Of a stretch of 64,000 nt of DNA, positions 1 through 64,000 are shown one piece after another. The notes below the pieces were generated by a model. It was given only the letters and a program-made list of their open reading frames with translations. It was not told where the DNA came from and did no database searches. The first letter of the stretch is position 1. Each line of letters starts with the position of its first letter. The translations under genes and the position numbers were made by a program. This DNA is from Gallionellaceae bacterium (GTDB lineage Bacteria > Pseudomonadota > Gammaproteobacteria > Burkholderiales > Gallionellaceae), in assembly GCA_019753125.1 (NCBI GenBank), contig JAIELH010000023.1, forward strand, positions 1-64,000. Direction: 5' to 3'.

Positions 1-1
1 G

Positions 2-160
2 CCTGAACCGTTTTACTGGACGGACCGGGCGCTGGTCGGCATTTACCTCGATACCTGGTACGTGAATGCGCTCGATGAAAAAAGGCAATGCGGCAATAGC
101 GGGAAAGAAGCTGCCTATTCCGTGCGGCTGGTGCGCGTCGGAAAAAATAAATCCAAGTGA
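2..160 (+). CDS. C-terminal fragment of a protein with a DUF1566/Lcl-like end (partial)
   Basis: An open frame enters from the left edge and stops with TGA at 158-160. The visible 52 residues include YWTD near the start, then DTWYVNA and YSVRLVRVG at the end. A YWT...WYV...VRLVR pattern is seen at the end of DUF1566 (Lcl C-terminal) domains, which occur in surface or secreted proteins. The stop overlaps the GTG start of resB by four bases (GTGA), so the two are probably translationally coupled. The family call rests on a short stretch and is tentative; the rest of the gene lies outside the window. Confidence 0.45.
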   Translation, partial: PEPFYWTDRALVGIYLDTWYVNALDEKRQCGNSGKEAAYSVRLVRVGKNKSK

Positions 161-1464
161 AATACCGTAACCTCTGGAAGCTGCTGGCCTCGCCCAATCT
201 CGCGCTGGCATTGCTGGGAGGACTGGCGCTGGCGGTAATGGCGGGCGGCACCCTGCCGCAAACGCCGCGCATGACAGGCGCCGAGTTCGACGGCTGGCAC
301 AACGGCTGGCCGCGCCTGGCCGCGTTTTTCGACTGGTCCGGCTTGTCCGCAGTTTTTTCCTCCTGGTGGTTTTCCGCGTTGTGCGTTGCGCTGCTGGTCA
401 ATCTCGCGGCCGGTATCGTATTGCATGTTTTCTGGCTGATCGTCTGGCTGCGCGGCGAAACCGCGCCCGGCTATCGCATGCGCGGTACGGGCGCGACGCC
501 AGAAGGAATTGATCGTAATCTGAGTTTGGCCGCCTTGCCCGAAACGGGAACATGGGCAAGAACCCAGGGCTGGGCGGGGCTGTGGGGAACGCCGCTGTTT
601 CACGCCGGCCTTGCCGTCATCGTCGCCGGCGCGCTGTTGAGCGCTTCCGAACGGTTTGGCGCCCATTTCGAATTGAGCGAGGGAGAAACTTTCAGCGGGG
701 AATTGAAGAAGCTGAGCAAGGACAAATTCTCGGTTGCCGCGATGAATGAATTCGGCGCGCTGCGCCTGGATCGCCTGGATGCGCAGGTGGCGGAAGGGAA
801 ATATCTGCGCGAATTGCAGGCGTTTTTCACCACCCGGGAGAAAGGTGGCCAGCCGCAGGAAATGACGTTGACGGTAAATAGCCCACTGAAAATCGGCGGC
901 TATACTTTTTATCTCGATCAGAAATTCGGCTATGCCGCCGCTTTTGAACGCACCCTTCCCGACGGCAGCCAGCGTGAGCTGAGAATCAATTTCAACGCGC
1001 CGCGAGCCAAATGGGCGGCGGGTAGCCCGATCGAGCGCGACGAAGTGGTGACGCTCGAAAATAACCCGATTCTCTACCATATGGCGCTGACTCCCGGCGA
1101 CTCGCCAAGCTTTGCGCTGGAAGCCGCACAGCGCGGGCAGCCAGTGTTCAAGGGCGCGCTGTCGCCGGGGCAAACGGCCGATCTCGGCGCCTACCGGCTG
1201 GTATTTCTCGGCGTCATACCGTGGGTCGGGCTGTATGTGACTACCGACCGGGCATTGCAAATCGTACTGGCGGGTTTTGTGATCGCGCTCACAGGGTTTC
1301 TGTTGCACCTGCTGGTGCAGCCGCGCAAGCTGCGGCTGGTGCGTGGACAGACCGGATGGGAACTGGAAGCCTGGGCGATGCGCGACGACTGGCTGTTCGA
1401 GCGCCAGTGGCGCAGTTGGGAAGCGCAGGTTAAGGGGTGGAAAGCCGGGGATATACCTCACTGA
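157..1464 (+). CDS. resB: Cytochrome c biogenesis protein ResB (System II, Ccs1-like)
   Basis: This is the membrane component that, with CcsA, delivers haem to apocytochromes c on the periplasmic side in System II maturation. The 435-aa product starts with a short cytoplasmic stretch (MKYRNLWKLLASP). Transmembrane segments lie near residues 15-32, 66-94 and 147-165, followed by a large periplasmic region and a last hydrophobic segment near 365-388. The periplasmic part contains SPLKIGGYTFYLDQ and an LENNPILYH segment of the kind seen in ResB. It is short compared with many betaproteobacterial ResB proteins (600-700 aa). GTG is used as start and overlaps the previous stop. ccsA follows after about 280 bp. 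The ResB call is firm; its length suggests a compact variant. Confidence 0.85.
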   Translation: MKYRNLWKLLASPNLALALLGGLALAVMAGGTLPQTPRMTGAEFDGWHNGWPRLAAFFDWSGLSAVFSSWWFSALCVALLVNLAAGIVLHVFWLIVWLRGETAPGYRMRGTGATPEGIDRNLSLAALPETGTWARTQGWAGLWGTPLFHAGLAVIVAGALLSASERFGAHFELSEGETFSGELKKLSKDKFSVAAMNEFGALRLDRLDAQVAEGKYLRELQAFFTTREKGGQPQEMTLTVNSPLKIGGYTFYLDQKFGYAAAFERTLPDGSQRELRINFNAPRAKWAAGSPIERDEVVTLENNPILYHMALTPGDSPSFALEAAQRGQPVFKGALSPGQTADLGAYRLVFLGVIPWVGLYVTTDRALQIVLAGFVIALTGFLLHLLVQPRKLRLVRGQTGWELEAWAMRDDWLFERQWRSWEAQVKGWKAGDIPH

Positions 1465-1472
1465 ATAAATAA

Positions 1473-1491
1473 CCTCCGGCAAAGCCGGAGG
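1473..1491 (+). terminator. Hairpin after resB
   Basis: CCTCCGGC-AAA-GCCGGAGG forms a perfect 8-bp stem just after the resB stop. It is followed only by CTTATT, so it may be a weak intrinsic terminator or an RNA-stabilising hairpin. Confidence 0.45.
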
Positions 1492-1558
1492 CTTATTGGG
1501 TGAGCGCCTCAAAGGGGCCAATAAAACCGTGGGCCGCCTGAAGGCGGCTGGCTTGCAC

Positions 1559-1668
1559 TCCTTCCCCCTTTCAGGGGGAAGGTTGGGATGGGGGTACAAG
1601 CTACTGACTACGTGCATGCTTGAATTTCTACCCCCTCCCTAACCCTCCCCCTGCAAGGGGGAGGGAAT
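1559..1668. repeat. Two GC-rich palindromes between resB and ccsA
   Basis: Two REP-like hairpins fill most of the gap: CTTCCCCCT at 1561-1569 pairs with 1573-1581, and CCCTCCCCCT at 1643-1652 pairs with AGGGGGAGGG at 1656-1665. They resemble the repeats at 18031-18070 and 20633-20674 and are typical of dispersed intergenic palindromes. I see no gene in the 276-bp gap. Confidence 0.7.
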
Positions 1669-1740
1669 GATGTTGCTGAATTTTAATGTTGCTCCTTTGA
1701 CCGCCGGAACGGCCAAACCTAACTGAATTATTTTGCCAAT

Positions 1741-2526
1741 ATGCCAGAAATCGAACCGATAACCCAAGCCTTGGCTGGCGTACTTTATCTCGCGGCCGCG
1801 GTGTTGCTCGCGCCAATCGGCAAGCTGCGCCGGGCGGAGCGGCTGGGCATATGGCTGGCGCTGGCCGGATTTGTGTTGCATTTCGGGCTGCTGGCCTGGC
1901 GCTGGCGCGCGCTCGGCCAGATCCCGATCGTTACGCGTTATGAAGACCTGACGGTAGACGCGTTGACGATTGCCGGCATATTCCTCGCCGCGCAATGGCG
2001 CTTGCCGCTGCTGCGCCCGGCCGGCGCTCTGGCGCTGCCGCTGGCGGCTGCGGGGACGCTGTGGGCATTGTTTTACACGCGCGGGCATTTCCCGTTCTCG
2101 CCTGCGCTGCGCACCAACTGGATGATCATCCATGCCGAGTTGAACAGCTTCGCAATCGGCGTGGGCACATTGGCGGCCGCAGCCTGCCTGATGCTGGCGC
2201 TGCAAAAGCGCGGCGCCCCCGAACTGCCGGCGCTGGCCGGACGCTTGACGGCTTGGGCATTCTTTCTCTGGGCGGCGATGGTGGCGGCCGGTTCGTACTG
2301 GGCGAGCCTCGCCTGGGGGCGCTACTGGGGATGGGATCCGATCGAGTGCTGGTCTCTGGCCACATTGATGGCCTATGCCTTTGCGCTGCACCTGCGCCAC
2401 AAACCGGCTTGGCGGGGGGGGAAATGGGCATCTTTTGCATTGCTGCCCTACGCGATGATGCTGTTCACCACTTACGGGCTACTACTGATCATGAGCAGCA
2501 TCCACGGGCAGTATTTGTTCCAGTAG
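1741..2526 (+). CDS. ccsA: Cytochrome c assembly protein CcsA/CcsB (WWD-domain haem handler)
   Basis: This is the second core component of System II cytochrome c maturation. It moves haem across the membrane and presents it at the periplasmic face. The 261-aa protein is almost entirely hydrophobic, with about eight membrane helices. The family-defining WWD motif is present as WGRYWGWDPIECW (around residues 191-203). Histidines in AEL/NSF and HLRHK segments are candidate haem ligands. The start ATG at 1741 lies after a 276-bp spacer containing palindromic repeats. With resB upstream it makes a complete two-gene synthetase module, which fits the many c-type cytochromes encoded elsewhere in this window. 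Confidence 0.9.
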   Translation: MPEIEPITQALAGVLYLAAAVLLAPIGKLRRAERLGIWLALAGFVLHFGLLAWRWRALGQIPIVTRYEDLTVDALTIAGIFLAAQWRLPLLRPAGALALPLAAAGTLWALFYTRGHFPFSPALRTNWMIIHAELNSFAIGVGTLAAAACLMLALQKRGAPELPALAGRLTAWAFFLWAAMVAAGSYWASLAWGRYWGWDPIECWSLATLMAYAFALHLRHKPAWRGGKWASFALLPYAMMLFTTYGLLLIMSSIHGQYLFQ

Positions 2527-2567
2527 GGGTTAGCCGGACGGCTATGCCAAGGGCGTAGCCCGACCTG

Positions 2568-3581
2568 CTAATGAGCCTTGAATTTGATCCTGTATTTCAG
2601 ATCGGTCTGGGCCGCAAGCCATTCGAGGCGCTTCCCGTTCACTTCAGCGTAGGGATACATGAAATAGTTCAACGGGCCGTCATTCTGGCGCGGGTTCAGG
2701 TAATACCCCCTGCCGCCCCTGGCCAAGGCAATTCTGTATGGATCAACTCCGCCAAAATAATAATCTATTATGCCCTGTGCGCCCTTAAGGTCCAGTTTGT
2801 CTGCCAGCATAATCTTTCTGACGTCGGCGGCGTCCACTGGCGTCCAGCCGTAACCGGGTACGTAGAACTCTGCCCAGCAGTGATGTCCGCCGGTCATGTC
2901 CTCTTCATCCTTCTTGCCCAGCCTGAGGCCAAATACCTCCCGTGCCGGGATCCCGGCTGCTCTGGCCACCGCAACAAAAACCGAACTGATATCGGCGCAT
3001 TTTCCGCTCTTCTTTGCGATCACTTTTTCAACCTCTCCGGTGCCGCATCCAATAACATTCGGATCCCTTACCGTATTTTTGACCACCCACTGGTAAACGG
3101 CTTTGGCCTTTTCGCTGATCTTTTGCCGGTCATTGGTGATGCCGAGGGCGATTTCCTTGATTTTGCCATCGGTCGGAGTAAACACGGTGTTCTTAAGGTA
3201 CTCCCTGATCTCGACTGGAATATCGGATTCCACTGCGGGGAAATCCCTTTTGATCGATTCTCTGGCCGTAGCGTCGAAGGTCAGCGTAATAGCGCGGTCT
3301 TTTGTTGGCGCTGTCCATTCGGCATAAAGGGCAAGGTTGCCGGTTTCTTTCTCGCCGTAAATGCCGCTCTTTGAGAAATTGCCGTTTACCCTGACATTCG
3401 TTATATCTTGGGTATTATTCGAGACAGGATAGGGAATCCAGACCCTTACATCCTTGCTGTCATCCGGGGCGGCGATAGTGACGGCAAGTTCGATTTCACC
3501 GCTCCGTTCATCGGCCATCGAGGCGCCGGGAAATATAAACAGCGCGCATAGCAATACCCGCAACATCCGTGCAAACATCAA
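2568..3581 (-). CDS. Secreted transglutaminase-like domain protein
   Basis: The 337-aa protein has a cleavable signal peptide (hydrophobic stretch at 6-20, cleavage probably after SMA). A transglutaminase-like (papain-fold) core lies in its second half. The catalytic triad is visible: Cys in KSGKCADISS, His in GGHHCWAEFY and Asp in TPVDAADV. Such proteins are periplasmic proteases or peptide-modifying enzymes; the substrate cannot be told from sequence. It lies 66 bp downstream of the signal-peptidase-like gene on the same strand and converges with ccsA. The stop at 2568-2570 is in the 41-bp gap to ccsA. Confidence 0.8.
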   Translation of the reverse strand: MMFARMLRVLLCALFIFPGASMADERSGEIELAVTIAAPDDSKDVRVWIPYPVSNNTQDITNVRVNGNFSKSGIYGEKETGNLALYAEWTAPTKDRAITLTFDATARESIKRDFPAVESDIPVEIREYLKNTVFTPTDGKIKEIALGITNDRQKISEKAKAVYQWVVKNTVRDPNVIGCGTGEVEKVIAKKSGKCADISSVFVAVARAAGIPAREVFGLRLGKKDEEDMTGGHHCWAEFYVPGYGWTPVDAADVRKIMLADKLDLKGAQGIIDYYFGGVDPYRIALARGGRGYYLNPRQNDGPLNYFMYPYAEVNGKRLEWLAAQTDLKYRIKFKAH

Positions 3582-3647
3582 TTCTCCTTCGGTTAAAGAA
3601 TAATCCGCATGAAACCAAGTGCCGGTTGTACCCAGACAGTTCGTAAA

Positions 3648-4562
3648 TTATTTCAGGCTTCTGGCTGTTCTATCCCAGCGGATACCGCCTTCTTTTAAAT
3701 TCCACGACCAGAATATCTTGGTGACCGTGCCGCCGATCTGGTCTTCGCGGATGAAACCGAGAATGCGGCTGTCGATGCTTTCGTCACGGTTGTCGCCCAT
3801 GACAAAATAGGATTTGGGTGGAACCTGCCGAGGGCCGAAATTCGAGGTTTGCTCACTGCCAGAGGGGGGAGCAGCCTTGATGCGCACATAGGGTTCTTCG
3901 ATCTTCTGGCCGTTGATCAATACCGCATCGTTGCGAATTTCCACAGTATCGCCAGGAACCGCAATAATGCGTCTGAGCAATTGGTCGTCAATGAGCGCAG
4001 TCAGTTTTGTGGTGGATTTACTCCCGCTGAGCTTGACCAGCGCAATTTCTCCACGCTTCGGAAATTCCGCCTTGCTTATCAGCACGATGTCACGATAAAG
4101 CAGGGTAGGTTCCATGCTGGCGGAGGTTATGAAAAACGCTCTGAGCACCTGTCCGCCGATCAGGATGTCCATCACCGGATTGACGGTGAACAGCAATGTC
4201 AGAAATACTGCCGCATAAACCCAGATGCGATTAAACCATTGCAGACGGTAGTCTTTTGGCTGACAGCGGGCGCAATTGTAAGCATCCAGTGCAATACTCG
4301 CCGCGCCGGCGAAAGGCAAGACAAGAAAGACGATGCTGATTCTGCTCTCGACGGACATGAAGGCGATCGCGGCCAGCCACGAAGAGATAATGAGGATAAT
4401 GTAGAACAGGATGCCCCGAACCATATAGCCCGCATAGTGCTGGCCCAACCCCGGACAGACAGACAACAGCAAGGCGATTACGGGGCTGCGCGGGCTGGTT
4501 TTGTTCATGCCGGCATCGTCAACATGGGCACTCGCATCATTTGGCATATGATTTTTCTGCAT
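3648..4562 (-). CDS. lepB: Signal peptidase I-like (S26) protein with extra N-terminal membrane segments; box D Lys replaced by Arg
   Basis: Leader peptidases remove signal peptides at the outer face of the inner membrane. Family boxes are visible: SASMEPTL with the nucleophilic Ser (box B), RRIIAVPGDTVEI (box D) and GDNRDESIDSR (box E). In box D the catalytic Lys position is Arg (codon at 3972-3974). The protein is about 304 aa and carries roughly four hydrophobic segments before the catalytic domain; the first contains PGLGQHYAGY, as in small TM2-like membrane domains. A longer frame to 4619 starts inside a terminator hairpin, so I chose the ATG at 4562; ATGs at 4547 and 4508 are possible. 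No strong ribosome site distinguishes them. Whether the Arg variant is catalytic is open. Confidence 0.75.
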   Translation of the reverse strand: MQKNHMPNDASAHVDDAGMNKTSPRSPVIALLLSVCPGLGQHYAGYMVRGILFYIILIISSWLAAIAFMSVESRISIVFLVLPFAGAASIALDAYNCARCQPKDYRLQWFNRIWVYAAVFLTLLFTVNPVMDILIGGQVLRAFFITSASMEPTLLYRDIVLISKAEFPKRGEIALVKLSGSKSTTKLTALIDDQLLRRIIAVPGDTVEIRNDAVLINGQKIEEPYVRIKAAPPSGSEQTSNFGPRQVPPKSYFVMGDNRDESIDSRILGFIREDQIGGTVTKIFWSWNLKEGGIRWDRTARSLK

Positions 4563-4608
4563 GTCTAACAATTTTGCGCGGGTGGGGCTTCTTAACTGTC
4601 TGGCGCCG

Positions 4609-4654
4609 GAAAAAAACACCCGCCACAGACCGGAATACGGGGCTTGTGGCGGGT
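4609..4654 (-). terminator. Intrinsic terminator after the cytochrome c operon
   Basis: On the minus strand the arm ACCCGCCACA (4654-4645) pairs with TGTGGCGGGT (4627-4618) and is followed by GTTTTTTT. This is a classical Rho-independent terminator, 29 bp past the cytochrome c stop. It separates that operon from the signal-peptidase-like gene. Confidence 0.85.
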
Positions 4655-4682
4655 AGCCTGTCCAGCGGATCAGGCGCAGTGT

Positions 4683-5120
4683 TTAGCGGCCAAATTTGGG
4701 CTGCGGCGCGCCAAAGGGCGGTGCGCCAAAGGGTGGTTTGTCAGGCTGGGGATTGTTAAACTGTGGCGCGCCAGAGCCAAAAGCACTTTTCATATACGCA
4801 AGGACATCGTCCATATCGCGATCACTCAAGGTCAGCGGCGGCGGCGGTCCTCCCGTGTATATCTTGCCGCCGGGCGTTTGCTGGCCTGTCCGGATGTTGC
4901 GAGCCAGTTCATCTTCGGATTTTGTCAACCGGTGCCACTCTGCTATCAGGTCAGGCGCCATGCCGTCGCGGCCCTTGGCATCCTCGCCATGACACATGGC
5001 GCAGCGTTGGCTGAAAATCATTTTTCCGCGCTCCGCATTACCCATGAAGCTGGCTGCATGAACTGCAGGCGCGCAACACAGGACGGCGAAAGCGAGTATG
5101 AGCGGCGATTTCGATTTCAT
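4683..5120 (-). CDS. Secreted monohaem c-type cytochrome with proline-rich tail
   Basis: This 145-aa class I cytochrome c has a signal peptide (MKSKSPLILAFAVLCCAPAVHA) and one haem site, CAMCH, followed by GEDAKGRDGMAP. A downstream Met in DDVLAYM or the TLSDRDM region is the likely distal ligand. The tail is proline-rich, with PPFG and APPFG repeats. The ATG at 5120 is preceded by a strong AAGGAGA ribosome site. It overlaps the TGA of the upstream 591-aa gene (ATGA), so the two are translationally coupled. It would shuttle electrons in the periplasm; the partner is unknown but the coupling points to the 591-aa protein. A Rho-independent terminator follows. Confidence 0.88.
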   Translation of the reverse strand: MKSKSPLILAFAVLCCAPAVHAASFMGNAERGKMIFSQRCAMCHGEDAKGRDGMAPDLIAEWHRLTKSEDELARNIRTGQQTPGGKIYTGGPPPPLTLSDRDMDDVLAYMKSAFGSGAPQFNNPQPDKPPFGAPPFGAPQPKFGR

Positions 5121-6892
5121 GGTGTTCTCCTTGGGGCAGTGGTGCTGGTTGGGGCAGTGGTGCTGGTTGGCGCAACAGCGCTGGCTGGAGCTGCGGCGCC
5201 GGTTGGCTCGGGGTCGAACGGTGTTTTTACACTGGTCTGCGCAATCAGTACAGGTGCGCCGCCAAAGCGTCCGCCGCCGAAACGGCAACCCGGCACGCCA
5301 TCGTTATTCTGATCGGCTAATGTTTTTATGACAGCAAGAATCTTTGCGGATCGCTCCTCACTTTTCAGCGCAGCAATATCATTTACCAGTTGCGGCAAGT
5401 CGTTGCGGAAGAATTCTTCCGGCTGCTTGGGCTCACCGCCAGCCGGACCTTCCGCCTGGAGCAAGCCCGCTTTTTTGAGCACAGCCTGGATCAGGTTGGC
5501 GGCATTCTGTTTCGCATCCTGTATGGCAGGCGATTTTTCAAGTTGACGCCATACCGCCAGGTTCAATCCGAACAGGCGGCCATCATAACCGGACGCTCTC
5601 TGGCCTGTAGCTGAGCGGAATACTCCCGCCTGCACCGACCATAGCTCTTTACGGGCGTTGTTGAAAATGGCAAGCGCCGGCTTCCCATAATCGCCCTTGC
5701 CCGTAGCCTGCTCTGCAGCCAGCAGGCCACCCACAAGAGCCAGTTGGTCGGACAGCACTACAAACATGCTCTGGGACACCGCGTTCTTTTTCACCAGAAA
5801 CATTTTGGGAGCCTGATTCTTTTCTTCGAGCCGCGCAACCACATAGTTAGCCTGGGAAATCAAGTTTTTCAGGGCGCTTTCACGCAACGTGTCACCCTTC
5901 GGCAGGCTATCCACCAGGTTTGCCAGCACCTCCATGATATAGCCCGCATCATCGGCGGAAAGGCGATCTCCGGCTCCCTTGCCGCGATCATAGTCACTCA
6001 GGTAACTGCCTGCCTGGGCGTCAAAATTCTGCTTGACGGACACGTCATACACCCTTTCCATTGTCTGCCGCACCTCCTTGCGCCAATCCGCTATGCGCTT
6101 GCCAGCGACGCTGCCACTCCCGGCAACAGGGTCGGAGAGCAGCGCATGAAGCTGTACCAGCCCCTGGAGCAAGGACATCCGGCCATAGATATTGCCGTTT
6201 TCATTGGCAATCTCCCATTTCTTGTCATTCAACCGGAACAGCAAAGGGATATTGGCAAGGTTTTTCCCTCCTCCCAGTTCCAGCAGCGCGGTAAGGGTCT
6301 GAAACTCCTGGAGAACAGACGGCAACAATATGTTCGCAAGCTTTTTCCCCTCGGGAGTCGCGTCCGTAAGGATAAAAAGGGATTTGGCTGCCAGCGATTG
6401 CCCGATGGATTCAGGAGCAACCAGCTTACGGAAGGATGTATCGACCCATTTGAGTGTCTGGGGTTTGGAAAAATCGGGATATTCATTATAGCGGGGCAAT
6501 CCCTCGCCAAACAGCATGCCGACGGGCTGCCCTTCTCCATTCCATCCGGAAAGCGGCACACCCATCCCGGAATCGCGGACAACCGCCTCCATGCCGCTGC
6601 GCACAATAATCAGGATATCCTGGCGCGATTCCGAATTTTCGGGAAGCGCCCGCGCCCATTGCAGTAATTCACGGTAGGCATACATCCCGTGAAAGGTGGA
6701 AAAATTGAGATCAACGAGAAACTTTTCCGCATGGTTGACATCCAGAGATTGAATCTGTCTCTGGATTCTTTCGCTCAACATTTGCTTGTTCTGGTCCACA
6801 TTATCTTCGGCAGCGCACACTTCCAGAATGCCGCAAGCCAGCCAGGCAACAAGAAAGGCTGAAAGAGATTTATTTATGCCATTCGTATTCAT
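5117..6892 (-). CDS. Secreted protein of unknown function, operonic with cytochrome c
   Basis: I do not recognise the family of this 591-aa protein. It has a signal peptide (residues 1-28, ending near VCAAED). A largely helical body follows with no haem-binding CxxCH and no obvious enzyme motif. A DQNNDGVPG segment near residue 525 looks like a calcium-binding or EF-hand-like loop. The last 35 residues are low-complexity Ala/Pro/Thr, encoded by 18-bp direct repeats. The gene follows the lipoprotein by 50 bp. Its TGA overlaps the ATG of the cytochrome c, so it is probably a periplasmic partner of that cytochrome. Function is open. Confidence 0.75.
   Translation of the reverse strand: MNTNGINKSLSAFLVAWLACGILEVCAAEDNVDQNKQMLSERIQRQIQSLDVNHAEKFLVDLNFSTFHGMYAYRELLQWARALPENSESRQDILIIVRSGMEAVVRDSGMGVPLSGWNGEGQPVGMLFGEGLPRYNEYPDFSKPQTLKWVDTSFRKLVAPESIGQSLAAKSLFILTDATPEGKKLANILLPSVLQEFQTLTALLELGGGKNLANIPLLFRLNDKKWEIANENGNIYGRMSLLQGLVQLHALLSDPVAGSGSVAGKRIADWRKEVRQTMERVYDVSVKQNFDAQAGSYLSDYDRGKGAGDRLSADDAGYIMEVLANLVDSLPKGDTLRESALKNLISQANYVVARLEEKNQAPKMFLVKKNAVSQSMFVVLSDQLALVGGLLAAEQATGKGDYGKPALAIFNNARKELWSVQAGVFRSATGQRASGYDGRLFGLNLAVWRQLEKSPAIQDAKQNAANLIQAVLKKAGLLQAEGPAGGEPKQPEEFFRNDLPQLVNDIAALKSEERSAKILAVIKTLADQNNDGVPGCRFGGGRFGGAPVLIAQTSVKTPFDPEPTGAAAPASAVAPTSTTAPTSTTAPRRTP
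5131..5202. repeat. 18-bp tandem repeats in the 3' end of the 591-aa gene
   Basis: Two identical 18-bp units (5131-5148 and 5149-5166, each TTGGGGCAGTGGTGCTGG) are followed by two diverged units (5167-5184, 5185-5202). They encode the Ala-Pro-Thr-Ser-Thr-Thr repeats at the C-terminus and could slip in length. Confidence 0.8.
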
Positions 6893-6942
6893 CCGAAAAA
6901 CTCCTTTGCTGCATGGCTTGGTTCTGTAAATGACAAGCCAGG

Positions 6943-7635
6943 TTATTTTTTACGTTCGCCTGAAATCAGGCGAACTTTGATTTGCTCGCTTTTAAATGAG
7001 TTGAAATCCGGCAGATTCTGGAATACCCAGCCTTCGGCAACCACTTTTCCGTTTGCAATGGCCTGCACCATGATAGCGGGGTTCTTTGGTTCATTGGATG
7101 AACTGGTCACCGTTTTAAAGTCGCTGGTGTAAGTGGGGAAATAATGGAGCACATTGAGTTGCAAATTGTTGCCCACAGAAATTTTCTCGCCAAGCGCAGC
7201 CTTGATCTCCTTCTCGGCGCCATTGACCGTGACGGCAATTTTAGCTGCCGACCATTTACCTTTTACGCTGTCCGGAACGACCACCTCAAGTTTTTTCTTG
7301 CCCTCCGGCTTGGGATGCTGCGCAGCGATCTGCTGGTCAAGATTAGCTTTTTCGTTTGCCATTCCACCGGGGTGGGGTGGCTTTAGCGCCGAAATAGCGG
7401 GGTGATTGGGAGGAAGCGGCTCATCGCCCTTGACCGGCACACTGGACATCTTTTCGATATTCGGAGGCGGTGCGGAAGCCGCGCCAGGCGGAACCGCAGG
7501 GGCGGCTACCGGTGCAGAAGGAATTGCAGTTCCGGCCGGCTTGCCTTGATTCTTGTCACAACCACTGACAAATACCGCACAAACAAGGGATAACCCCAAG
7601 GTCAAAGCGTGGCTGCGAGAAATAGTAAAACGCAT
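6943..7635 (-). CDS. Putative lipoprotein with ResB-like HYFP segment
   Basis: The 230-aa product has a lipoprotein signal peptide (lipobox VSGC near residue 26), then a Pro/Ala-rich linker to about residue 90. A C-terminal domain of about 115 residues follows. That domain contains VLHYFPTYTSDF and SNEPKNPAIMVQ, segments similar in style to a conserved piece of ResB periplasmic domains (aromatic-Pro followed by EPxNPA). Because the similarity is by eye only, I call it a lipoprotein of unknown role. It is first in the operon with the 591-aa protein and cytochrome c, which suggests an accessory part in cytochrome assembly or electron transfer at the membrane surface. Confidence 0.75.
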   Translation of the reverse strand: MRFTISRSHALTLGLSLVCAVFVSGCDKNQGKPAGTAIPSAPVAAPAVPPGAASAPPPNIEKMSSVPVKGDEPLPPNHPAISALKPPHPGGMANEKANLDQQIAAQHPKPEGKKKLEVVVPDSVKGKWSAAKIAVTVNGAEKEIKAALGEKISVGNNLQLNVLHYFPTYTSDFKTVTSSSNEPKNPAIMVQAIANGKVVAEGWVFQNLPDFNSFKSEQIKVRLISGERKK

Positions 7636-7876
7636 GCAAGTACCTCATCATGTAAATGGTTGTAAAACGTTTCCTGTAGATACACAGGAAGAAACTGCGG
7701 GGGATTCTATCAAAATTATCACTGCAAGGGTAATCGGAGCGCTCTCAAGAATTCCGTTAAAAACGTTGTCCATCCAGGTTTGGTTGACCGCGCAGGTCAG
7801 CTTCAAACTGGCGTAGCCGATCAGCGATCCGGTTAAGAACTTGTTTCCGCAGGGCGGAATTATTTACGGACAAGTT
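7636..7876. other. Intergenic gap with nested inverted repeats
   Basis: This 241-bp gap must hold the promoter of the lipoprotein operon. Next to the FecR-gene stop there is a nested structure: GAACTTGT at 7837-7844 pairs with ACAAGTTC at 7870-7877, and inside it TTCCGC at 7845-7850 pairs with GCGGAA at 7854-7859. It may terminate the adhesin operon, although no T-run follows on the minus strand. I see no gene. Confidence 0.4.
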
Positions 7877-9262
7877 CTAAATCTTGCAGCCCCCCTCCGG
7901 TATGCCGCCCTTCTGGTCTTTTATTCCGCTGCCCGAGGGATCCAGCTTCTTGTCGCCGCTCATGAACGCGGGAGGGCTAGCCAGACGCATCAGCATTTGC
8001 TCTGTTGAGAAGCCGGTTTCGCCACTCCGCAGTTCCAGTTTCTTTCCGTCCTGCGTCAGAATCACATTGCCATCATGCACCGTGACGTATAGCCCCGGCT
8101 CTCCCATGTTCGCTTCTGTGCCGAACAATTTCTTCGTGTCCACCGGGATGCTGTCTGGGCGCGGTGTGCTGTTGTCTATGACACTGGGCGGAATAACCAT
8201 GATCCGCACCGGTTTACCGGTATCGCGCGCGATGATGGCGGCCTGCTGGAGCGCCACATTGAATGAGCCGGCCGGCGTCACCAACGCCACCTCCCCAGCC
8301 CAAACATACACACCCGCTCCATCCAGCGGTTTGTCAGGCGTCGCGCCCGGGTTGTCCGCGCCGTCGGCACAGGGGCCGTTACACCAGGCGTCAAAGCCGG
8401 TGCCACGAATACCGATGGTCGCATTCGCCAGCCTGAACTGGTAGTTGTCGCGGTTCACCCGCCCGATCAATCCGGTGACGACACGCACGCCACCCTTGAG
8501 CAAACGCAACACGGCATTTTCTTGCGCGGCGGGTTTGTCATATTTGAATTTTTCCACCTGAAATACGGTGTTTTCCTGCAAGCTCACCCTGCCTTCGTCG
8601 CGGAATGCGACTACCGCATGGGATTTCACCCCGGTGGCCAGCGCGTCCCCCTCATACACTGGCGCACCCAGTCCGAGTTTGCGCTCCTTGCCGCCCATAT
8701 CCTTCGCGGACAACTCGCCCTGTGCCAGCATCACCCGCCCGACCACCTGCGATTGCGTCTCCTGCGGCTTGGCGGCTTGTTTTGCACCGGCCGCTTCATC
8801 GTCCTGACAATCCCTGGTGGCGCACAGGCGCGAAGTGAAATCCGTGCCGCGTATCCCGATGGTCGCGGTAGCCGCGTGCAATTTATAGGCATCCGGGTCG
8901 CCGCGCTTGCCAATCAAACCCGTCACGGTGCGGAAGCCGCCCTTGAGCAAACGCAACACCGCGTTATCCGATTTTGGCTCTTCCTTGTTGAACTGGTAGG
9001 ACTCTATTCTCAGGTTGGAGTGGGGGCGCAATGTCATCTGTGCGCCGTCGTTCATCTGCACCTGCGCATAGCTGTCCTTGGCCGTCACCAGCGTGTCGCC
9101 TGCCAGCACTTCGGATTTCGGCGCCAATATCTTGATCGTGCCGTCCGCGCGCTGCGCCACCAGCGTCCCGCTCATATAACCGACGCTGCCCGCCACGTCC
9201 GCCGCCTGCGCGAAGTTTGCGGTCAGCAGCACAATCAAAACCAGAAATTTAATTTTTTCCAT
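7877..9262 (-). CDS. Secreted protein with two FecR-type domains
   Basis: The 461-aa protein has a signal peptide (cleavage near AQAADV) and two copies of a FecR/DUF-type domain, at about residues 50-155 and 190-295. Each copy has NAVLRLLKGG, a VTGLIG turn and an ATIGIRGT ending. Secreted proteins with FecR domains often accompany large adhesins and may take part in envelope sensing or anchoring; unlike classical FecR there is no membrane helix for sigma-factor control. It lies 82 bp downstream of the TpsB transporter gene on the same strand, so it is the third gene of the two-partner secretion locus. The domain assignment is firm; the role is inferred. Confidence 0.82.
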   Translation of the reverse strand: MEKIKFLVLIVLLTANFAQAADVAGSVGYMSGTLVAQRADGTIKILAPKSEVLAGDTLVTAKDSYAQVQMNDGAQMTLRPHSNLRIESYQFNKEEPKSDNAVLRLLKGGFRTVTGLIGKRGDPDAYKLHAATATIGIRGTDFTSRLCATRDCQDDEAAGAKQAAKPQETQSQVVGRVMLAQGELSAKDMGGKERKLGLGAPVYEGDALATGVKSHAVVAFRDEGRVSLQENTVFQVEKFKYDKPAAQENAVLRLLKGGVRVVTGLIGRVNRDNYQFRLANATIGIRGTGFDAWCNGPCADGADNPGATPDKPLDGAGVYVWAGEVALVTPAGSFNVALQQAAIIARDTGKPVRIMVIPPSVIDNSTPRPDSIPVDTKKLFGTEANMGEPGLYVTVHDGNVILTQDGKKLELRSGETGFSTEQMLMRLASPPAFMSGDKKLDPSGSGIKDQKGGIPEGGCKI

Positions 9263-9344
9263 TCCGCACCTCGTTTAGCATAACCAGTGTGCAAGGTGCA
9301 TTCGATGCACGATGACACGCAGAGCATGCTGCAATATCTGCAAC

Positions 9345-10961
9345 TCAAAAGGATGCCGACAGGCCGACATGCACACGCCAATCGCCTACGCGCTGCAACG
9401 GGTCATTGCCCGCATTGATAATGCGCCCCGCATCCATGCGCAGCGAGAGCTGGTCGGCAAAACCGGCGCGCAGGCCAACCCCCGCAGCGGAGATCGAGGA
9501 TTTTGCGCCATTGGCGGTTTTCACTTCGCCCGCGTCAAAAAATACCAGCCCGCGCGCTCTGATGCCGTCTTTACCGAAATCCGGCGTGTAGCCTTCCACA
9601 TTCAAACGTGCACCGCTTTCACCGCCTTCGCTGCCTTCGGTAAAACCCCGCACAGCATCGGCGCCACCCAAACGAAATTGCTCGCCCTGAATCAAAATAT
9701 CGGAGCTCTGTTGCCCGTTTAACGCGGCGTGAAATTGCCAGTCATCGCCAAGCAAAGCCGAATAGTTAGCGCCATAGCGCAGCACTTTGTAATGGGCGTC
9801 AGGTTTGGTTAAATTTACCTTATCGTATGCGGCGAAATCCGAGCCTTTTCCTTTGCCCATGCCCGGCAGGTTAGCGGACAGCGCGGCATTAAAACCCAGT
9901 TCGCTCCGCGCGAATTTTCCTTGCGCAGCATAAGCGAGGCTCAATGGCGTCACGACAATTTCGTTGTACAACACCGTCACTGGCGGGTTGGTTTGTTCGA
10001 TGCGCTTGAAATCGCGCCAGTCCAGGCCAAACGACAGACGCGGTTCGAACACGCCCATTTTTTCCAGCGGATGGTTGTAGCGCACATTGAATATCAAGCC
10101 GCCCCCCTGAAAGTTGGAAAGCCCGCCCACCACCGAATTCACGTTGGAATAACCGCCGAAGAATTCCACGCTGTCGCCCGACTGGTACAACGGAATCTTG
10201 TAGCCGCCGCCCAGCACCGTCACTCGATCTGTATGTTCCGGCGACATCTGGAATTGCAGACTGGCCACATGATCCGCATCGAACAGATTGGCATGGCGAT
10301 AGGAAACACCCAGGCGTGTGCGGCCGGTTTCCTTTGTGCCGCTATTATCCAGCGCCACCCCCCACGCGGAGGGTTTGCTGTCGGTGACGATGACGTTTGC
10401 GTCGACTTCATCGTCCTTTTCGCCTGCCTTCAACACCACGTTCATCTGGCGCGCCGGGTTCTCGTTGGCAAGCTTCAGTTCGCGCGCGATCTGACCGGCC
10501 CTCGGCGCGCCGCCGCTACGTAGCGAGGGCAACGCGTATAGCGCATTGGCTTCGCTGACGAAACGGTTATCATTCACCACAATCTTGCAAAAACGGCTTT
10601 CCGCCACGCGAAAACGCACTGCGCCTTTTTCCAGTTCCTGTTCCGGCAGCAGCACCCGCACCGCCGAGTAGCCGCGGCTGGCATACGCTTCTTCCACCGC
10701 CTCCAGCGCGCGCTGCACGTCGGAAAAATCCTTGCCCTTGCCAATGAACGGCGTCACCGCTGCATCAATCTCGGCCTGCGTCAGCAACGTCGCTCCTTCC
10801 ACGACGTAACCGGAAATATCGAAGCGCAACGCAGTTGACTCCGCTGAGGCTTTAGTTATGGGAGCAGCAACATCATCCTGTGCGAACAACATCTGCGACG
10901 CCATCAAAAAAACTCCCGGCAAATACAAAAGCTGCATGCTGCGCCTGATAATTTGTCCCAT
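9345..10961 (-). CDS. TpsB outer-membrane transporter (ShlB/FhaC/HecB family)
   Basis: This Omp85-superfamily pore secretes the adjacent giant adhesin across the outer membrane. The 538-aa protein has a signal peptide (to about residue 27), a POTRA-type region near residues 45-200 (for example SRGYSAVRVLLPEQELEKG and FRVAESRF) and a C-terminal 16-strand barrel. The barrel contains GDSVEFFGGYSNV and VRGFTEG (the conserved VRGF/Y motif of the L6 loop) and ends in Phe (HVGLSASF), as outer-membrane proteins do. It starts 21 bp after the adhesin stop, which is standard tpsA-tpsB order. Length is typical. Confidence 0.93.
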   Translation of the reverse strand: MGQIIRRSMQLLYLPGVFLMASQMLFAQDDVAAPITKASAESTALRFDISGYVVEGATLLTQAEIDAAVTPFIGKGKDFSDVQRALEAVEEAYASRGYSAVRVLLPEQELEKGAVRFRVAESRFCKIVVNDNRFVSEANALYALPSLRSGGAPRAGQIARELKLANENPARQMNVVLKAGEKDDEVDANVIVTDSKPSAWGVALDNSGTKETGRTRLGVSYRHANLFDADHVASLQFQMSPEHTDRVTVLGGGYKIPLYQSGDSVEFFGGYSNVNSVVGGLSNFQGGGLIFNVRYNHPLEKMGVFEPRLSFGLDWRDFKRIEQTNPPVTVLYNEIVVTPLSLAYAAQGKFARSELGFNAALSANLPGMGKGKGSDFAAYDKVNLTKPDAHYKVLRYGANYSALLGDDWQFHAALNGQQSSDILIQGEQFRLGGADAVRGFTEGSEGGESGARLNVEGYTPDFGKDGIRARGLVFFDAGEVKTANGAKSSISAAGVGLRAGFADQLSLRMDAGRIINAGNDPLQRVGDWRVHVGLSASF

Positions 10962-10982
10962 GTGTCCCCAACCAAATAAAAT

Positions 10983-13900
10983 CTATTTACAAACCGGCAA
11001 CGGCACTGCAGCTATCTGTGTGGTAAGCAGCGAAATTGCATCCGCCACAGGCACCGCCAGCGCACCTTTTTTCGGATCAGCCGGTAACGCCACAATAATG
11101 CTGTTCACCAGAGTATTCACTGCTGGTGCGAGAACCGTTGTTACCGGCGCTGCCGCCACGATACCAAAATCGGCAGGGACGTAGCTCATGGTGTAGTTGG
11201 CGCCAAGCAGTGCCAGCGTGCTTTGGTTGATTGGATATAATCCCGCCGCCTCACCGGCCAGCCGCGCCAACGCACCGCTCAGTGTGGTAGATGCGGTATC
11301 GTTGGCTTTCAGCCCCGCCGTTATGTAGGTGAGCGGCGGGTCTGCGCTGCCCACTGTTTTGCTTAGCGCATTGGCGGTGACGGTCAGCGGCGCCGGGTTG
11401 ATCGTCAGCGTACCGTTTACATAGCTGATGTCGTAGCCCTGCTGATTGGAATAAAATCCGGATGCGATAATGGCGTAACCGCCTGTGTTGATCGCTCCTT
11501 GCGATGTGCCGCCGTAGGCGAGCGTACCGGAAAGCACCGGACTGGCGGCCGAATAGGCCACGCCGCTACCGCCGCTGTAAGCCAGGCCGTCGTAAGTTTT
11601 GGTCGCCGCACTGGCCGTCACGGTCAGCGGCGTAAGAAAACTGGCGAGCAGCGGATAGGCCTGGCCTTCGTAGATGCGCCATACCTTCCCTGCTCCGCCC
11701 GTGTTGGCGATGCTCCAGCCTGGATTGACGTTACCGTTGGCAGGAGTGGCCGAGTTGAAGTTTGCCATCGTCATCATCTGCGCGGTGGTCAAACCTTTCT
11801 CCTTGCCGCTGCTCGTTGCACGACCGGATGTTTGGATATCCCAGTAACTGTTGTTGATGTAGCCCATTTCATCCCACCCGATCAACCCGCCGCCGCCCGC
11901 AGCAACGGCGTTGGTGCTGTAGGAGGTATTTATCCTGTTCCAGTTGGCACCCGCCAATCCGCCAACAGTCGAAGCCCCGTTTACTATTCCGCCGCTGGCA
12001 TATGTGTTCGTGATGGCGCCACTGTTTTGGCCGGCCAGCCCCCCTACATTGCCACTACCGCTCACGGTGCTACCGCTGGTATATGTATTCGTGATAGCGC
12101 CATAGTTATAACCGGCCAGCCCGCCTACCGTGTTACTACCTGTCACGGTACTCGCCACCAAGCCCACATTACTCACTGATCCGACCGGCCCCACCACACC
12201 AAACAAACCGACATCACTTGTTGCTGGCCGATTGATGGTGAGACTGCTGATTGTGTGATTTTGCCCGTCAAACGTGCCGGTGAATTGGGTAATTGCATTC
12301 CCGACCGGCGCAAAACCCGCTCCTGCATTCCAGTTCACCGTACCCGAGGCATTGATGTTATTGGCTAACGCGAATGAACTGGTAAGCGCGCTGCCCATGC
12401 CTTGCACGCCATAGATGTCGGTCAACAGATAAGGGGTCGCAATGCTGCCATTACCCCCGAGTGCGCGAATGAATGTCCCACTCATGAGTCTGAAGTCATT
12501 GACGGTGAAGCCGGGTAATGTGGCGGACACCTGGTTCCATGTGCCGCCGTTCAGCGTGAAACTGCCCGCACTGATATTGCCATTAATGTTCAAGCTACCG
12601 CCCGTCGCGGTCAGGCTGAGCGCACCTGTACCGGTATTGATCGCGCTGTTCGCATTCAAGATGATGTTGCCTGGCGTCACGCTGTTGTTCGCAACCGCAG
12701 TGAAATTGCCATTGTTGGTCAGTATGCCTGCAGTCGTGGTTACCGCAGCGCCATCGAAACTGGTCACACTGCCGATCGAGAAGCCGTTGGTATCGGCATA
12801 AGTTATGGACCCTGTCACGTTGGCCGCCAATGCGCCAACATTATTGTTGACACTGCCGAGGTTGAAGACGCCTGTACCGAGCAGTCGGAGTGCCCCTGCA
12901 GTGATAGAGTTAGTGGACAGATTGTGATCCGTAACCGTTCCTCCCGCAGCTTGAATCGTCAGCGTACTATTTCCCGCGTTAATCGAGGATGCAGAATTGA
13001 GATCAATCGTGCCGGTATTATTGGCCTTAATCAATATATCCCCACTGGACGCCCCACCAATGGTGGAGCCGCTGACAATACCAACCGAGCCGCCCAATCC
13101 AGCCCCGGTCATGCGAATCTCGCCTCCATTCGACAGCACGCTGCCGCCAAGTATCACCACTCCGCCATCCGCATAAATGGAAGCATTGGTTCCGTTCAGC
13201 GTAATCGCTCCCCCACTGGCAGCGGTACTCTGGATGATTCCACCCAGCACACCCAGCCCCCAACTGGTATTGTAGCTGTTGGCGGTTCCGTTGAAGGTCA
13301 GCGTCCCGGCACCGGTCGTCTCGACGATCGCCCCCGTCTCCACCATGATGCCATCCGCGCGGTAATAAGCAGGATCAGCATTGGGCGCCGTGTTCAGGCC
13401 GGTAACAGTGACCATACCGGTCTGCGTAGTGAGCCGCGTGCCTGCATTGAGGAAATCCACACCGGCTGCAAACAGATTGGGGTTGACCGTGCCGGTGCTG
13501 TAACCATGCGCGATGCCGTCGATATTCACGATACCGTTGCTGGACAGCGTACCCCCGGCGAAGGTAATGCCGTCGGCAAAATTGTTGTTCGCGCCCTCGC
13601 CGCGCATGGTGACATTACCGGCGCCTGCCGTGATGTTGCCCAGCACGTAAATGCCGCTGTTGAAGGTGATGCCGCCCGTCACTGTGCCGTTGCCAAGGGC
13701 GTACCCCCGGTAGCCGCCGCCCATCGAGATGTTGCCGCCGTTGCTGTTGATGGAAGAACCGGTATCCAGATAGATACCACCGTAATTCCCCCCATTGGAG
13801 CCAGAACTGAGACTAACATTTACTACCGCACCCGCTAAAGGCGCAAGCGAACTGTTAGCGGCAAACAAGATATTTTTGGTCCCCCAGATACTGACATTAC

Positions 13901-16900
13901 CAGTTCCGGCATTGATAACGGAGCCGGCATTCAGCACCACGTCACCCCAGCCAGTGATGTTCAAGCCTGCGGCGGCATTCACCACGCCGCCCACCGGCGT
14001 ACCGGACAGCAGCACCGCATCGCTCGTACCGCCGATACCACTGGTACCGGTAATCGTCATCGCGCCTGCGGTGGTCGTCGCTTTAGCGCCGGTATCGATG
14101 CTGACGCCATGGTTGTTCGCACCGGTAGAATTGCTGATACCGGAGATGTTCATGCCGCCGCCACTGGTGACCTGCGTGCCTGCACCGCTTATCCAGGTAC
14201 CGTAATAGCTAGCGGCGCCCGTGCCGCCGGTTCCGCTCAAAGTCAACAGTCCCGTGCCGGATTGCACCAGCGCGCCCGCAACGATATCCAGGCCGTCACT
14301 CGTCACACCGCCAGTGGCGGTGACGGTGAGTGCGCCTCCGGCCGTCATGATCTTGGTCGCGCCTGCCGAAGCAGAGACGCGCACCCCGGCATTGCCTGTG
14401 CCGGTCGAAGCCCCCGTACCGTTCAGTGTGATTGTGCCGGACCCGGTGGAGGTGATGGTCGCGCCGTTATGCGCATAGACACCGTAGTTGCTGCCGTTGT
14501 TGCCCGCGCCGCCCTGGCCGGTCAACATGATCGCGCCGTTTACCGATGACAGCTGTGCTCCCGTGCCAAAACGGACGCCGCTATTGAATGAGGACCCTAC
14601 TCCGCCCGCCCCTCCTGTGCCGCTCAAGGTAATGGCGCCCGCGCCGCTGGTTTGCACTACGCTATTGCCCGTGATGTAGATACCATCCGCGCCAAACGAG
14701 GTGCCGGCCATACCGGTGCCGCGCATGGTGATATTGCCCCCGCCGGCATTCACGCTGGCGCCGCTCAAATAGACGCCGGTCGCCACAGCACTGCTTGCAG
14801 TGCTGGCTCCGGCGGCCACACCTGCGCCATTGATGCCGCCCGCGAAGATGACGTTGCCGCCGTTGGTGGCGATGCTCGATGTGATCTGGATATTGCCGCC
14901 GCCTACGCCGGTCGAGTCGGAATTCAAAACCACATTCAACGGCGCAACCGTGCCCGTAATCGAACCACCCGTGCCCAGCGAAATATTGTTGACCGCTTGC
15001 AGCGTCAGCGTGCCGCCCATGTTGCTGGCAATCGCGCCGTTAACGGCCATGCTACCGCTAGATTTCAGCAACGTGGTTCCGCCGATATTCAGCGCACCGC
15101 CCGTCTGGGTATAGTCGTTCACCGTCAAACCCGCAGGTGAGGTCAGCGTGCCGCCCGCCATGCTTAACGCACTCGTACTGCTTGCCGCATTCAAGGTCAG
15201 CGCGCCCGCCGCCATCGCCAGGCTGCCGCTGCTGGCCAGCGTGTTCAGCATGGTCGTGCCCGAAACCCCGCTGTCGTAGGTCACCGTCACGCCGGATGGA
15301 ATCGTTACCGCCGCCACGTTAGCATAATCGGGGATCGCGCCGCCTGCCCAGTTGGCGGCATTCGACCAGTTGCCGCTCGCGCCTGTATAGGCAACGCTGG
15401 GAAGCTGGGTGATGGTGCCGGCGCCCGAAACGCCCGTCACGGTGTAGTTGCCAGCCGATGCCCCAGTCAACGCCAGGCCAGATAAGGAAACAAATGGCTT
15501 ATTGATACCAACATTCTTGTCTGCGGTGTTGGCGGTTCCGGCTGACAGGCTCACCACGTCGCCGCTGACGATGTTGCTGATGCCGAGCTGCGTCGTGGAG
15601 AAGGTGGGGGTGCCATCGTAAACCTTGTTGCCCGCAAGGGTAACCGGTAATGGGGCGATGGTCAGGTTTCCGCCAGTGATGTTATAGCCCTGCTGGATGG
15701 AGTAGTAACCGTTGTAAAAGCCCGCGTTGGTTCCGGTGGCGGCGGCGCCCAACACATTGGGGATGAGCGTGAATGCTCCGCCGCTTTGGGCTGCGCCGTT
15801 GTATGTCACGGCAACATCCGGCGCACTGGTGAGCGTCAGGGGAGTCAGGAAGCTCCTGAGCAGCGGATAGGTATGGCCTTCGTAGATGCGCCATACCGCG
15901 TTGCTGCCGCCGGTATTGGCGATGCTCCAGCCGGCAAAGCTCGCCATCGTTTTCATCTGGGCGGTGGTAAGGCTCGTGCCGCCAGCGCTTGTGGCCTGTA
16001 CTGAGGTCTGTGTGTCCCAGTAGGAATTGGTAATTGTGCCGTTGTTAAACCCCGCCAGCCCGCCAACTCCCGTTCCGCCGCTCACCACTGCGCCTGAGCT
16101 GTAAGAATTGGTGATTGTCCAACCGTTATACGCTACAAGTCCGCCGACATAGTTGCTGCTTGTGGCGCCAGTCACTGCGCCTGTGCTGTAGGAATTGGTG
16201 ATTATGTCGCCGTTATACCCCGTCAGCCCGCCGACATAGTTGCTGCTGCCGGTTACACTGCCGGTGTTGTAGGAATTGGTGATTGCGCCAGCGGTGAGAT
16301 ACCCCACAAGCCCGGCTACATTGAAGGTGCCGCTCACTGCGCCCGTGTTGTAGGAATTGGTGATTGGGCCGCTTCGGTTATACGCTACCAGTCCGCCGAC
16401 AGTGTCGGCGCTGCCGCTCACTGCGCCCGTATTGTAGGAATTGGTGATTGTGGTGGTGGTCCAGTTATAACCCACCAGCCCGCCGACAGTGTTGCTTCCG
16501 CTCACATTACCCGTGTTGTATGAATTGGTGATCGTGCCGAAGTTGCTCCCCACCAGCCCGCCGACAGTGCTGGCTACGCCGGTCACTGCGCCGGTGCTGT
16601 AGGAATTGGTTATTGTGCCGGTATTATCCCCCGCCAGCCCGCCCCCCTCTCCGGCCCCTGCGCCTACCATGTTGACGGTTGCCGTGCTGTAGGAATTGCT
16701 GATTGCGCCCATGTTATACCCCGCCAGCCCGCCGACATAAACGTTGCCGTTTACACTGCCGCCAACCAGCCCCACATTGCGGATGGTCGCGTTATTTGTA
16801 TATCCGAAAAGCCCGACATAGCTTTGAGCCGGTCTGTTGATGGTCAGCCCTGTAATGGTATGCCCAAGTCCGTCAAAGGCGCCGGTAAAGCAGCCGACAC

Positions 16901-18518
16901 AACCAAAACCGATATAGGTACCCACCGGCGCAAACCCTGCGCCAGCATTCCATGTTGAGGTGGCCGTTGCGTCTATGTTGCTGCCGAGCGCATACCTGCC
17001 TGCAAGATTGCCGCTCATGCCTTGCAGATCGGTGCCGGTGGTGCTGCCCACCACGCCGAGACTGGTGATGACGGTGTAATTGGTTACAAGGCCGTCGCTG
17101 CCGAGTTTTGTGCTGAAGCCGGATGTGGAAGCCAGGTTCACTGGCGCTTTCACGTTGTATGTGCTGGTGTTGCCTGCGGCAACTGCGCTCTGGCCATATT
17201 CCAGCGCAAGGCTGGCCGTGCCGGAGCCGTTCATGGCCTGGTTGATTTGGATGTTGCGGTAGGCCGAGAGGGTGAGTTTGTTCGCACTCCAGGAAACCGT
17301 GTCGTTCACGAAGATATCGCCGTTGCCAGCGACGGTCCCCGTGCCGCAGGTAGCGCCGATACAAGAGACAGAGCCGATGGCAGTCTGGATGGTGACGGCT
17401 CCGGCACCTAAAGCTGTGGAGAGGGTTGCGCCTGTGATGTCACCTCCTGTCGCGGCAATGGTGAAATCGTAAGGATCAAGCAGCCACATCCCTGCCTTGC
17501 CGTTCGTTGCGGCAGTGGTGATATGTGCAATATCTGCCACTTGAACATGCGCCGCTGAGGTTTCGATAAAGCCACCATTACCGCTGTTGGGTGCCGAGGC
17601 ATCCAGTGTGCCAGTCACATTCACCGCGCCACCCTGCATGTCGGCCAGCACTTTGATTTCACCGCCACCCACGCCTTGCGCGCTGATGGTACCGCCCGCC
17701 TCTACCCGCTGGCTCGCCTTGAACACGATCTTGCCGCCTTGCATCGCCGCGCTGTCGGCGCTGACTGTGCCGCTGTTGCGCACCACGGCGCCGAAAAGCC
17801 CGAGGCTGCCGGAGCTGGCGACCAGTTGCCCGACATTGGTGACGCCACCCGCCGGGGCGATGATATTGACGCGCAAGTTTGGATTGGCGGTGTCAACCAG
17901 TTCGACACTGTGCCCGGCTGCCAAGAGAATTTCACCGTTCGGCGCGGTGATGACGCCGTTATTTTCGACATTCGGCGCGATCAGGTATATCTGCCCCCCA
18001 TTTTGTGCGGTGAGGTTGCCTGCGTTAGTCACCCTCTCCCCCGACCCCTCTCCCGCAAGCGGGAGAGGGGAGGAAAATCTATAACGTCCGGCAAGGAAGT
18101 CGGCGTTGCTGAGGTTAAGCGAGGTAGCAACCAATCCGGCTACGTCGACAGTGGCGCCTTGCCCAAACACAATGCCGTTTGGGTTGACCAGAAACACGCG
18201 TCCGTTGGATTGCAGTGAACCAAGAATATTGGACGGGCTGCTGCTGGTGACACGATTGAGTACGGAGGATGCAGCGGATTGCTGGGCGAAGCGCGTAATT
18301 TCGTTCGCGCCTATCGAGAAGCCTTGCCAGTTGATGATGGCGCCGGGAGTGTTGGTGACAGTAAGCGTGTTGCCGGTGGTGGCGAAGCTGGCCTGGCCGT
18401 TAACGACTGTGGGGCCGACCGGATTGGCTCGCGCAGCCTGCGCCGCAAAAACCAACAGCAGGGCAGCGCATATCGGCCTGATCTGAAATTGATGTTTGTT
18501 AACAGACATTTTTTTCAT
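10983..18518 (-). CDS. Giant TpsA adhesin, filamentous-haemagglutinin type, with GLUG and MBG/YDG repeats
   Basis: The 2511-aa exoprotein has an N-terminal signal peptide (cut near AARANP) and a TPS/haemagglutination domain at about residues 33-250 (NGRVFLVNPNGIVFGQGA). A long Gly/Thr/Ser-rich beta-helical body follows. Nine GLUG motifs lie near residues 575-840 (about 15990-16790) and four near 2115-2225 (about 11830-12170), each with a GGLxGxN...NSY core. MBG/YDG-type domains occur near 905-1040 and 2290-2420 (AKTYDG, VYDGTPT). The C-terminus ends PLPVCK. A palindromic repeat is translated in frame at residues 147-162. The ATG at 18518 is followed closely by the signal sequence. It is the likely surface adhesin for biofilm or host/mineral contact, secreted by the TpsB downstream. 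Confidence 0.92.
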   Translation of the reverse strand: MKKMSVNKHQFQIRPICAALLLVFAAQAARANPVGPTVVNGQASFATTGNTLTVTNTPGAIINWQGFSIGANEITRFAQQSAASSVLNRVTSSSPSNILGSLQSNGRVFLVNPNGIVFGQGATVDVAGLVATSLNLSNADFLAGRYRFSSPLPLAGEGSGERVTNAGNLTAQNGGQIYLIAPNVENNGVITAPNGEILLAAGHSVELVDTANPNLRVNIIAPAGGVTNVGQLVASSGSLGLFGAVVRNSGTVSADSAAMQGGKIVFKASQRVEAGGTISAQGVGGGEIKVLADMQGGAVNVTGTLDASAPNSGNGGFIETSAAHVQVADIAHITTAATNGKAGMWLLDPYDFTIAATGGDITGATLSTALGAGAVTIQTAIGSVSCIGATCGTGTVAGNGDIFVNDTVSWSANKLTLSAYRNIQINQAMNGSGTASLALEYGQSAVAAGNTSTYNVKAPVNLASTSGFSTKLGSDGLVTNYTVITSLGVVGSTTGTDLQGMSGNLAGRYALGSNIDATATSTWNAGAGFAPVGTYIGFGCVGCFTGAFDGLGHTITGLTINRPAQSYVGLFGYTNNATIRNVGLVGGSVNGNVYVGGLAGYNMGAISNSYSTATVNMVGAGAGEGGGLAGDNTGTITNSYSTGAVTGVASTVGGLVGSNFGTITNSYNTGNVSGSNTVGGLVGYNWTTTTITNSYNTGAVSGSADTVGGLVAYNRSGPITNSYNTGAVSGTFNVAGLVGYLTAGAITNSYNTGSVTGSSNYVGGLTGYNGDIITNSYSTGAVTGATSSNYVGGLVAYNGWTITNSYSSGAVVSGGTGVGGLAGFNNGTITNSYWDTQTSVQATSAGGTSLTTAQMKTMASFAGWSIANTGGSNAVWRIYEGHTYPLLRSFLTPLTLTSAPDVAVTYNGAAQSGGAFTLIPNVLGAAATGTNAGFYNGYYSIQQGYNITGGNLTIAPLPVTLAGNKVYDGTPTFSTTQLGISNIVSGDVVSLSAGTANTADKNVGINKPFVSLSGLALTGASAGNYTVTGVSGAGTITQLPSVAYTGASGNWSNAANWAGGAIPDYANVAAVTIPSGVTVTYDSGVSGTTMLNTLASSGSLAMAAGALTLNAASSTSALSMAGGTLTSPAGLTVNDYTQTGGALNIGGTTLLKSSGSMAVNGAIASNMGGTLTLQAVNNISLGTGGSITGTVAPLNVVLNSDSTGVGGGNIQITSSIATNGGNVIFAGGINGAGVAAGASTASSAVATGVYLSGASVNAGGGNITMRGTGMAGTSFGADGIYITGNSVVQTSGAGAITLSGTGGAGGVGSSFNSGVRFGTGAQLSSVNGAIMLTGQGGAGNNGSNYGVYAHNGATITSTGSGTITLNGTGASTGTGNAGVRVSASAGATKIMTAGGALTVTATGGVTSDGLDIVAGALVQSGTGLLTLSGTGGTGAASYYGTWISGAGTQVTSGGGMNISGISNSTGANNHGVSIDTGAKATTTAGAMTITGTSGIGGTSDAVLLSGTPVGGVVNAAAGLNITGWGDVVLNAGSVINAGTGNVSIWGTKNILFAANSSLAPLAGAVVNVSLSSGSNGGNYGGIYLDTGSSINSNGGNISMGGGYRGYALGNGTVTGGITFNSGIYVLGNITAGAGNVTMRGEGANNNFADGITFAGGTLSSNGIVNIDGIAHGYSTGTVNPNLFAAGVDFLNAGTRLTTQTGMVTVTGLNTAPNADPAYYRADGIMVETGAIVETTGAGTLTFNGTANSYNTSWGLGVLGGIIQSTAASGGAITLNGTNASIYADGGVVILGGSVLSNGGEIRMTGAGLGGSVGIVSGSTIGGASSGDILIKANNTGTIDLNSASSINAGNSTLTIQAAGGTVTDHNLSTNSITAGALRLLGTGVFNLGSVNNNVGALAANVTGSITYADTNGFSIGSVTSFDGAAVTTTAGILTNNGNFTAVANNSVTPGNIILNANSAINTGTGALSLTATGGSLNINGNISAGSFTLNGGTWNQVSATLPGFTVNDFRLMSGTFIRALGGNGSIATPYLLTDIYGVQGMGSALTSSFALANNINASGTVNWNAGAGFAPVGNAITQFTGTFDGQNHTISSLTINRPATSDVGLFGVVGPVGSVSNVGLVASTVTGSNTVGGLAGYNYGAITNTYTSGSTVSGSGNVGGLAGQNSGAITNTYASGGIVNGASTVGGLAGANWNRINTSYSTNAVAAGGGGLIGWDEMGYINNSYWDIQTSGRATSSGKEKGLTTAQMMTMANFNSATPANGNVNPGWSIANTGGAGKVWRIYEGQAYPLLASFLTPLTVTASAATKTYDGLAYSGGSGVAYSAASPVLSGTLAYGGTSQGAINTGGYAIIASGFYSNQQGYDISYVNGTLTINPAPLTVTANALSKTVGSADPPLTYITAGLKANDTASTTLSGALARLAGEAAGLYPINQSTLALLGANYTMSYVPADFGIVAAAPVTTVLAPAVNTLVNSIIVALPADPKKGALAVPVADAISLLTTQIAAVPLPVCK
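18031..18070. repeat. REP-type palindrome inside the adhesin gene
   Basis: CCCCTCTCCCGC at 18045-18056, loop AA, and the exact complement at 18059-18070 form a 12-bp perfect stem. It is preceded by CACCCTCTCCCCCGA. The minus strand reads it in frame as SPLPLAGEGSGERV. A close copy is intergenic at 20633-20674. Confidence 0.85.
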
Positions 18519-18603
18519 GGCTGGCTCTCTTTGCCTAAAGATAGCTGGCTGAATTTAATCAAAAGTATGGCACACTATCACCTTGAAGATGAGAAACATA
18601 TAT

Positions 18604-18655
18604 GCCGAAATATCTAGATACTTCGGCCTAGATACTTCGGCCTAGATACTTCAGC
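18604..18655. repeat. Palindrome plus triplicated 14-bp unit upstream of the adhesin gene
   Basis: An imperfect 24-bp palindrome (GCCGAAATATCT followed by its near complement) occupies 18604-18627. The 14-bp unit CTAGATACTTCGGC occurs at 18614-18627 and 18628-18641, and with one change at 18642-18655. The same palindrome, perfect, recurs at 29079-29102. It lies about 90 bp upstream of the adhesin start. Confidence 0.8.
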
Positions 18656-18737
18656 CTATTGACCCGGCACAACGTGCAATTCCCCGCAGCAGGATGCCTG
18701 CAATGAAACAGATGATGAGCAGGACGAGGTTGTTCAT
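18651..18737 (-). pseudogene. Possible N-terminal remnant of an AEC-family transporter
   Basis: A 28-codon minus-strand frame starts MNNLVLLIICFIAGILLR, which resembles the first helix of AEC (auxin efflux carrier) family permeases. It runs into a stop inside the 14-bp repeat block. AGGAGA precedes the ATG but is almost adjacent to it. It lies 22 bp after thrC. It could instead be a small membrane peptide; I favour a gene remnant. Confidence 0.35.
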
Positions 18738-18758
18738 TCTCCTGCCGAGCCAGCCGGA

Positions 18759-20192
18759 TCAGTTTGGCACGTGCGCCGCGATATACGCCTTCAGCTTTGC
18801 GACGTCCGCATCCATCACCTCGCAACGCTGCGGCAGGCTCTCGATGCCTTCCAGCCTGGCGGGGCGCTCCGGTTCGCGGCCCAGCGCCTCGCGGATCGTC
18901 TCGGCGAACTTGGCCGGTAATGCGGTTTCGAGGCAGATCAGCGGCAGGCTGGGGCGGCGCTGCTCCAATCCGACCTTGAGCCCGTCGGCGGTATGGGTAT
19001 CGACCATCACGCCGTATTCTTCCCACAGTTCGTGGATCGTCTTGAGGCGATCCTGATGCGAACTCTTGCCGGATGCGAAATCGAACTTCGGCAGCGCGTA
19101 CCAGTAATCGGTGTTCTTGATGTCGAACGAACCGCCCGCATCCACCTTGCTCCAGAACTCGCGCACCTTCGCGCCGTCGCGCCCGACCAGATCGAACACG
19201 AAACGCTCGAAATTCGACGCCTTGGAGATGTCCATCGACGGGCTGCTGGTCTCGTAGGTATGTCTGGTGTCGCGCGGGCGGTACACGCCGGTGCGGAAGA
19301 ACTCGTCGAGCACGTCGTTCTCGTTGGTCGCGAGGATCAATTGGCCGACCGGCAACCCCATCTGACGCGCGATGTGGCCGGCGCAGATGTTGCCGAAGTT
19401 GCCGGACGGCACCGAAAACGCGACCCGCTCGTCGTTCGATTGCGTCGCCGCGAAATAGCCCTTGAAGTAGTACACCACCTGCGCCGACACGCGCGCCCAG
19501 TTGATCGAATTGACCGTGCCGATCTTGTATTGCGCCTTGAACGCATGGTCGTTCGACACCGCCTTCACCATGTCCTGCGCATCGTCGAACATGCCGTCGA
19601 TCGCGATGTTGAAGATGTTCGGGTCTTGCAGCGAATACATCTGCGCGCGCTGGAACGCGCTCATCTTGCCATCCGGCGACAGCATGAACACGCGGATGCC
19701 CTTCTTGCCGCGCATCGCATACTCGGCGGCGGAGCCGGTGTCGCCGGAGGTCGCGCCGAGGATGTTCAGTTCCGCGTGCTGCCTGCCCAGCGCGTACTCG
19801 AACAGGTTGCCGAGCAACTGCATCGCCATGTCCTTGAATGCGAGCGTCGGGCCGTTGGACAGTTCCAGGATATGCACGCCCGGCTCCAGCGTGCGCAGCG
19901 GCGTGATCTGGCTCGCATCGCTATCGGCACGACCGTTGCTGTACACCGCAGCGGTATAGGTCTTGCCGATGATGGCCTTGAGGTCGTCCGCCGGAATGTC
20001 GGTGATGAACTTCGACAGCACCGCAAAGGCGAGGTCGGCATACGACAGCTTGCGCCACGCATCCAGCTCGGCGCGCGTGACCTGCGGATAGGCCTCCGGC
20101 AGATACAGCCCGCCGTCGGGCGCCAAGCCGCCCAGCAGGATTTCGGTGAAGGTCTTCGCGGGCGCGTTGCCGCGGGTGGAGATGTATTTCAT
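18759..20192 (-). CDS. thrC: Threonine synthase
   Basis: This PLP enzyme converts O-phosphohomoserine to threonine, the last step of threonine synthesis. The 477-aa protein starts MKYISTRG, with the PLP lysine in PTLAFKDMAMQ. The loop GATSGDTGSAAEYAMRG binds the PLP phosphate, and SGNFGNICAG is conserved in the longer (class with N-terminal extension) ThrC family. I chose the ATG at 20192 because GAGGTAA sits just upstream. The longer frame to 20279 would read through an inverted repeat (20213-20287). It lies with hom and alaA on the minus strand, though a cupin gene and repeats separate it from hom. Confidence 0.95.
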   Translation of the reverse strand: MKYISTRGNAPAKTFTEILLGGLAPDGGLYLPEAYPQVTRAELDAWRKLSYADLAFAVLSKFITDIPADDLKAIIGKTYTAAVYSNGRADSDASQITPLRTLEPGVHILELSNGPTLAFKDMAMQLLGNLFEYALGRQHAELNILGATSGDTGSAAEYAMRGKKGIRVFMLSPDGKMSAFQRAQMYSLQDPNIFNIAIDGMFDDAQDMVKAVSNDHAFKAQYKIGTVNSINWARVSAQVVYYFKGYFAATQSNDERVAFSVPSGNFGNICAGHIARQMGLPVGQLILATNENDVLDEFFRTGVYRPRDTRHTYETSSPSMDISKASNFERFVFDLVGRDGAKVREFWSKVDAGGSFDIKNTDYWYALPKFDFASGKSSHQDRLKTIHELWEEYGVMVDTHTADGLKVGLEQRRPSLPLICLETALPAKFAETIREALGREPERPARLEGIESLPQRCEVMDADVAKLKAYIAAHVPN

Positions 20193-20212
20193 TCGTGTTA
20201 CCTCAACATCAG

Positions 20213-20287
20213 GTAGGTTGGGTGGAGCGCAGCGATACCCAACATTGAAAACCGTTTGATGGGTATCGCTGCGCTCCACCCATCCTA
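20213..20287. repeat. Long inverted repeat, copy 1
   Basis: GTAGGTTGGGTGGAGCGCAG at the left end and its near complement ending CCACCCATCCTAC at the right form about 28-bp arms round a 14-bp spacer. An almost identical element lies at 26253-26332. This is a dispersed intergenic palindrome and could form a stable RNA hairpin between the cupin gene and thrC. Confidence 0.85.
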
Positions 20288-20294
20288 CATAAAA

Positions 20295-20630
20295 TTAAAT
20301 CTCTTCAACCAGAAACAGCAAAACAGTCGGCGTAACCGAGCGCCCTTTATGTCGGCTCGCCGAACCCGCTGAAATATTGATCTCGGACCCTTCCGGGTAA
20401 CGCACCAAACGACCGTAAAAATCGATTTCCAGTTCGCCCAGAACTACAAAACCAACATGCTCTTTCTCGCACCAATTCGGATCTTTGAAATCAGAAGAAA
20501 ATTCCTGCAAGCGAAGATTTTTATTGCCGCTTTGTAAGTATTTAACTCTAGTTCCACCTTCCCAATTAGGCCATTCCGAAGAATCAAACGAGCCTTTGTG
20601 TTGTTCCCACAACTCTCTGTATTGTTCCAT
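20295..20630 (-). CDS. Small cupin-like protein
   Basis: The 111-aa protein lacks a signal peptide. Its second half has a cupin-type beta-barrel pattern: EHVGFVVLGELEIDFYG, then YPEGSEINISAG, then VLLFLVEE. Cupins of this size may bind a metal or small ligand. Here only isolated His residues (EHVGF, SRHKG) are available as ligands, so catalytic function is uncertain. It stands between hom and thrC, with palindromic repeats on both sides, and is probably an insertion into the threonine cluster rather than a pathway member. Confidence 0.6.
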   Translation of the reverse strand: MEQYRELWEQHKGSFDSSEWPNWEGGTRVKYLQSGNKNLRLQEFSSDFKDPNWCEKEHVGFVVLGELEIDFYGRLVRYPEGSEINISAGSASRHKGRSVTPTVLLFLVEEI

Positions 20631-20632
20631 TT

Positions 20633-20674
20633 CACCCTCTCCTCCAGCCCCTCTCCCGCGAGCGGGCGAGGGGA
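20633..20674. repeat. REP-type palindrome after hom
   Basis: CACCCTCTCCTCCAGCCCC leads into CTCTCCCGC, a short loop, and GCGGGCGAGGGG. It matches the palindrome translated inside the adhesin gene at 18031-18070 apart from a few substitutions. Confidence 0.8.
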
Positions 20675-20679
20675 GTTTG

Positions 20680-21993
20680 TTACTTACCCAACTCTTCCAT
20701 CCGCAGTTTGGTCACTTTGCCCGCCACGACACCCAGCGCCTCGATCTTCGCAATCGCCGCGTTGATGCGCTTCTCGCGCGTCTGGTGCGTCAGCAGGATC
20801 AAGTCGGTCTGGTCTTCGCCTTCGCCCGGCTCTTTCTGGATCACGGCGTCGATCGAAATCTGTTCGTCGGCGAGGATGCGCGTGATGTCGGCCAGCACGC
20901 CCGGCTTGTCCTGCACACGCAGGCGCAGGTAATAACTGGTTGTGACTTCGTCCATCGGCAGGATCGGCAGGTCGGACAACTGGTCCGGCTGGAACGCCAG
21001 ATGCGGCACGCGGTGTTCCGGGTCGGCGGTGTGCATGCGCGTCACATCGACCAGATCGGCGATCACCGCGCTGGCGGTCGGCTCCGCGCCGGCGCCCTTG
21101 CCGTAATACAGCGACGAACCGACCGCATCGCCCTGCACCAGCACCGCGTTCATCGCGCCTTCGACATTCGCGATCAGGCGCTTGGCCGGGATCAGCGTCG
21201 GATGCACGCGCAGTTCCACGCCTTCGGCAGTGCGCCTGGTGATGCCGAGCAGCTTGATGCGGTAGCCGAGCTGTTCGGCATACTTGATGTCGGTCGCATC
21301 CAGCTTGCTGATGCCTTCGATGTACGCCTTGTCGAACTGCATCGGGATGCCGAATGCCAAGGCGGAAAGAATCGTGATCTTGTGCGCGGCGTCCACACCT
21401 TCGATGTCGAAGGTCGGGTCGGCCTCGGCGTAGCCCAGACGCTGCGCCTCTTTCAGCACGGCGTCGAAGCTCAAGCCCTTGTCGCGCATCTCGGACAGAA
21501 TGAAATTTGTCGTGCCATTGATGATCCCGGCGATCCACTGGATGCGGTTCGCAGTCAGGCCTTCGCGCAGCGCCTTGATGATCGGAATGCCGCCCGCGAC
21601 CGCCGCCTCGAACGCGACCATCACGCCTTTGTCCTGCGCCGCCTTGAAAATCTCGTTGCCGTGCGTCGCGAGTAAAGCCTTGTTCGCGGTGACCACGTGC
21701 TTGCCGTTCGCGATCGCTTTCAGCACCAGCTCTTTCGCAACACCGTAGCCGCCGATCAGCTCGATGACGATGTCCACTTCCGGGTCAGCGACGACCGAGA
21801 ATGCATCGTCGGTCACGCGACAGGCGCCGCCGGTAACTTGCCGCGCCAGCTCCAGATTCTTGTCTGCGACGACCGTGATGCGGATCGGCCGCCCGGCACG
21901 GCGCGCGATTTCCTCCGCGTTGCGCCGCAGCACCGTGAAAGTGCCGCCGCCTACCGTACCGATGCCGAGAAGCCCTACGTTGATTGGTTTCAT
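20680..21993 (-). CDS. hom: Homoserine dehydrogenase
   Basis: It reduces aspartate semialdehyde to homoserine, the branch to threonine and methionine. The 437-aa protein shows the Rossmann motif GLLGIGTVGGGTFTVL at residues 8-23. The catalytic domain includes AGIINGTTNFILSEM and GYAEADPTFDIEGVDAAHK. A C-terminal ACT domain (about 355-430: YYLRLRVQDKPGVLADIT) is expected to bind threonine for feedback control. It starts 80 bp after alaA on the same strand. Confidence 0.96.
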   Translation of the reverse strand: MKPINVGLLGIGTVGGGTFTVLRRNAEEIARRAGRPIRITVVADKNLELARQVTGGACRVTDDAFSVVADPEVDIVIELIGGYGVAKELVLKAIANGKHVVTANKALLATHGNEIFKAAQDKGVMVAFEAAVAGGIPIIKALREGLTANRIQWIAGIINGTTNFILSEMRDKGLSFDAVLKEAQRLGYAEADPTFDIEGVDAAHKITILSALAFGIPMQFDKAYIEGISKLDATDIKYAEQLGYRIKLLGITRRTAEGVELRVHPTLIPAKRLIANVEGAMNAVLVQGDAVGSSLYYGKGAGAEPTASAVIADLVDVTRMHTADPEHRVPHLAFQPDQLSDLPILPMDEVTTSYYLRLRVQDKPGVLADITRILADEQISIDAVIQKEPGEGEDQTDLILLTHQTREKRINAAIAKIEALGVVAGKVTKLRMEELGK

Positions 21994-22004
21994 AAAATCA
22001 GTTC

Positions 22005-22083
22005 CTAGTCGTTAGTCGCTAGTCACTAGTTGGAAGCGCGCCGTTTTTTTAACTAACGGCTAACGTCTAACGACTAGCGACTA
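22005..22083. repeat. Inverted repeats of the CTAGTCGTTAG type between hom and alaA
   Basis: CTAGTCGTTAG near 22009 is complemented by CTAACGACTAG near 22066. Further TAGTCGCTAG/CTAGCGACTA copies flank them. The right arm includes the last codons and TAG stop of alaA, so the final residues of AlaA are encoded by the repeat. Confidence 0.6.
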
Positions 22084-23312
22084 CATTCTGTCCCGTACTT
22101 CTTGCGGTAGCCTTCCAGAAAACGCGCGATGCGCCCGATCGCTTCGGTCAGGTCATCCATATTCGGCAGGAACACCACACGGATGTGGTCGGGATGTATC
22201 CAGTTAAAGCCGCTGCCCTGCACCACCAGCACCTTCTCGGTTTCCAGCAGCTCAAGAATGAACTTCTGGTCGTCTTTGATCGGGTAGATTTTCGGGTCGA
22301 AACGCGGAAATAAATACAGCGCAGCCTTGGGCTTGACGCAGGTCACGCCGGGAATCGCGGTCAGCAGTTTGTAAGCCAGATCGCGCTGCTTGCACAGCCG
22401 CCCGCCTGGCGCAATCAGGTCGTTGATGCTCTGGTAGCCGCCCAGCGCGGTCTGGATCGCAAATTGTCCGGGCACGTTGGAGCACAGGCGCATCGAAGCC
22501 AGTATCGTCAGGCCGTTGATGTAATCCTGCGCATGTTTCTTCTCGCCCGACACCACCATCCAGCCGGCGCGATAACCGCAAGCGCGGTAATTCTTCGACA
22601 GGCCGTTCATCGTGATGAACAGCACATCGTCGGCCAGCGAGGCAATCGAGGTGTGCGTCGCGCCGTCGTACAGCATCTTGTCGTAGATCTCGTCGGCAAA
22701 GATGATCAGTTCATGTTCGCGCGCGATCTGGATGATCTCTTTCAGGATGTCATCGGAATACAGCGCACCGGTCGGATTGTTCGGGTTGATCACGACGATC
22801 GCGCGCGTGTTCGGCGTGATCTTGCGGCGCATATCGGCCAGGTCAGGCATCCACTCGTTCTGCTCGTCGCAGATGTAATGGCGCGGTGTGCCGCCCGCCA
22901 GCGTAACGGCAGCCGTCCACAATGGATAGTCCGGCGCAGGAACCAGCACCTCGTCGCCGGTGTTGAGCAGCCCCTGCATCACCATCACGATCAGTTCCGA
23001 CGCGCCGTTGCCGATGTAGATATCCTCCAGCCCGACCCCGGCGATCTTCTTCGACTGGCAGTAATGCATGATCGCCTTGCGCGCCGCGAACATGCCCTTC
23101 GAATCCGAATAGCCGGACGAATTCGGCATGTTGCGGATCACGTCCTGCTGGATCTCTTCCGGCGCCTCGAAACCGAACGGCGCAAGGTTGCCGATGTTCA
23201 GCTTGATGATGCGCTGGCCTTCCTCCTCCATCTGCTTGGCGCGCTCCATAACCGGCCCGCGGATGTCGTAGCACACGTTGGAAAGCTTGGTCGATTTCAG
23301 GATCGGTTTCAC
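22074..23312 (-). CDS. alaA: Alanine/aspartate-type aminotransferase (AlaA-like)
   Basis: This fold-type I PLP aminotransferase probably makes alanine from pyruvate and glutamate. The 412-aa protein has the early IKLNIGNLAPFGFEAPEEI segment typical of AlaA and the PLP-binding NPNNPTGALYSDDIL. The Schiff-base lysine lies in NGLSKNYRACGYRAGW. FVLPN (seen as VVFLPNMDDL) closes the active site near the C-terminus. It heads the alaA-hom-thrC group often seen in betaproteobacteria. Paralogous aspartate aminotransferases have similar motifs, so substrate is inferred from overall resemblance. Confidence 0.85.
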   Translation of the reverse strand: MKPILKSTKLSNVCYDIRGPVMERAKQMEEEGQRIIKLNIGNLAPFGFEAPEEIQQDVIRNMPNSSGYSDSKGMFAARKAIMHYCQSKKIAGVGLEDIYIGNGASELIVMVMQGLLNTGDEVLVPAPDYPLWTAAVTLAGGTPRHYICDEQNEWMPDLADMRRKITPNTRAIVVINPNNPTGALYSDDILKEIIQIAREHELIIFADEIYDKMLYDGATHTSIASLADDVLFITMNGLSKNYRACGYRAGWMVVSGEKKHAQDYINGLTILASMRLCSNVPGQFAIQTALGGYQSINDLIAPGGRLCKQRDLAYKLLTAIPGVTCVKPKAALYLFPRFDPKIYPIKDDQKFILELLETEKVLVVQGSGFNWIHPDHIRVVFLPNMDDLTEAIGRIARFLEGYRKKYGTECSR

Positions 23313-23456
23313 GATTTCTCACACTCAAATTGGTTCGGGTCAACGTGCAGTCACACGATGGTAGAATCATGCCATGCACGCAATCACCGCAAGGGGCGCG
23401 ATTTTACCTGCGCCGCCCCCATACGGCAAACCCGATACCACCAACGGAGACAAGAT

Positions 23457-23825
23457 TTGAAACTACACCTGTCCAAGCTGGGCGACACCAAACTATTCAC
23501 CGCCTATGGCGCAGACCATGTCGCCGTCAACGGCGAACGCTTCGAGCGCAGCGTCGCGGTGCAGGCGGAAGAAGTGCGCAGCGATTGGGCTGCTGCCAGT
23601 TTCGACGCGCTGGATGAAACCCACTTCACCTGTTTTCTGGCGTCCAGGCCGGACGTATTGTTGCTCGGCACCGGCGCGCAGCAACGCTTCGCCCATCCGC
23701 GCCTGTACCGTGCATTGACCGATGCGGGCATCGGCGTAGAGTGCATGACCACCCCGGCAGCCTGCCGCACCTACAACATCCTGGTGGCGGAGGGACGCAA
23801 GGTGGTAGCGGCGATTTTGTTGTAG
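23457..23825 (+). CDS. Mth938-like (DUF498/Xcc1710-like) domain protein
   Basis: The 122-aa protein matches the small Mth938/Xcc1710 family of unknown function: DVLLLGTGAQQRFAHPRLYRAL and GIGVECMTTPAACRTYNIL. Members are about this length. It starts with TTG at 23457, chosen because GGAG lies 7-8 bases upstream and the product then begins KLHLSKLGD. It is transcribed divergently from alaA, so the 144-bp gap 23313-23456 should contain both promoters. Members of this family often sit near respiratory-complex or secretion genes; nothing here fixes a role. Confidence 0.85.
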   Translation: MKLHLSKLGDTKLFTAYGADHVAVNGERFERSVAVQAEEVRSDWAAASFDALDETHFTCFLASRPDVLLLGTGAQQRFAHPRLYRALTDAGIGVECMTTPAACRTYNILVAEGRKVVAAILL

Positions 23826-23836
23826 CACTCTCAATA

Positions 23837-23909
23837 ACCGTTCGTCCCGAGTACCGCGCATAGCGCGGTGTATCGAGGGAAGTAGCCCGCATAGCGGGCG
23901 TATCGAAGG
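23837..23909 (+). repeat. Palindromic repeat, left of the GIY-YIG gene (double hairpin)
   Basis: The element reads ACCGTTCGTCCCGAGTA, then stem CCGCGC-ATA-GCGCGG (23854-23868), then GTATCGAGGG. A second stem follows, GCCCGC-ATA-GCGGGC (23885-23899), then GTATCGAAGG. An inverted copy with a third stem sequence lies at 24264-24303. Confidence 0.85.
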
Positions 23910-23931
23910 ATGACAACAGGAGGAACAAAAT

Positions 23932-24309
23932 TTGGCTTTCTGGGTTTATCTACTGCGTTGTGCCGATGATTCATACTATACCGGCCACACAGACAACCTT
24001 GAGCAACGCATCGGTGAGCATCAGTCCGGAGTTTGCTCAGGCTATACAGCCAGTAGATTGCCTGTTAGCTTGCTCTGGTCACAGGAATGCGCAACACGCG
24101 AAGAAGCATTGTCAGCCGAGATGCAAATCAAAGGTTGGAGCCGCAAGAAAAAAGAAGCAATGATGCGCGGTGATTGGGCGGGTGTTGCACTTCTGGCTAA
24201 AAAAACTTTGAAAAAACAGCCTATAAACCTCCTGAAAATTGATATATCAATACGCCCATTCTCCCTTCGATACGGCGCTATGCGCCTACTCAGGGCGAAC
24301 GGTCACTAA
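23932..24309 (+). CDS. GIY-YIG endonuclease-domain protein framed by inverted repeats
   Basis: The 125-aa product begins with the GIY-YIG core: WVYLLRCADDSYYTGHTDNLEQRI (YLL and YTG replace GIY and YIG), then the conserved Arg in QRIGEH and Glu in AEMQIKGWSRKKK. It resembles the UPF0213-like group of small stand-alone GIY-YIG proteins. The TTG start has AGGAGG nine bases upstream. The left repeat ends 22 bp before the start. The right repeat encodes the last 15 or so residues (SLRYGAMRLLRANG), so the natural C-terminus may have been extended. A relation between the nuclease and the repeats is possible. Confidence 0.88.
   Translation: MAFWVYLLRCADDSYYTGHTDNLEQRIGEHQSGVCSGYTASRLPVSLLWSQECATREEALSAEMQIKGWSRKKKEAMMRGDWAGVALLAKKTLKKQPINLLKIDISIRPFSLRYGAMRLLRANGH
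24264..24303 (-). repeat. Palindromic repeat, right of the GIY-YIG gene (inverted copy)
   Basis: On the minus strand this reads ACCGTTCGCCCTGAGTA, stem GGCGC-ATA-GCGCC, GTATCGAAGG. It is the inverse of the element at 23837-23909, with the same flanks and loop but a different, still perfectly paired stem. Confidence 0.85.
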
Positions 24310-24322
24310 CTTATAGAACGCC

Positions 24323-25255
24323 ATGAACCCATCCCTGAACAACGTCATCCTCCAAGCCGAACAAGTCATCGCCGGCAAGCCGCAGCAGATCCGGCTGGCA
24401 CTCACCTGCCTGCTGGCGCGCGGCCATCTGCTGATCGAGGATCTGCCCGGCGTCGGCAAGACCACGCTGGCGCATGTGCTGGCGCGCACGCTAGGCTTGC
24501 AGTTCCAGCGCATCCAGTTCACCAGCGACCTGCTGCCCGCCGACATCCTCGGCGTGTCGGTGTACCAGCGCGCCGGCTCCGATGCCACAACCGGAAAATT
24601 CGAATTCCATCCCGGCCCGATCTTCGCGCAGATGATCCTGGCAGATGAAGTGAACCGCGCCACGCCGAAGGCGCAGAGCGCGCTGCTGGAAGCGATGGAG
24701 GAACAACAGGTCACGATCGAAGGCACGACACGCGTGCTGCCCGCGCCATTCTTCGTCATCGCCACACAGAACCCTGCCTATCAGGTCGGCACCTTCCCGC
24801 TGCCGGAATCGCAACTCGACCGTTTCATGATGCGCATCCGCATGGGCTACCCGGACGCGCAGGCGGAACGCGGCCTGCTCTCCGGCACCGACCGGCGCGA
24901 GATCGTCGCCCGGCTCGAGCCGCAAATGGAAAGCGCGGAACTGCTGGCGTTGCAGCAGCGCGTCAAGGCAGTGTTCGTCTCGTCCGCGCTGCTCGACTAC
25001 CTCCAGGCCATCCTGCGCCACACGCGCGAAGCGGCGCACTACGCCCACGGCCTCAGCCCGCGCGCCGGACTCGCGCTGCTCTCCGCTTCGCGCGCCTGGG
25101 CGCTGATCGACGGGCGCGACGCGGTGCTGCCGGAAGACGTGCAGACCGTGCTGCCCGGCGTGGTCAGCCACCGGCTGCAAGCCGTCGGCGAACGCTCCCG
25201 GCTGGACAGCGATGCGCTGGCACGCGAACTGATCGAAGCGGTGGCAATCCCATAA
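24323..25255 (+). CDS. MoxR-family AAA+ ATPase
   Basis: The 310-aa ATPase has Walker A LPGVGKTTLAH (residues ~38-48), Walker B LADEVNRATPKAQSALLEAMEE (~107-128) and sensor 1 VIATQNPAYQVGTFPLPESQLDRF. MoxR proteins act as chaperones for metal-binding or VWA-domain protein complexes. It is followed after 4 bp by a DUF58 protein and then a TgpA-type transglutaminase, the widespread MoxR-DUF58-TgpA operon. The ATG start is preceded by a plain leader without a strong ribosome site. Confidence 0.93.
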   Translation: MNPSLNNVILQAEQVIAGKPQQIRLALTCLLARGHLLIEDLPGVGKTTLAHVLARTLGLQFQRIQFTSDLLPADILGVSVYQRAGSDATTGKFEFHPGPIFAQMILADEVNRATPKAQSALLEAMEEQQVTIEGTTRVLPAPFFVIATQNPAYQVGTFPLPESQLDRFMMRIRMGYPDAQAERGLLSGTDRREIVARLEPQMESAELLALQQRVKAVFVSSALLDYLQAILRHTREAAHYAHGLSPRAGLALLSASRAWALIDGRDAVLPEDVQTVLPGVVSHRLQAVGERSRLDSDALARELIEAVAIP

Positions 25256-25259
25256 CACC

Positions 25260-26219
25260 GTGCTCAACGCACTCAAACAAAAAACCCTCGCTTGGCTGTT
25301 CCGCCCAAAAATCGAGCGCGGCGCCGTCACGCTGACCCAGCGCCGCATTTTCATCCTGCCGACCCGGCAGGGGCTGGCATTGGCCTGCGTGCTGGTGCTG
25401 ATGCTGCTCGGCGACATCAACTACAACCTGAGCCTCGGCTATGTGCTGACCTTCCTGCTGGCGATGGTGGCGGTGATGTCGATGCTGCACACATTCCGCA
25501 ATCTAGCGCATCTGGAGATACGCGCCGGTCGTGCCGATGCGGTGTTCAGCGGCGAGACGGCGCACTTCATGCTGCACTTCCGCAACACCAGCAACTTGCC
25601 GCGCTACCGGCTCGAATTGCGCGACGCCGATGGCAACACGATCAGCTTCGATGTACTGCCCCGGCAAGATGCCGTGATCGCCTTTCCGGTTCCCGCGACG
25701 CGACGCGGCTGGCTGGAATTGGGCAGGTTGACGCTGCAAACCGGGTTCCCGCTCGGCCTGTTCCAGGCTTGGTCATACCTGCATTTCGACACGCGCTGCC
25801 TGGTCTATCCGAAGCCACTGGAAAAGGCGCCGCTGCCGCCGGGCAACGCGCCGGACGACGCCGGAAAACGTAGCAGCGCCGGGGATGACGATTTCACCGG
25901 GCTGCGCAACTACGTAGCGGGCGACGCACTGCCACGCATCGCGTGGAAAGCGTTCGCGCGCGAGCAAGGTTTGCAGGTCAAGCAATTTTCCACACAGACC
26001 GGCGAAGAGTTGTGGCTGGACTTTGCCGACGTACCCGACCGTACCGATGAAGAAAAACTGGCGCGCATGACGCGCTGGGTGCTGGATGCCGAAGCGCAGG
26101 GGTTGCGCTATGGGCTGCGTTTGCCGGGCAGTGAACTGCCCGCAGGCAATGGTGCTGCGCAGCGCGACGAATGCCTGCGCCGACTGGCGTTGTTCGGATT
26201 GGGTGAAAAAAACCTATGA
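25260..26219 (+). CDS. DUF58 domain membrane protein
   Basis: The 319-aa protein has two adjacent membrane helices near residues 38-78 (LACVLVLMLLGDINYNLSLG and FLLAMVAVMSML). The DUF58 core follows, with GDALPRIAWKAFAREQGL near 225-242. DUF58 proteins are VWA-like partners of MoxR ATPases. The GTG start at 25260 is 4 bp after the moxR stop. The transglutaminase gene follows after a spacer containing an inverted repeat. Assignment to family is firm; function is unknown. Confidence 0.88.
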   Translation: MLNALKQKTLAWLFRPKIERGAVTLTQRRIFILPTRQGLALACVLVLMLLGDINYNLSLGYVLTFLLAMVAVMSMLHTFRNLAHLEIRAGRADAVFSGETAHFMLHFRNTSNLPRYRLELRDADGNTISFDVLPRQDAVIAFPVPATRRGWLELGRLTLQTGFPLGLFQAWSYLHFDTRCLVYPKPLEKAPLPPGNAPDDAGKRSSAGDDDFTGLRNYVAGDALPRIAWKAFAREQGLQVKQFSTQTGEELWLDFADVPDRTDEEKLARMTRWVLDAEAQGLRYGLRLPGSELPAGNGAAQRDECLRRLALFGLGEKNL

Positions 26220-26252
26220 ACAGGCTGCTGAAAAACGTCGCGAGCGCAACTC

Positions 26253-26332
26253 GTAGGATGGGTGGAGCGCAGCGATACCCATCAATTTATTATCGTGGAA
26301 TGATGGGTATCGCTGCGCTCCACCCATCCTAC
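26253..26332. repeat. Long inverted repeat, copy 2
   Basis: GTAGGATGGGTGGAGCGCAG at the left and its complement ending CCACCCATCCTAC at the right form about 28-bp arms round a 20-bp spacer. It is nearly identical to the element at 20213-20287. It sits between DUF58 and TgpA genes of one operon and would form a large mRNA hairpin there. Confidence 0.85.
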
Positions 26333-26370
26333 CGCACTATATATTGGTTATGCGCAAGAGTAACGAAGCC

Positions 26371-28299
26371 ATGAGCAAGCCCCTCCTCTACGGCTTACTG
26401 CTATCCATCCTGATGGTCATCGCACCCCATGCCGACCACTTGCCGCCGTGGGTCAGCACGCTGTGCGCCGCACTGCTGCTATGGCGCGCCTATCTCGCCC
26501 GCACTGGTAACGCATTACCGAGGCGCTGGCTGCTGATCCTGCTCACCGTCGCCAGCGCTGGCAGCATCGCGATCAGCTTCCGTAGCCTGTTCGGGCGCGA
26601 TGCCGGCGTTGCGCTGCTGATCCTGCTCACGACGCTGAAATTCATGGAGCTGCGCAGCCCGCGCGATGCGGCGGTGCTGCTCTATCTCGCCTGCTTCATC
26701 ATCATCACCAATTTCTTCTACTCGCAGAGCATTCCCACCGCGCTGTACATGCTCGCGACGCTGTTTGTCATCATCGCCACCTGGATACACCTGCATGCGC
26801 AGACTGTCGCATTCAGGCCGCGCCTGCGCATCGCGGCCATCTTGCTGCTGCAAGCCGTTCCGCTGACGCTGGTGCTGTTCGTGCTGTTCCCCCGCGTGCC
26901 GGGCCCGCTGTGGGGGCTGCCGCAGGATGCCTTCGCCAGCAGCGGGCTAAACGACAAGATGTCGCCGGGCGACTTGAGCCGCCTGAGCCTGTCGGATGCG
27001 GTGGCGTTTCGCGTCAGCTACAACGGCAAACCGCCGCTCCGCGAGCAGATGTATTGGCGCGGGCCGGTACTGTGGGATTTCGACGGGCGCACCTGGACGC
27101 CCGGCATAACTTTGCCCGGCGCCGCACCGCAATTCACCGGGCTCGAACAGCCGGTTGATTACACCGTCACACTGGAGCCACATAACAAGACTTGGCTGTT
27201 TGCGCTCGATGTGCCGGATAACATCTCCGTGCCAGCAGGCTTGACTCCCGATTTCCAGATCGTGCAAAAAGAGCCGGTGAATGCGCGGCTGCGCTATCAG
27301 GCGCACTCACATCTCATTTACCGCGCCAACTTGCAGGAAACCCGCTGGCAAATACAGCGCGCACTGCAACTGCCTTTGCACTTCAACCCGCGCGCGCGCC
27401 AGCTTGCCAAAGAATGGCGCGCCAACAATATCAATGATATCGACGTGGCACGCGCCGCCCTCGCCTATTTCAACCAGAAAGGCTTTTTATACACGCTGGA
27501 GCCGCCGCTGCTCGGCGCCAACACCGTTGACGATTTCCTGTTCAACAGCAAGCGGGGGTTTTGCGAGCACTATGCCTCGGCCTTCGTATTCCTGATGCGC
27601 GCCGCGCATATTCCGGCGCGGGTCGTCACCGGCTATCAGGGCGGCGAATACAACGATGTCGGCAATTATTACATCGTGCGCCAATCCGATGCCCACGCCT
27701 GGGCTGAGGTGTGGTTCGCCGGGCAGGGCTGGGTGCGCATCGACCCGACCGCCGCGGTCGCGCCGTCACGCGTGAAAAACAACCTGTCCGCCGCGCTGCC
27801 GGATAACGCTGCGCTGCCGTTCATGGCGCGCAACCCGCCGCAATGGGCGCTCAACCTGCGCCTGAACTGGGACACACTCGCCAACCGGTGGAACCAATGG
27901 GTGCTGGGCTACGACACGGAACGCCAGTTCGCGTTCCTGACCCGCCTCGGCATCGAATCCGTCACCTGGCAAAAAATGGTGATCGGCATGACGATTGGGC
28001 TGGGACTGCTGGTTGGATTGTTCGCGCTGCTGATGCTGCGCCACTTGTTCGCACGCCAACCGGACAAGGTGCAAGCTGCCTGGCTCAGGCTATGCCGCAA
28101 ACTAGCCAGAGCCGGATCGCCGCGCGCCGCACACGAAGGCGCGCAAGACTACGCCACACGCATTGCCGCCACGCGCCCCGATCTCGCCGAAGCGATGCGC
28201 GACATTGCGGGCCGCTACAGCATGCTACGCTATGGCAAAGCCCAAAGCGAACCGGCACGGCGCGAGTTCCTGAAGCGCATCACAAACTTCAAAACCTGA
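26371..28299 (+). CDS. TgpA-type transglutaminase (DUF3488 plus transglutaminase domain)
   Basis: The protein of about 642 aa has six or seven N-terminal membrane helices (residues 1-175, the DUF3488/TgpA_N part) and a large periplasmic transglutaminase core. The Cys is in SKRGFCEHYASAFVFLMRAA, the His in QSDAHAWAEVWFAGQGW and the Asp in VRIDPTAAV. A further helix lies near residue 540-565, with a C-terminal cytoplasmic DUF4129-like tail. TgpA of Pseudomonas aeruginosa is essential, but its substrate is not established. Third gene of the MoxR-DUF58-TgpA set. ATG at 26350 is an alternative start; neither has a good ribosome site. Confidence 0.9.
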   Translation: MSKPLLYGLLLSILMVIAPHADHLPPWVSTLCAALLLWRAYLARTGNALPRRWLLILLTVASAGSIAISFRSLFGRDAGVALLILLTTLKFMELRSPRDAAVLLYLACFIIITNFFYSQSIPTALYMLATLFVIIATWIHLHAQTVAFRPRLRIAAILLLQAVPLTLVLFVLFPRVPGPLWGLPQDAFASSGLNDKMSPGDLSRLSLSDAVAFRVSYNGKPPLREQMYWRGPVLWDFDGRTWTPGITLPGAAPQFTGLEQPVDYTVTLEPHNKTWLFALDVPDNISVPAGLTPDFQIVQKEPVNARLRYQAHSHLIYRANLQETRWQIQRALQLPLHFNPRARQLAKEWRANNINDIDVARAALAYFNQKGFLYTLEPPLLGANTVDDFLFNSKRGFCEHYASAFVFLMRAAHIPARVVTGYQGGEYNDVGNYYIVRQSDAHAWAEVWFAGQGWVRIDPTAAVAPSRVKNNLSAALPDNAALPFMARNPPQWALNLRLNWDTLANRWNQWVLGYDTERQFAFLTRLGIESVTWQKMVIGMTIGLGLLVGLFALLMLRHLFARQPDKVQAAWLRLCRKLARAGSPRAAHEGAQDYATRIAATRPDLAEAMRDIAGRYSMLRYGKAQSEPARREFLKRITNFKT

Positions 28300-28339
28300 C
28301 AGGGTATAATCCGCGCCACTTCAACTGACCTCATACACC

Positions 28340-28792
28340 ATGCTCATCACCCGCCGCCTGGAATTCGATGCCGGACATCGCATCCCCAGCCACAATAGCC
28401 AATGCAAACACCTGCACGGGCATCGCTACGCGATCGAGATCACGCTGTCCGGCGACATCATCACCGCAGAAGGGCAACCCGAACAGGGCATGGTGATGGA
28501 CTTCTCCGATGTCAAGCGCATCGCAAATGAAAAGCTGGTCGACGCATGGGATCACGCCTTTCTGGTATATCGCGGCGATCACACGGTGTGCGATTTCCTT
28601 GCAACCTTGCCGGATCACAAGACCGTCATCCTCGATGTCGTGCCAACTGCCGAAAACCTCGCACAGACTGCCTTCAGTATTCTCAACGACGCCTACCGCG
28701 ACACTTACGGCAACCGCCTGCGCCTCGAACAAGTACGCCTCTATGAAACCCCCAATAATTGGGCGGACTGCGTGCGCGCTGCAAGTCTCTAA
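28340..28792 (+). CDS. queD: 6-carboxytetrahydropterin synthase QueD
   Basis: It converts 7,8-dihydroneopterin triphosphate to 6-carboxy-5,6,7,8-tetrahydropterin in queuosine (preQ0) synthesis. The 150-aa protein has the zinc histidines in FDAGHRI and KHLHGHRY. The catalytic region includes WDHAFLVY, and PTAENLAQ and YETPNNWADC lie toward the end. No other queuosine gene is in the window. Family assignment is clear; separation from eukaryotic-type PTPS is by bacterial context. Confidence 0.93.
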   Translation: MLITRRLEFDAGHRIPSHNSQCKHLHGHRYAIEITLSGDIITAEGQPEQGMVMDFSDVKRIANEKLVDAWDHAFLVYRGDHTVCDFLATLPDHKTVILDVVPTAENLAQTAFSILNDAYRDTYGNRLRLEQVRLYETPNNWADCVRAASL

Positions 28793-29274
28793 AATCAGGC
28801 AAGGCTGAACCATAGAGCAGGCATGCTCCATGCCTGCTCCACAGAAGCAACCCATCCGACAGCTAGCCCGGATATTTCATAAACTTACGCGCGCCCTCGC
28901 TTGTCTTTTGTTTGCTATGCAAAATTTTGTTCCGTCGGGTGTATGAATAACTACACCGCTCCTTCACAAAACGAAGTTTCAGTGCAGGCTAACCTTCAGG
29001 TTATGCCGTAACTAAAATTTGCCTATCAAACAAAATCCTGCGCGATCATCACGCGAACTCATGAAATATCCGGGCTAGGCCGAAATATCTAGATATTTCG
29101 GCATATACCAATCTTCTCTGAATAAGAGTACAACTAAATCTGCGAAGTAACGCCAAGAAGAATTAACGCGAGTTCAAGTTTGAAGTGCAACGCCTGACTT
29201 GAAAATAAATGGCCCGACAAAAATGCTGTTGATAGAGAACATCCACCGGCTCTTATGGCAAATGGCAACTAATC
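28793..29274. other. Intergenic region with a perfect 24-bp palindrome
   Basis: No gene is visible in these 482 bp. The first 60 bp contain a near-palindromic CATAGAGCAGGCATGCTCCA segment that could terminate queD. The perfect palindrome described separately lies at 29079-29102. The rest is AT-richer leader DNA before the HD-GYP gene. Confidence 0.5.
29079..29102. repeat. Perfect 24-bp palindrome upstream of the HD-GYP gene
   Basis: GCCGAAATATCT is followed directly by its exact reverse complement. A copy with one mismatch lies at 18604-18627 upstream of the adhesin gene. It could be an operator for a dimeric regulator or a dispersed repeat. Confidence 0.8.
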
Positions 29275-31239
29275 ATGGATATGCAAGTTGAGCAAGCGAT
29301 ATTGAATATCCTGCTGCTTGAGGATGTGCCGGCTGACGCCGAACTGATAGAGAATGCGTTGCGCGAAGCGGGTCTATCGTTTACCGCCAAACGCGTTGAT
29401 ACCTGTGAGGCATTTATCCGGGCGCTGGAAGAATTCAAGCCGGACATCGTCCTCGCCGATTACAATCTCCCCACCTTCGACGGCTGCTCCGCACTGAAGA
29501 TAGTCCGGCAGCAATTTCCAACCATACCGGTGCTGATGGTGACCGGCGCGATGGGCGACGAGAAAGCTATCGACCTGCTCAAACTGGGAGCCAGGGACTA
29601 TATTCTCAAAGACCATCTGATGCGGCTCGGCCCTGCGGTGCAGCACGCCATTTCCGAAGAACAAGGCATACGCGCACGCAAGGCTGCGGAAAAGGCATTG
29701 CACGACAGCGAAGCACGCTACCGGCGCATCGCCGAAGGGCTCACGGATTACCAATATACGGTGCTTATCGAAAACGGACGGGCCGTGGAGACCACGCAAA
29801 GCCCGGCTTGCATGGTGGTGACAGGGTACAAGGCGGAAGAGTTTGCCGCCAACCCTCACCTATGGATAGAGATGGTCGCACCGGAAGATCGTGACTTGGT
29901 CAACGAGCAAGTGAGGAAGATTTTGCTGGGAACCGAGGTTCCGCCGATGGAACATCGCATCATCCGGAAAGACGGAGCACTGCGCTGGGTAAGAGATACA
30001 ACCATTCTGTTCAAGAATGCCTCAGGAAAATTACTATCCTATGACGGCGTAATCAAGGACATCACCAAACAAAAACAATCAGAAGCACGCATCCAGAAAT
30101 TGACCAGGCTCTACGCCACCCTCAGCCAAACCAACCAGGTTATTGTGCGCACCACAAACCGCCAGGACTTGTTCTGCCAGATTTGCGAAAAAGCGGTCAC
30201 TCACGGCAAGTTCATCATGGCCTGGGTAGGGCTAGCGGATAAGGCAACACGTATGGTCAGGCCTGTCTGCCACTACGGCGCCGAGCAAGACTATCTGGCG
30301 AACATTGCCATTAGCACCGACGACATACCTGAAGGCCGGGGACCGACTGGCACATCGATCCGCGAAAATCGGGTCTGTTATGTGAATAATTTTATCTCCG
30401 ACGAACGCATCCGCCCCTGGCAAGAGACCGCACTGAAACGTGGCTTCTATAGCTCTGTCGCACTGCCGTTGCGGTTGAAGGGCAAGGTCATCGGGGCGTT
30501 GACCATGTATTCAGCCGAACTGGATTTCTTCGATGCCGAACAACTGGGGTTGATGGAAGAAATGTCCGACGATATTTCTTTCGCACTGGACGGCTTCGAG
30601 CGCGAAGCACAACGCCAGCAGGCCAAAGAAGAGCGTGTGATAGCCTTGGGAAAATTGCAAAAGGCGCTCGAGGACAGCATCCAGGTGGCGGCCTCAATTG
30701 GCGAAATGCGCGACCCCTACACGGCCGGACATCAGCAACGGGTAAGCCAACTGGCGGCGGCAATTGCCATCGAGATGGGGCTCTCTGATGCACAAGCCGA
30801 AGGCATCCGCTTCGGCAGCCTGATCCACGACATCGGCAAAATCGGCGTACCCGCCGAACTTCTGAGCAAGCCATCCAGGCTATCGCCGCTGGAAATGCAA
30901 CTGATCCAGACACACTCCAAGGCAGGCTACGAAATCATCAAGAACATCGAATTCCCCTGGCCGGTAGCGCAGATGATCCTGCAACACCACGAGCGGCTGG
31001 ATGGCTCTGGCTACCCGGCCGGCCTGAAAGATAGCGACATCCTGCTGGAGGCAAGGATCATTGCCGTTGCCGACACGGTAGAGGCCATGTCGTCGCACCG
31101 CCCATACCGCCCCGGCCTCGGCATAGATGCGGCCCTGGCGGAAATCACCGCTGCAAGCGGCGTGCGCTATGACCCGCAGGCGGTGGAAGCCTGCATCCGG
31201 CTGATCCGCGACAAAGGCTTCGCATTCAAACCTGGCTAG
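29275..31239 (+). CDS. Response regulator with PAS, GAF and HD-GYP domains (probable c-di-GMP phosphodiesterase)
   Basis: The 654-aa protein should hydrolyse cyclic di-GMP in response to a phosphorelay and ligand signals. Domains in order: receiver (residues ~9-125, phosphoacceptor Asp in VLADYNLP), PAS (~140-265), GAF (~275-435; ICEKAVTHGKFIMAWVGLAD) and HD-GYP (~460-650). The HD-GYP catalytic residues are present: HQQRVSQL, HDIGKIGVP, HSKAGYEI, HHERLDGSGYPAGL and ADTVEAM. ATG at 29275 is the chosen start. It stands alone after 480 bp of non-coding DNA. The shared palindrome upstream of this gene and of the adhesin gene makes joint control worth testing. Confidence 0.93.
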   Translation: MDMQVEQAILNILLLEDVPADAELIENALREAGLSFTAKRVDTCEAFIRALEEFKPDIVLADYNLPTFDGCSALKIVRQQFPTIPVLMVTGAMGDEKAIDLLKLGARDYILKDHLMRLGPAVQHAISEEQGIRARKAAEKALHDSEARYRRIAEGLTDYQYTVLIENGRAVETTQSPACMVVTGYKAEEFAANPHLWIEMVAPEDRDLVNEQVRKILLGTEVPPMEHRIIRKDGALRWVRDTTILFKNASGKLLSYDGVIKDITKQKQSEARIQKLTRLYATLSQTNQVIVRTTNRQDLFCQICEKAVTHGKFIMAWVGLADKATRMVRPVCHYGAEQDYLANIAISTDDIPEGRGPTGTSIRENRVCYVNNFISDERIRPWQETALKRGFYSSVALPLRLKGKVIGALTMYSAELDFFDAEQLGLMEEMSDDISFALDGFEREAQRQQAKEERVIALGKLQKALEDSIQVAASIGEMRDPYTAGHQQRVSQLAAAIAIEMGLSDAQAEGIRFGSLIHDIGKIGVPAELLSKPSRLSPLEMQLIQTHSKAGYEIIKNIEFPWPVAQMILQHHERLDGSGYPAGLKDSDILLEARIIAVADTVEAMSSHRPYRPGLGIDAALAEITAASGVRYDPQAVEACIRLIRDKGFAFKPG

Positions 31240-31313
31240 TTTTTCTGGTGCTTATCCGGACACCGGTGTTTTTCTGGACATGCCAGGCGGCTTGGTTCAA
31301 AATGCGCGACCCC

Positions 31314-31403
31314 GGAGGGCTGGCAGAGCGGTTGAATGCACCAGTCTTGAAAACTGGCAAGGGTTTGCGCCCTTCGTGAGTTCGAATCTCACGCCCTCCG
31401 CCA
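31314..31403 (+). tRNA. tRNA-Ser(UGA)
   Basis: The acceptor GGAGGGC (31314-31320) pairs with GCCCTCC (31393-31399), followed by G and an encoded CCA. The anticodon loop CTTGAAA gives anticodon UGA. The long variable arm typical of tRNA-Ser and the TTCGAAT T-loop are present. Confidence 0.97.
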
Positions 31404-31487
31404 AGACCATAGTTTTAACCAGTCTCAAGAAATCTCATAAACCCGCACTGCATATAGCTTTGACGGTTTTTTAACGCCCAAACGGTA

Positions 31488-31634
31488 TCAAGCAACCTCA
31501 CCAAACTTTGCTCGCCATGTGTAAAACGACCTGTCACTGAAGCCATGCTGGCGGCATAGCTCCTTTACCGGGACGCCGCTTTCAGCCTGCTTCAAAAACC
31601 CAATGATCTGTTCTTCCGTAAATCGCGCCTTCAA
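31488..31634 (-). pseudogene. Truncated IS3-family transposase OrfA
   Basis: A 48-codon minus-strand frame reads KARFTEEQIIGFLKQAESG, then VKELCRQHGFSDRSFYTWRA and KFGEVA before a stop. This is the N-terminal helix-turn-helix of the IS3-family OrfA transposase (normally about 85-100 aa). The TTG at 31634 has AAGGAG upstream. The rest of OrfA, OrfB and the inverted repeats are not visible, so this is a remnant lying just after tRNA-Ser. Confidence 0.8.
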
Positions 31635-31659
31635 GTCCGTTCTCCTTCTCAAAGATAAA

Positions 31660-32146
31660 CTTTAGGGCACTTCTAAAAATCCAGAGTTCGCCCAAATGCA
31701 AGGCGTGGAAAAAATTTGCGAGCATCCGCTATGCGGATTGCCTGCTTAGGCGCGCAATAGCCAAGCAGGAGGCACGAACGTGCCCACCTTAATGATTTTA
31801 AGATTTTGGTTTTCAGCTTTTCCTCCCCTGTGCGCCGCCGAGTAGCGCAGGCTGGTCAGGGGGTGTCGGCGAGGACTGATGAAACAACTAGCCATTCGAC
31901 TAGGCCGGCAAAAGACGCCAGCCAAGTCGCTGGTTATGTCTGAGCGCGCAGCGCGAGTTCCGCAGCCGCCTGACCAGTCGAGCAACGCAGGGAACCGCGA
32001 AGCGGCGGCAAACCGGGGGCGATTTCTTTTGGTTACTTTTCTTGGCAAGACAAGAAAAGTGACTAGCTGCCGGGCTACCCCCGGCGGTGCTGATTTTGAT
32101 TGATGGGTATCGCAGAGGTTCCGTCGGATGGTTTTCAGGTGTTATC
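31660..32146. repeat. Non-coding region with conserved repeat segments
   Basis: No convincing gene lies in these 490 bp. GTTACTTTTCTTG (32032-32044) pairs with CAAGAAAAGTGAC (32051-32063), one G-U pair, and is followed by the palindromic GCCGGGCTACCCCCGGC. Sequences of this kind (TTTTGGTTACTTTTCTTG...AAGAAAAGTGAC) recur between genes in many proteobacteria. TGATGGGTATCGCAGAGG at 32101 matches part of the inverted repeat at 26302. Confidence 0.5.
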
Positions 32147-32155
32147 ATGCCGCGC

Positions 32156-32409
32156 ATGGCACCTACCATTTTTCGCGCGCATGGATTTCGGTTCTTTTTC
32201 TTCTCTCGCGAAGAGCCGCGTTTGCATGTTCATGTTTGCATGTTCATGTCAGCCATGCTGAGGGAGAAGCGAAGTTTTGGTTGGAGCCGCAAATCGCTTT
32301 GGCGCAGAATATCGGCTTGAGTAGCAAGGCACTACGACAAGCGCAGACGCTCATTGAGGAGCACGAACATGACATCCACACTGCTTGGCAACAACATTTC
32401 GGAAGTTGA
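32156..32409 (+). pseudogene. DUF4160 gene frameshifted by a 14-bp tandem duplication
   Basis: The frame from 32156 reads APTIFRAHGFRFFFFSREEP and then HVHV. The expected continuation SHAEGEAKFWLEPQIALAQN down to HFGS is in another frame ending at 32409. The break is an exact tandem duplication of TTTGCATGTTCATG (32221-32234 and 32235-32248). Removing one copy restores a continuous DUF4160 protein of about 80 aa. DUF4160 proteins commonly pair with DUF2442 proteins, as here. Their function is unknown; a toxin-antitoxin-like role has been suggested for such pairs, but I cannot support it from sequence. Confidence 0.8.
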
Positions 32410-32632
32410 AGTTACGAATGTTTCAAAGCACGGCTTCTGGCTGTTGTTTGGAGACGAGGAGTTGTTCGTGGCTTTCAGTGAATTCCCGTGGTTTGCAGAT
32501 GCGCCGATTCGTCAGTTGATGCATGTCGAACTGCCGCAACCTTACCACTTGTATTGGCCGGAATTGGATGTCGATCTTGCCGTTGAATCGATCCGCAATC
32601 CACAAGCGTTCCCGCTTGTGGCACACTACTAA
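32369..32632 (+). CDS. DUF2442 domain protein
   Basis: The 87-aa protein has the DUF2442 pattern: VTNVSKHGFWLLFGDEELFV, then FSEFPWFADAPI and YHLYWPELDVDLAVESIRNP. DUF2442 proteins are DNA-interacting-like small proteins of unknown function, usually encoded right after DUF4160 genes. The ATG at 32369 is preceded by GAGGAG and overlaps the end of the DUF4160 frame (32409), as expected for a coupled pair. The gene itself is intact although its partner is frameshifted. Confidence 0.85.
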   Translation: MTSTLLGNNISEVEVTNVSKHGFWLLFGDEELFVAFSEFPWFADAPIRQLMHVELPQPYHLYWPELDVDLAVESIRNPQAFPLVAHY

Positions 32633-32633
32633 T

Positions 32634-33965
32634 TCAAGCGCTTACCCGCAACACCAGCCCCTTCAAATATGCCCCCTCCGGAAAACTGAGCAACACCGGA
32701 TGATCGACACTGGCGTGCAGGCGATGCACGATCTGTGCATCGACACCGGCGTCGAGCGCAGCGCCCGCGATGATCTTCTGGAACAAATCTTCGCTGATGC
32801 CGCCGGAGCAGGAATAAGTGGCGAGCAGGCCGCCCGGCCTAAGCAGCTTGAAGCCGAGCAGGTTGATGTCCTTGTAGCCGCGCGCGGCTTTTTCGGCGAA
32901 CGCGGCGGTGGGGGCGAATTTTGGCGGGTCGAGGATGATGAAGTCGAAGGAGCGGCCCTGGTCACGCAGTTTGCGCAGTGCCTGAAACACGTCAGCCTCC
33001 TGCCATTCGGCACGTGTTGCATCGAGGCCGTTGCGGGCCAGATTCTCCTCGGCGATACGCAGCGCATCACCCGACGCATCGATCGACAGCACCGATTTTG
33101 CACCGCCGCGCAGCGCGTACAGCGAAAAGCCGCCGGTATAGCAGAAGCAATTCAGCACCTCCTTGTCGCGTGCCAGCGCTCCGGTCAGCGCGCGGTTGTC
33201 GCGCTGATCGAGATAGAAACCGGTCTTTTGCCCAGCCGCGACATCCACCTTGAAGCGCAGGCCGTGTTCGATGACTTCGACGTTCTCCGGCAGCGTACCG
33301 CGCAATATACCGTTGCGAATTTCCAAGCCTTCCAGTTCGCGCGCATCCGAATCGGAACGTTCATAGATACACACCGGTTTGCACAACGCTTGCAGCATAT
33401 CGGCGATGGTGTCGCGCCAGCGTTCCACCCCGGCGCTGCCAATCTGCATCACCAGCACTTCGCTGTATCGGTCGACAATCAACCCCGGCAGGCCATCCGA
33501 TTCGGCGTGGATCAGACGCATGCCGCTGCTGTTGTCAGCCAGCTTCAATTCAGCGCGTGCCGCCAGCGCATTAGCGATCCGGTTGCGCAAAAACTCCGCG
33601 TCGATAGCCTCCGCTTCGCGCCACGACCAGACGCGCGCGGTGATTTGCGATGCGGGACTATATGCCGCCCAGGCGAGAAAGTTTCCGGCGGCATCGCGCA
33701 CCGGCAAGGTAGCGCCGCTGGCAGGCGTGCCATCGATGCGCTCGACTGCGCCGGAGAATATCCACGGATGCTTGCGCAACAGCGATTTTTCGCGGCCTGC
33801 CTTCAGGATGATCGCGGGCTGCGCAGTGGCCATGCCGGTATGCGGCTGTGCTGCGCCACGCGGCTTCTGTTCGCCCGCTGCTTGCCCGCTACGCTTGGTG
33901 CGGTTGCGAAAATCCCGGTTCCCCTGCGACGAGCGGTGCGTTGTCTTGTGTTTCTGGCTGGTCAT
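32634..33965 (-). CDS. rlmI: 23S rRNA (cytosine-5) methyltransferase RlmI-like
   Basis: It is expected to methylate C1962 of 23S rRNA with S-adenosylmethionine. An N-terminal PUA domain starts at AIILKAGREKSLLRKHPWIF and includes FSGAVERIDG. The methyltransferase core has FCYTGGFSLYAL (SAM loop), VLSIDASGDAL and the catalytic region FIILDPPKFAP, with TYSCSGGI near the C-terminus. Start at 33965 overlaps the xerC stop (ATGA) and gives 443 aa with a basic 44-residue extension. The ATG at 33833 would give 399 aa and matches the length of E. coli RlmI. Either is possible. Last gene of the CoA-binding/tag/dapF/DUF484/xerC series. Confidence 0.9.
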   Translation of the reverse strand: MTSQKHKTTHRSSQGNRDFRNRTKRSGQAAGEQKPRGAAQPHTGMATAQPAIILKAGREKSLLRKHPWIFSGAVERIDGTPASGATLPVRDAAGNFLAWAAYSPASQITARVWSWREAEAIDAEFLRNRIANALAARAELKLADNSSGMRLIHAESDGLPGLIVDRYSEVLVMQIGSAGVERWRDTIADMLQALCKPVCIYERSDSDARELEGLEIRNGILRGTLPENVEVIEHGLRFKVDVAAGQKTGFYLDQRDNRALTGALARDKEVLNCFCYTGGFSLYALRGGAKSVLSIDASGDALRIAEENLARNGLDATRAEWQEADVFQALRKLRDQGRSFDFIILDPPKFAPTAAFAEKAARGYKDINLLGFKLLRPGGLLATYSCSGGISEDLFQKIIAGAALDAGVDAQIVHRLHASVDHPVLLSFPEGAYLKGLVLRVSA

Positions 33966-34900
33966 GTTTTTTCTTGGGTTTTCTTCTTGGCACGCGGATG
34001 CGCCGCATCGTAAATCTTGCTCAGATATTGAAAGTCGAGATGGGTATAGACCTGGGTGGTGGAAATGCTGGCGTGGCCGAGCATTTCCTGCACCGCGCGC
34101 AGGTCGCCGGACGATTGCAGCACGTGGGTGGCGAACGAGTGGCGCAGCAGGTGTGGATGCACGTTGCTGGTGATGCCCTGTTTGATGCCCCACTGCTTCA
34201 TGCGCAGTTGCACCACGCGCGGCGAGATGCGCTGACCACGCGCGCCGACGAACAATGCAGCCTCATCCGCTTTGGCAAGTTGGTCGCGTACTGCCAGCCA
34301 AGCCTGCAACGCGGCGATCGCAAACTGGCCGAGCGGCACGACGCGCGTCTTGCTGCCCTTGCCGGTGACACGCACTTCACCGGCGCCGATGTCGAGCTGT
34401 GACGGATCGAGGTTGACCAATTCAGCCAGGCGCAAACCGGATGAGTAAAACAGCTCGAACATCGCCTTGTCGCGTATCGCCTCCGGTGTATCGGCGTGCA
34501 GGTCGACGAGCCGTGCCGCTTCATCGGGCGACAGCGCCTGTGGCAATGCCTTGGGCGACTTGGGTGCGCGCAGCCCGACACAGGGGTTGTCGGCAAAGCC
34601 ATGATCGCGCATCAGGTAAACAAAGAAACCGCGCCATGCCGACAGCATGCGCGCCAGCGAACGTCCGCCTAGCCCTTTGCTGTGCAGTTGCGCGATATAG
34701 CGGCGGATGTGATGTATCTTGAGGCTGGCGAGCGGCGTGTCGGCGGCAAGCTCGAACAGATGCCGGAGGTCGCGCGCGTAATTCTCGGCGGTCAGTTCCG
34801 AGTAGCGTTTTTCATTGCGCAGCCACGCCAGATAGCCTTGCAGATATTGCCGGTTAGGCCCTTCGAGCGTGCCCAGGGCAGGTGTGGAGATATCCGGCAT
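33962..34900 (-). CDS. xerC: Tyrosine recombinase XerC
   Basis: XerC and XerD resolve chromosome dimers at dif. The 312-aa protein has an N-terminal SAM-like core-binding domain (residues 15-100). The catalytic residues are visible: Arg in YSSGLRLAELVNL, Lys in VTGKGSKTR, His/Arg in HPHLLRHSFATH, His in MLGHASIS and Tyr in TQVYTHLDF. Its place after dapF and DUF484 is the classical Proteobacterial order. The ATG at 34900 has no unusual features. The stop overlaps the start of rlmI. Confidence 0.95.
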   Translation of the reverse strand: MPDISTPALGTLEGPNRQYLQGYLAWLRNEKRYSELTAENYARDLRHLFELAADTPLASLKIHHIRRYIAQLHSKGLGGRSLARMLSAWRGFFVYLMRDHGFADNPCVGLRAPKSPKALPQALSPDEAARLVDLHADTPEAIRDKAMFELFYSSGLRLAELVNLDPSQLDIGAGEVRVTGKGSKTRVVPLGQFAIAALQAWLAVRDQLAKADEAALFVGARGQRISPRVVQLRMKQWGIKQGITSNVHPHLLRHSFATHVLQSSGDLRAVQEMLGHASISTTQVYTHLDFQYLSKIYDAAHPRAKKKTQEKT

Positions 34901-34928
34901 CGCTAACGTCTACTTGCGGCCTTTTGCG

Positions 34929-35555
34929 CTAAGTTGCAAGGTGCGGGCATAGCGCGGCACTCGCCGCATCGGCGATGCACTGCAAAAACACCGTGCCCAT
35001 CTCCGGATAGAAGCGCTGCTTGTCTTCACTGGCCAGCGCCAGCAGGCCAATGGTCTCACTGCCCACACGCAGTGGCAGATAGGCAAAAGAACGCAGTTGC
35101 GCGGTGCTCTCGCCGAACCAGGCTGCGGTATCGTGTGCGGCATGATGCAGGCACACCGGCTGTGCCTGTGCATCGGTGAATGCCAGCGTTTCTGCGCTGG
35201 GCGGATTGACTTGCCATAGCCGCAACGCGGCATGCGGCACGGCAAAAATGTCGCGTAACAGATGCGGGATCATCTCCTGCAATGTATCCAGATCGCGCCC
35301 GGCAAACAGCGAGAGGACGAACTTGTGCACCTTGTACTGAAGGGCGTCGTTCTCTTCGGCGCGCTCGACCAGATCATAAAGCTTTTTCTCCAGATCCTTG
35401 TTCTTCTCGCGCAGCGCCAGCAACTGGCGTTCGGAAAGCGAGATCGTGCGCCCGCCATGCGGGTGCGGCAGACTGATCTGCGCCAGTGTCTCGACATGTT
35501 CTTCAAAGAACTGCGGGTTGTTCTGCAAGTAATGTGCGACGTCTTCTGCTCTCAT
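34929..35555 (-). CDS. DUF484 family protein
   Basis: The 208-aa protein matches DUF484, a conserved family of unknown function between dapF and xerC. The N-terminus has VAHYLQNNPQFFEEHVETL, then LPHPHGGRTISLSERQL, a coiled coil (~residues 45-75) and a GAF-like domain after it (LLALASEDKQRFYPEMGTVF). I chose the ATG at 35555 because GGGAG lies five bases upstream; a GTG two codons earlier is less likely. It follows dapF by 9 bp. Confidence 0.9.
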   Translation of the reverse strand: MRAEDVAHYLQNNPQFFEEHVETLAQISLPHPHGGRTISLSERQLLALREKNKDLEKKLYDLVERAEENDALQYKVHKFVLSLFAGRDLDTLQEMIPHLLRDIFAVPHAALRLWQVNPPSAETLAFTDAQAQPVCLHHAAHDTAAWFGESTAQLRSFAYLPLRVGSETIGLLALASEDKQRFYPEMGTVFLQCIADAASAALCPHLAT

Positions 35556-35564
35556 TTTCACTCC

Positions 35565-36389
35565 CTATAAATTTATTTCGCCGGCAAATACCGTAACTGC
35601 CGGGCCGGTCATCTGCACGGCTGCGCCCCCCCCGGCCCAGGCGATCGTCAACACACCGCCGCGTGTGGCGACGTTCACCGGGCTATCCAGCAGGCCGCGG
35701 CGAATGCCGGCCACGACTGCGGCACAGGCGCCGGTGCCGCACGACAGCGTCTCACCCGCCCCGCGCTCATACACGCGCAAGCGGATGCGGCCACGATCCA
35801 CCACCTGCATGAACCCGGCGTTGACACGCTTGGGGAAGCGCGGATGGCGCTCGATCAACGGGCCCAGCCCCTCCACCGGCGCCTGTTCGACATCTGCCAC
35901 CACCTGCACCGCATGCGGGTTGCCCATCGACAATACGCTGATGGCCAGCGTCTCGCCCGCCACTTCGAGCGGCACAGCCGCCGCACCGCTGTCGCCGTCG
36001 AACGGGATACGCGCAGCATCAAAGACCGGCACCCCCATGTTGACCGTCACGCGCCCGTCTTGTTCGAGGCGCGGCGAGATCAGCCCGCCCTTGGTCTCCA
36101 CGACGATCTCACGCTTCGAGGTGAGTTTCTGCTCATATACGAAGCGCGCAAAACAGCGCGCGCCATTGCCACATTGTTCCACCTCGCCGCCATCGGCATT
36201 GAAGATACGATAACGGAAATCGGCTTCGGGATGCCGGGCTTTTTCCACCAGCAAAATCTGGTCGCAGCCCACGCCGAAATGCCGGTCGGCCAGCAGGCGC
36301 AATTGTTCCGCGCTGAGTTCGATATGCTGGCGCACGCCATCCAGCACGACAAAATCGTTACCCGCGCCGTGCATCTTGGTAAATTTCAT
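35565..36389 (-). CDS. dapF: Diaminopimelate epimerase
   Basis: It interconverts LL- and meso-diaminopimelate for lysine and peptidoglycan synthesis. The 274-aa protein starts [18 protein letters not shown]. The two active-site cysteines lie in [13 protein letters not shown] (about residue 74) and [15 protein letters not shown] (about residue 220). The longer frame to 36422 adds only an unconserved lead, so the ATG at 36389 was chosen; it is 5 bp after the tag stop. Length equals that of typical DapF. Confidence 0.96.
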
Positions 36390-36394
36390 CAACA

Positions 36395-36961
36395 CTATTG
36401 TAATTCCCTGTACCTGAAGCATTCCACGGTATGGTCGTTGACCATGCCGGTCGCCTGCATGAAGGCATAGCAGATCGTCGTGCCGGCAAACTTGAAGCCG
36501 CGCCGTTTCAACTCCTTACCCATCGCATCCGACTCTGGCGTGTTTGCCGGAACATCGGCAAGGCTGCGCCACGCGTTTTGTCTCGGCTCGCCATCGACAA
36601 ACTGCCAGATGAATTTCTCGAAGCTGCCGAATTCCGCCTGCACATCGAGAAACTTTTGCGCGTTGACCACTGCCGCACCCAGCTTCAGGCGGTTGCGCAC
36701 GATGCCCGGATTCTGCAGCAACGATTCTATTTTACCCGCATCATAACGGGCAATGCGCATCGCATCGAAATCATCGAATGCGGCGCGATAATTCTCGCGC
36801 TTGCGCAGGATCGTGATCCAGCTCAATCCGGCCTGTGCGCCTTCCAGGAGCAGGAACTCGAACAGGCGGCGGTCATCATGCACCGGAACGCCCCATTCAC
36901 TGTCGTGATATGCGCAATACAGCGCGTCATTGCCTGCCCAGGCGCAGCGGGCCTTCTTCAT
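36395..36961 (-). CDS. tag: DNA-3-methyladenine glycosylase I
   Basis: It removes 3-methyladenine from alkylated DNA. The 188-aa protein starts with [23 protein letters not shown], containing the first Cys and His of the zinc snap. The second pair is in NDHTVECF near the C-terminus. [19 protein letters not shown] is the conserved helix region. The ATG at 36961 overlaps the TGA of the CoA-binding gene, so translation is coupled. Length matches E. coli Tag (187 aa). Confidence 0.95.
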
Positions 36962-37398
36962 GTCTGCCGGTTTATTTTTTTGATATTGCATAGCTGCGTG
37001 CAATCGCGCCACATGCAGCGATCCATCACGACCGTAATCCCTGCCTGTTGCGCGCGCAGTGCGGCCTCCTGATGCACCACGCCCTCCTGCAACCACAGGT
37101 TCTTGACGCCCAACTTGATGCAGCTCTCGACAATCGCCGGCACATGCTCCGGCGCGCGGAACACGTCCACGATGTCCGGCAACTCCGTCAGGCTCTCCAG
37201 ATCGGGATAGGCGCGCTCGCCCAACACCTCGCCACCCAGCGGATGCACCGGGATGATGCGGTAACCCAACTCCTGCAAACCGCGCGCGACGCGAAAGCTG
37301 GGGCGTGTTTCGTTCGGCGACAGCCCAACTACCGCAATGCTGTGCGCCTGATGCAGCAACCGGCACATTTCATTTGGGTCCGGATTGGCGAATGTCAT
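36958..37398 (-). CDS. CoA-binding domain protein (YccU-like)
   Basis: The 146-aa protein has a Rossmann-type CoA-binding fold: IAVVGLSPNETRPSFRVARG, then IIPVHPLGGEVLGERAYPDL, VDVFRAPEHVP and WLQEGVV. YccU-family proteins are stand-alone CoA-binding domains of unknown cellular role, related to succinyl-CoA synthetase alpha subunits. It is the first gene of the minus-strand operon with tag, dapF and xerC. The divergently oriented tRNA-Arg starts 176 bp upstream. Confidence 0.9.
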   Translation of the reverse strand: MTFANPDPNEMCRLLHQAHSIAVVGLSPNETRPSFRVARGLQELGYRIIPVHPLGGEVLGERAYPDLESLTELPDIVDVFRAPEHVPAIVESCIKLGVKNLWLQEGVVHQEAALRAQQAGITVVMDRCMWRDCTQLCNIKKINRQT

Positions 37399-37573
37399 AT
37401 CGTGAGCTTTGCGTTTTCAAACCCGTAAGATAACATTTTTGCGATAGCGTTTACCGCAATTTCCGGCGCAAAAATCACGGTTTCACGGTAACCCCGCTGC
37501 CGTACCCTACGATTAGCAGGTATCGCATGGACGGTGCGCCCAAAAAACGTTATGCTGCGCGCCTTTCCGTAAC

Positions 37574-37650
37574 GCGCTCGTAGCTCAGCTGGATAGAGTA
37601 TTGGTTTCCGAAGCCAAGGGTCGTGGGTTCGACTCCCGCCGAGCGCACCA
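37574..37650 (+). tRNA. tRNA-Arg(CCG)
   Basis: The acceptor GCGCTCG (37574-37580) pairs with CGAGCGC (37640-37646), followed by A and an encoded CCA. The anticodon loop TTCCGAA gives CCG. The T-arm is GTGGG-TTCGACT-CCCGC. The recombinase gene of an integrated element runs into it from the opposite strand, so it is the likely attachment site. Confidence 0.96.
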
Positions 37651-39234
37651 ATCAAGGTTAAAACTGGGCACTTGTTTACTCAAGTTGCCCAGTTTTATTT
37701 GTTCCATCGTTTCAGCCAAAGCAGCATAACTGCCTCTGATGGTCGCAGTCTTGTCCTGCACTACGATTTCATCCACCAAGATTTTCAGATAGCTCTTGGC
37801 CAACGGCGAGCCGTTAGCCAGCAGCTTCTCTCGCAGCACTTTTCCAAAAACGTCCACCTGACTTGCTTTAAGGTACTCAACAGCCGGTAACGAAACATCA
37901 CGGCGAACCCCAGCCAGCTCAATGAACAAAGCTTCACGAGTCGCCTTGAGCTGTTGCGCGCGGCGTTGCGTAGTTTCGTCCAAATCAATCGTGCCGGTCT
38001 CAATCGCTTCCATAAGACGATTACGACGGTCTTCAACTTGCTTGATCTGGCGATTGATCTCGTTGACACGCTCTTGCTGCCCGTCCTTGGATGACTGGAT
38101 GCGCTTGCGCAGCTCGGACATCAGCGATTGCAGACGATCCTTCGCAAAGACCTTCTCGGCCAGTTGTTGCAGGACCAAAGAGTCCAGCTTCTCCATCGGC
38201 AGGTTGTGGCTGCCGCAGGTGTGATTGCCTTGGCTCAAGCGACGAGTGCATTTGTAATACTTGTAGAGACCGCTCTTGCCGGTGGCCAGCGTCATGCTGG
38301 CGCCGCACCCGCACTTGAGCAAACCCGTCAGCAGAGTGGGGGAAGCGGTGACCCGTGGCGGGGTCTTGGCGGGAGCGCGCACTTCGCGCTTCGCTCGCAC
38401 CCGCTCAAAAGTCGCCGCATCGATGATGGCGGGAATCGAGACCTTCACCCATTCCTCGGGCGGGCGGTTGCAGTTGTTCTTGGAGTCGCGGATGTTGGTG
38501 AAATACTCACCCATGTAAAGCGTATCCGATAGCACGGTTTGCACCTTCTGCATGCGCCAGGGTTTGCCGCGCATGAGTAGTCCCTTGTCAGTGAAATACT
38601 TGGCGATCTCTTTGCAGCCCATTTCGCGTCCTTCATGCCCACGTAGGTATAAATCGTAAGCCTTACGTACGATTCCGGCTTCCACCTCGTTGATGGCGAG
38701 CTTCTTCTTATGGCGACCACGACTGCCTGCAATATCTGTCGTGATGGCCTGATAGCCGAAGGGAGCGGAGGAGCCGTTGAAGAAACCCTGCCGTGCGTTC
38801 TCTTTCATGCAACGGCTAACGTGCTTTGAGATTTCCTTGCTCTGATGTTCGTCGAACAGGTTGATGATGCGCCGCATCATCTCCCCGCTAGCGTCATCGC
38901 TGGTAGGTTGGGTGATGGAAATGACTTTGACCTTGTTCTTGGCCAGCTTGCGCTCATACACGCCGAACTCGACACCATCGCGGAAGAAGCGCGACAGACT
39001 GTGGATGATGATGGCCTCGAACGCGGCTGGTTTCTGCAAGGCATCCGCGATCATCTTCTGGAAAACGGGGCGCTTGTCGTCGGTGGCGGATGCGCCCGGC
39101 TCGATGTACTCCTGCACCACTAAATGACCGTTGGTTTTCGCCCACACATTCAGCTGGCGCAGTTGGTCTGGAATGGATAAATCATTCTCGGCTTGGCGTG
39201 ATGTACTCACGCGTGCATAGATGGCAATGTGCAT
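37585..39234 (-). CDS. Large serine recombinase integrated at tRNA-Arg
   Basis: The 549-aa enzyme should integrate and excise the element. The resolvase catalytic domain covers residues 1-150, with the active Ser in YARVSTSRQAENDLSI and SLSRFFRDGVEF. The recombinase domain lies at ~165-275, a zinc ribbon (CGCGASM...YYKC...HTC) at ~308-345 and a coiled coil at ~375-420. The last 22 or so residues (CARRESNPRPLASETN and on) and the stop are encoded by the antisense strand of tRNA-Arg, so the gene crosses the host junction. The ATG at 39234 is one base after the stop of the small upstream gene. Confidence 0.93.
   Translation of the reverse strand: MHIAIYARVSTSRQAENDLSIPDQLRQLNVWAKTNGHLVVQEYIEPGASATDDKRPVFQKMIADALQKPAAFEAIIIHSLSRFFRDGVEFGVYERKLAKNKVKVISITQPTSDDASGEMMRRIINLFDEHQSKEISKHVSRCMKENARQGFFNGSSAPFGYQAITTDIAGSRGRHKKKLAINEVEAGIVRKAYDLYLRGHEGREMGCKEIAKYFTDKGLLMRGKPWRMQKVQTVLSDTLYMGEYFTNIRDSKNNCNRPPEEWVKVSIPAIIDAATFERVRAKREVRAPAKTPPRVTASPTLLTGLLKCGCGASMTLATGKSGLYKYYKCTRRLSQGNHTCGSHNLPMEKLDSLVLQQLAEKVFAKDRLQSLMSELRKRIQSSKDGQQERVNEINRQIKQVEDRRNRLMEAIETGTIDLDETTQRRAQQLKATREALFIELAGVRRDVSLPAVEYLKASQVDVFGKVLREKLLANGSPLAKSYLKILVDEIVVQDKTATIRGSYAALAETMEQIKLGNLSKQVPSFNLDWCARRESNPRPLASETNTLSS
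37660..37700 (+). terminator. Hairpin after tRNA-Arg inside the recombinase gene
   Basis: AAAACTGGGCACTTG (37660-37674) pairs with CAAGTTGCCCAGTTTT (37681-37696) with a single bulge and is followed by ATTTG. It can terminate tRNA-Arg transcription. On the other strand it encodes KLGNLSKQVPSF of the recombinase. Confidence 0.65.
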
Positions 39235-39235
39235 G

Positions 39236-39517
39236 TCAGTTTTCCTCTGCTTCGTATACTACATGGTCGCTTTGTGGATGGGTACCGCACTCTGTCGATT
39301 CGTCTGAACCGGAACAGTTCTTCTCATGCGACATCATGGTTTTGATCAGGTCTGGCAGGATGGATTGCAGTAAATCTAGCTCATCGTCACAAATGATGTC
39401 CGCAGCAGAATTGAACCGAACCCTGACATCAAAATCTGAAATGTCGCCTTTGCCACGATTGGAGGGGCGGGACGCACGGGTTGATCGCGGTCTGGCTGGA
39501 TGATGATGTTTGCGCAT
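39236..39517 (-). CDS. Small protein coupled to the serine recombinase
   Basis: I do not recognise this 93-aa family. The N-terminal 25 residues are basic (RKHHHPARPRSTRASRPSNR). The remainder is acidic and probably helical (DDELDLLQSILPDLIKTM). Its stop is one base from the recombinase start, so the genes are co-translated. The ATG at 39517 has GGGGAGA about 11 bases upstream. By position it might be a recombination directionality factor or regulator of the recombinase; sequence alone does not show this. Confidence 0.65.
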   Translation of the reverse strand: MRKHHHPARPRSTRASRPSNRGKGDISDFDVRVRFNSAADIICDDELDLLQSILPDLIKTMMSHEKNCSGSDESTECGTHPQSDHVVYEAEEN

Positions 39518-40031
39518 AGCATGTCATTTCTCCCCAGTCGGGGGATAGATGACACGCTGCGCGCCGCACGTTGTCGTTCTCTCAGCCTGTTCGAGAGTGG
39601 AGGTGAGTGGGTTGAGAGCAGATTGCACCTGCTTTGATCTCGCACACTACATTTGCGCTATTTGCCTGTTCGATAGGCACCTTACGAACTGTCATGACCG
39701 TCGCCCACATCGAGCCGCCAAAACACCAGATTCGCTTTTTGCCGGCCCTTTTCCAAACGGGGCCAGCTCTTCTCGCCGATTCCTGCATCAAACGATATCT
39801 TCGACACTTCTGAGAGAGGCATGCCGGACGGAGGTGTTCTCTACCGCATCCGGTAAATAGACCCAAACCCAGCAATCTCGCTGTATCAAGCTTACGCCAT
39901 CTAGCAGTTAAACGATTGCAATGAAATTGACCATACACGATGTCTGAAAAAAGTGTTAATCGAATTTATGACCGAATAAATTTGAATATCAAACACTGCT
40001 CTGGATGGCGGCTTTTTACCTGCAGGACGTT

Positions 40032-40086
40032 TTGTACGATGTTTGTATGATGCTTGTACGATTGATGTACGATGTTTGTACGATTT
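40032..40086. repeat. Five tandem 11-bp iterons
   Basis: Consecutive units are TTGTACGATGT (40032-40042), TTGTATGATGC, TTGTACGATTG, ATGTACGATGT and TTGTACGATTT (40076-40086). The GTA[CT]GAT core recurs once per helical turn, which is typical of multimeric protein binding sites such as iterons. A sixth, degenerate unit starts at 40087. Confidence 0.88.
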
Positions 40087-40444
40087 GTGTATTAAACCTG
40101 CATCCAAACTGCACATATTTGTATTATTTGATTCCTGAGTAAATTGAAGTACAGCTGGGTACAGGCACGGCAGTCATGTAAACATGACATGTGCGCAGGG
40201 TTCCCCTTGCATCCCCACCAGCCGTCGCCTGCGGCGGGTCTGGAATCAAAAACCAGAGCGTGTTACCACTAGGAGAATTATTCAGTATCTGCGCACCATG
40301 CGACCGGGTTGCAGTTGCCTGACGTAATCACTGCTCGTTGCAAAAATCTTCACGCTGGATCGCTGGACAACTCCCACGACAGTTCACACCTTGGAATCAG
40401 TTTTCCCGTTGAAATAAATACCCCCCCAATGGAGTTAGCCGTTC

Positions 40445-40482
40445 CCCAATTATTGCAACTTGAGTTGCAATAATTGCGGGGT
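40445..40482. promoter_or_regulatory. 38-bp palindrome upstream of the tyrosine-recombinase-like gene
   Basis: CCCCAATTATTGCAACT (40445-40461), spacer TG, and AGTTGCAATAATTG followed by CGGGG (40464-40482) form an inverted repeat with one extra C. It is about 70 bp before the gene at 40550, a place for an operator or attenuator. No T-run follows. Confidence 0.7.
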
Positions 40483-40549
40483 GGTAGACAAACTTCAACA
40501 TTGGTGTATGGTCAATCAACGGGAAATCGATCATGCCAAGGTGGTGTAA

Positions 40550-41599
40550 ATGACTCCAGAAGATAAAAGTAAGGGCACGCAAGGAGCAATAAAACTCCAC
40601 GACCGACTCGTTCAGATATGGGGAATGCAGCCAACCATATCGGGTGCGACTCAGCTCAGTTACGAGAACGCGCTGGTTCAATATGCCAAGCAGGAACAGA
40701 GTGCGATAAATGAAGGGCGAGAGTTCGTGCTCGACATCTCCAACAAGAATTCGCGCACAGTATTCACCGCAGCGATACGACGCAGTTCGTTAGCCAGACT
40801 GTTGGCAGCAGGACAATCCGATTCCGTCGCGCAAGCGATGCAAATCATGAACGACGTAACGGAGGACTTGCGACAGGTCGATGCAATGCTCGCCCGACAA
40901 AAAACAGTTGAGAAGTCGAGCAAGTCCGAAATCAACCTGTGGACAATGCGCATCGCCGGGATCGAGAAAATCTTCCCGGATTGGCGAGATCGACTGCAAC
41001 GGAAAATGGCGCAATCGAAATACGCGGGATGCTTCGCCGTTCAGCGCGCTAGCGGTTGCAGAACCGAAGAACTCATCCGAGGGGTGCTCGTCAAAAAGGT
41101 CGCGGAAGGTGAATATCAGATTCACATTTACACAGCCAAGCAGCGGGCGGCTAATACTGACAATCGTGTGCGTATCATCAAGTCTTACGATCAGGTGCTG
41201 GAGGCATATGTCGGTGAAGTGAAACTACCCGTTGAGTTTGGCGTGTCGAATTCAGATTTGGATAAAGCCAGGGCAATAGCTAAAGCGAAAAACAATTACA
41301 AACAGACTATGGCGAACACCTCAAAGCGGCTGTTTGGATTATCTATCACTCCCAAGGCATTTCGAAGCTGTATGGCATCTGATCTTCGTGCTGCTGGAGC
41401 GTCCACGGTGGGTGTCGCTGAGTTTCTGGGACACTCATCGACAGCATGTGCCAATCGCTATTCGCGTGGATTGAATGTGCGAGGAAAAGCGCGCACTTCT
41501 CCTGCTGTGCTGGAGAGTGCTAGGGTCAAAGTACAGCCCAAGAGTATTTCGAAATCATTGGTGGATGCGCGGACGATTTCAGCGGCTTTCAAGAATTAA
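40550..41599 (+). CDS. Tyrosine-recombinase-like protein of the mobile element
   Basis: The 349-aa protein has a tyrosine-recombinase catalytic pattern in its C-terminal half: Arg in RASGCRTEELI (~residue 168), Lys in YTAKQRA, box II as TPKAFRSCMA (usual His replaced by Lys, Arg kept), His in FLGHSSTA and Tyr in ANRYSRG (~residue 309). An N-terminal SAM-like region precedes it. The Lys-for-His change occurs in some active integrases. The ATG at 40550 lies in a poor ribosome context. It may act with or regulate the serine recombinase, or belong to an older element. Confidence 0.75.
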   Translation: MTPEDKSKGTQGAIKLHDRLVQIWGMQPTISGATQLSYENALVQYAKQEQSAINEGREFVLDISNKNSRTVFTAAIRRSSLARLLAAGQSDSVAQAMQIMNDVTEDLRQVDAMLARQKTVEKSSKSEINLWTMRIAGIEKIFPDWRDRLQRKMAQSKYAGCFAVQRASGCRTEELIRGVLVKKVAEGEYQIHIYTAKQRAANTDNRVRIIKSYDQVLEAYVGEVKLPVEFGVSNSDLDKARAIAKAKNNYKQTMANTSKRLFGLSITPKAFRSCMASDLRAAGASTVGVAEFLGHSSTACANRYSRGLNVRGKARTSPAVLESARVKVQPKSISKSLVDARTISAAFKN

Positions 41600-41604
41600 A
41601 GTAA

Positions 41605-41859
41605 ATGGCTGTATCTACAGATAGCAACAGTCCTTATCTTCTCATTCAACGCCAATTTGAAACAGACGACGGCGGTGTGTGCTATGTCGAAACTCACAAT
41701 GATGAGTACGTTGGCCACTTTCGTTTGCTTCCCTTTGACATCAGGCCGGAGGGAATCTCTACTGAGATCGATCGGGCGAACAATAGGAGAATTGACATAA
41801 CATTTGACTTGTCAGCAGCCCTCTCTCACATCCTCTTGATTGAATCGACGATATGTTGA
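41605..41859 (+). CDS. Small hypothetical protein after the recombinase-like gene
   Basis: The 84-aa product has no recognised family. It includes FETDDGGVCYVETHNDEYVG and LPFDIRPEGISTEIDRANN, a soluble alpha/beta-like composition, and no signal peptide. It starts 5 bp after the recombinase-like gene and is probably co-transcribed. It is the last gene before the bc1 cluster. Confidence 0.6.
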   Translation: MAVSTDSNSPYLLIQRQFETDDGGVCYVETHNDEYVGHFRLLPFDIRPEGISTEIDRANNRRIDITFDLSAALSHILLIESTIC

Positions 41860-42106
41860 TAGCTCACAAAATAGCTACGCTTAATAAGTGGCGGTAATTT
41901 TTTGTGGATATTTCCTTTTCAGTTAGGTTGGGGAAGGCTTTGTTTCTAATCACCCTGTGGCGATGCGTTGAATGCTTCGTTAAGGATTGCTGGTAAAAAC
42001 CCCTGTGGCATGAACATTGCTGAAATTAACTTGGTTATACCGTATTGGTCAGTATTGCTGGCTGCTTGTTTAGAAAAAACTAAGTTAATTGTTTGGGGGG
42101 AGTGTG
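41860..42106. other. Gap before petA
   Basis: These 247 bp are AT-rich compared with the flanks and contain no gene. They should hold the promoter of the petABC-tat operon. I looked here for a repeat of the tRNA-Arg 3' end and found none. Confidence 0.5.
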
Positions 42107-42616
42107 ATGGGTAATGAGATGGTGAGCGACGGTGATCGTCGCGATTTTTTGATCAAGCTGACCTCGGTGGTTGGTGGTGCGGGCGTGGCGGCGACTTGCG
42201 TCCCGTTCGTGGCAAGCATGAATCCCAGCTCCGATGTGTTGGCGAAAGCCGAGACCGAGGTCGATCTCGCCGACATCACGCCGGGTGCGATGCGCACTGT
42301 TGCGTGGCAAGGCAAGCCGGTATTCATCCTGCGCCGCACACCCGAGCAGATCCAATCTGTCAGTGCATCGAATGGCGTTCTTGATCCGCAGCCCGACAAT
42401 GCGCGTGTGCAAAATCCAGAATGGCTGGTCGTCATCGGTGTCTGCACCCACATGGGATGTGTACCGAACAAAGAAGGCCCGGGTTGGACGTGCCACTGTC
42501 ATGGCAGCCAATATGACGATAGCGGTCGAGTCGTACACGGCCCCGCGCCGAAGAATCTTGAAGTTCCGCCCTACAAGTTTTTGGCGGACAACAAGCTCGT
42601 CATCGGGAGGGCTTAA
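42107..42616 (+). CDS. petA: Rieske iron-sulfur protein of the bc1 complex
   Basis: It transfers electrons from quinol to cytochrome c1. The 169-aa protein starts with a twin-arginine signal anchor ([20 protein letters not shown]) and carries the 2Fe-2S Rieske motifs CTHMGC and CHCHGSQYD. The ATG at 42107 follows a strong GGGGGGAG site; a longer frame to 42089 lacks this. The following tatABC genes would export it. It is first of the petABC-cytochrome-tatABC series, with petB two bases downstream. Confidence 0.95.
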
Positions 42617-42618
42617 GC

Positions 42619-43881
42619 ATGTTTGCAAATGTCATCAATTGGATCGACCAGCGCTTTCCGCTCACGTCATTCGTCAAACATGAACTGACCGGATACCCCA
42701 CACCGCGCAATCTTAGTTACTGGTGGAACTTCGGTTTCCTCGCCGGCTTGGTGCTGGTGTTGCAAGTCGCCACCGGCATTTTCCTTGCCATGCATTACAA
42801 GGCCGATGCGGCGACGGCATTCGACTCCATCCAACACATCATGCGCGATGTGAACTACGGTTGGTTGTTGCGTTACATGCATGCGGTCGGTGCTTCCGCA
42901 TTCTTCTTCGTCATCTTCGTGCACATGGCGCGTACCTTGTACTACGGCTCGTATCGTGCACCGCGTGAATTGCTGTGGTGGACGGGGCAAGGGTTGCTGT
43001 TGTTGCTGATGGCGACCGCGTTCATGGGTTATCTGCTGCCGTGGGGGCAGATGTCGTTCTGGGGGGCGACGGTCATCACCAATCTGTTTCGCGCGACACC
43101 CTTTATCGGTGACGATGTGGTGATCTGGTTGCGCGGTGATTTTACCGTGGGCGATGCCACGCTGACGCGCTTCTTTGCTTTGCACTATCTGTTCCCCTTC
43201 CTCATCATCGGCGCGGTGGTTATCCATCTGGTCGCTTTGCACACAGTGAAGAGCAGCAACCCCAGCGGTATCGACCTCGCGCACAAAGACAACATCCCCT
43301 TCCATCCGTATTTCACGGCCAAGGATTTTTACGGATTGGGCATCTTCCTCATCGTGTACAGCGTGTTCGTATTCTTCATGCCGGACAGTCTGATCGAACC
43401 GGCCAACAACATCCCCGCGAATCCGATGCAGACACCCAACCACATCGTGCCGGAATGGTACTTCCTGCCGTTCTACGCCATCCTGCGCTCGGTTCCGAAC
43501 ATGGTGGGTGGTGTGGTGGCGATGGGGCTGTCGGTGATGATGTTCGCCTTCATGCCATTTCTGGATCGATCGCGTATTCCGGGTGGCGCGCATTACAGGC
43601 CGATCTTCAAGTTGCAGTTCTATCTGTTCATGATCGACATGCTGGTGCTGGGTTGGGTTGGCTATGTGCCACAGACCAGCTCGACGACGATCATCGGCCA
43701 GATTGCGACCTTGTGTTACTTCGGTTCGTTCTTCCTGATCCCATTCATCTCAAGAGTCGAAGAGCGCTGGTTGATCAAGCGCGGTTTGCCACAGGAGGTG
43801 ATGACCTTGATAGACAAGGAGAAAAAAGAGATCGCTGAGCGCAAACTCAAAAACAGCCAGCGCAAAGGAGGCAAAGCATGA
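42619..43881 (+). CDS. petB: Cytochrome b of the bc1 complex
   Basis: The 420-aa membrane protein has eight helices and both haem-ligand His pairs: HYKADAA and RYMHAVGAS in helix [11 protein letters not shown] and [11 protein letters not shown] in helix D. The Qo-site PEWY motif is present in [13 protein letters not shown]. Length fits bacterial cytochrome b. It overlaps petC by four bases (ATGA). It oxidises quinol delivered, among others, by the uptake hydrogenase encoded downstream. Confidence 0.96.
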
Positions 43882-44528
43882 ATACCTTTCTGAAGATGGC
43901 GCTGTTGTTCGGCTTCAGCCTGCATGCAGTGGCACATGAAGCGGCATTGGAAAAGGTCTCCGTCGCCAAAGATGTGCCATCGATAGAGCGCGGTGCAGAG
44001 ACATTGATGGGAGCCTGCCACAGTTGCCACAGCATGAAGTACATCAAGTACCGGGACTTGATCAAATTCGGCATGGATAAGAAAAAGGTAAACGAGTGGA
44101 GTGGCGGCCAATCCTTGGATCTGCCCCTACTCGCGCAGATGTCCGAGAACGATGCAGTGCTAGCGTTCGGCAAAGCACCGCCCGATCTGAGCGTGATGAC
44201 CAAGGCGCGCGATGGCGGGCCGCGTTATGTCTATTCGTATCTGATCGGCTATTACCAAACGAAGGACGGCCTGCCGGGCAATCATATCTACCCCGAAACA
44301 AAGATGCCCGATCCATTGGGAATCATCGGTGTGACGGACGAGAAACAACTCAGCGAGATACACGGCAAGGCGCGCGACATCGTATCCTTCCTGGCATGGG
44401 CAGCCGACCCGCGCGAGGAAGAGCGTCTGCGTCTTGGCTACTATGTGCTCGCCTATCTGTTCGTGCTGACGGTATTGCTCTACTTCGTCAAGAACCAGAT
44501 ATGGGCGCGCTTGGATCGAATCTCATAA
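43878..44528 (+). CDS. petC: Cytochrome c1
   Basis: The 216-aa protein has a signal peptide (cut near AVAHEAA), the haem site [16 protein letters not shown] and the Met ligand in [11 protein letters not shown]-terminal membrane anchor is present ([17 protein letters not shown]). It accepts electrons from the Rieske protein and passes them to soluble cytochrome c. The ATG overlaps the petB stop. It is somewhat shorter than typical c1 (about 240-250 aa). Confidence 0.95.
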
Positions 44529-44538
44529 GGAGTGCGAA

Positions 44539-44919
44539 ATGAAAAAAGTGATGATGCAGTGTGTGGCGCTGCTTGCCCTGTGGGCTGCAACCTCAGCCGC
44601 CTTCGCGGCGAACGAAGTCAGCTTCAAGAAAGATGTCAGTCCCATCCTGCATGACTATTGCCTCAACTGCCACGAGCCAAAAGGCAAAGGGTTTGAGGCG
44701 AGCGGACTGGATATGCGCACCTACCAGAGCCTGATGAAAGGCACCAAGTTCGGTGCCGTCATCAAACCGGGCGACAGTTTCACCAGCATCTTCATCCAAG
44801 TCATCGACGGTCGCGTACACGACTCCATCAAGATGCCCTACGGCATGGCGGGGGGGCTTTCAAAAGATAAGATCGGTGTGTTGAAGCGTTGGGTCGATCA
44901 GGGCGCGAAGGATAACTGA
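44539..44919 (+). CDS. Monohaem c-type cytochrome
   Basis: The 126-aa protein has a signal peptide (MKKVMMQCVALLALWAATSA) and a CLNCH haem site in VSPILHDYCLNCHEPKGKGF, with a possible distal Met in SIKMPYGMAGG. The KKDVSPIL...YCLNCH pattern resembles planctomycete-type cytochrome C domains. It starts 10 bp after petC with GGAGTG upstream. A likely role is the electron acceptor of the bc1 complex or donor to a terminal oxidase; this is inferred from position. Confidence 0.88.
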   Translation: MKKVMMQCVALLALWAATSAAFAANEVSFKKDVSPILHDYCLNCHEPKGKGFEASGLDMRTYQSLMKGTKFGAVIKPGDSFTSIFIQVIDGRVHDSIKMPYGMAGGLSKDKIGVLKRWVDQGAKDN

Positions 44920-44964
44920 TTCAATATTGATGTCAGGATTAATGAGTTGATAGAGGAGAGCATC

Positions 44965-45183
44965 ATGGGTTCATTCAGCATTTGGCATTGGTTGATCGTT
45001 TTATTGATAGTGATGTTGATATTCGGCACCAAGAAGCTGCGCAACATCGGCGAGGATCTGGGTGGTGCGGTGAAGGGTTTCAAAGAAGGAATGAAGAGTG
45101 GTGATGAACCCGCCAAACAGATCCGTGACGGAGCTCAGATCATCGAAGGCGAAGTCAAGCAACAGAGTGCGAGTAACGCCTGA
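44965..45183 (+). CDS. tatA: Sec-independent translocase TatA
   Basis: TatA forms the pore-like component of the twin-arginine translocase. The 72-aa protein begins [20 protein letters not shown], followed by [20 protein letters not shown], the hinge and amphipathic helix. The ATG at 44965 is preceded by AGAGGAGAG; a longer frame from 44947 is not needed. It lies 45 bp downstream of the cytochrome gene and leads the tatABC trio. Confidence 0.95.
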
Positions 45184-45212
45184 GCGCAAGCTTGAGTGAT
45201 AGGTATTAGCCC

Positions 45213-45605
45213 ATGTTTGAAATCGGCTTCTCCGAGTTGGTCGTCATCATGGTGGTGGCACTGATTGTCATCGGGCCTGAGCGGTTGCCCAAAGTGGCGC
45301 GCACCATGGGTTTTTTGTGGGGCAAGGTTCAGCGTTACGTGAAAGGCGTTCAGAGCGATATTGAGCGCGACATGCAACTGGATGAGTTGCGACAGCTCAA
45401 GCTCAAGATGCAGCAGGAGGTTGCCGTTGTGGAGCAATCAGCCAGTCAGGTGCTGCAATCGGTTGATCATCATGTCCAGTCACTGGAGTCGACGATGTCG
45501 CCAACAACGGTTGCTCCACCAACCAAACCACTCGGCATTCCTGTGAGTGAAGGGGGCGGCGCAGCACCTGTAACTGCTGTGCAGCCGCCGCTTACCATTG
45601 AGTAG
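45213..45605 (+). CDS. tatB: Sec-independent translocase TatB
   Basis: The 130-aa protein starts MFEIGFSELVVIMVVALIVIG followed by PERLPKVARTMG, the TatB-type transmembrane helix and hinge with Glu8. A long amphipathic/coiled helix follows to about residue 85, then a variable Pro-rich tail. It binds twin-arginine signal peptides together with TatC. It sits 29 bp after tatA. Confidence 0.95.
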   Translation: MFEIGFSELVVIMVVALIVIGPERLPKVARTMGFLWGKVQRYVKGVQSDIERDMQLDELRQLKLKMQQEVAVVEQSASQVLQSVDHHVQSLESTMSPTTVAPPTKPLGIPVSEGGGAAPVTAVQPPLTIE

Positions 45606-45623
45606 CTTTCATACTTCATTATT

Positions 45624-46334
45624 TTGAGTACCAGCGAAAACTTTATCGCTCACCTGATCGAGCTGCGCAAGCGGGTGATGAATTCGTTCATGGCGTTGGT
45701 GCTGGCATTCTTGGGGTTGGCCAACTGGACAAACGATCTTTACACCCTGCTGGCACAGCCATTGCTTTCCAAGCTGCCGCAGGGTGGGCAGATGATCGCC
45801 ACAGATGTCACCACTCCATTTTTCGTTCCACTCAAAGTGACGATGATGGCAGCCTTCCTCGTTGCGCTTCCCTACATCCTTTACCAGTTGTGGCGCTTTG
45901 TTGCACCGGCGTTGTATGCAAAAGAGAAGCGGCTGGTATTGCCGCTCATTATTGCCAGCACCACGCTGTTCCTTTGCGGCATGGCCTTTGCCTATTTCGT
46001 GGTATTCCCGGCAGTGTTTGGTTTTGTGGTTTCCTCGGCACCGCACGGTGTGGCGGTGATGACTGACATCGACAAATATCTCAGCTTTGTACTGGGGATG
46101 TTCATCGCTTTTGGTATCACCTTTCAAGTTCCGGTGGTCGTGGTTGTGCTGGTGAGGATGGGTTTTGTGTCGGTGCGGAAACTGCGCGAGGTGCGGCGTT
46201 ATGTGATCGTCGGCGCATTCGTGGTCGGTGCGATATTCACTCCTCCCGATGTGGTATCCCAGTTCATGCTGGCCGTGCCTTTGTGGCTGCTCTATGAAGC
46301 GGGCATCGTGGTGGCTGGCTGGAACAAGCCATAA
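45624..46334 (+). CDS. tatC: Sec-independent translocase TatC
   Basis: The 236-aa protein has six membrane helices and the signal-peptide-binding motifs near the N-terminus (ENFIAHLIELRKRVMNS) and the conserved periplasmic/loop segment FFVPLKVTMM. FLCGMAFAYFVVFPAVFGF and FGITFQVPVVV follow. The only usable start is TTG at 45624, without a clear ribosome site, so translation may depend on tatB. Its substrates encoded here are PetA and HupS. Confidence 0.95.
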   Translation: MSTSENFIAHLIELRKRVMNSFMALVLAFLGLANWTNDLYTLLAQPLLSKLPQGGQMIATDVTTPFFVPLKVTMMAAFLVALPYILYQLWRFVAPALYAKEKRLVLPLIIASTTLFLCGMAFAYFVVFPAVFGFVVSSAPHGVAVMTDIDKYLSFVLGMFIAFGITFQVPVVVVVLVRMGFVSVRKLREVRRYVIVGAFVVGAIFTPPDVVSQFMLAVPLWLLYEAGIVVAGWNKP

Positions 46335-46419
46335 GCGTCAGCTTATGTATCCTGCTGTATCGACCGAATAATCCGCGTCCGATATATGGACATTAGCTTT
46401 CCATCCAAAATTGAATAAC

Positions 46420-46451
46420 GAGCGATTTGACCTCTCTTCCAGGAATCGCTC
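46420..46451. promoter_or_regulatory. Inverted repeat, candidate activator site for hup
   Basis: GAGCGATT (46420-46427) and AATCGCTC (46444-46451) are perfect complements 16 bp apart. They lie about 62-108 bp upstream of the sigma-54-like promoter, where an NtrC-family activator such as HoxA would bind. No T-run follows, so it does not look like a tatC terminator. Confidence 0.5.
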
Positions 46452-46512
46452 ATTCATGTGCTCATCTGCTGAAGCCCAATGTTTGCAAGGGTTTGGTTAG
46501 ATTTTGCCGAGG

Positions 46513-46528
46513 TGGCACGGAACTTGTT
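46513..46528 (+). promoter_or_regulatory. Candidate sigma-54 promoter of hupS
   Basis: TGGCACGGAACTTGTT has the -24 element TGGCACG and, at correct spacing, TTGTT in place of TTGCW at -12 (one mismatch in the GC dinucleotide). It is 87 bp before the hupS start. The window also encodes the start of a HoxA-type sigma-54 activator. Confidence 0.65.
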
Positions 46529-46614
46529 ATCACAAGAGCGCAAGGATGATTTTCCGTTAGGGCGAACGGTCGATCATGCCGCAATAGCCTGTACTGATGA
46601 CTAGGGAGAGAGAG

Positions 46615-47703
46615 ATGTCTACAGAAACATTTTATGAAGTGATGCGGAGGCAGGGAATATCGCGCCGTAGTTTCTTGAAGTTTTGTAGTTTGACGGCGGC
46701 ATCGTTGGGGCTGGCTCCGACGATGGCGCCCAGGATAGCCGAGGCGATGGAAAACAAGCCGCGCACACCGGTGATCTGGTTGCATGGTTTGGAGTGTACC
46801 TGCTGTTCCGAGTCATTTATTCGATCAGCACACCCGTTGGCAAAAGACGTGGTGCTGTCCATGCTTTCTCTGGACTACGACGATACATTGATGGCGGCGG
46901 CAGGTCATCAGGCCGAAGCCATCATTGATCAGATCAGAAAGAAATACAAAGGCAACTTCATTCTCGCGGTGGAGGGAAATCCGCCGCTGAATGAAGACGG
47001 GATGTTCTGCATTCATGGCGGACGGCCGTTTATCGAAGTGTTGAAAGAAACCGCCGCAGATGCCAAGGCGATCATCTCCTGGGGATCGTGTGCTTCATGG
47101 GGGTGTGTGCAGGCAGCCAAGCCGAATCCGACTCGCGCGACCCCGGTTCACAAAGTCATTTTCGACAAACCCATCATCAAGGTTCCCGGTTGCCCGCCTA
47201 TCGCCGAGGTGATGACTGCGGTGATCACCTACATGCTGACTTTTGATCGCATCCCGGAATTGGATCGTCAAGGTCGCCCAAAGATGTTCTATGGTCAGCG
47301 CATCCACGACAAGTGCTATCGCCGACCGCACTTCGACGCAGGTCAGTTCGTCGAGAACTGGGACGATGAGGCTGCGCGCAAAGGATATTGCCTCTACAAG
47401 ATGGGATGTAAAGGGCCGACCACCTACAACGCGTGTTCAACGGTGCGTTGGAACGGGGGAGTGTCCTTCCCTATCCAGTCGGGTCATGGCTGTATCGGTT
47501 GTTCGGAAGATGGCTTCTGGGATAAGGGTGGATTCTATGATCGCGTCACGGACATCAAGCAATTCGGTGTTGAGTCCAATGCCGACAAGATCGGTGCAAC
47601 CGTGGCAGGAGTGGCTGGTGCGGCTGTAGCCGCGCATGCGGCAGTGAGCGCATTGAGCAAGGCGCGCAGTGGAGAGAGCGATCAGAGTAAGGGAGGGAAA
47701 TAA
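46615..47703 (+). CDS. hupS: [NiFe] uptake hydrogenase small subunit, O2-tolerant type
   Basis: It carries the Fe-S clusters that take electrons from H2 oxidation. The 362-aa precursor has a twin-arginine signal ([20 protein letters not shown]). The six-Cys proximal-cluster signature of O2-tolerant enzymes is present: [11 protein letters not shown] gives the Cys-Thr-Cys-Cys, and [12 protein letters not shown] gives the two Cys five apart. GHGCIGCSE belongs to the medial and distal clusters. The C-terminus has a membrane helix ([20 protein letters not shown]). The ATG at 46615 follows AGGGAGAG; the longer frame to 46597 is unlikely. Group 1d by resemblance to E. coli HyaA. Confidence 0.96.
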
Positions 47704-47705
47704 TT

Positions 47706-49502
47706 ATGTCAGCTTATGAGACTCAAGGATTCAAACTCGACAATAGCGGCAAGCGAGTGGTGGTTGATCCGGTATGCCGCATCGAAGGGCACATGCGTGT
47801 CGAAGTGAATCTGGACAGCAACAATGTGATCAGAAATGCGGTTTCCACTGGCACCATGTGGCGTGGTCTGGAAGTGATCCTGAAAGGGCGCGATCCTCGC
47901 GATGCGTGGGCATTCACTGAACGTATCTGCGGCGTGTGTACCGGCACGCACGCACTGACATCCGTGCGCGCTGTGGAAGACGCTTTGAACATTCAGATTC
48001 CCGAGAACGCTAACTCCATCCGCAACATCATGCAGCTCACCCTGCAAGTACATGACCATCTGGTTCACTTCTACCATTTGCATGCCTTGGACTGGGTGGA
48101 TGTGGTTTCCGCGCTCAAGGCCGATCCCAAGAAAACCTCTGCGCTGGCGCAAAGCATCTCTGATTGGCCGCTGTCATCACCCGGATATTTCCGTGATGTG
48201 CAGAATCGACTGAAGAAATTTGTGGAGTCGGGGCAATTGGGGCCGTTCTCCAATGGATATTGGGGCAGTCCGGCTTATAAATTGCCGCCCGAAGCGAACC
48301 TGATGGCAGTGACTCATTATCTGGAAGCGCTCGATTTCCAGAAAGACATCGTCAAGATTCATACGATATTCGGCGGCAAGAATCCGCATCCCAACTGGTT
48401 GGTGGGCGGTGTTCCTTGTGCCATCAACATCAATGATGTTGGTGCGGTGGGTGCGATCAACATGGAGCGTTTGAATCAAGTGTCGCAGATCATTGATCGT
48501 TGTATCGAGTTCACGGAAAAGGTCTATTTGCCCGATCTGACGGCGATCGCCTCGTTCTACAAGAGCTGGAACTATGGCGGTGGACTGTCCAGCAAGAACG
48601 TGATGTCGTACGGCGATATTCCCGATCATGCGAACGACTATTCGACCAGCAATCTGTTGTTGCCACGCGGCGCGATCATCAACGGAGACCTGAAGCATGT
48701 GCACGAGATCGATCTGCGCAATCCGGACGAGATACAGGAATTTGTGACGCACTCTTGGTACAAATATCCGGATGAGTCCAAAGGCTTGCATCCATGGGAT
48801 GGCGTGACTGAGCCTAACTATCATCCAGAAGGCCCCAATTTCAAAGGCACGCGTACCAAGATCGAAAGTCTGGATGAAAGTGCCAAGTACTCTTGGATAA
48901 AATCCCCTCGCTGGAAGGGGCACGCGATGGAGGTGGGTCCTCTGGCACGTTATGTCATCGGCTATGCCAAGGGCAATCCGGAATTCAAGGAGCCGGTCGA
49001 TAAGCTGCTCAAGGATCTGGGCGGCTTGCCTCTCACAACCATCTTCTCGACTTTGGGTAGAACGGCTGCGCGTGGTTTGGAGTGCCAGTGGGCAGCACAC
49101 AAGATGCGCTATTTCTTTGACAAGATGATGGCGAATCTGAAGGCGGGTGACAGCGCGACTGCCAATGTTGAAAAGTGGGATCCCAGCACATGGCCGAAAG
49201 ATGCCAAAGGCGTGGGCTTTACCGAAGCACCGCGCGGTGCACTGGGCCATTGGATCAGGATCAAAGACACCAAGATCGACAATTACCAGTGTGTGGTGCC
49301 CACCACCTGGAATGGTAGTCCGCGCGATCCCAAAGGGCAGATCGGTGCATTCGAAGCTTCATTGATGAATACACCGGTGGCGAAGGCCGATGAACCTTTG
49401 GAGATTTTGCGTACGCTGCATAGTTTCGACCCGTGTCTGGCTTGCTCCACTCATGTCATGTCTCCGGACGGACAAGAGATGAGTAACGTCACCGTCCGTT
49501 AA
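47706..49502 (+). CDS. hupL: [NiFe] uptake hydrogenase large subunit
   Basis: It contains the NiFe(CN)2CO site that splits H2. The 598-aa precursor has the two Cys pairs: [10 protein letters not shown] (~residue 76) and DPCLACSTH near the end. The 15 residues after the final His ([15 protein letters not shown]) are the peptide removed by HupD after nickel insertion. It starts 2 bp after hupS and is exported with it through Tat, since it has no signal of its own. Length fits group 1 enzymes. Confidence 0.97.
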
Positions 49503-49520
49503 TTGCGAAAGGAGATGGTC

Positions 49521-50228
49521 ATGTCATTAAAATCGCATGAGGATGGTCCGATCGATGAAGTGGCAGCGGGGACAACGGTGTATGTGTACGAAGCACCGGT
49601 GAGGCTGTGGCATTGGGTGAACGCGTTGAGTATCGTGGTATTGGCAATCACCGGCTATTTGATTGCCAGTCCATTGCCAACTGTTCCGGGTGAAGCGAAT
49701 GATCATTTCCTGATGGGATACATTCGTTTTGCCCATTTCGCGGCGGCCTATATTTTCGCTATTGGATTTTTGGTGCGGATCTATTGGGCGGTCGTCGGGA
49801 ATCACCACGCCAGACAACTGTTCTATCTGCCAGTGACCGACAAGGTTTGGTGGGAGGGGCTGTTTCGAGAGATACGCTGGTATATGTTTATCGAAAAGAC
49901 TCCCCACAAATACATCGGACACAATCCGCTGGGGCACTTTTTCATGTTCTTTGCCATCACGGTCGGCGGGATATTTATGCTGGTCACCGGGTTTGCCTTG
50001 TATGGTGAAGGGGCACAAGCCGGTACATGGAGTCATACCTTGTTTTCCAGCTGGGTGATCCCTCTCTACGGCCAAAGTCAGGATGTGCACACTTGGCACC
50101 ATATGGTTGCCTGGGGGATCGTCGTATTTATGATTCTTCATGTGTATACGGCTATCCGGGAGGACATCATGTCGCGCCAGACAATGGTGAGCGCCATCAT
50201 CAGCGGCCATCGTACTTTCCGAGAATAG
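49521..50228 (+). CDS. hupC: Hydrogenase cytochrome b subunit (HyaC/HupC)
   Basis: It anchors the hydrogenase and passes electrons to quinone. The 235-aa protein has four helices and His ligands for two haems b: RLWHWVNALSIVV, FAHFAAAY, and DVHTWHHMVAWGIVVFMILH. The ATG at 49521 lies six bases after AAAGGAG; the upstream ATGs at 49503 and 49515 are weaker choices. An intrinsic terminator at 50299-50326 follows 70 bp after the stop. Confidence 0.95.
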   Translation: MSLKSHEDGPIDEVAAGTTVYVYEAPVRLWHWVNALSIVVLAITGYLIASPLPTVPGEANDHFLMGYIRFAHFAAAYIFAIGFLVRIYWAVVGNHHARQLFYLPVTDKVWWEGLFREIRWYMFIEKTPHKYIGHNPLGHFFMFFAITVGGIFMLVTGFALYGEGAQAGTWSHTLFSSWVIPLYGQSQDVHTWHHMVAWGIVVFMILHVYTAIREDIMSRQTMVSAIISGHRTFRE

Positions 50229-50268
50229 TTTTCAACTCTCCTGTGCTAATCGGAAAAGTCTCCTCCAG

Positions 50269-50628
50269 ATGCAAACCGTAAGTAATAAGGAGTTAGTTAA
50301 CGCGGGCCCCAACCCGCGTTTTTTTTGGTCGTCACCGCGCATTCCAGTGCACCCGGGCTATTTTTTGGCCACACGCTATCTCAATCCCGGACACATCACT
50401 CAAGATGGTTTGGCAATCGCTTTGGGTATCTCGCGCCGTCGTGTGAATGAATTGGTGTGCGGCAAACGTTCGATCACACCGGACACCGCCGCGCGGCTCG
50501 CCCTCTATTTCAAAACAGACATTGCCTTTTGGTTGCAAATGCAGTTCTCCTGGGATTTGCATCACGCAAGACAGCTCTACTATCAGCAGGTAAAGAACAT
50601 TCCACTGTCGAAGACAATGGGAAGGTAA
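50269..50628 (+). CDS. HigA/VapI-type HTH protein in the hup operon
   Basis: The 119-aa protein has the HigA-family pattern: RIPVHPGYFLATRYLNPGHI, then TQDGLAIALGISRRRVNELV (helix-turn-helix) and DTAARLALYFKTDIAFWLQM. HigA proteins are antitoxins and repressors; no HigB toxin gene is next to it. It stands between hupC and hupD. An intrinsic terminator lies inside the first 20 codons of this frame. Translation may really begin at the GTG at 50347, which would give 93 aa. A regulatory role in the hup operon is possible but not shown. Confidence 0.75.
   Translation: MQTVSNKELVNAGPNPRFFWSSPRIPVHPGYFLATRYLNPGHITQDGLAIALGISRRRVNELVCGKRSITPDTAARLALYFKTDIAFWLQMQFSWDLHHARQLYYQQVKNIPLSKTMGR
50299..50326 (+). 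terminator. Intrinsic terminator between hupC and hupD
   Basis: AACGCGGG (50299-50306), a six-base loop, and CCCGCGTT (50313-50320) are followed by TTTTTT. It would end or attenuate the hupSLC transcript. It overlaps the 5' part of the HigA-like frame. Confidence 0.85.
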
Positions 50629-50744
50629 CTAACCACTGGCATTTTTTTGAGGTGGGAGGTCGATTTTGTAACTCGCTAATTATTAATAGGAATAAACACA
50701 TCCTCGGCTGGCATGAGTCCTGCTGTTACAGAGGTGGTTACACA

Positions 50745-51368
50745 ATGGGGGATGAAATGAAAAAGACGAAGTTGTTGCTGTTGGGAATTGGAAACATCTT
50801 GTGGGCAGACGAGGGGTTTGGCGTGCGTTGCGTGGAGGCGATCAATGGTGCTTATCAATTCGGAGAGGATGTGACTGTCTTGGACGGTGGGACGCAGGGG
50901 TTGTATCTATTGCACTTCTTGGAAGATGCACAGTATCTGATCGTGTTCGACGCGGTCGACTACGGCAAACTCCCTGGAGAAATGGTCATCGCCAAAGACG
51001 ATGAAGTGCCCCGATTCATGGGCGCGAAGAAAATGAGTTTGCACCAGACCGGATTTCAGGAGGTGATCGCGTGCGCTTCATTGGCGGAAAGATTACCGGA
51101 ATCGATGCTGCTGATTGGTGTACAGCCCGAGCAGTTGGAAGACTTTGGCGGCAGCTTGCGCGATGTGGTCAAGGCGCAGATCCCCAAGGCGATAGACGTG
51201 GCGTTGGAGCAGATCAGGCAGTGGGGCATTCCTTACGCTCCACGAAACTCTCGCGTGAGTGAAGAACGCCAGAGTGTCTTGCAGATGGCGCATTACGAAG
51301 CTGGACGTCCTTCCGCTGAACAAGCTTGTCGAATCGGCGATGAGCGATTTCTGAGCGGGCAGTTCTGA
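50745..51368 (+). CDS. hupD: Hydrogenase maturation endopeptidase
   Basis: It cleaves the C-terminal peptide of HupL once nickel is in place. The 207-aa protein has the three nickel-binding residues of the family: Glu in GIGNILWADEGFGVR, Asp in VFDAVDYG and His in MSLHQTGF. The ATG at 50745 has GAGGTGG upstream; ATG at 50757 is an alternative. The C-terminal tail from about residue 165 is longer than in E. coli HyaD (195 aa). The HigA-like gene ends 116 bp upstream. Confidence 0.93.
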   Translation: MGDEMKKTKLLLLGIGNILWADEGFGVRCVEAINGAYQFGEDVTVLDGGTQGLYLLHFLEDAQYLIVFDAVDYGKLPGEMVIAKDDEVPRFMGAKKMSLHQTGFQEVIACASLAERLPESMLLIGVQPEQLEDFGGSLRDVVKAQIPKAIDVALEQIRQWGIPYAPRNSRVSEERQSVLQMAHYEAGRPSAEQACRIGDERFLSGQF

Positions 51369-51369
51369 T

Positions 51370-51678
51370 ATGTGCATAGGTATCCCGATGCAAGTGATAG
51401 AAGCAAACGAGAACAGCGCGGTGTGTGTAGGTCGCAATGGTCGTCAAGTGATCAACACCATGTTGCTGGGGCGGGTGGAGGTTGGGCAGTGGCTGATGAC
51501 TTTTCTCGATGCGGGGCGGGAAGTGATCGATGAACAAAGAGCGGGGATGGTGAATGCCGCACTGGATGGTTTGCAAGCGTTGTCTGAAGGTGGAGAGGTC
51601 AACTTGGATCTTTTCTTCGAGGATCTGGTAAGCCGGGAGCCTACGCTCCCGGAATTTTTGAGAAAGGAAAAGAAATGA
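51370..51678 (+). CDS. hupF: HupF, HypC-like hydrogenase chaperone
   Basis: The 102-aa protein starts MCIGIPMQVIEANENSAVCV, with the Cys2 that binds the iron centre in HypC-family chaperones. HupF is the structure-specific partner that protects HupL during maturation at high O2 in rhizobia. It is one base after hupD and overlaps hupG by four bases. The longer C-terminus (FFEDLVSREPTLPEFLRKE) separates it from the HypC encoded later. Confidence 0.93.
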   Translation: MCIGIPMQVIEANENSAVCVGRNGRQVINTMLLGRVEVGQWLMTFLDAGREVIDEQRAGMVNAALDGLQALSEGGEVNLDLFFEDLVSREPTLPEFLRKEKK

Positions 51679-52157
51679 GTGAGACACTCGAATTTTCAAT
51701 GGTGAGAGCTGCCGAGATGAAAGAGAGTTTCAGCAAGCTGTTGGAACGTTTGCGAACACAAAGTCCAATCGTTTTGCTGGATAAGGAGGAGCTTGAAGCC
51801 TTCGTGATGGAAGGCGGCGATGGCATGGTGCTGTTCACGCAGGAGCCTGATCAGCAACCCGAAACCTGGGATGTGGCGGTGATCCTGCCTGAACTGCTCA
51901 AGCTGTTCGGCAATCGGCTACGCGCCGGAATCATCTCGCCCGATCTTGCGCGTGAAGAGAAGGCGCGGTACGGCATAACGCGCTGGCCGTCGCTGGTATT
52001 CGTGCGCGATGGTGGTTATGTCGGTGTGATCGACGGCATGCGCAACTGGGATGAATATACGCGCGAGATTGTGGGGATGCTGGAAAAACCCATAGGCCGT
52101 GCTCCCTCCATCGGCATTCCGGTGATTTCAACGGGCGGAAACTCTGCTTGTCACTAA
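51675..52157 (+). CDS. hupG: HupG/HyaE, thioredoxin-like hydrogenase maturation protein
   Basis: The 160-aa protein shows the HyaE-family thioredoxin fold without the CxxC: GMVLFTQEPDQQPETWDVAVILPELL and RYGITRWPSLVFVRDGGYVG. HyaE is a chaperone for the Tat signal of the small subunit. It overlaps hupF (ATGA) and precedes hupH by 22 bp. Tight order F-G-H-I-J-K matches rhizobial hup operons. Confidence 0.9.
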   Translation: MSETLEFSMVRAAEMKESFSKLLERLRTQSPIVLLDKEELEAFVMEGGDGMVLFTQEPDQQPETWDVAVILPELLKLFGNRLRAGIISPDLAREEKARYGITRWPSLVFVRDGGYVGVIDGMRNWDEYTREIVGMLEKPIGRAPSIGIPVISTGGNSACH

Positions 52158-52179
52158 CTCAATTCAGGAGCAATCCAAC

Positions 52180-53052
52180 ATGAACGAATTTCCCATTCCG
52201 GTGGTGGCAGTAGGCCCTGGTTCACAACCCGTAGAAGACGAAGCGTTGGACTACATGCCCATGCCCAGTTCCATGATGACTTTCGCATTGCCGGTCATCA
52301 ATCACGATGTCGAACCGGCATTGATGGCAGAGGCTTGCGGCGTGGTGGAGCATCTGCGCGAATTAATGCGAGCGATGCCGCATGGGTCATCGCTGATTCC
52401 AACGCTTGAACTGCTGGGTATGGACGAGAAGGTCGTGCGTCTGATCAACCAGACGATGGGCGAGGGGGAAGTGAGCATCTCGGTACGTGATTCGAGCAGG
52501 ATTCGGATTCAGGAGACCGTGTTTGCGGGGGTGTGGCGCTTGCATGAATTTGCTTCAGACGGTCGGCTGACGCGTGATGCGATCATGGCCTGTTCGATCC
52601 CGCCTGTGGTGACGCAATGGGCGCAAAAAGAGGTGTCGCTGGATTGTCCATTGCCGGAAAAGACACCGGGAATCATGAACGCACTATCGGTGCTGACCGA
52701 AGTCGTGGGCAAAGCCAGAACATATAAAGCGGGAGATGCCGCGCATGTGGTCAACCTGACATTGCTGCCGATGTCGCCGGAAGATATGGAGTGCCTCCCG
52801 CAGACACTGGGCGGCGGTTCGGTCACGATCCTGTCGCGCGGATACGGCAATTGCCGCATTACCAGCACCGGGTTGCCCAACGTATGGTGGGTGCAGTATT
52901 TCAACAGCATGGATACGCTGATCCTGAATACCATTGAAGTCTGCGAAATGCCGGAAGTGGCGCTGGCATCCAGAGAGGATTACGAAGACAGCATAGAGCG
53001 GCTGGGGGAGTGGTTGCAGGCCATGTTGGCATCGGAAAGACTGGACGCATGA
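52180..53052 (+). CDS. hupH: HupH/HyaF hydrogenase expression protein
   Basis: The 290-aa protein is HyaF/HupH-like: FPIPVVAVGPGSQPVEDEAL at the start, PTLELLGMDEKVVRLINQTM, and a C-terminal half with GGSVTILSRGYGNCRI and NVWWVQYFNSMDTLILNTIE. It helps process the small subunit. GGAG precedes the ATG. It ends one base before hupI. Confidence 0.92.
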   Translation: MNEFPIPVVAVGPGSQPVEDEALDYMPMPSSMMTFALPVINHDVEPALMAEACGVVEHLRELMRAMPHGSSLIPTLELLGMDEKVVRLINQTMGEGEVSISVRDSSRIRIQETVFAGVWRLHEFASDGRLTRDAIMACSIPPVVTQWAQKEVSLDCPLPEKTPGIMNALSVLTEVVGKARTYKAGDAAHVVNLTLLPMSPEDMECLPQTLGGGSVTILSRGYGNCRITSTGLPNVWWVQYFNSMDTLILNTIEVCEMPEVALASREDYEDSIERLGEWLQAMLASERLDA

Positions 53053-53053
53053 C

Positions 53054-53272
53054 ATGAGCATGTTCGAGGGTTCGTACTTGGGTGATAAGCAAAAACTATC
53101 CGATGACAGTGTACGGATGGAATGCGGCATATGCTGGGATGTGTACGATCCTGCTGTGGGAGACCCGGTTTGGCAGATCGATCCGGGCACGCCCTTCTCT
53201 CAATTGCCTGATCACTGGACTTGCCCGAATTGCGATGCGGCCAAACACAAGTTTATGGTGCTGAAAGAATGA
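53054..53272 (+). CDS. hupI: HupI rubredoxin
   Basis: The 72-aa rubredoxin has two CxxC sites for one iron: RMECGICWDVYDPAVGDP and DHWTCPNCDAAKHKFMVL. Rubredoxins in hup operons protect Fe-S assembly of HupS from oxygen. The start at 53054 (GAC ATG AGC) follows hupH directly; its stop overlaps hupJ. Confidence 0.95.
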   Translation: MSMFEGSYLGDKQKLSDDSVRMECGICWDVYDPAVGDPVWQIDPGTPFSQLPDHWTCPNCDAAKHKFMVLKE

Positions 53273-53787
53273 ACACCATCGAGAGCAAGCTGGAGGTGGT
53301 ATTCAACGTCATTGCCAGTACGCGCATGGCGGGATTGCCTATTTGTAATGAGGCGGTGCAAGTGCAGGCGGTGGGTTTCCGCGTGTGGCAAGAGCATTGG
53401 GTGGGTGTGCTAATCACGCCGTGGACGATCAGTCTGGTTATGCTGCCGGGAGAGAAAGGCTCACTCAAGCCGCTGGGCGCGGACGAGAAAATGACTTGGG
53501 AATTTCCTTCGGGCTGTTACGAGTTCATGGGGCTGCAGGAACCGGCGTTGGGCATCTGTCAGATATGTTCGTTGATCTCGCCAGTGATCGATATTGAACG
53601 CCATGAAGATGCGGTGAGTATCGCCGAGCAGGTAATGGACACTTTATTCGCCGCCGAAATATCCGATCAGGTTCGTGATGCGCAACGCAGAGAGCTTCTG
53701 GAAGCGGCACGCTTGAAGGGCGAGACGGTAAAAGACAAGACACTGTCGCGTCGTGATTTTTTGCGCGGGAATTTTCTGGGAGCTTAG
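53269..53787 (+). CDS. hupJ: HupJ/HybE-like hydrogenase assembly chaperone
   Basis: The 172-aa protein is a HybE-family assembly chaperone: ITPWTISLVMLPGEKGS and WEFPSGCYEFMGLQEPALG. The C-terminus unusually ends with a twin-arginine-like SRRDFLRGNFLGA. The ATG at 53269 overlaps the hupI stop; the longer frame to 53221 would run through hupI. The family binds the small-subunit precursor before Tat export. Confidence 0.92.
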   Translation: MNTIESKLEVVFNVIASTRMAGLPICNEAVQVQAVGFRVWQEHWVGVLITPWTISLVMLPGEKGSLKPLGADEKMTWEFPSGCYEFMGLQEPALGICQICSLISPVIDIERHEDAVSIAEQVMDTLFAAEISDQVRDAQRRELLEAARLKGETVKDKTLSRRDFLRGNFLGA

Positions 53788-53789
53788 TT

Positions 53790-54881
53790 TTGTCGGATGT
53801 GGGTAAGTTGGTACTGAAAATGGTCTGGGATGGAAGATCTGTCGTTTCGACGGAGATTCGTTCAACGCGACCGATGGCGGCGCAGATGTTGAATGGCAAA
53901 ACGCCGACGCAGGTCATGCAGATCGTGCCCCTGTTGTTCGGTGTGTGCGGAAGGGCTCAGGGTGCCGCCGCTGTCGCAGCCTTGCAGGTCGCACGATGCG
54001 AGAAAGACAAAACGGCTGCAACGATGGAGCGCGCTATCGTTCTTGAATCGATTCGGGAGCACCTGTGGCACATGATGCTTAGCTGGCCAAAGATGTTGGG
54101 GCTCGAAACACAAGAGAAGATGTTCGCCGGGTGGCATCCGCTGTTGAGCAAGCATGCAACCGGTGAGATTGGCGAATTCGATGCGCCGGTTTTTTTGCGT
54201 GAGTTCGAACTGAATTATTTGGGGATGCCGGTTGCCGAATGGAGGCTATTGGACAATTATTCGACGATGCAACACTGGTGGTGCAGGGCACAGAGCCCGC
54301 TGGCGAGATTGCTGGCAAAATTGGACGGGATGAAGTTTGGCGATCAAGGCATGGCTGGCATCGGGTTGTTGCCGTCGTGGTCGGCAGCAGAAGCACAGCA
54401 AGCCTGTGGCGGCAGGTGGGGTGCGGAGTTTTCATCACGCCCTGACTGTTTGGGCGAGGCGGTGGAAACGGGTGCGTTGTCCTACTTTACAAGTGACAAA
54501 TTATTGAACGATGTGTGGCATCAAAGCAGATTCAGGTTGATGATCCGATTGTTAGCCAGAGTACTGGACGTGATCGACATGGCGAGTGGCAATGCTCCGG
54601 CCCGACTGGATGCTACGAGTCCGGCAGAGGGAGCGGGGATCGCAGTCGTGCGCACCGCGCGTGGCTTGTTGATGCACCATGTGCAACTTGCGGCGGAGAA
54701 GGTCGCGAACTATGTGATCGTGGCGCCGACAGAATGGAATTTTCATCCTGACGGATCATTCGCAAAAGAGATGCGCGGCCTGCGCGAACACGATGCCGTG
54801 CGTTTGCAACAGACGGCACGCATTGCGGCATTGTCGCTGGATCCATGCGTCGCGTTTGAAATCGAGGTGAGTCATGCATGA
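53790..54881 (+). CDS. hupK: HupK, large-subunit-like maturation scaffold
   Basis: The 363-aa protein is a paralogue of hydrogenase large subunits used as a scaffold for the Fe(CN)2CO group (HupK/HoxV). Related segments include RSTRPMAAQMLNGKTPTQVM, PLLFGVCGRAQ (degenerate L1 motif), ARGLLMHHVQLAAEKVANY and C-terminal SLDPCVAFEIEVSHA, a degenerate L2 with one Cys. TTG at 53790 is the only close start, with GGGAG nine bases upstream. hypA overlaps its end by 8 bp. Confidence 0.9.
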   Translation: MSDVGKLVLKMVWDGRSVVSTEIRSTRPMAAQMLNGKTPTQVMQIVPLLFGVCGRAQGAAAVAALQVARCEKDKTAATMERAIVLESIREHLWHMMLSWPKMLGLETQEKMFAGWHPLLSKHATGEIGEFDAPVFLREFELNYLGMPVAEWRLLDNYSTMQHWWCRAQSPLARLLAKLDGMKFGDQGMAGIGLLPSWSAAEAQQACGGRWGAEFSSRPDCLGEAVETGALSYFTSDKLLNDVWHQSRFRLMIRLLARVLDVIDMASGNAPARLDATSPAEGAGIAVVRTARGLLMHHVQLAAEKVANYVIVAPTEWNFHPDGSFAKEMRGLREHDAVRLQQTARIAALSLDPCVAFEIEVSHA

Positions 54882-55215
54882 GATGTCGTTGGTGGAAGGG
54901 GTGATTCAACTCATCGAGGATTCGGCAAAGACACAGAATTTCAGCCGTGTGAATACCGTATGGCTGGAGATCGGTCAGTTGGCCGGTGTGGAAGTCGAGG
55001 CGATGCGATTTTGTTTCGATTTGGTGACGCACGACACCATCGCTCGCGATGCGAAGCTGGAGATCATCGAGATGCCTGGGTTGGCTTGGTGCCTGCGTTG
55101 TGCCGAGGTGGTGAACGTGCAGGCGCTGTACGATGCGTGTCCCAAGTGCGGCAGCCATCAGGTGCAGGTGACAGGTGGCAGCGAAATGCGAGTCAAAGAA
55201 CTCGAAGTGGAATAG
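54874..55215 (+). CDS. hypA: HypA hydrogenase nickel chaperone
   Basis: It delivers nickel to the large subunit together with HypB. The 113-aa protein begins MHEMSLVEGVIQLIEDSAK; His2 is the nickel ligand. The zinc site is CLRCAEVVN followed by ACPKCGS. Length and layout are standard. It overlaps hupK by eight bases and is 9 bp from hypB. Confidence 0.97.
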   Translation: MHEMSLVEGVIQLIEDSAKTQNFSRVNTVWLEIGQLAGVEVEAMRFCFDLVTHDTIARDAKLEIIEMPGLAWCLRCAEVVNVQALYDACPKCGSHQVQVTGGSEMRVKELEVE

Positions 55216-55224
55216 GAGGCGGTA

Positions 55225-56244
55225 ATGTGTAACGTATGCGGTTGCGGTGCAGGTGATACGACCATTGGCGGTAAAGCGGTGGTTCACGAAGAACACGGTC
55301 ATGGGCACGGTGCGCACTTTCATGTGCATGCTGATGGCACGGCGCACGATCACGATCATGCTCATGACCATGATCACAACCATGCGCATGGCGAAGAGAA
55401 GCATATGCACTATCACCTGCATGAGGATGGAACGTCGCATGCCCATGCTCACGACCATCACCACGATCACGACCATCGCCACGCCCACAGTCACCCGCAT
55501 GCAACAGGCTCGGTACATTACGGCCTGGGGCCGGCAGGTGCCCATGCACCCGGCATGAGCCAGTCGCGCATGGTGAAGATCGAGCTGGACATCCTGTCCA
55601 AGAACGACGGGTATGCGAATGAGAACCGTGGCTATCTGGCTGAGCACGGCATCTTCGCGCTCAATCTGGTGTCCAGTCCCGGTTCCGGCAAGACCACACT
55701 GCTGGTGAAGAGCATCAATGCATTGAACGGCAGCGTGCCCCTGGCAGTCATTGAAGGTGACCAACAGACCGATAACGATGCCGCGCGCATCCGCGCCACC
55801 GGTGCGCCTGCTCTGCAAATCAATACGGGTAAAGGCTGCCATCTGGATGCGTTTATGGTGGGTAAGGCGATACAACAGTTGGGCTTGCAGGACGACAGCC
55901 TGCTGTTGATCGAGAACGTCGGCAATCTGGTATGTCCGGCAAGTTTCGATCTGGGAGAGGCGCATAAGGTCGCCATCCTTTCGGTGACCGAAGGCGAAGA
56001 CAAGCCGCTCAAATATCCCGATATGTTCCGCGCGTCCGATCTGATGCTGCTGAACAAATGCGACCTGTTGCCGTATCTGACTTTCGATGCGGATCTCGCC
56101 ATCGCCAACGCGCGTCGAGTGAATCCCGATATCAAGGTGATCCGCATTTCCGCCGCCAGCGGTGAAGGCATGCAGGAATGGTTGGACTGGATCAAAGCCG
56201 GATGCAGCAAGGCGGTAGCTAGAAAATCGATCGACAGCAACTAG
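55225..56244 (+). CDS. hypB: HypB GTPase with a very His-rich nickel-storage region
   Basis: The GTPase transfers nickel during hydrogenase assembly. The 339-aa protein starts [11 protein letters not shown] (the high-affinity CxxCGC nickel site). A region of about 70 residues with about 31 His then follows; it holds two related blocks ([15 protein letters not shown] and [17 protein letters not shown]). The GTPase domain has P-loop [11 protein letters not shown] (~residue 150), [10 protein letters not shown], and NKCDLLPY. The His stretch resembles that of rhizobial HypB and probably stores nickel. Confidence 0.97.
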
Positions 56245-56256
56245 GATGGATTGAGC

Positions 56257-58560
56257 ATGATCCACGCGCAGATCAGAGTGTCAGGCCAAGTCCAAGGGGT
56301 GGGTTTTCGTCCCTTTGTGTACAAGCTGGCGCATGAACTCCGGTTGGCGGGTTGGGTGCGTAACGATAGCGAGGGCGTTGAGATCGCCGTCGAAGGCGAG
56401 CAGCCTCAGGTGATGCGCCTGATCGAGCGTTTGCAGAGCGAACCTCCAGCTTTGGCGAGGGTGGAGAGCGTCACCCATGATCTGGTGCAAACCTCCACAG
56501 GTATGGCCGGGTTCAGCATCGCCCCCAGCAAATCAGGCAAGGTGCAGACAGGTGTCACTCCCGACATGGGGGTCTGCGCTGACTGCCTGTCGGAGTTGTT
56601 CGATCCCGCTGACCGTCGTTATCGCCACCCCTTCATCAACTGCATCCATTGCGGCCCGCGTTACACACTGATCGCGCAGGTTCCTTATGATCGTTCGAAC
56701 ACGAGCATGGCGAAGTTCGTGCAGTGTCCCCAATGCCAGGCCGAATACGATACGCCGTCCACACGACGCTTCCATGCACAGCCCAATGCCTGTCCCAAGT
56801 GCGGCCCGCAGCTTTCTCTGTTTGATGCGCAGTGGAACCGCATGACGAGCACCGATCCTGTGGCCGCCGCTGCCGAACTCATTCGGGCAGGAAAGGTGGT
56901 GGCGATCAAAGGGATAGGCGGCTTCCATCTGGTCTGCGATGCGCGTAACGGAGAGGCTGTAGCCGGATTGCGCAACGGCAAACAACGGGAAGAAAAACCG
57001 TTTGCGGTGATGGTGCTGAATCGTGCCTCGGCTGCTCACTACGCGGAATTCACACCGCACGAAGCAACCTTGATGGAGATCAGCGAACGCCCCATCGTGC
57101 TGTTGCGCCAAACGGAAAAGTGCGTGTCGGAGTTGCAGGGCATCGCGCCGGGACTCTCAAGCATCGGCGTGATGTTGCCCTACACACCGCTGCATTATCT
57201 GCTGTTCCATGAATTGCTCGGTCGACCAACAGGCACGGATTGGCTGCAACAGGAAGCGCCGTTGGCCTTGGTGATGACCAGCGCCAATCCAAGCGGTGAA
57301 CCGCTGGTGAAAGACGATGCAGAAGCGCGCGAATCGCTCGCGGAATTGGCGGATGCCTTCCTTACGCATGATCGGGAGATATTGCATCGTTGTGACGATA
57401 GCGTCATGAAGTGGCAGAACAACGCGCCCGCCTTCATCCGCCGTGCCCGTGGTTATACCCCTCGTCGTATCGTACTGCCGTTCACAGGCCCCTCGGTGCT
57501 GGCGTGTGGAGCCTGGCTGAAGAACACCGTTTGTCTGACCCGAGGCAATGAGGCGTTTGTGTCGCAGCACATCGGTGACCTCGGCCACCCCGCAACGCGC
57601 GCCATGTTGGACGAGACCGTGAATTACCTGAGCGACATTCTCGATGTGCAACCACAGGCGGTGGCGCACGACCTGCATCCCGATTTCTATAGCACGCAGT
57701 TCGCCCAGGAATACGCGGCACAAAATGATCTGCCCCTGTTCGGTGTGCAGCATCACCATGCCCATATCGCCGCGATCTGTGCCGAGCATCGCGTGAGTGT
57801 TCCGGTGTTGGGGTTGGCGCTGGATGGTGTGGGTTTGGGTACAGATGGAAGTGCGTGGGGCGGCGAGTTGTTGCGTGTCGAAGAGGGTCAGTGCGAACGC
57901 TTGGGACATCTAGCGCCATTGAGCCTCCCCGGTGGTGACCGTGCTGCACGTGAACCCTGGCGGATGGCAGCAAGCGTGCTGTTCGATCTACAACGGGGAG
58001 ATGAAATCGCGCACCGATTTACGTTGCAGGCAGGCGCACAGACGATACAGGGGATGTTGGAGCGCAAGCTGAATTGCCCGCCGACCAGCAGCATGGGGCG
58101 CTACTTCGATGTGGCGGCAGGTTTGCTTGGTGTGAGTGAGATGCAGAGGTATGAAGGTCAGGCAGCGATGGAGCTAGAAGCCTTAGCGCAACGGCATGGC
58201 CGAGTTGCTGCTGTGCCAGATGGTTACATCCTCAGCCAAGACGGCGTGCTGAGCTTCCTTCCACTATTCGCATTGCTGGCTGATAGCGAAGACGCAATGC
58301 GTGGCGCGGCGATGTTCCATGCCACGCTGGTTGCAGGACTGAGCGCATGGGTGCAACGCGCCACTCAGTTGACGGGCATCCGCACTGTCGCTTTGGCCGG
58401 GGGCTGCTTCCTCAATGACATATTGACGTGTGGATTGAGCGACAGTCTTGCATCGCAGGGCATTCTCGTCCTGACCGCGCAACAGTTGCCGCCTAACGAT
58501 GGTGCGATCTCCCTGGGGCAAGCGAGTGTCGCGCTGCAACGAATCATTAAAGGAGTTTGA
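56257..58560 (+). CDS. hypF: HypF carbamoyltransferase
   Basis: It makes the CN precursor from carbamoyl phosphate and ATP and transfers it to HypE. The 767-aa protein has an N-terminal acylphosphatase domain (SGQVQGVGFRPFVYKLA). Two zinc fingers follow (CADCLSEL...CIHCGPR and CPQCQAEY...CPKCGP), then a YrdC-like domain (GKVVAIKGIGGFHLVCDARN) and a Kae1-like domain with the metal-binding VQHHHAHIAA. The ATG at 56257 has AGGATGGA upstream; the track-long start at 56251 is a TTG. Confidence 0.96.
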   Translation: MIHAQIRVSGQVQGVGFRPFVYKLAHELRLAGWVRNDSEGVEIAVEGEQPQVMRLIERLQSEPPALARVESVTHDLVQTSTGMAGFSIAPSKSGKVQTGVTPDMGVCADCLSELFDPADRRYRHPFINCIHCGPRYTLIAQVPYDRSNTSMAKFVQCPQCQAEYDTPSTRRFHAQPNACPKCGPQLSLFDAQWNRMTSTDPVAAAAELIRAGKVVAIKGIGGFHLVCDARNGEAVAGLRNGKQREEKPFAVMVLNRASAAHYAEFTPHEATLMEISERPIVLLRQTEKCVSELQGIAPGLSSIGVMLPYTPLHYLLFHELLGRPTGTDWLQQEAPLALVMTSANPSGEPLVKDDAEARESLAELADAFLTHDREILHRCDDSVMKWQNNAPAFIRRARGYTPRRIVLPFTGPSVLACGAWLKNTVCLTRGNEAFVSQHIGDLGHPATRAMLDETVNYLSDILDVQPQAVAHDLHPDFYSTQFAQEYAAQNDLPLFGVQHHHAHIAAICAEHRVSVPVLGLALDGVGLGTDGSAWGGELLRVEEGQCERLGHLAPLSLPGGDRAAREPWRMAASVLFDLQRGDEIAHRFTLQAGAQTIQGMLERKLNCPPTSSMGRYFDVAAGLLGVSEMQRYEGQAAMELEALAQRHGRVAAVPDGYILSQDGVLSFLPLFALLADSEDAMRGAAMFHATLVAGLSAWVQRATQLTGIRTVALAGGCFLNDILTCGLSDSLASQGILVLTAQQLPPNDGAISLGQASVALQRIIKGV

Positions 58561-58561
58561 T

Positions 58562-58816
58562 ATGTGTCTAGCCATTCCCGCCCGCATCGAAGAACTGACG
58601 ACACCGGGCAACGCTATCGTCAATCTGGGCGGTGTGCGCAAAGAAATCTCGCTGGCGCTGGTTGATGATGCCGCTGTCGGCGAATACGTCATCGTGCATG
58701 TCGGCTACGCATTGCAGAAGGTGGACGAGCAAGAAGCCATACGCACACTGGAGATGTTCGCCGAGATGGGGCAGTTGGATGAACTGCATGCAGAATTGAA
58801 TGGGACCGCATCATGA
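58562..58816 (+). CDS. hypC: HypC hydrogenase chaperone
   Basis: The 84-aa protein starts MCLAIPARIEELTTPGNAIV, with Cys2 as the iron ligand. GGVRKEISLALVDDAAVGEY and HVGYALQKVDEQEA complete the OB-like fold. With HypD it carries the Fe(CN)2CO unit to HupL. The ATG at 58562 follows AAAGGAG. It overlaps hypD by four bases. Confidence 0.97.
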   Translation: MCLAIPARIEELTTPGNAIVNLGGVRKEISLALVDDAAVGEYVIVHVGYALQKVDEQEAIRTLEMFAEMGQLDELHAELNGTAS

Positions 58817-59952
58817 AATACATCGACGAATTCCGCGATGGCGAACTGGCCAAGAACATCGTTGCCAACATCCGGCGCGAAGCGGCAACCAACAAGCACT
58901 ATAGCTTCATGGAATTTTGCGGCGGACATACGCACGCTATCTCGCGGTACGGCATCGCCGATCTGCTGCCCGCCAATGTGCGCATGATCCACGGCCCGGG
59001 ATGTCCGGTGTGTGTGCTGCCCATCGGGCGGGTCGATCAGGCGATACGCCTCGCGCTGGAGATGAACGTGATCGTGTGTACCTATGCCGACACGATGCGT
59101 GTGCCCGCTTCGGACAATCTGTCGTTGATGCGCGCCAAGTCACGCGGCGGAGATGTGCGCATGATCTATTCGCCGCAAGACGCATTGAAGATCGCACGCG
59201 ACAATCCGCAGCGCGAGGTGGTGTTCTTTGCCATCGGCTTCGAGACGACCACGCCGCCCACCGCACTCATCATCAAGCAGGCCAAGGCTGAGGGGATCGC
59301 CAATTTCAGCGTGCTGTGTAATCACGTGCTGACACCGGCGGCGATCACGCACATCCTGCAATCACCCGAAGTGCGCCAGTACGGTACGGTGCCGTTGGAC
59401 GGTTTCATCGGCCCAGCACATGTCAGTGTGGTGATCGGCAGTCAGCCGTACGAGCATTTTTCAAATGAGTATCGCAAGCCGGTAGTGATTGCTGGTTTCG
59501 AGCCTTTGGATGTGTTGCAGGCCATCCTCATGCTGATTCGCCAGATCAATGATGGACGTGCCGAAGTGGAGAACGAATTCACCCGCGCCGTCACGCGCGA
59601 GGGCAATCTAAAGGCACAAGCCATGGTGTCGGAAGTGCTGGAATTGCGGCGCAGCTTCGAATGGCGCGGTCTGGGCGAAGTCCCGTATTCGGCATTGAAG
59701 ATACGCTCGGCTTATGCGCTGTACGATGCCGAGACGCGTTACGGCATCGGCTACAAGCCGGTGGCCGACAACAGGGCCTGCGAATGTGGTGCGATCTTGC
59801 GCGGCGTGAAGAAGCCGCAGGACTGCAAAGTGTTCGGCACGGTATGCACACCGGAGAATCCCTTGGGGTCGTGCATGGTGTCGTCGGAAGGTGCGTGTGC
59901 GGCACACTACAGTTATGGACGATTCAAGGACATCGAGGTGGTCTCGGCATGA
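58813..59952 (+). CDS. hypD: HypD Fe-S scaffold for the Fe(CN)2CO unit
   Basis: The 379-aa protein has the invariant motifs of HypD: FCGGHTHAISRYGI (Cys for iron), GPGCPVCVLP (redox pair), FAIGFETTTPPTA, and the [4Fe-4S] Cys in NRACECG, FGTVCTPENPLGSCMVSSEG and ACAAHY. It assembles Fe(CN)2CO with HypC and HypE. Its stop overlaps hypE by four bases. Confidence 0.97.
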   Translation: MKYIDEFRDGELAKNIVANIRREAATNKHYSFMEFCGGHTHAISRYGIADLLPANVRMIHGPGCPVCVLPIGRVDQAIRLALEMNVIVCTYADTMRVPASDNLSLMRAKSRGGDVRMIYSPQDALKIARDNPQREVVFFAIGFETTTPPTALIIKQAKAEGIANFSVLCNHVLTPAAITHILQSPEVRQYGTVPLDGFIGPAHVSVVIGSQPYEHFSNEYRKPVVIAGFEPLDVLQAILMLIRQINDGRAEVENEFTRAVTREGNLKAQAMVSEVLELRRSFEWRGLGEVPYSALKIRSAYALYDAETRYGIGYKPVADNRACECGAILRGVKKPQDCKVFGTVCTPENPLGSCMVSSEGACAAHYSYGRFKDIEVVSA

Positions 59953-61001
59953 ATGGCGAAGTGAAAAAAGGGTATGTGCGCGCTCTGGACATCAAGAACG
60001 GACGTGTGGACATGAGTCACGGTTCCGGTGGACGGGCGATGGCGCAGTTGATCGAAGAGATGTTTGCGAGCGCCTTCGATAACGAGTATCTGCGTCAGGG
60101 TAATGACGGTGCACTGTTGCCCACGGCGGGCGGACGGCTGGTGATGGCGACGGACGCTCATGTGGTGTCACCCCTGTTCTTTCCCGGTGGGGACATCGGC
60201 TGTCTGTCGGTACACGGAACGATCAACGATGTGGCAGTGATGGGGGCGAAGCCGCTTTACCTCGCCGCATCCTTCATTCTGGAAGAGGGGTTTCCACTCA
60301 TCGACCTGCAACGCATCGTACACTCGATGGCAGCGGCAGCGCGCGAGGCGGGTGTGCCTGTGGTGACAGGCGATACAAAAGTGGTCGAGCAGGGCAAAGC
60401 CGACGGCGTGTTCATCACGACCACAGGCGTGGGCGTGGTGATGGATGGTGTGAACTTGTCCGGTGCCAATGTACGCCCCGGCGATGTCATTCTGATCTCC
60501 GGCAGCATGGGCGATCACGGCATGGCGATCATGAGCCGCCGCGAGAATCTGGACTTCGATGTGCCTATCGAATCGGATACTGCCGCCTTGCATCATCTGA
60601 TCGCGGCCATGCTGGAATCCGGCGCGGACATCCGCTGTCTGCGCGATCCAACGCGCGGAGGGTTGGCCACGACATTGAACGAGATCGCCAAACAATCGTC
60701 GGTAGGGTTGATGATCAACGAGGAAGCCATTCCGGTGAAACCGGTGGTGGCCGCCGCGTGTGAGTTTCTGGGCCTCGATCCTTTGTATGTCGCCAACGAA
60801 GGCAAGCTCATCGCGATCTGTGCCGCAGCCGATGCAGAACGTCTGCTGGCCGTCATGCGCGCACATCCGCTGGCCGGTGATGCGGCCATCATCGGCGCGG
60901 CGCATGCCGACCCCCATCATTTTGTGCAGATGAAAACCAGCTTTGGCGGTCGCCGCAATGTGGACTGGCTGGCTGGCGAACAACTGCCCCGAATCTGCTG
61001 A
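59949..61001 (+). CDS. hypE: HypE thiocyanate-forming dehydratase
   Basis: It dehydrates the thiocarboxamide on its C-terminal Cys to give cyanide for the active site. The 350-aa protein has the PurM-like fold with HGSGGRAMAQLIEEMF, GDIGCLSVHGTINDVAVMGA and DPTRGGLATTLNEIA, and ends in PRIC. The ATG at 59949 overlaps the hypD stop; the long frame further upstream is out of place. The TGA shares its last base with hypX. Confidence 0.97.
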   Translation: MNGEVKKGYVRALDIKNGRVDMSHGSGGRAMAQLIEEMFASAFDNEYLRQGNDGALLPTAGGRLVMATDAHVVSPLFFPGGDIGCLSVHGTINDVAVMGAKPLYLAASFILEEGFPLIDLQRIVHSMAAAAREAGVPVVTGDTKVVEQGKADGVFITTTGVGVVMDGVNLSGANVRPGDVILISGSMGDHGMAIMSRRENLDFDVPIESDTAALHHLIAAMLESGADIRCLRDPTRGGLATTLNEIAKQSSVGLMINEEAIPVKPVVAAACEFLGLDPLYVANEGKLIAICAAADAERLLAVMRAHPLAGDAAIIGAAHADPHHFVQMKTSFGGRRNVDWLAGEQLPRIC

Positions 61002-62701
61002 TGCGCATCCTGCTCCTCACCCACGCTTTCAATAGTCTCTCCCAGCGTCTGTGGCTGGAACTGAAGGCGTGCGGTCATGCAGTCAGCGTTGAACTCGACA
61101 TTGCCGATTCGGTGGCGGAGGAGGCTGTGGCTCTATGGCAACCGGATGTGATCGTTGCACCATTCCTGAAGCGCGCTATCCCCGAATCGATCTGGTCACA
61201 GCATGTGTGTTTGATCGTTCATCCCGGCATCGTGGGTGATAGAGGTCCGTCATCACTGGACTGGGCGATACAGGAAGGCGCGACTGAATGGGGCGTGACG
61301 GTGCTACAGGCTAACGCGGTGATGGATGGCGGTGACATTTGGGCTACGCAAACTTTCCCTCTAAGAACGGCAAAAAAATCCAGCCTCTATCGCCGGGAAG
61401 TGGCCGATGCAGCGGTGCGCGGTGTGCTGGACGCGCTGGCGCATTATCCAGACTTTGTGCGCGGTGATTGGAAGCCGAAGTCGCTGCATGAATTCAACGG
61501 AAATAGCGTGGGGCGCGAGCGCCCCGCGATCAAGCAGGCTCAGCGTGCCATTGATTGGCAGCGTGACGATACCCTCACCGTACTGCGCAAGATCAATGCC
61601 GCCGACGGATTCCCCGGTATAAAGGACGAGTTATTCGGCAAGCCGTGTTACCTGTTCGATGCGCGCGCCGCTGCCGAATATGGCGGCAACGCCGGAGAAG
61701 TGATCGGGCGTTGCGGCGATGCTGTGTTGCGTGCCACCACGGACGGCGCGATATGGATCGGTCATGTGCGCTGCATCGAGCATGAATCCGGTTTTAAGCT
61801 GCCTGCGGCTGCGGTCTTTGCCACAGCGTCGGCTTGCTTGCCCGAAATGGAGTGCGCGATGGCGGGGGAGATTCGGTACGAGGAGCTCGGCAGCGTCGGA
61901 TTCCTGCATTTCAATTTCTACAATGGCGCGATGTCCACCGGGCAATGCATGCATTTGCGCCAAGCTTTTCTGGATGCGAGAACGCGCCCGACGCGGGTGC
62001 TGGTGTTGATGGGCGGTGAAGATTTCTGGTCCAACGGCATCCACCTGAATCGGATCGAAGCCGCCGAAAGTCCCGCCGAGGAGTCCATGCGCAACATTGA
62101 AGCGATGGACGACCTGGCGTTGGAGATCATCAACACCACCGACAAACTCACCGTGGCCGTGATGCAGGGCAACGCGGGTGCGGGAGGCTGCTTTCTGGCG
62201 CTGGCGGCGGATCAGGTCTGGGCACGGCAGGCAGTGGTGCTCAATCCGCATTACAAAAACATGGGCAATCTGTATGGTTCCGAGTATTGGACCTATCTGT
62301 TGCCGATGCGGGTAGGCAAACAGCGCGCACAGGCCATCGTGGAAAATCGTTTGCCGATTTCGGCGGCGCAGGCGGCACGGGAAGGCTTGATCGATGTGTG
62401 TCTGGATGAATCACCGGAGCAGTTTTGCCATACGGTGACACGCAGGGCGCAGGTGCTGGCCGATGCCGTGGATTATCAGCAGCGCTTGCGGGACAAGTGT
62501 GCACGGCGGGCGCGCGACGAAGCCGTCCAACCGCTGGCGGATTATCGGGCGACTGAACTGCAAGAGATGCGACGAAACTTCTTTGGTTTCGATCCCAGTT
62601 ATCATTACGCACGGCATCATTTTGTATACAAGGTTGCGCACTCATTCACACCGCGTCATTTGGCGCTGCACCGCGAGACGGCATTGGCTGGGCTGGCATG
62701 A
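61001..62701 (+). CDS. hypX: HypX/HoxX, aerobic CO-synthesis maturase
   Basis: HypX makes the active-site CO from formyl-CoA under aerobic conditions and occurs with O2-tolerant hydrogenases. The 566-aa protein joins a formyltransferase-like N-terminal half and an enoyl-CoA hydratase-like C-terminal half. The first half has LIVHPGIVGDRGPSSLDWAI, VLQANAVMDGGDIWATQTF and the central ADGFPGIKDELFGKPCYLFD. The second half has MGGEDFWSNGIHLNRIEAAE and MQGNAGAGGCFLALAADQVW. It overlaps hypE by one base and precedes the regulator by 21 bp. Confidence 0.95.
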   Translation: MRILLLTHAFNSLSQRLWLELKACGHAVSVELDIADSVAEEAVALWQPDVIVAPFLKRAIPESIWSQHVCLIVHPGIVGDRGPSSLDWAIQEGATEWGVTVLQANAVMDGGDIWATQTFPLRTAKKSSLYRREVADAAVRGVLDALAHYPDFVRGDWKPKSLHEFNGNSVGRERPAIKQAQRAIDWQRDDTLTVLRKINAADGFPGIKDELFGKPCYLFDARAAAEYGGNAGEVIGRCGDAVLRATTDGAIWIGHVRCIEHESGFKLPAAAVFATASACLPEMECAMAGEIRYEELGSVGFLHFNFYNGAMSTGQCMHLRQAFLDARTRPTRVLVLMGGEDFWSNGIHLNRIEAAESPAEESMRNIEAMDDLALEIINTTDKLTVAVMQGNAGAGGCFLALAADQVWARQAVVLNPHYKNMGNLYGSEYWTYLLPMRVGKQRAQAIVENRLPISAAQAAREGLIDVCLDESPEQFCHTVTRRAQVLADAVDYQQRLRDKCARRARDEAVQPLADYRATELQEMRRNFFGFDPSYHYARHHFVYKVAHSFTPRHLALHRETALAGLA

Positions 62702-62722
62702 TTTTCAGAGGAGACACGAGGC

Positions 62723-64000
62723 ATGACTAACCAAGCCACCATTCTGGTCATCGACGACGAGGTGCGTTCGCAAGAGTCGATACGTCGCACGCTGGATGAG
62801 GAATTCAGGGTGCTCACCGTGTCGAGCGCAATTGAAGGGCGCGCCGTCATGGAGCGCGAACGGGTGCAAGTCGTGCTATGCGACCACCGTATGCCCGGCG
62901 TGACCGGTATCGACTTCCTCAAGGAGGTGCGCGAAAACTGGCCCGACGTTGTACGCATGATCATTTCGGGTTACACCGATGTCGAAGACATCATTGCCGG
63001 CATTAACGATGCCGGGATTTACCAATATATTCTCAAGCCCTGGCATCCCGATTCCTTACTGCTCAATATCCGTGCTGCCGCGCAGCTGTACGATTTGCAG
63101 CAGCAGAGCAACCGTCTGAACGTGGAGATGCGCACTTCGCAACCGGTATTGCAACGACGCGTTGCGGCCAAACACGAAAAGTTGCGCTCCCATTATGAGT
63201 TCTCGCGCATCGTGCGCTCAGCTTCCAGTCCTTTGAACCAAGTGATCGATCTTGCGGTGCGTGTCGCGGACTCCGATATCGCGGTGCATATCTCGGGTGA
63301 ATCCGGGTCGGGAAAAGAATTGATGGGGCGCGCCATCCATTATTCCAGCCCACGCGCATCGCGTGCATTCGTCATCGAGAACTGCGGGGCGATGTCCGAT
63401 CAGTTGCTGGAATCGGAATTGTTCGGTCACAAACGCGGTAGTTTTACCGGCGCTTATGAAGACCGCGTCGGGCTGTTCGAGCAGGCCGATGGCGGCACCA
63501 TCTTTCTGGATGAGATCGGGGATACCTCGCCTTCTTTTCAGGTGAAACTGCTGCGTGTTTTGCAGGAAGGAGAGATACGTCCCGTCGGCAGTTCGCGTTC
63601 GCGCAAGGTCGATGTGCGAGTGCTATCCGCCACCAATCTCAATCTGGAGGATGAGGTGCGCAAGGGCAAATTCCGAGAAGACCTCTATTACCGGCTGACC
63701 CAATTCGTATTGCCGATGCCTGCTTTGCGCGAACGCAGTGAGGACATCAAACTCATTGCGCAGGCATTGTTGGCTGAAGCCGCACCGGCCATGGGGAAAG
63801 AGATAACCGGCTTTACACCGGAAGCATTGGATTGTTTGGGTAATTACCAATGGCCGGGCAATGTACGCGAGCTTCAGAATGAAATCCTGCGCGCGATCTT
63901 GTTATGCGATGGCAAGTCCATCGGGGCGCATCTGTTCTCACCCAAAGTGCTGCGCGCCGCACCCGAAGAGCAACAACAGGATATGGGCATACTCGCGGGA
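62723..64000 (+). CDS. hoxA: HoxA/HupR-type NtrC-family response regulator (partial)
   Basis: It activates hydrogenase genes with sigma-54 RNA polymerase. The visible 426 codons contain a receiver domain (residues 1-120, Asp54 in VVLCDHRMPG), a linker and the AAA+ domain: GESGSGKELMG (Walker A), ELFGHKRGSFTGAYEDRVG (the GAFTGA loop as GSFTGA) and GGTIFLDEIGDTS (Walker B). FREDLYYRL and YQWPGNVRELQNEI follow. The C-terminal HTH is cut by the window edge. GAGGAG precedes the ATG. In this family the unphosphorylated form can be the activator. The hupS promoter candidate fits it. Confidence 0.93.
   Translation, partial: MTNQATILVIDDEVRSQESIRRTLDEEFRVLTVSSAIEGRAVMERERVQVVLCDHRMPGVTGIDFLKEVRENWPDVVRMIISGYTDVEDIIAGINDAGIYQYILKPWHPDSLLLNIRAAAQLYDLQQQSNRLNVEMRTSQPVLQRRVAAKHEKLRSHYEFSRIVRSASSPLNQVIDLAVRVADSDIAVHISGESGSGKELMGRAIHYSSPRASRAFVIENCGAMSDQLLESELFGHKRGSFTGAYEDRVGLFEQADGGTIFLDEIGDTSPSFQVKLLRVLQEGEIRPVGSSRSRKVDVRVLSATNLNLEDEVRKGKFREDLYYRLTQFVLPMPALRERSEDIKLIAQALLAEAAPAMGKEITGFTPEALDCLGNYQWPGNVRELQNEILRAILLCDGKSIGAHLFSPKVLRAAPEEQQQDMGILAG

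Follow-up and report, generated by a model that had tools for sequence, protein, structure and literature searches.

A small GIY-YIG nuclease gene and a hairpin repeat with a constant GAG..TCGA core co-occur throughout one protein clade, across phyla. We identified the pair in a 64,000-nucleotide stretch of a Gallionellaceae genome (contig JAIELH010000023.1, referred to as the window), where a 0.47-kb unit holds the gene between inverted copies of the repeat. Because relatives in many bacterial groups carry the same hairpin type at their edges, nuclease and hairpin look like a travelling enzyme-target module. The protein is probably an Ssn-like single-strand nuclease that travels with its own target hairpins, in architecture a GIY-YIG counterpart of the RAYT/REP system; we infer both the cleavage and the mobility. 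Fetched loci are numbered below with the prefix L and surveyed genomes with the prefix G.

The nuclease gene and its hairpin repeats

The window protein belongs to the GIY-YIG superfamily, with a PF01541 match at E 5.2e-18 (65.6 bits against a Pfam cut-off of 22.6) and with conserved Tyr, Arg, and Glu residues. Y6, Y16, R26, and E63 are invariant in an alignment of 19 rows, and we presume that they have catalytic roles. An NCBIfam search with the window protein returned no family. The only PDB matches of the clade profile at E 0.01 were 1zg2 and 1ywl (E 6e-21 and 7e-17), which resemble the window clade by this profile match and belong to the UPF0213 GIY-YIG proteins, a group for which we know of no link to repeats. 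The window's own genome (a 2.47-Mb assembly in 97 contigs, 88% complete) encodes two more small GIY-YIG proteins, which share 44 and 48% identity with the window protein. Their genes lie behind genes that we take to be lnt-like, and no repeats were found near them.

Table 1. Features of the nuclease cassette and its flanks in the window
Feature	Position	Strand	Sequence	Basis and remarks
Upstream neighbor, presumably Mth938-like	23457-23825	+		Left flank of cassette site
Cassette unit	23837-24303			0.47 kb
Left repeat, full copy	23837-23879	+	ACCGTTCG TCC CGAG - apical hairpin ACCGCGC/ATA/GCGCGGT - GTATCGAGGG	
First left hairpin	23853-23869		ACCGCGC-ATA-GCGCGGT	
Left repeat, second partial copy	23880-23909	+	AAGTA - GCCCGC/ATA/GCGGGC - GTATCGAAGG	
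Second left hairpin	23885-23899		GCCCGC-ATA-GCGGGC	
Shine-Dalgarno-like motif	23919-23923	+	GGAGG	Sequence; just past left repeat
GIY-YIG nuclease gene, 125 aa	23932-24309	+	Start TTG	ORF list, Pfam PF01541
Right repeat, inverted	24262-24303	-	ACCGTTCGCCCTGAGTA - GGCGC/ATA/GCGCC - GTATCGAAGGGA	Overlaps the gene's 3' end
Downstream neighbor, presumably a MoxR-like AAA ATPase	24323-25255	+		Right flank of cassette site

The initial annotation had placed the gene between inverted elements and had described three different stems, all perfectly paired and each with the loop ATA; the sequence bears out both descriptions (Table 1). Of the two left hairpins, the second belongs to an incomplete copy, in which GTATCGAAGG is present and the GTTCG..GAG half is absent. 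DNA folding gave z-scores of -2.5, -3.0, and -2.3 for the three hairpins. That the right element encodes the last residues of the protein is true of the window and is not a general feature, as the nuclease gene of a Nitrosomonadales metagenome-assembled genome (MAG), L099, stops before its repeat. An RNA family was rejected as the identity of the region because no Rfam family scored above gathering in 23700-24500, the best being LPR69 at 23.1 bits against 40. This subthreshold match to a Legionella RNA lies at 24270-24344 and overlaps the right repeat.

The pattern GTTCGNCCNGAGN{4,40}TCGANGG has three matches in the own genome, two of them at the nuclease gene, and its reversed control has none, so the window repeats are not a product of chance. 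The third match is a short-apex inverted dimer, a gene-less head-to-head pair at position 8110 of contig 34 (L003 1499-1565). A looser pattern gave four matches. With only three or four copies under the two patterns, the own genome gives no sign of spreading.

Paired changes preserve the hairpin

Across loci, the general element consists of an arm, GAG, an apex, TCGA, and the complementary arm. A short loop (CTTG, CCTG, GTA, or CGAAG) or a further hairpin (GAGTA-stem-loop-stem-GTATCGA) forms the apex. GTAG REPs are marked by an unpaired GTAG tag next to the stem. Here, GAGTAG directly precedes the stem in many copies with a long apex, as in G178, and GTAG is absent from copies with a short apex (GAGCYTGTCGA).

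Covariation of the stems had been proposed from the window's three copies, which are too few to establish it, and is borne out by 228 distinct copies, namely those keeping GTTC..TGAG..TCGAA in an early set of the fetched loci. The main arm types among these are CCC/GGG (77 copies), TCC/GGA (38), TGG/CCA (30), TGC/GCA (23), and GGC/GCC (14). Arm positions 2 to 4 form Watson-Crick pairs in 618 of 684 cells (shuffle mean, 362; maximum, 398), and in G178, where 68 of the 93 matches were listed by place and gave 53 distinct copies, apical stems pair in 255 of 265 cells (shuffle maximum, 213); as copies are related to one another, the shuffle figures are not strict probabilities. Arms and apical stems covary, and the hairpin is kept by paired changes. 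In a motif-free count of stems of at least 6 bp, GAG and TCGA stood just inside the stem in 32 of 1,294 cases near the gene versus 1 of 2,040 far away. In single-stranded DNA, the two paired stems would be separated by the GAG/TCGA core, with two tandem G-A mismatches, a single G-C pair, and an unpaired, bulged T.

Linkage of the nuclease clade and the repeat

We analyzed linkage in the best 80 of 568 confirmed relatives from a profile search of named-genome contigs. The general hairpin lies within 300 bp of the gene in 78 of these 80 loci and on both sides in 57, versus 27 of 286 control windows taken from those loci (600 bp per control window; the near windows, with about 300 bp to either side of the gene, cover slightly more in total). 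L148 and L174 fail the general-hairpin rule and were counted as misses. The strict motif occurs within 300 bp in 54 of the 80, missing variants that are visible by eye. A tighter rule (arms of at least 5, 250 bp) was satisfied at 58/80, at 4/7 and 6/9 loci of the order, and at 0/15, 1/30, and 0/29 controls.

The general rule found the hairpin at 10/10 window-clade loci of the order and at 6/6 loci of a second clade, and among controls at 0/15 weaker GIY-YIG loci, 1/17 of the lnt-linked kind, 1/30 Y1_Tnp loci, and 1/29 MoxR loci. The 15 weaker GIY-YIG controls exclude L026, L028, L030, and L032, weak matches with the repeat that form the second clade. One locus of the lnt-linked kind, L070, has a repeat copy nearby.

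Judged from record titles, hosts of the best 80 relatives include Beta-, Gamma-, and Alphaproteobacteria, Thermodesulfobacteriota, Sulfuricurvum, Leptolyngbya, Chloroflexota, and Dependentiae, several of the cross-phylum hosts being MAGs, in which binning errors are possible. Phyla are also intermixed in a tree built from 90 columns of 123 small GIY-YIG domains, in which 64 of the 120 inner branches are open. The window clade comprises 91 rows, 89 with the hairpin, which is also present in all 6 rows of the second clade and in 1 of 18 rows of the lnt-linked clade; in a fourth clade, 5 of 8 rows have CGTC-type repeats. The hairpin labels require 6 changes on this tree versus a shuffled mean of 25.5.

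The four second-clade loci named above (from G115, G266, G295, and G173, respectively) carry their GIY-YIG domain in frame inside an HsdR-like helicase gene. The embedded domain lies at about 1501-1785 (L030 345-629) and is accompanied by the repeat-derived peptides PEPVEG and PEPVAV. Pfam on L032 gave ResIII at 39-162, GIY-YIG at 200-271, SWI2_SNF2 at 309-380, and EcoEI_R_C at 631-788. The Pfam scans covered L032 and a piece of L026, and L028 and L030 were judged from their flanks by eye.

Adjacent stand-alone copies tend to lie head-to-head, as they do around the gene: 21 of 26 pairs in G049 and, among the matches listed, 21 of 27 in G178. The initial annotation suggested that the nuclease might recognize, process, or spread these hairpins, as RAYT proteins do for REPs; repeat copies are arranged around the nuclease gene as at RAYT genes. 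With RAYT/REP (GTAG) systems, REPINs, and BIMEs, the window system shares a gene between inverted hairpin repeats, dispersed head-to-head pairs, covarying stems, and a scattered distribution. The enzymes differ, however: RAYT/REP systems have a Y1 (HUH) transposase, whereas the window system has a GIY-YIG protein and a constant GAG..TCGA core inside the hairpin. The window system therefore matches RAYT/REP in architecture, with repeats on both sides of the gene and head-to-head pairs, and not in its enzyme.

Copy numbers across the order

We surveyed 299 genomes of the order besides the own genome, defining a close nuclease as a match at E 1e-19 or better. A close nuclease was present in 12 of them, from 6 families. 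At least one strict copy of the repeat was found in 11 of these 12 versus 48 of the 287 others (Fisher p 8e-8), and at least five copies in 8 versus 25 (p 3e-6). Copy number and nuclease presence, which the initial annotation had proposed to compare, are thus associated, but many repeat-rich genomes are without a close nuclease. Abundant copies in genomes with no nuclease gene, which had been named as evidence against a link, do occur in part: a close nuclease is present in only 8 of the 33 genomes with at least five copies, and G049, with 82 looser-arm matches, has UvrC as its sole GIY-YIG match. G169 (91 matches) and G258 (40) are also repeat-rich without a close nuclease; the single GIY-YIG match of G258 is again UvrC, and G169 encodes fourth-clade GIY-YIG proteins. 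Based on these counts, repeats nearly always accompany a close nuclease but often persist without it.

Such genomes are what would be expected if another enzyme, a RAYT or some other transposase, had spread the repeats and the nuclease were a passenger that landed between two copies. Y1_Tnp is also commoner in genomes with at least five copies (28 of 33 versus 153 of 267 others; p 0.002), a mild association. The passenger reading is nevertheless unlikely, since the general hairpin lies within 300 bp of 1 of 30 Y1_Tnp loci in 17 repeat-bearing genomes (30 loci fetched of 51 places listed), with the strict motif within 1.5 kb of none, versus 78 of 80 nuclease loci. In addition, no Y1_Tnp was seen in 5 of the 33 genomes with at least five copies (G251, G026, G036, G074, and G263). 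We therefore rejected a RAYT as the driver.

Copy numbers also bear on whether the hairpins serve solely to control expression of the nuclease gene, one forming a 5' untranslated region hairpin and the other a terminator. In many loci the left copy starts about 40 to 60 bp before the match start and the right copy starts about 11 bp past codon 90, positions that would suit such signals. Tens to hundreds of copies lie elsewhere, though, with looser-arm matches numbering 217 in G198, 93 in G178, 77 in G035, 72 in G125, and 60 in G046, and the conserved GAG/TCGA core does not resemble a terminator. We therefore consider this explanation very unlikely.

The cassette site

A family search for the MoxR-like gene found it in 43 of 60 genomes, and 30 loci were fetched, one of which is the window. 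The upstream neighbor is kept in 21 of the other 29. By tblastn, the nuclease is at none of these 29 loci, including the 21 with the gene pair kept, and a motif search found no repeat in the spacer before MoxR in any of the 29. Spacer lengths in relatives range from 10 to 441 bp, with two close relatives at 12 and 15 bp. The cassette thus occupies a site that is empty in relatives, and gain in a common ancestor is a simpler reading than precise loss elsewhere.

L099 carries the cassette at the same site, with one left hairpin of a different stem; the second left partial copy of the window is absent. The arm base is T-A in L099 where the window has C-G, so at least one arm pair has changed on both sides at the same place. 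By eye, the L193 spacer contains a partial left half copy, CCGTTCGTTCCGAGTGCCGCG, and other small inverted repeats are visible in the same spacer in L180, L202, L194, L206, and L193. Repeats may use the spacer before MoxR as a landing place.

Homing is a frequent role of GIY-YIG enzymes, and the nuclease could be a homing endonuclease, with empty repeat pairs as the sites that it cuts and into which its gene is copied. The gene does separate the two arms of a head-to-head pair that is empty elsewhere, for example, on contig 34 of the own genome. However, at the one site examined, empty sites do not carry the target: a motif search found no empty repeat pair in the 21 nuclease-free gene-pair loci (L193 has its partial half by eye), so gene and repeats were either gained together or lost together. 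Homing is accordingly an improbable account.

Carriage by plasmids was rejected, with a best identity of 55% among 11 plasmid records. Phage carriage was likewise rejected: all 23 phage records fall below 60%, the best listed being 50%, and among 10 viral-contig loci only L238 aligns through residue 92, at 51%.

CGTC REPs and another nuclease clade

A profile of the fourth clade, hereafter the CGTC clade, matched in 47 of 300 genomes of the order, and we examined 30 loci, which include L079, L080, L095, L096, and L249-L265. CGTC REPs were present at 24 of the 30 and the GAG/TCGA hairpin at none, and control windows had CGTC REPs in 5 of 58. Six of the 30 loci had been used to build the profile, 5 of them with CGTC REPs, and the remaining 24 have CGTC REPs at 19. 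The window clade shows the reverse contrast, with the GAG/TCGA hairpin at 78 of 80 loci and CGTC REPs, scored as a CGTC (or TGTC) tag immediately ahead of a perfect palindromic stem, at 1 of 80. The window repeats are therefore not CGTC REPs.

Site-specific single-strand GIY-YIG nucleases with NTS repeats, the Ssn family (Chenal et al. 2025), have reportedly been described in Neisseria, where the Ssn/NTS pair is said to modulate transformation. By that description, Ssn resembles the window system in being a small single-domain GIY-YIG protein with matched genomic hairpin repeats, with repeats near the gene. The reported genomic hallmark, a small GIY-YIG protein with a cognate repeat, clade by clade, is present here, which makes the window protein Ssn-like in its genomic setting. 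Literature searches with the repeat strings and FDRLRANG-type peptides found no paper, and searches on Ssn, dRS3, GIY-YIG, and REP found nothing on point except REP papers; the Ssn paper was outside the scope of both.

According to Di Nocera et al. (2013, PMC3733652), CGTC REPs are short palindromes that form head-to-head dimers, are not linked to a RAYT, and apparently lack a dedicated transposase; the Neisseria dRS3 repeats belong to them. By that account, CGTC REPs resemble the window repeats in their short palindromes, head-to-head dimers, and lack of a RAYT (PMC3733652). They differ in their constant bases and adjoin another group of GIY-YIG genes. The comparison with Ssn has a limit, as the dRS3 repeats of Neisseria are CGTC REPs and the proteins found here at CGTC REPs branch apart from the GAG..TCGA window clade.

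These parallels suit a reading in which a resident nuclease of the Ssn type regulates DNA uptake or genome dynamics by cutting repeat-bearing single strands during transformation or repair, with the repeats kept as marks and with neither nuclease nor repeats moved by it. In its favor are the reported role of the Neisseria pair in transformation and the position of the CGTC clade at CGTC REPs, the repeat type that includes dRS3 (PMC3733652). In sphingomonads, several cassettes share a common upstream gene end by eye, which also suggests long residence rather than movement. By itself, this reading leaves unexplained why the cassette layout is inverted, why the site is empty in the 21 loci that keep the gene pair, and why the distribution crosses phyla. 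We regard it as plausible, if short of likely.

Proposed mechanism and implications

Under the preferred reading, a nuclease travelling with its target hairpins, 23837-24303 would be a cassette that joins a small GIY-YIG nuclease of the Ssn kind to its own recognition hairpins, one per end and inverted. The nuclease would bind the folded GAG..TCGA structure when DNA becomes single-stranded, as on the lagging strand, during DNA uptake, or in an extruded hairpin. From the reported Ssn work and the architecture, it would then cut beside the bound hairpin. Cutting and repair could carry the cassette and gene-less repeat pairs to new places, much as RAYTs are thought to spread REPs. Cutting may help to control DNA uptake, to spread the cassette, or to do both.

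More broadly, and tentatively, there could be a second class of REP-like systems that use small GIY-YIG nucleases instead of RAYTs, although we hold this general form with more doubt than confidence. Each clade would have its own hairpin superfamily, the gene with its end repeats would be a mobile element, and gene-less pairs would be its miniature derivatives. If true, such a GIY-YIG-driven class would answer the published question of why CGTC REPs occur without a dedicated transposase. Two repeat superfamilies are tied to two GIY-YIG clades, and the GAG..TCGA core is directly testable in vitro. If the protein cuts the hairpins, the family would offer many natural single-strand cutters with predictable targets, along with a model for repeat spread.
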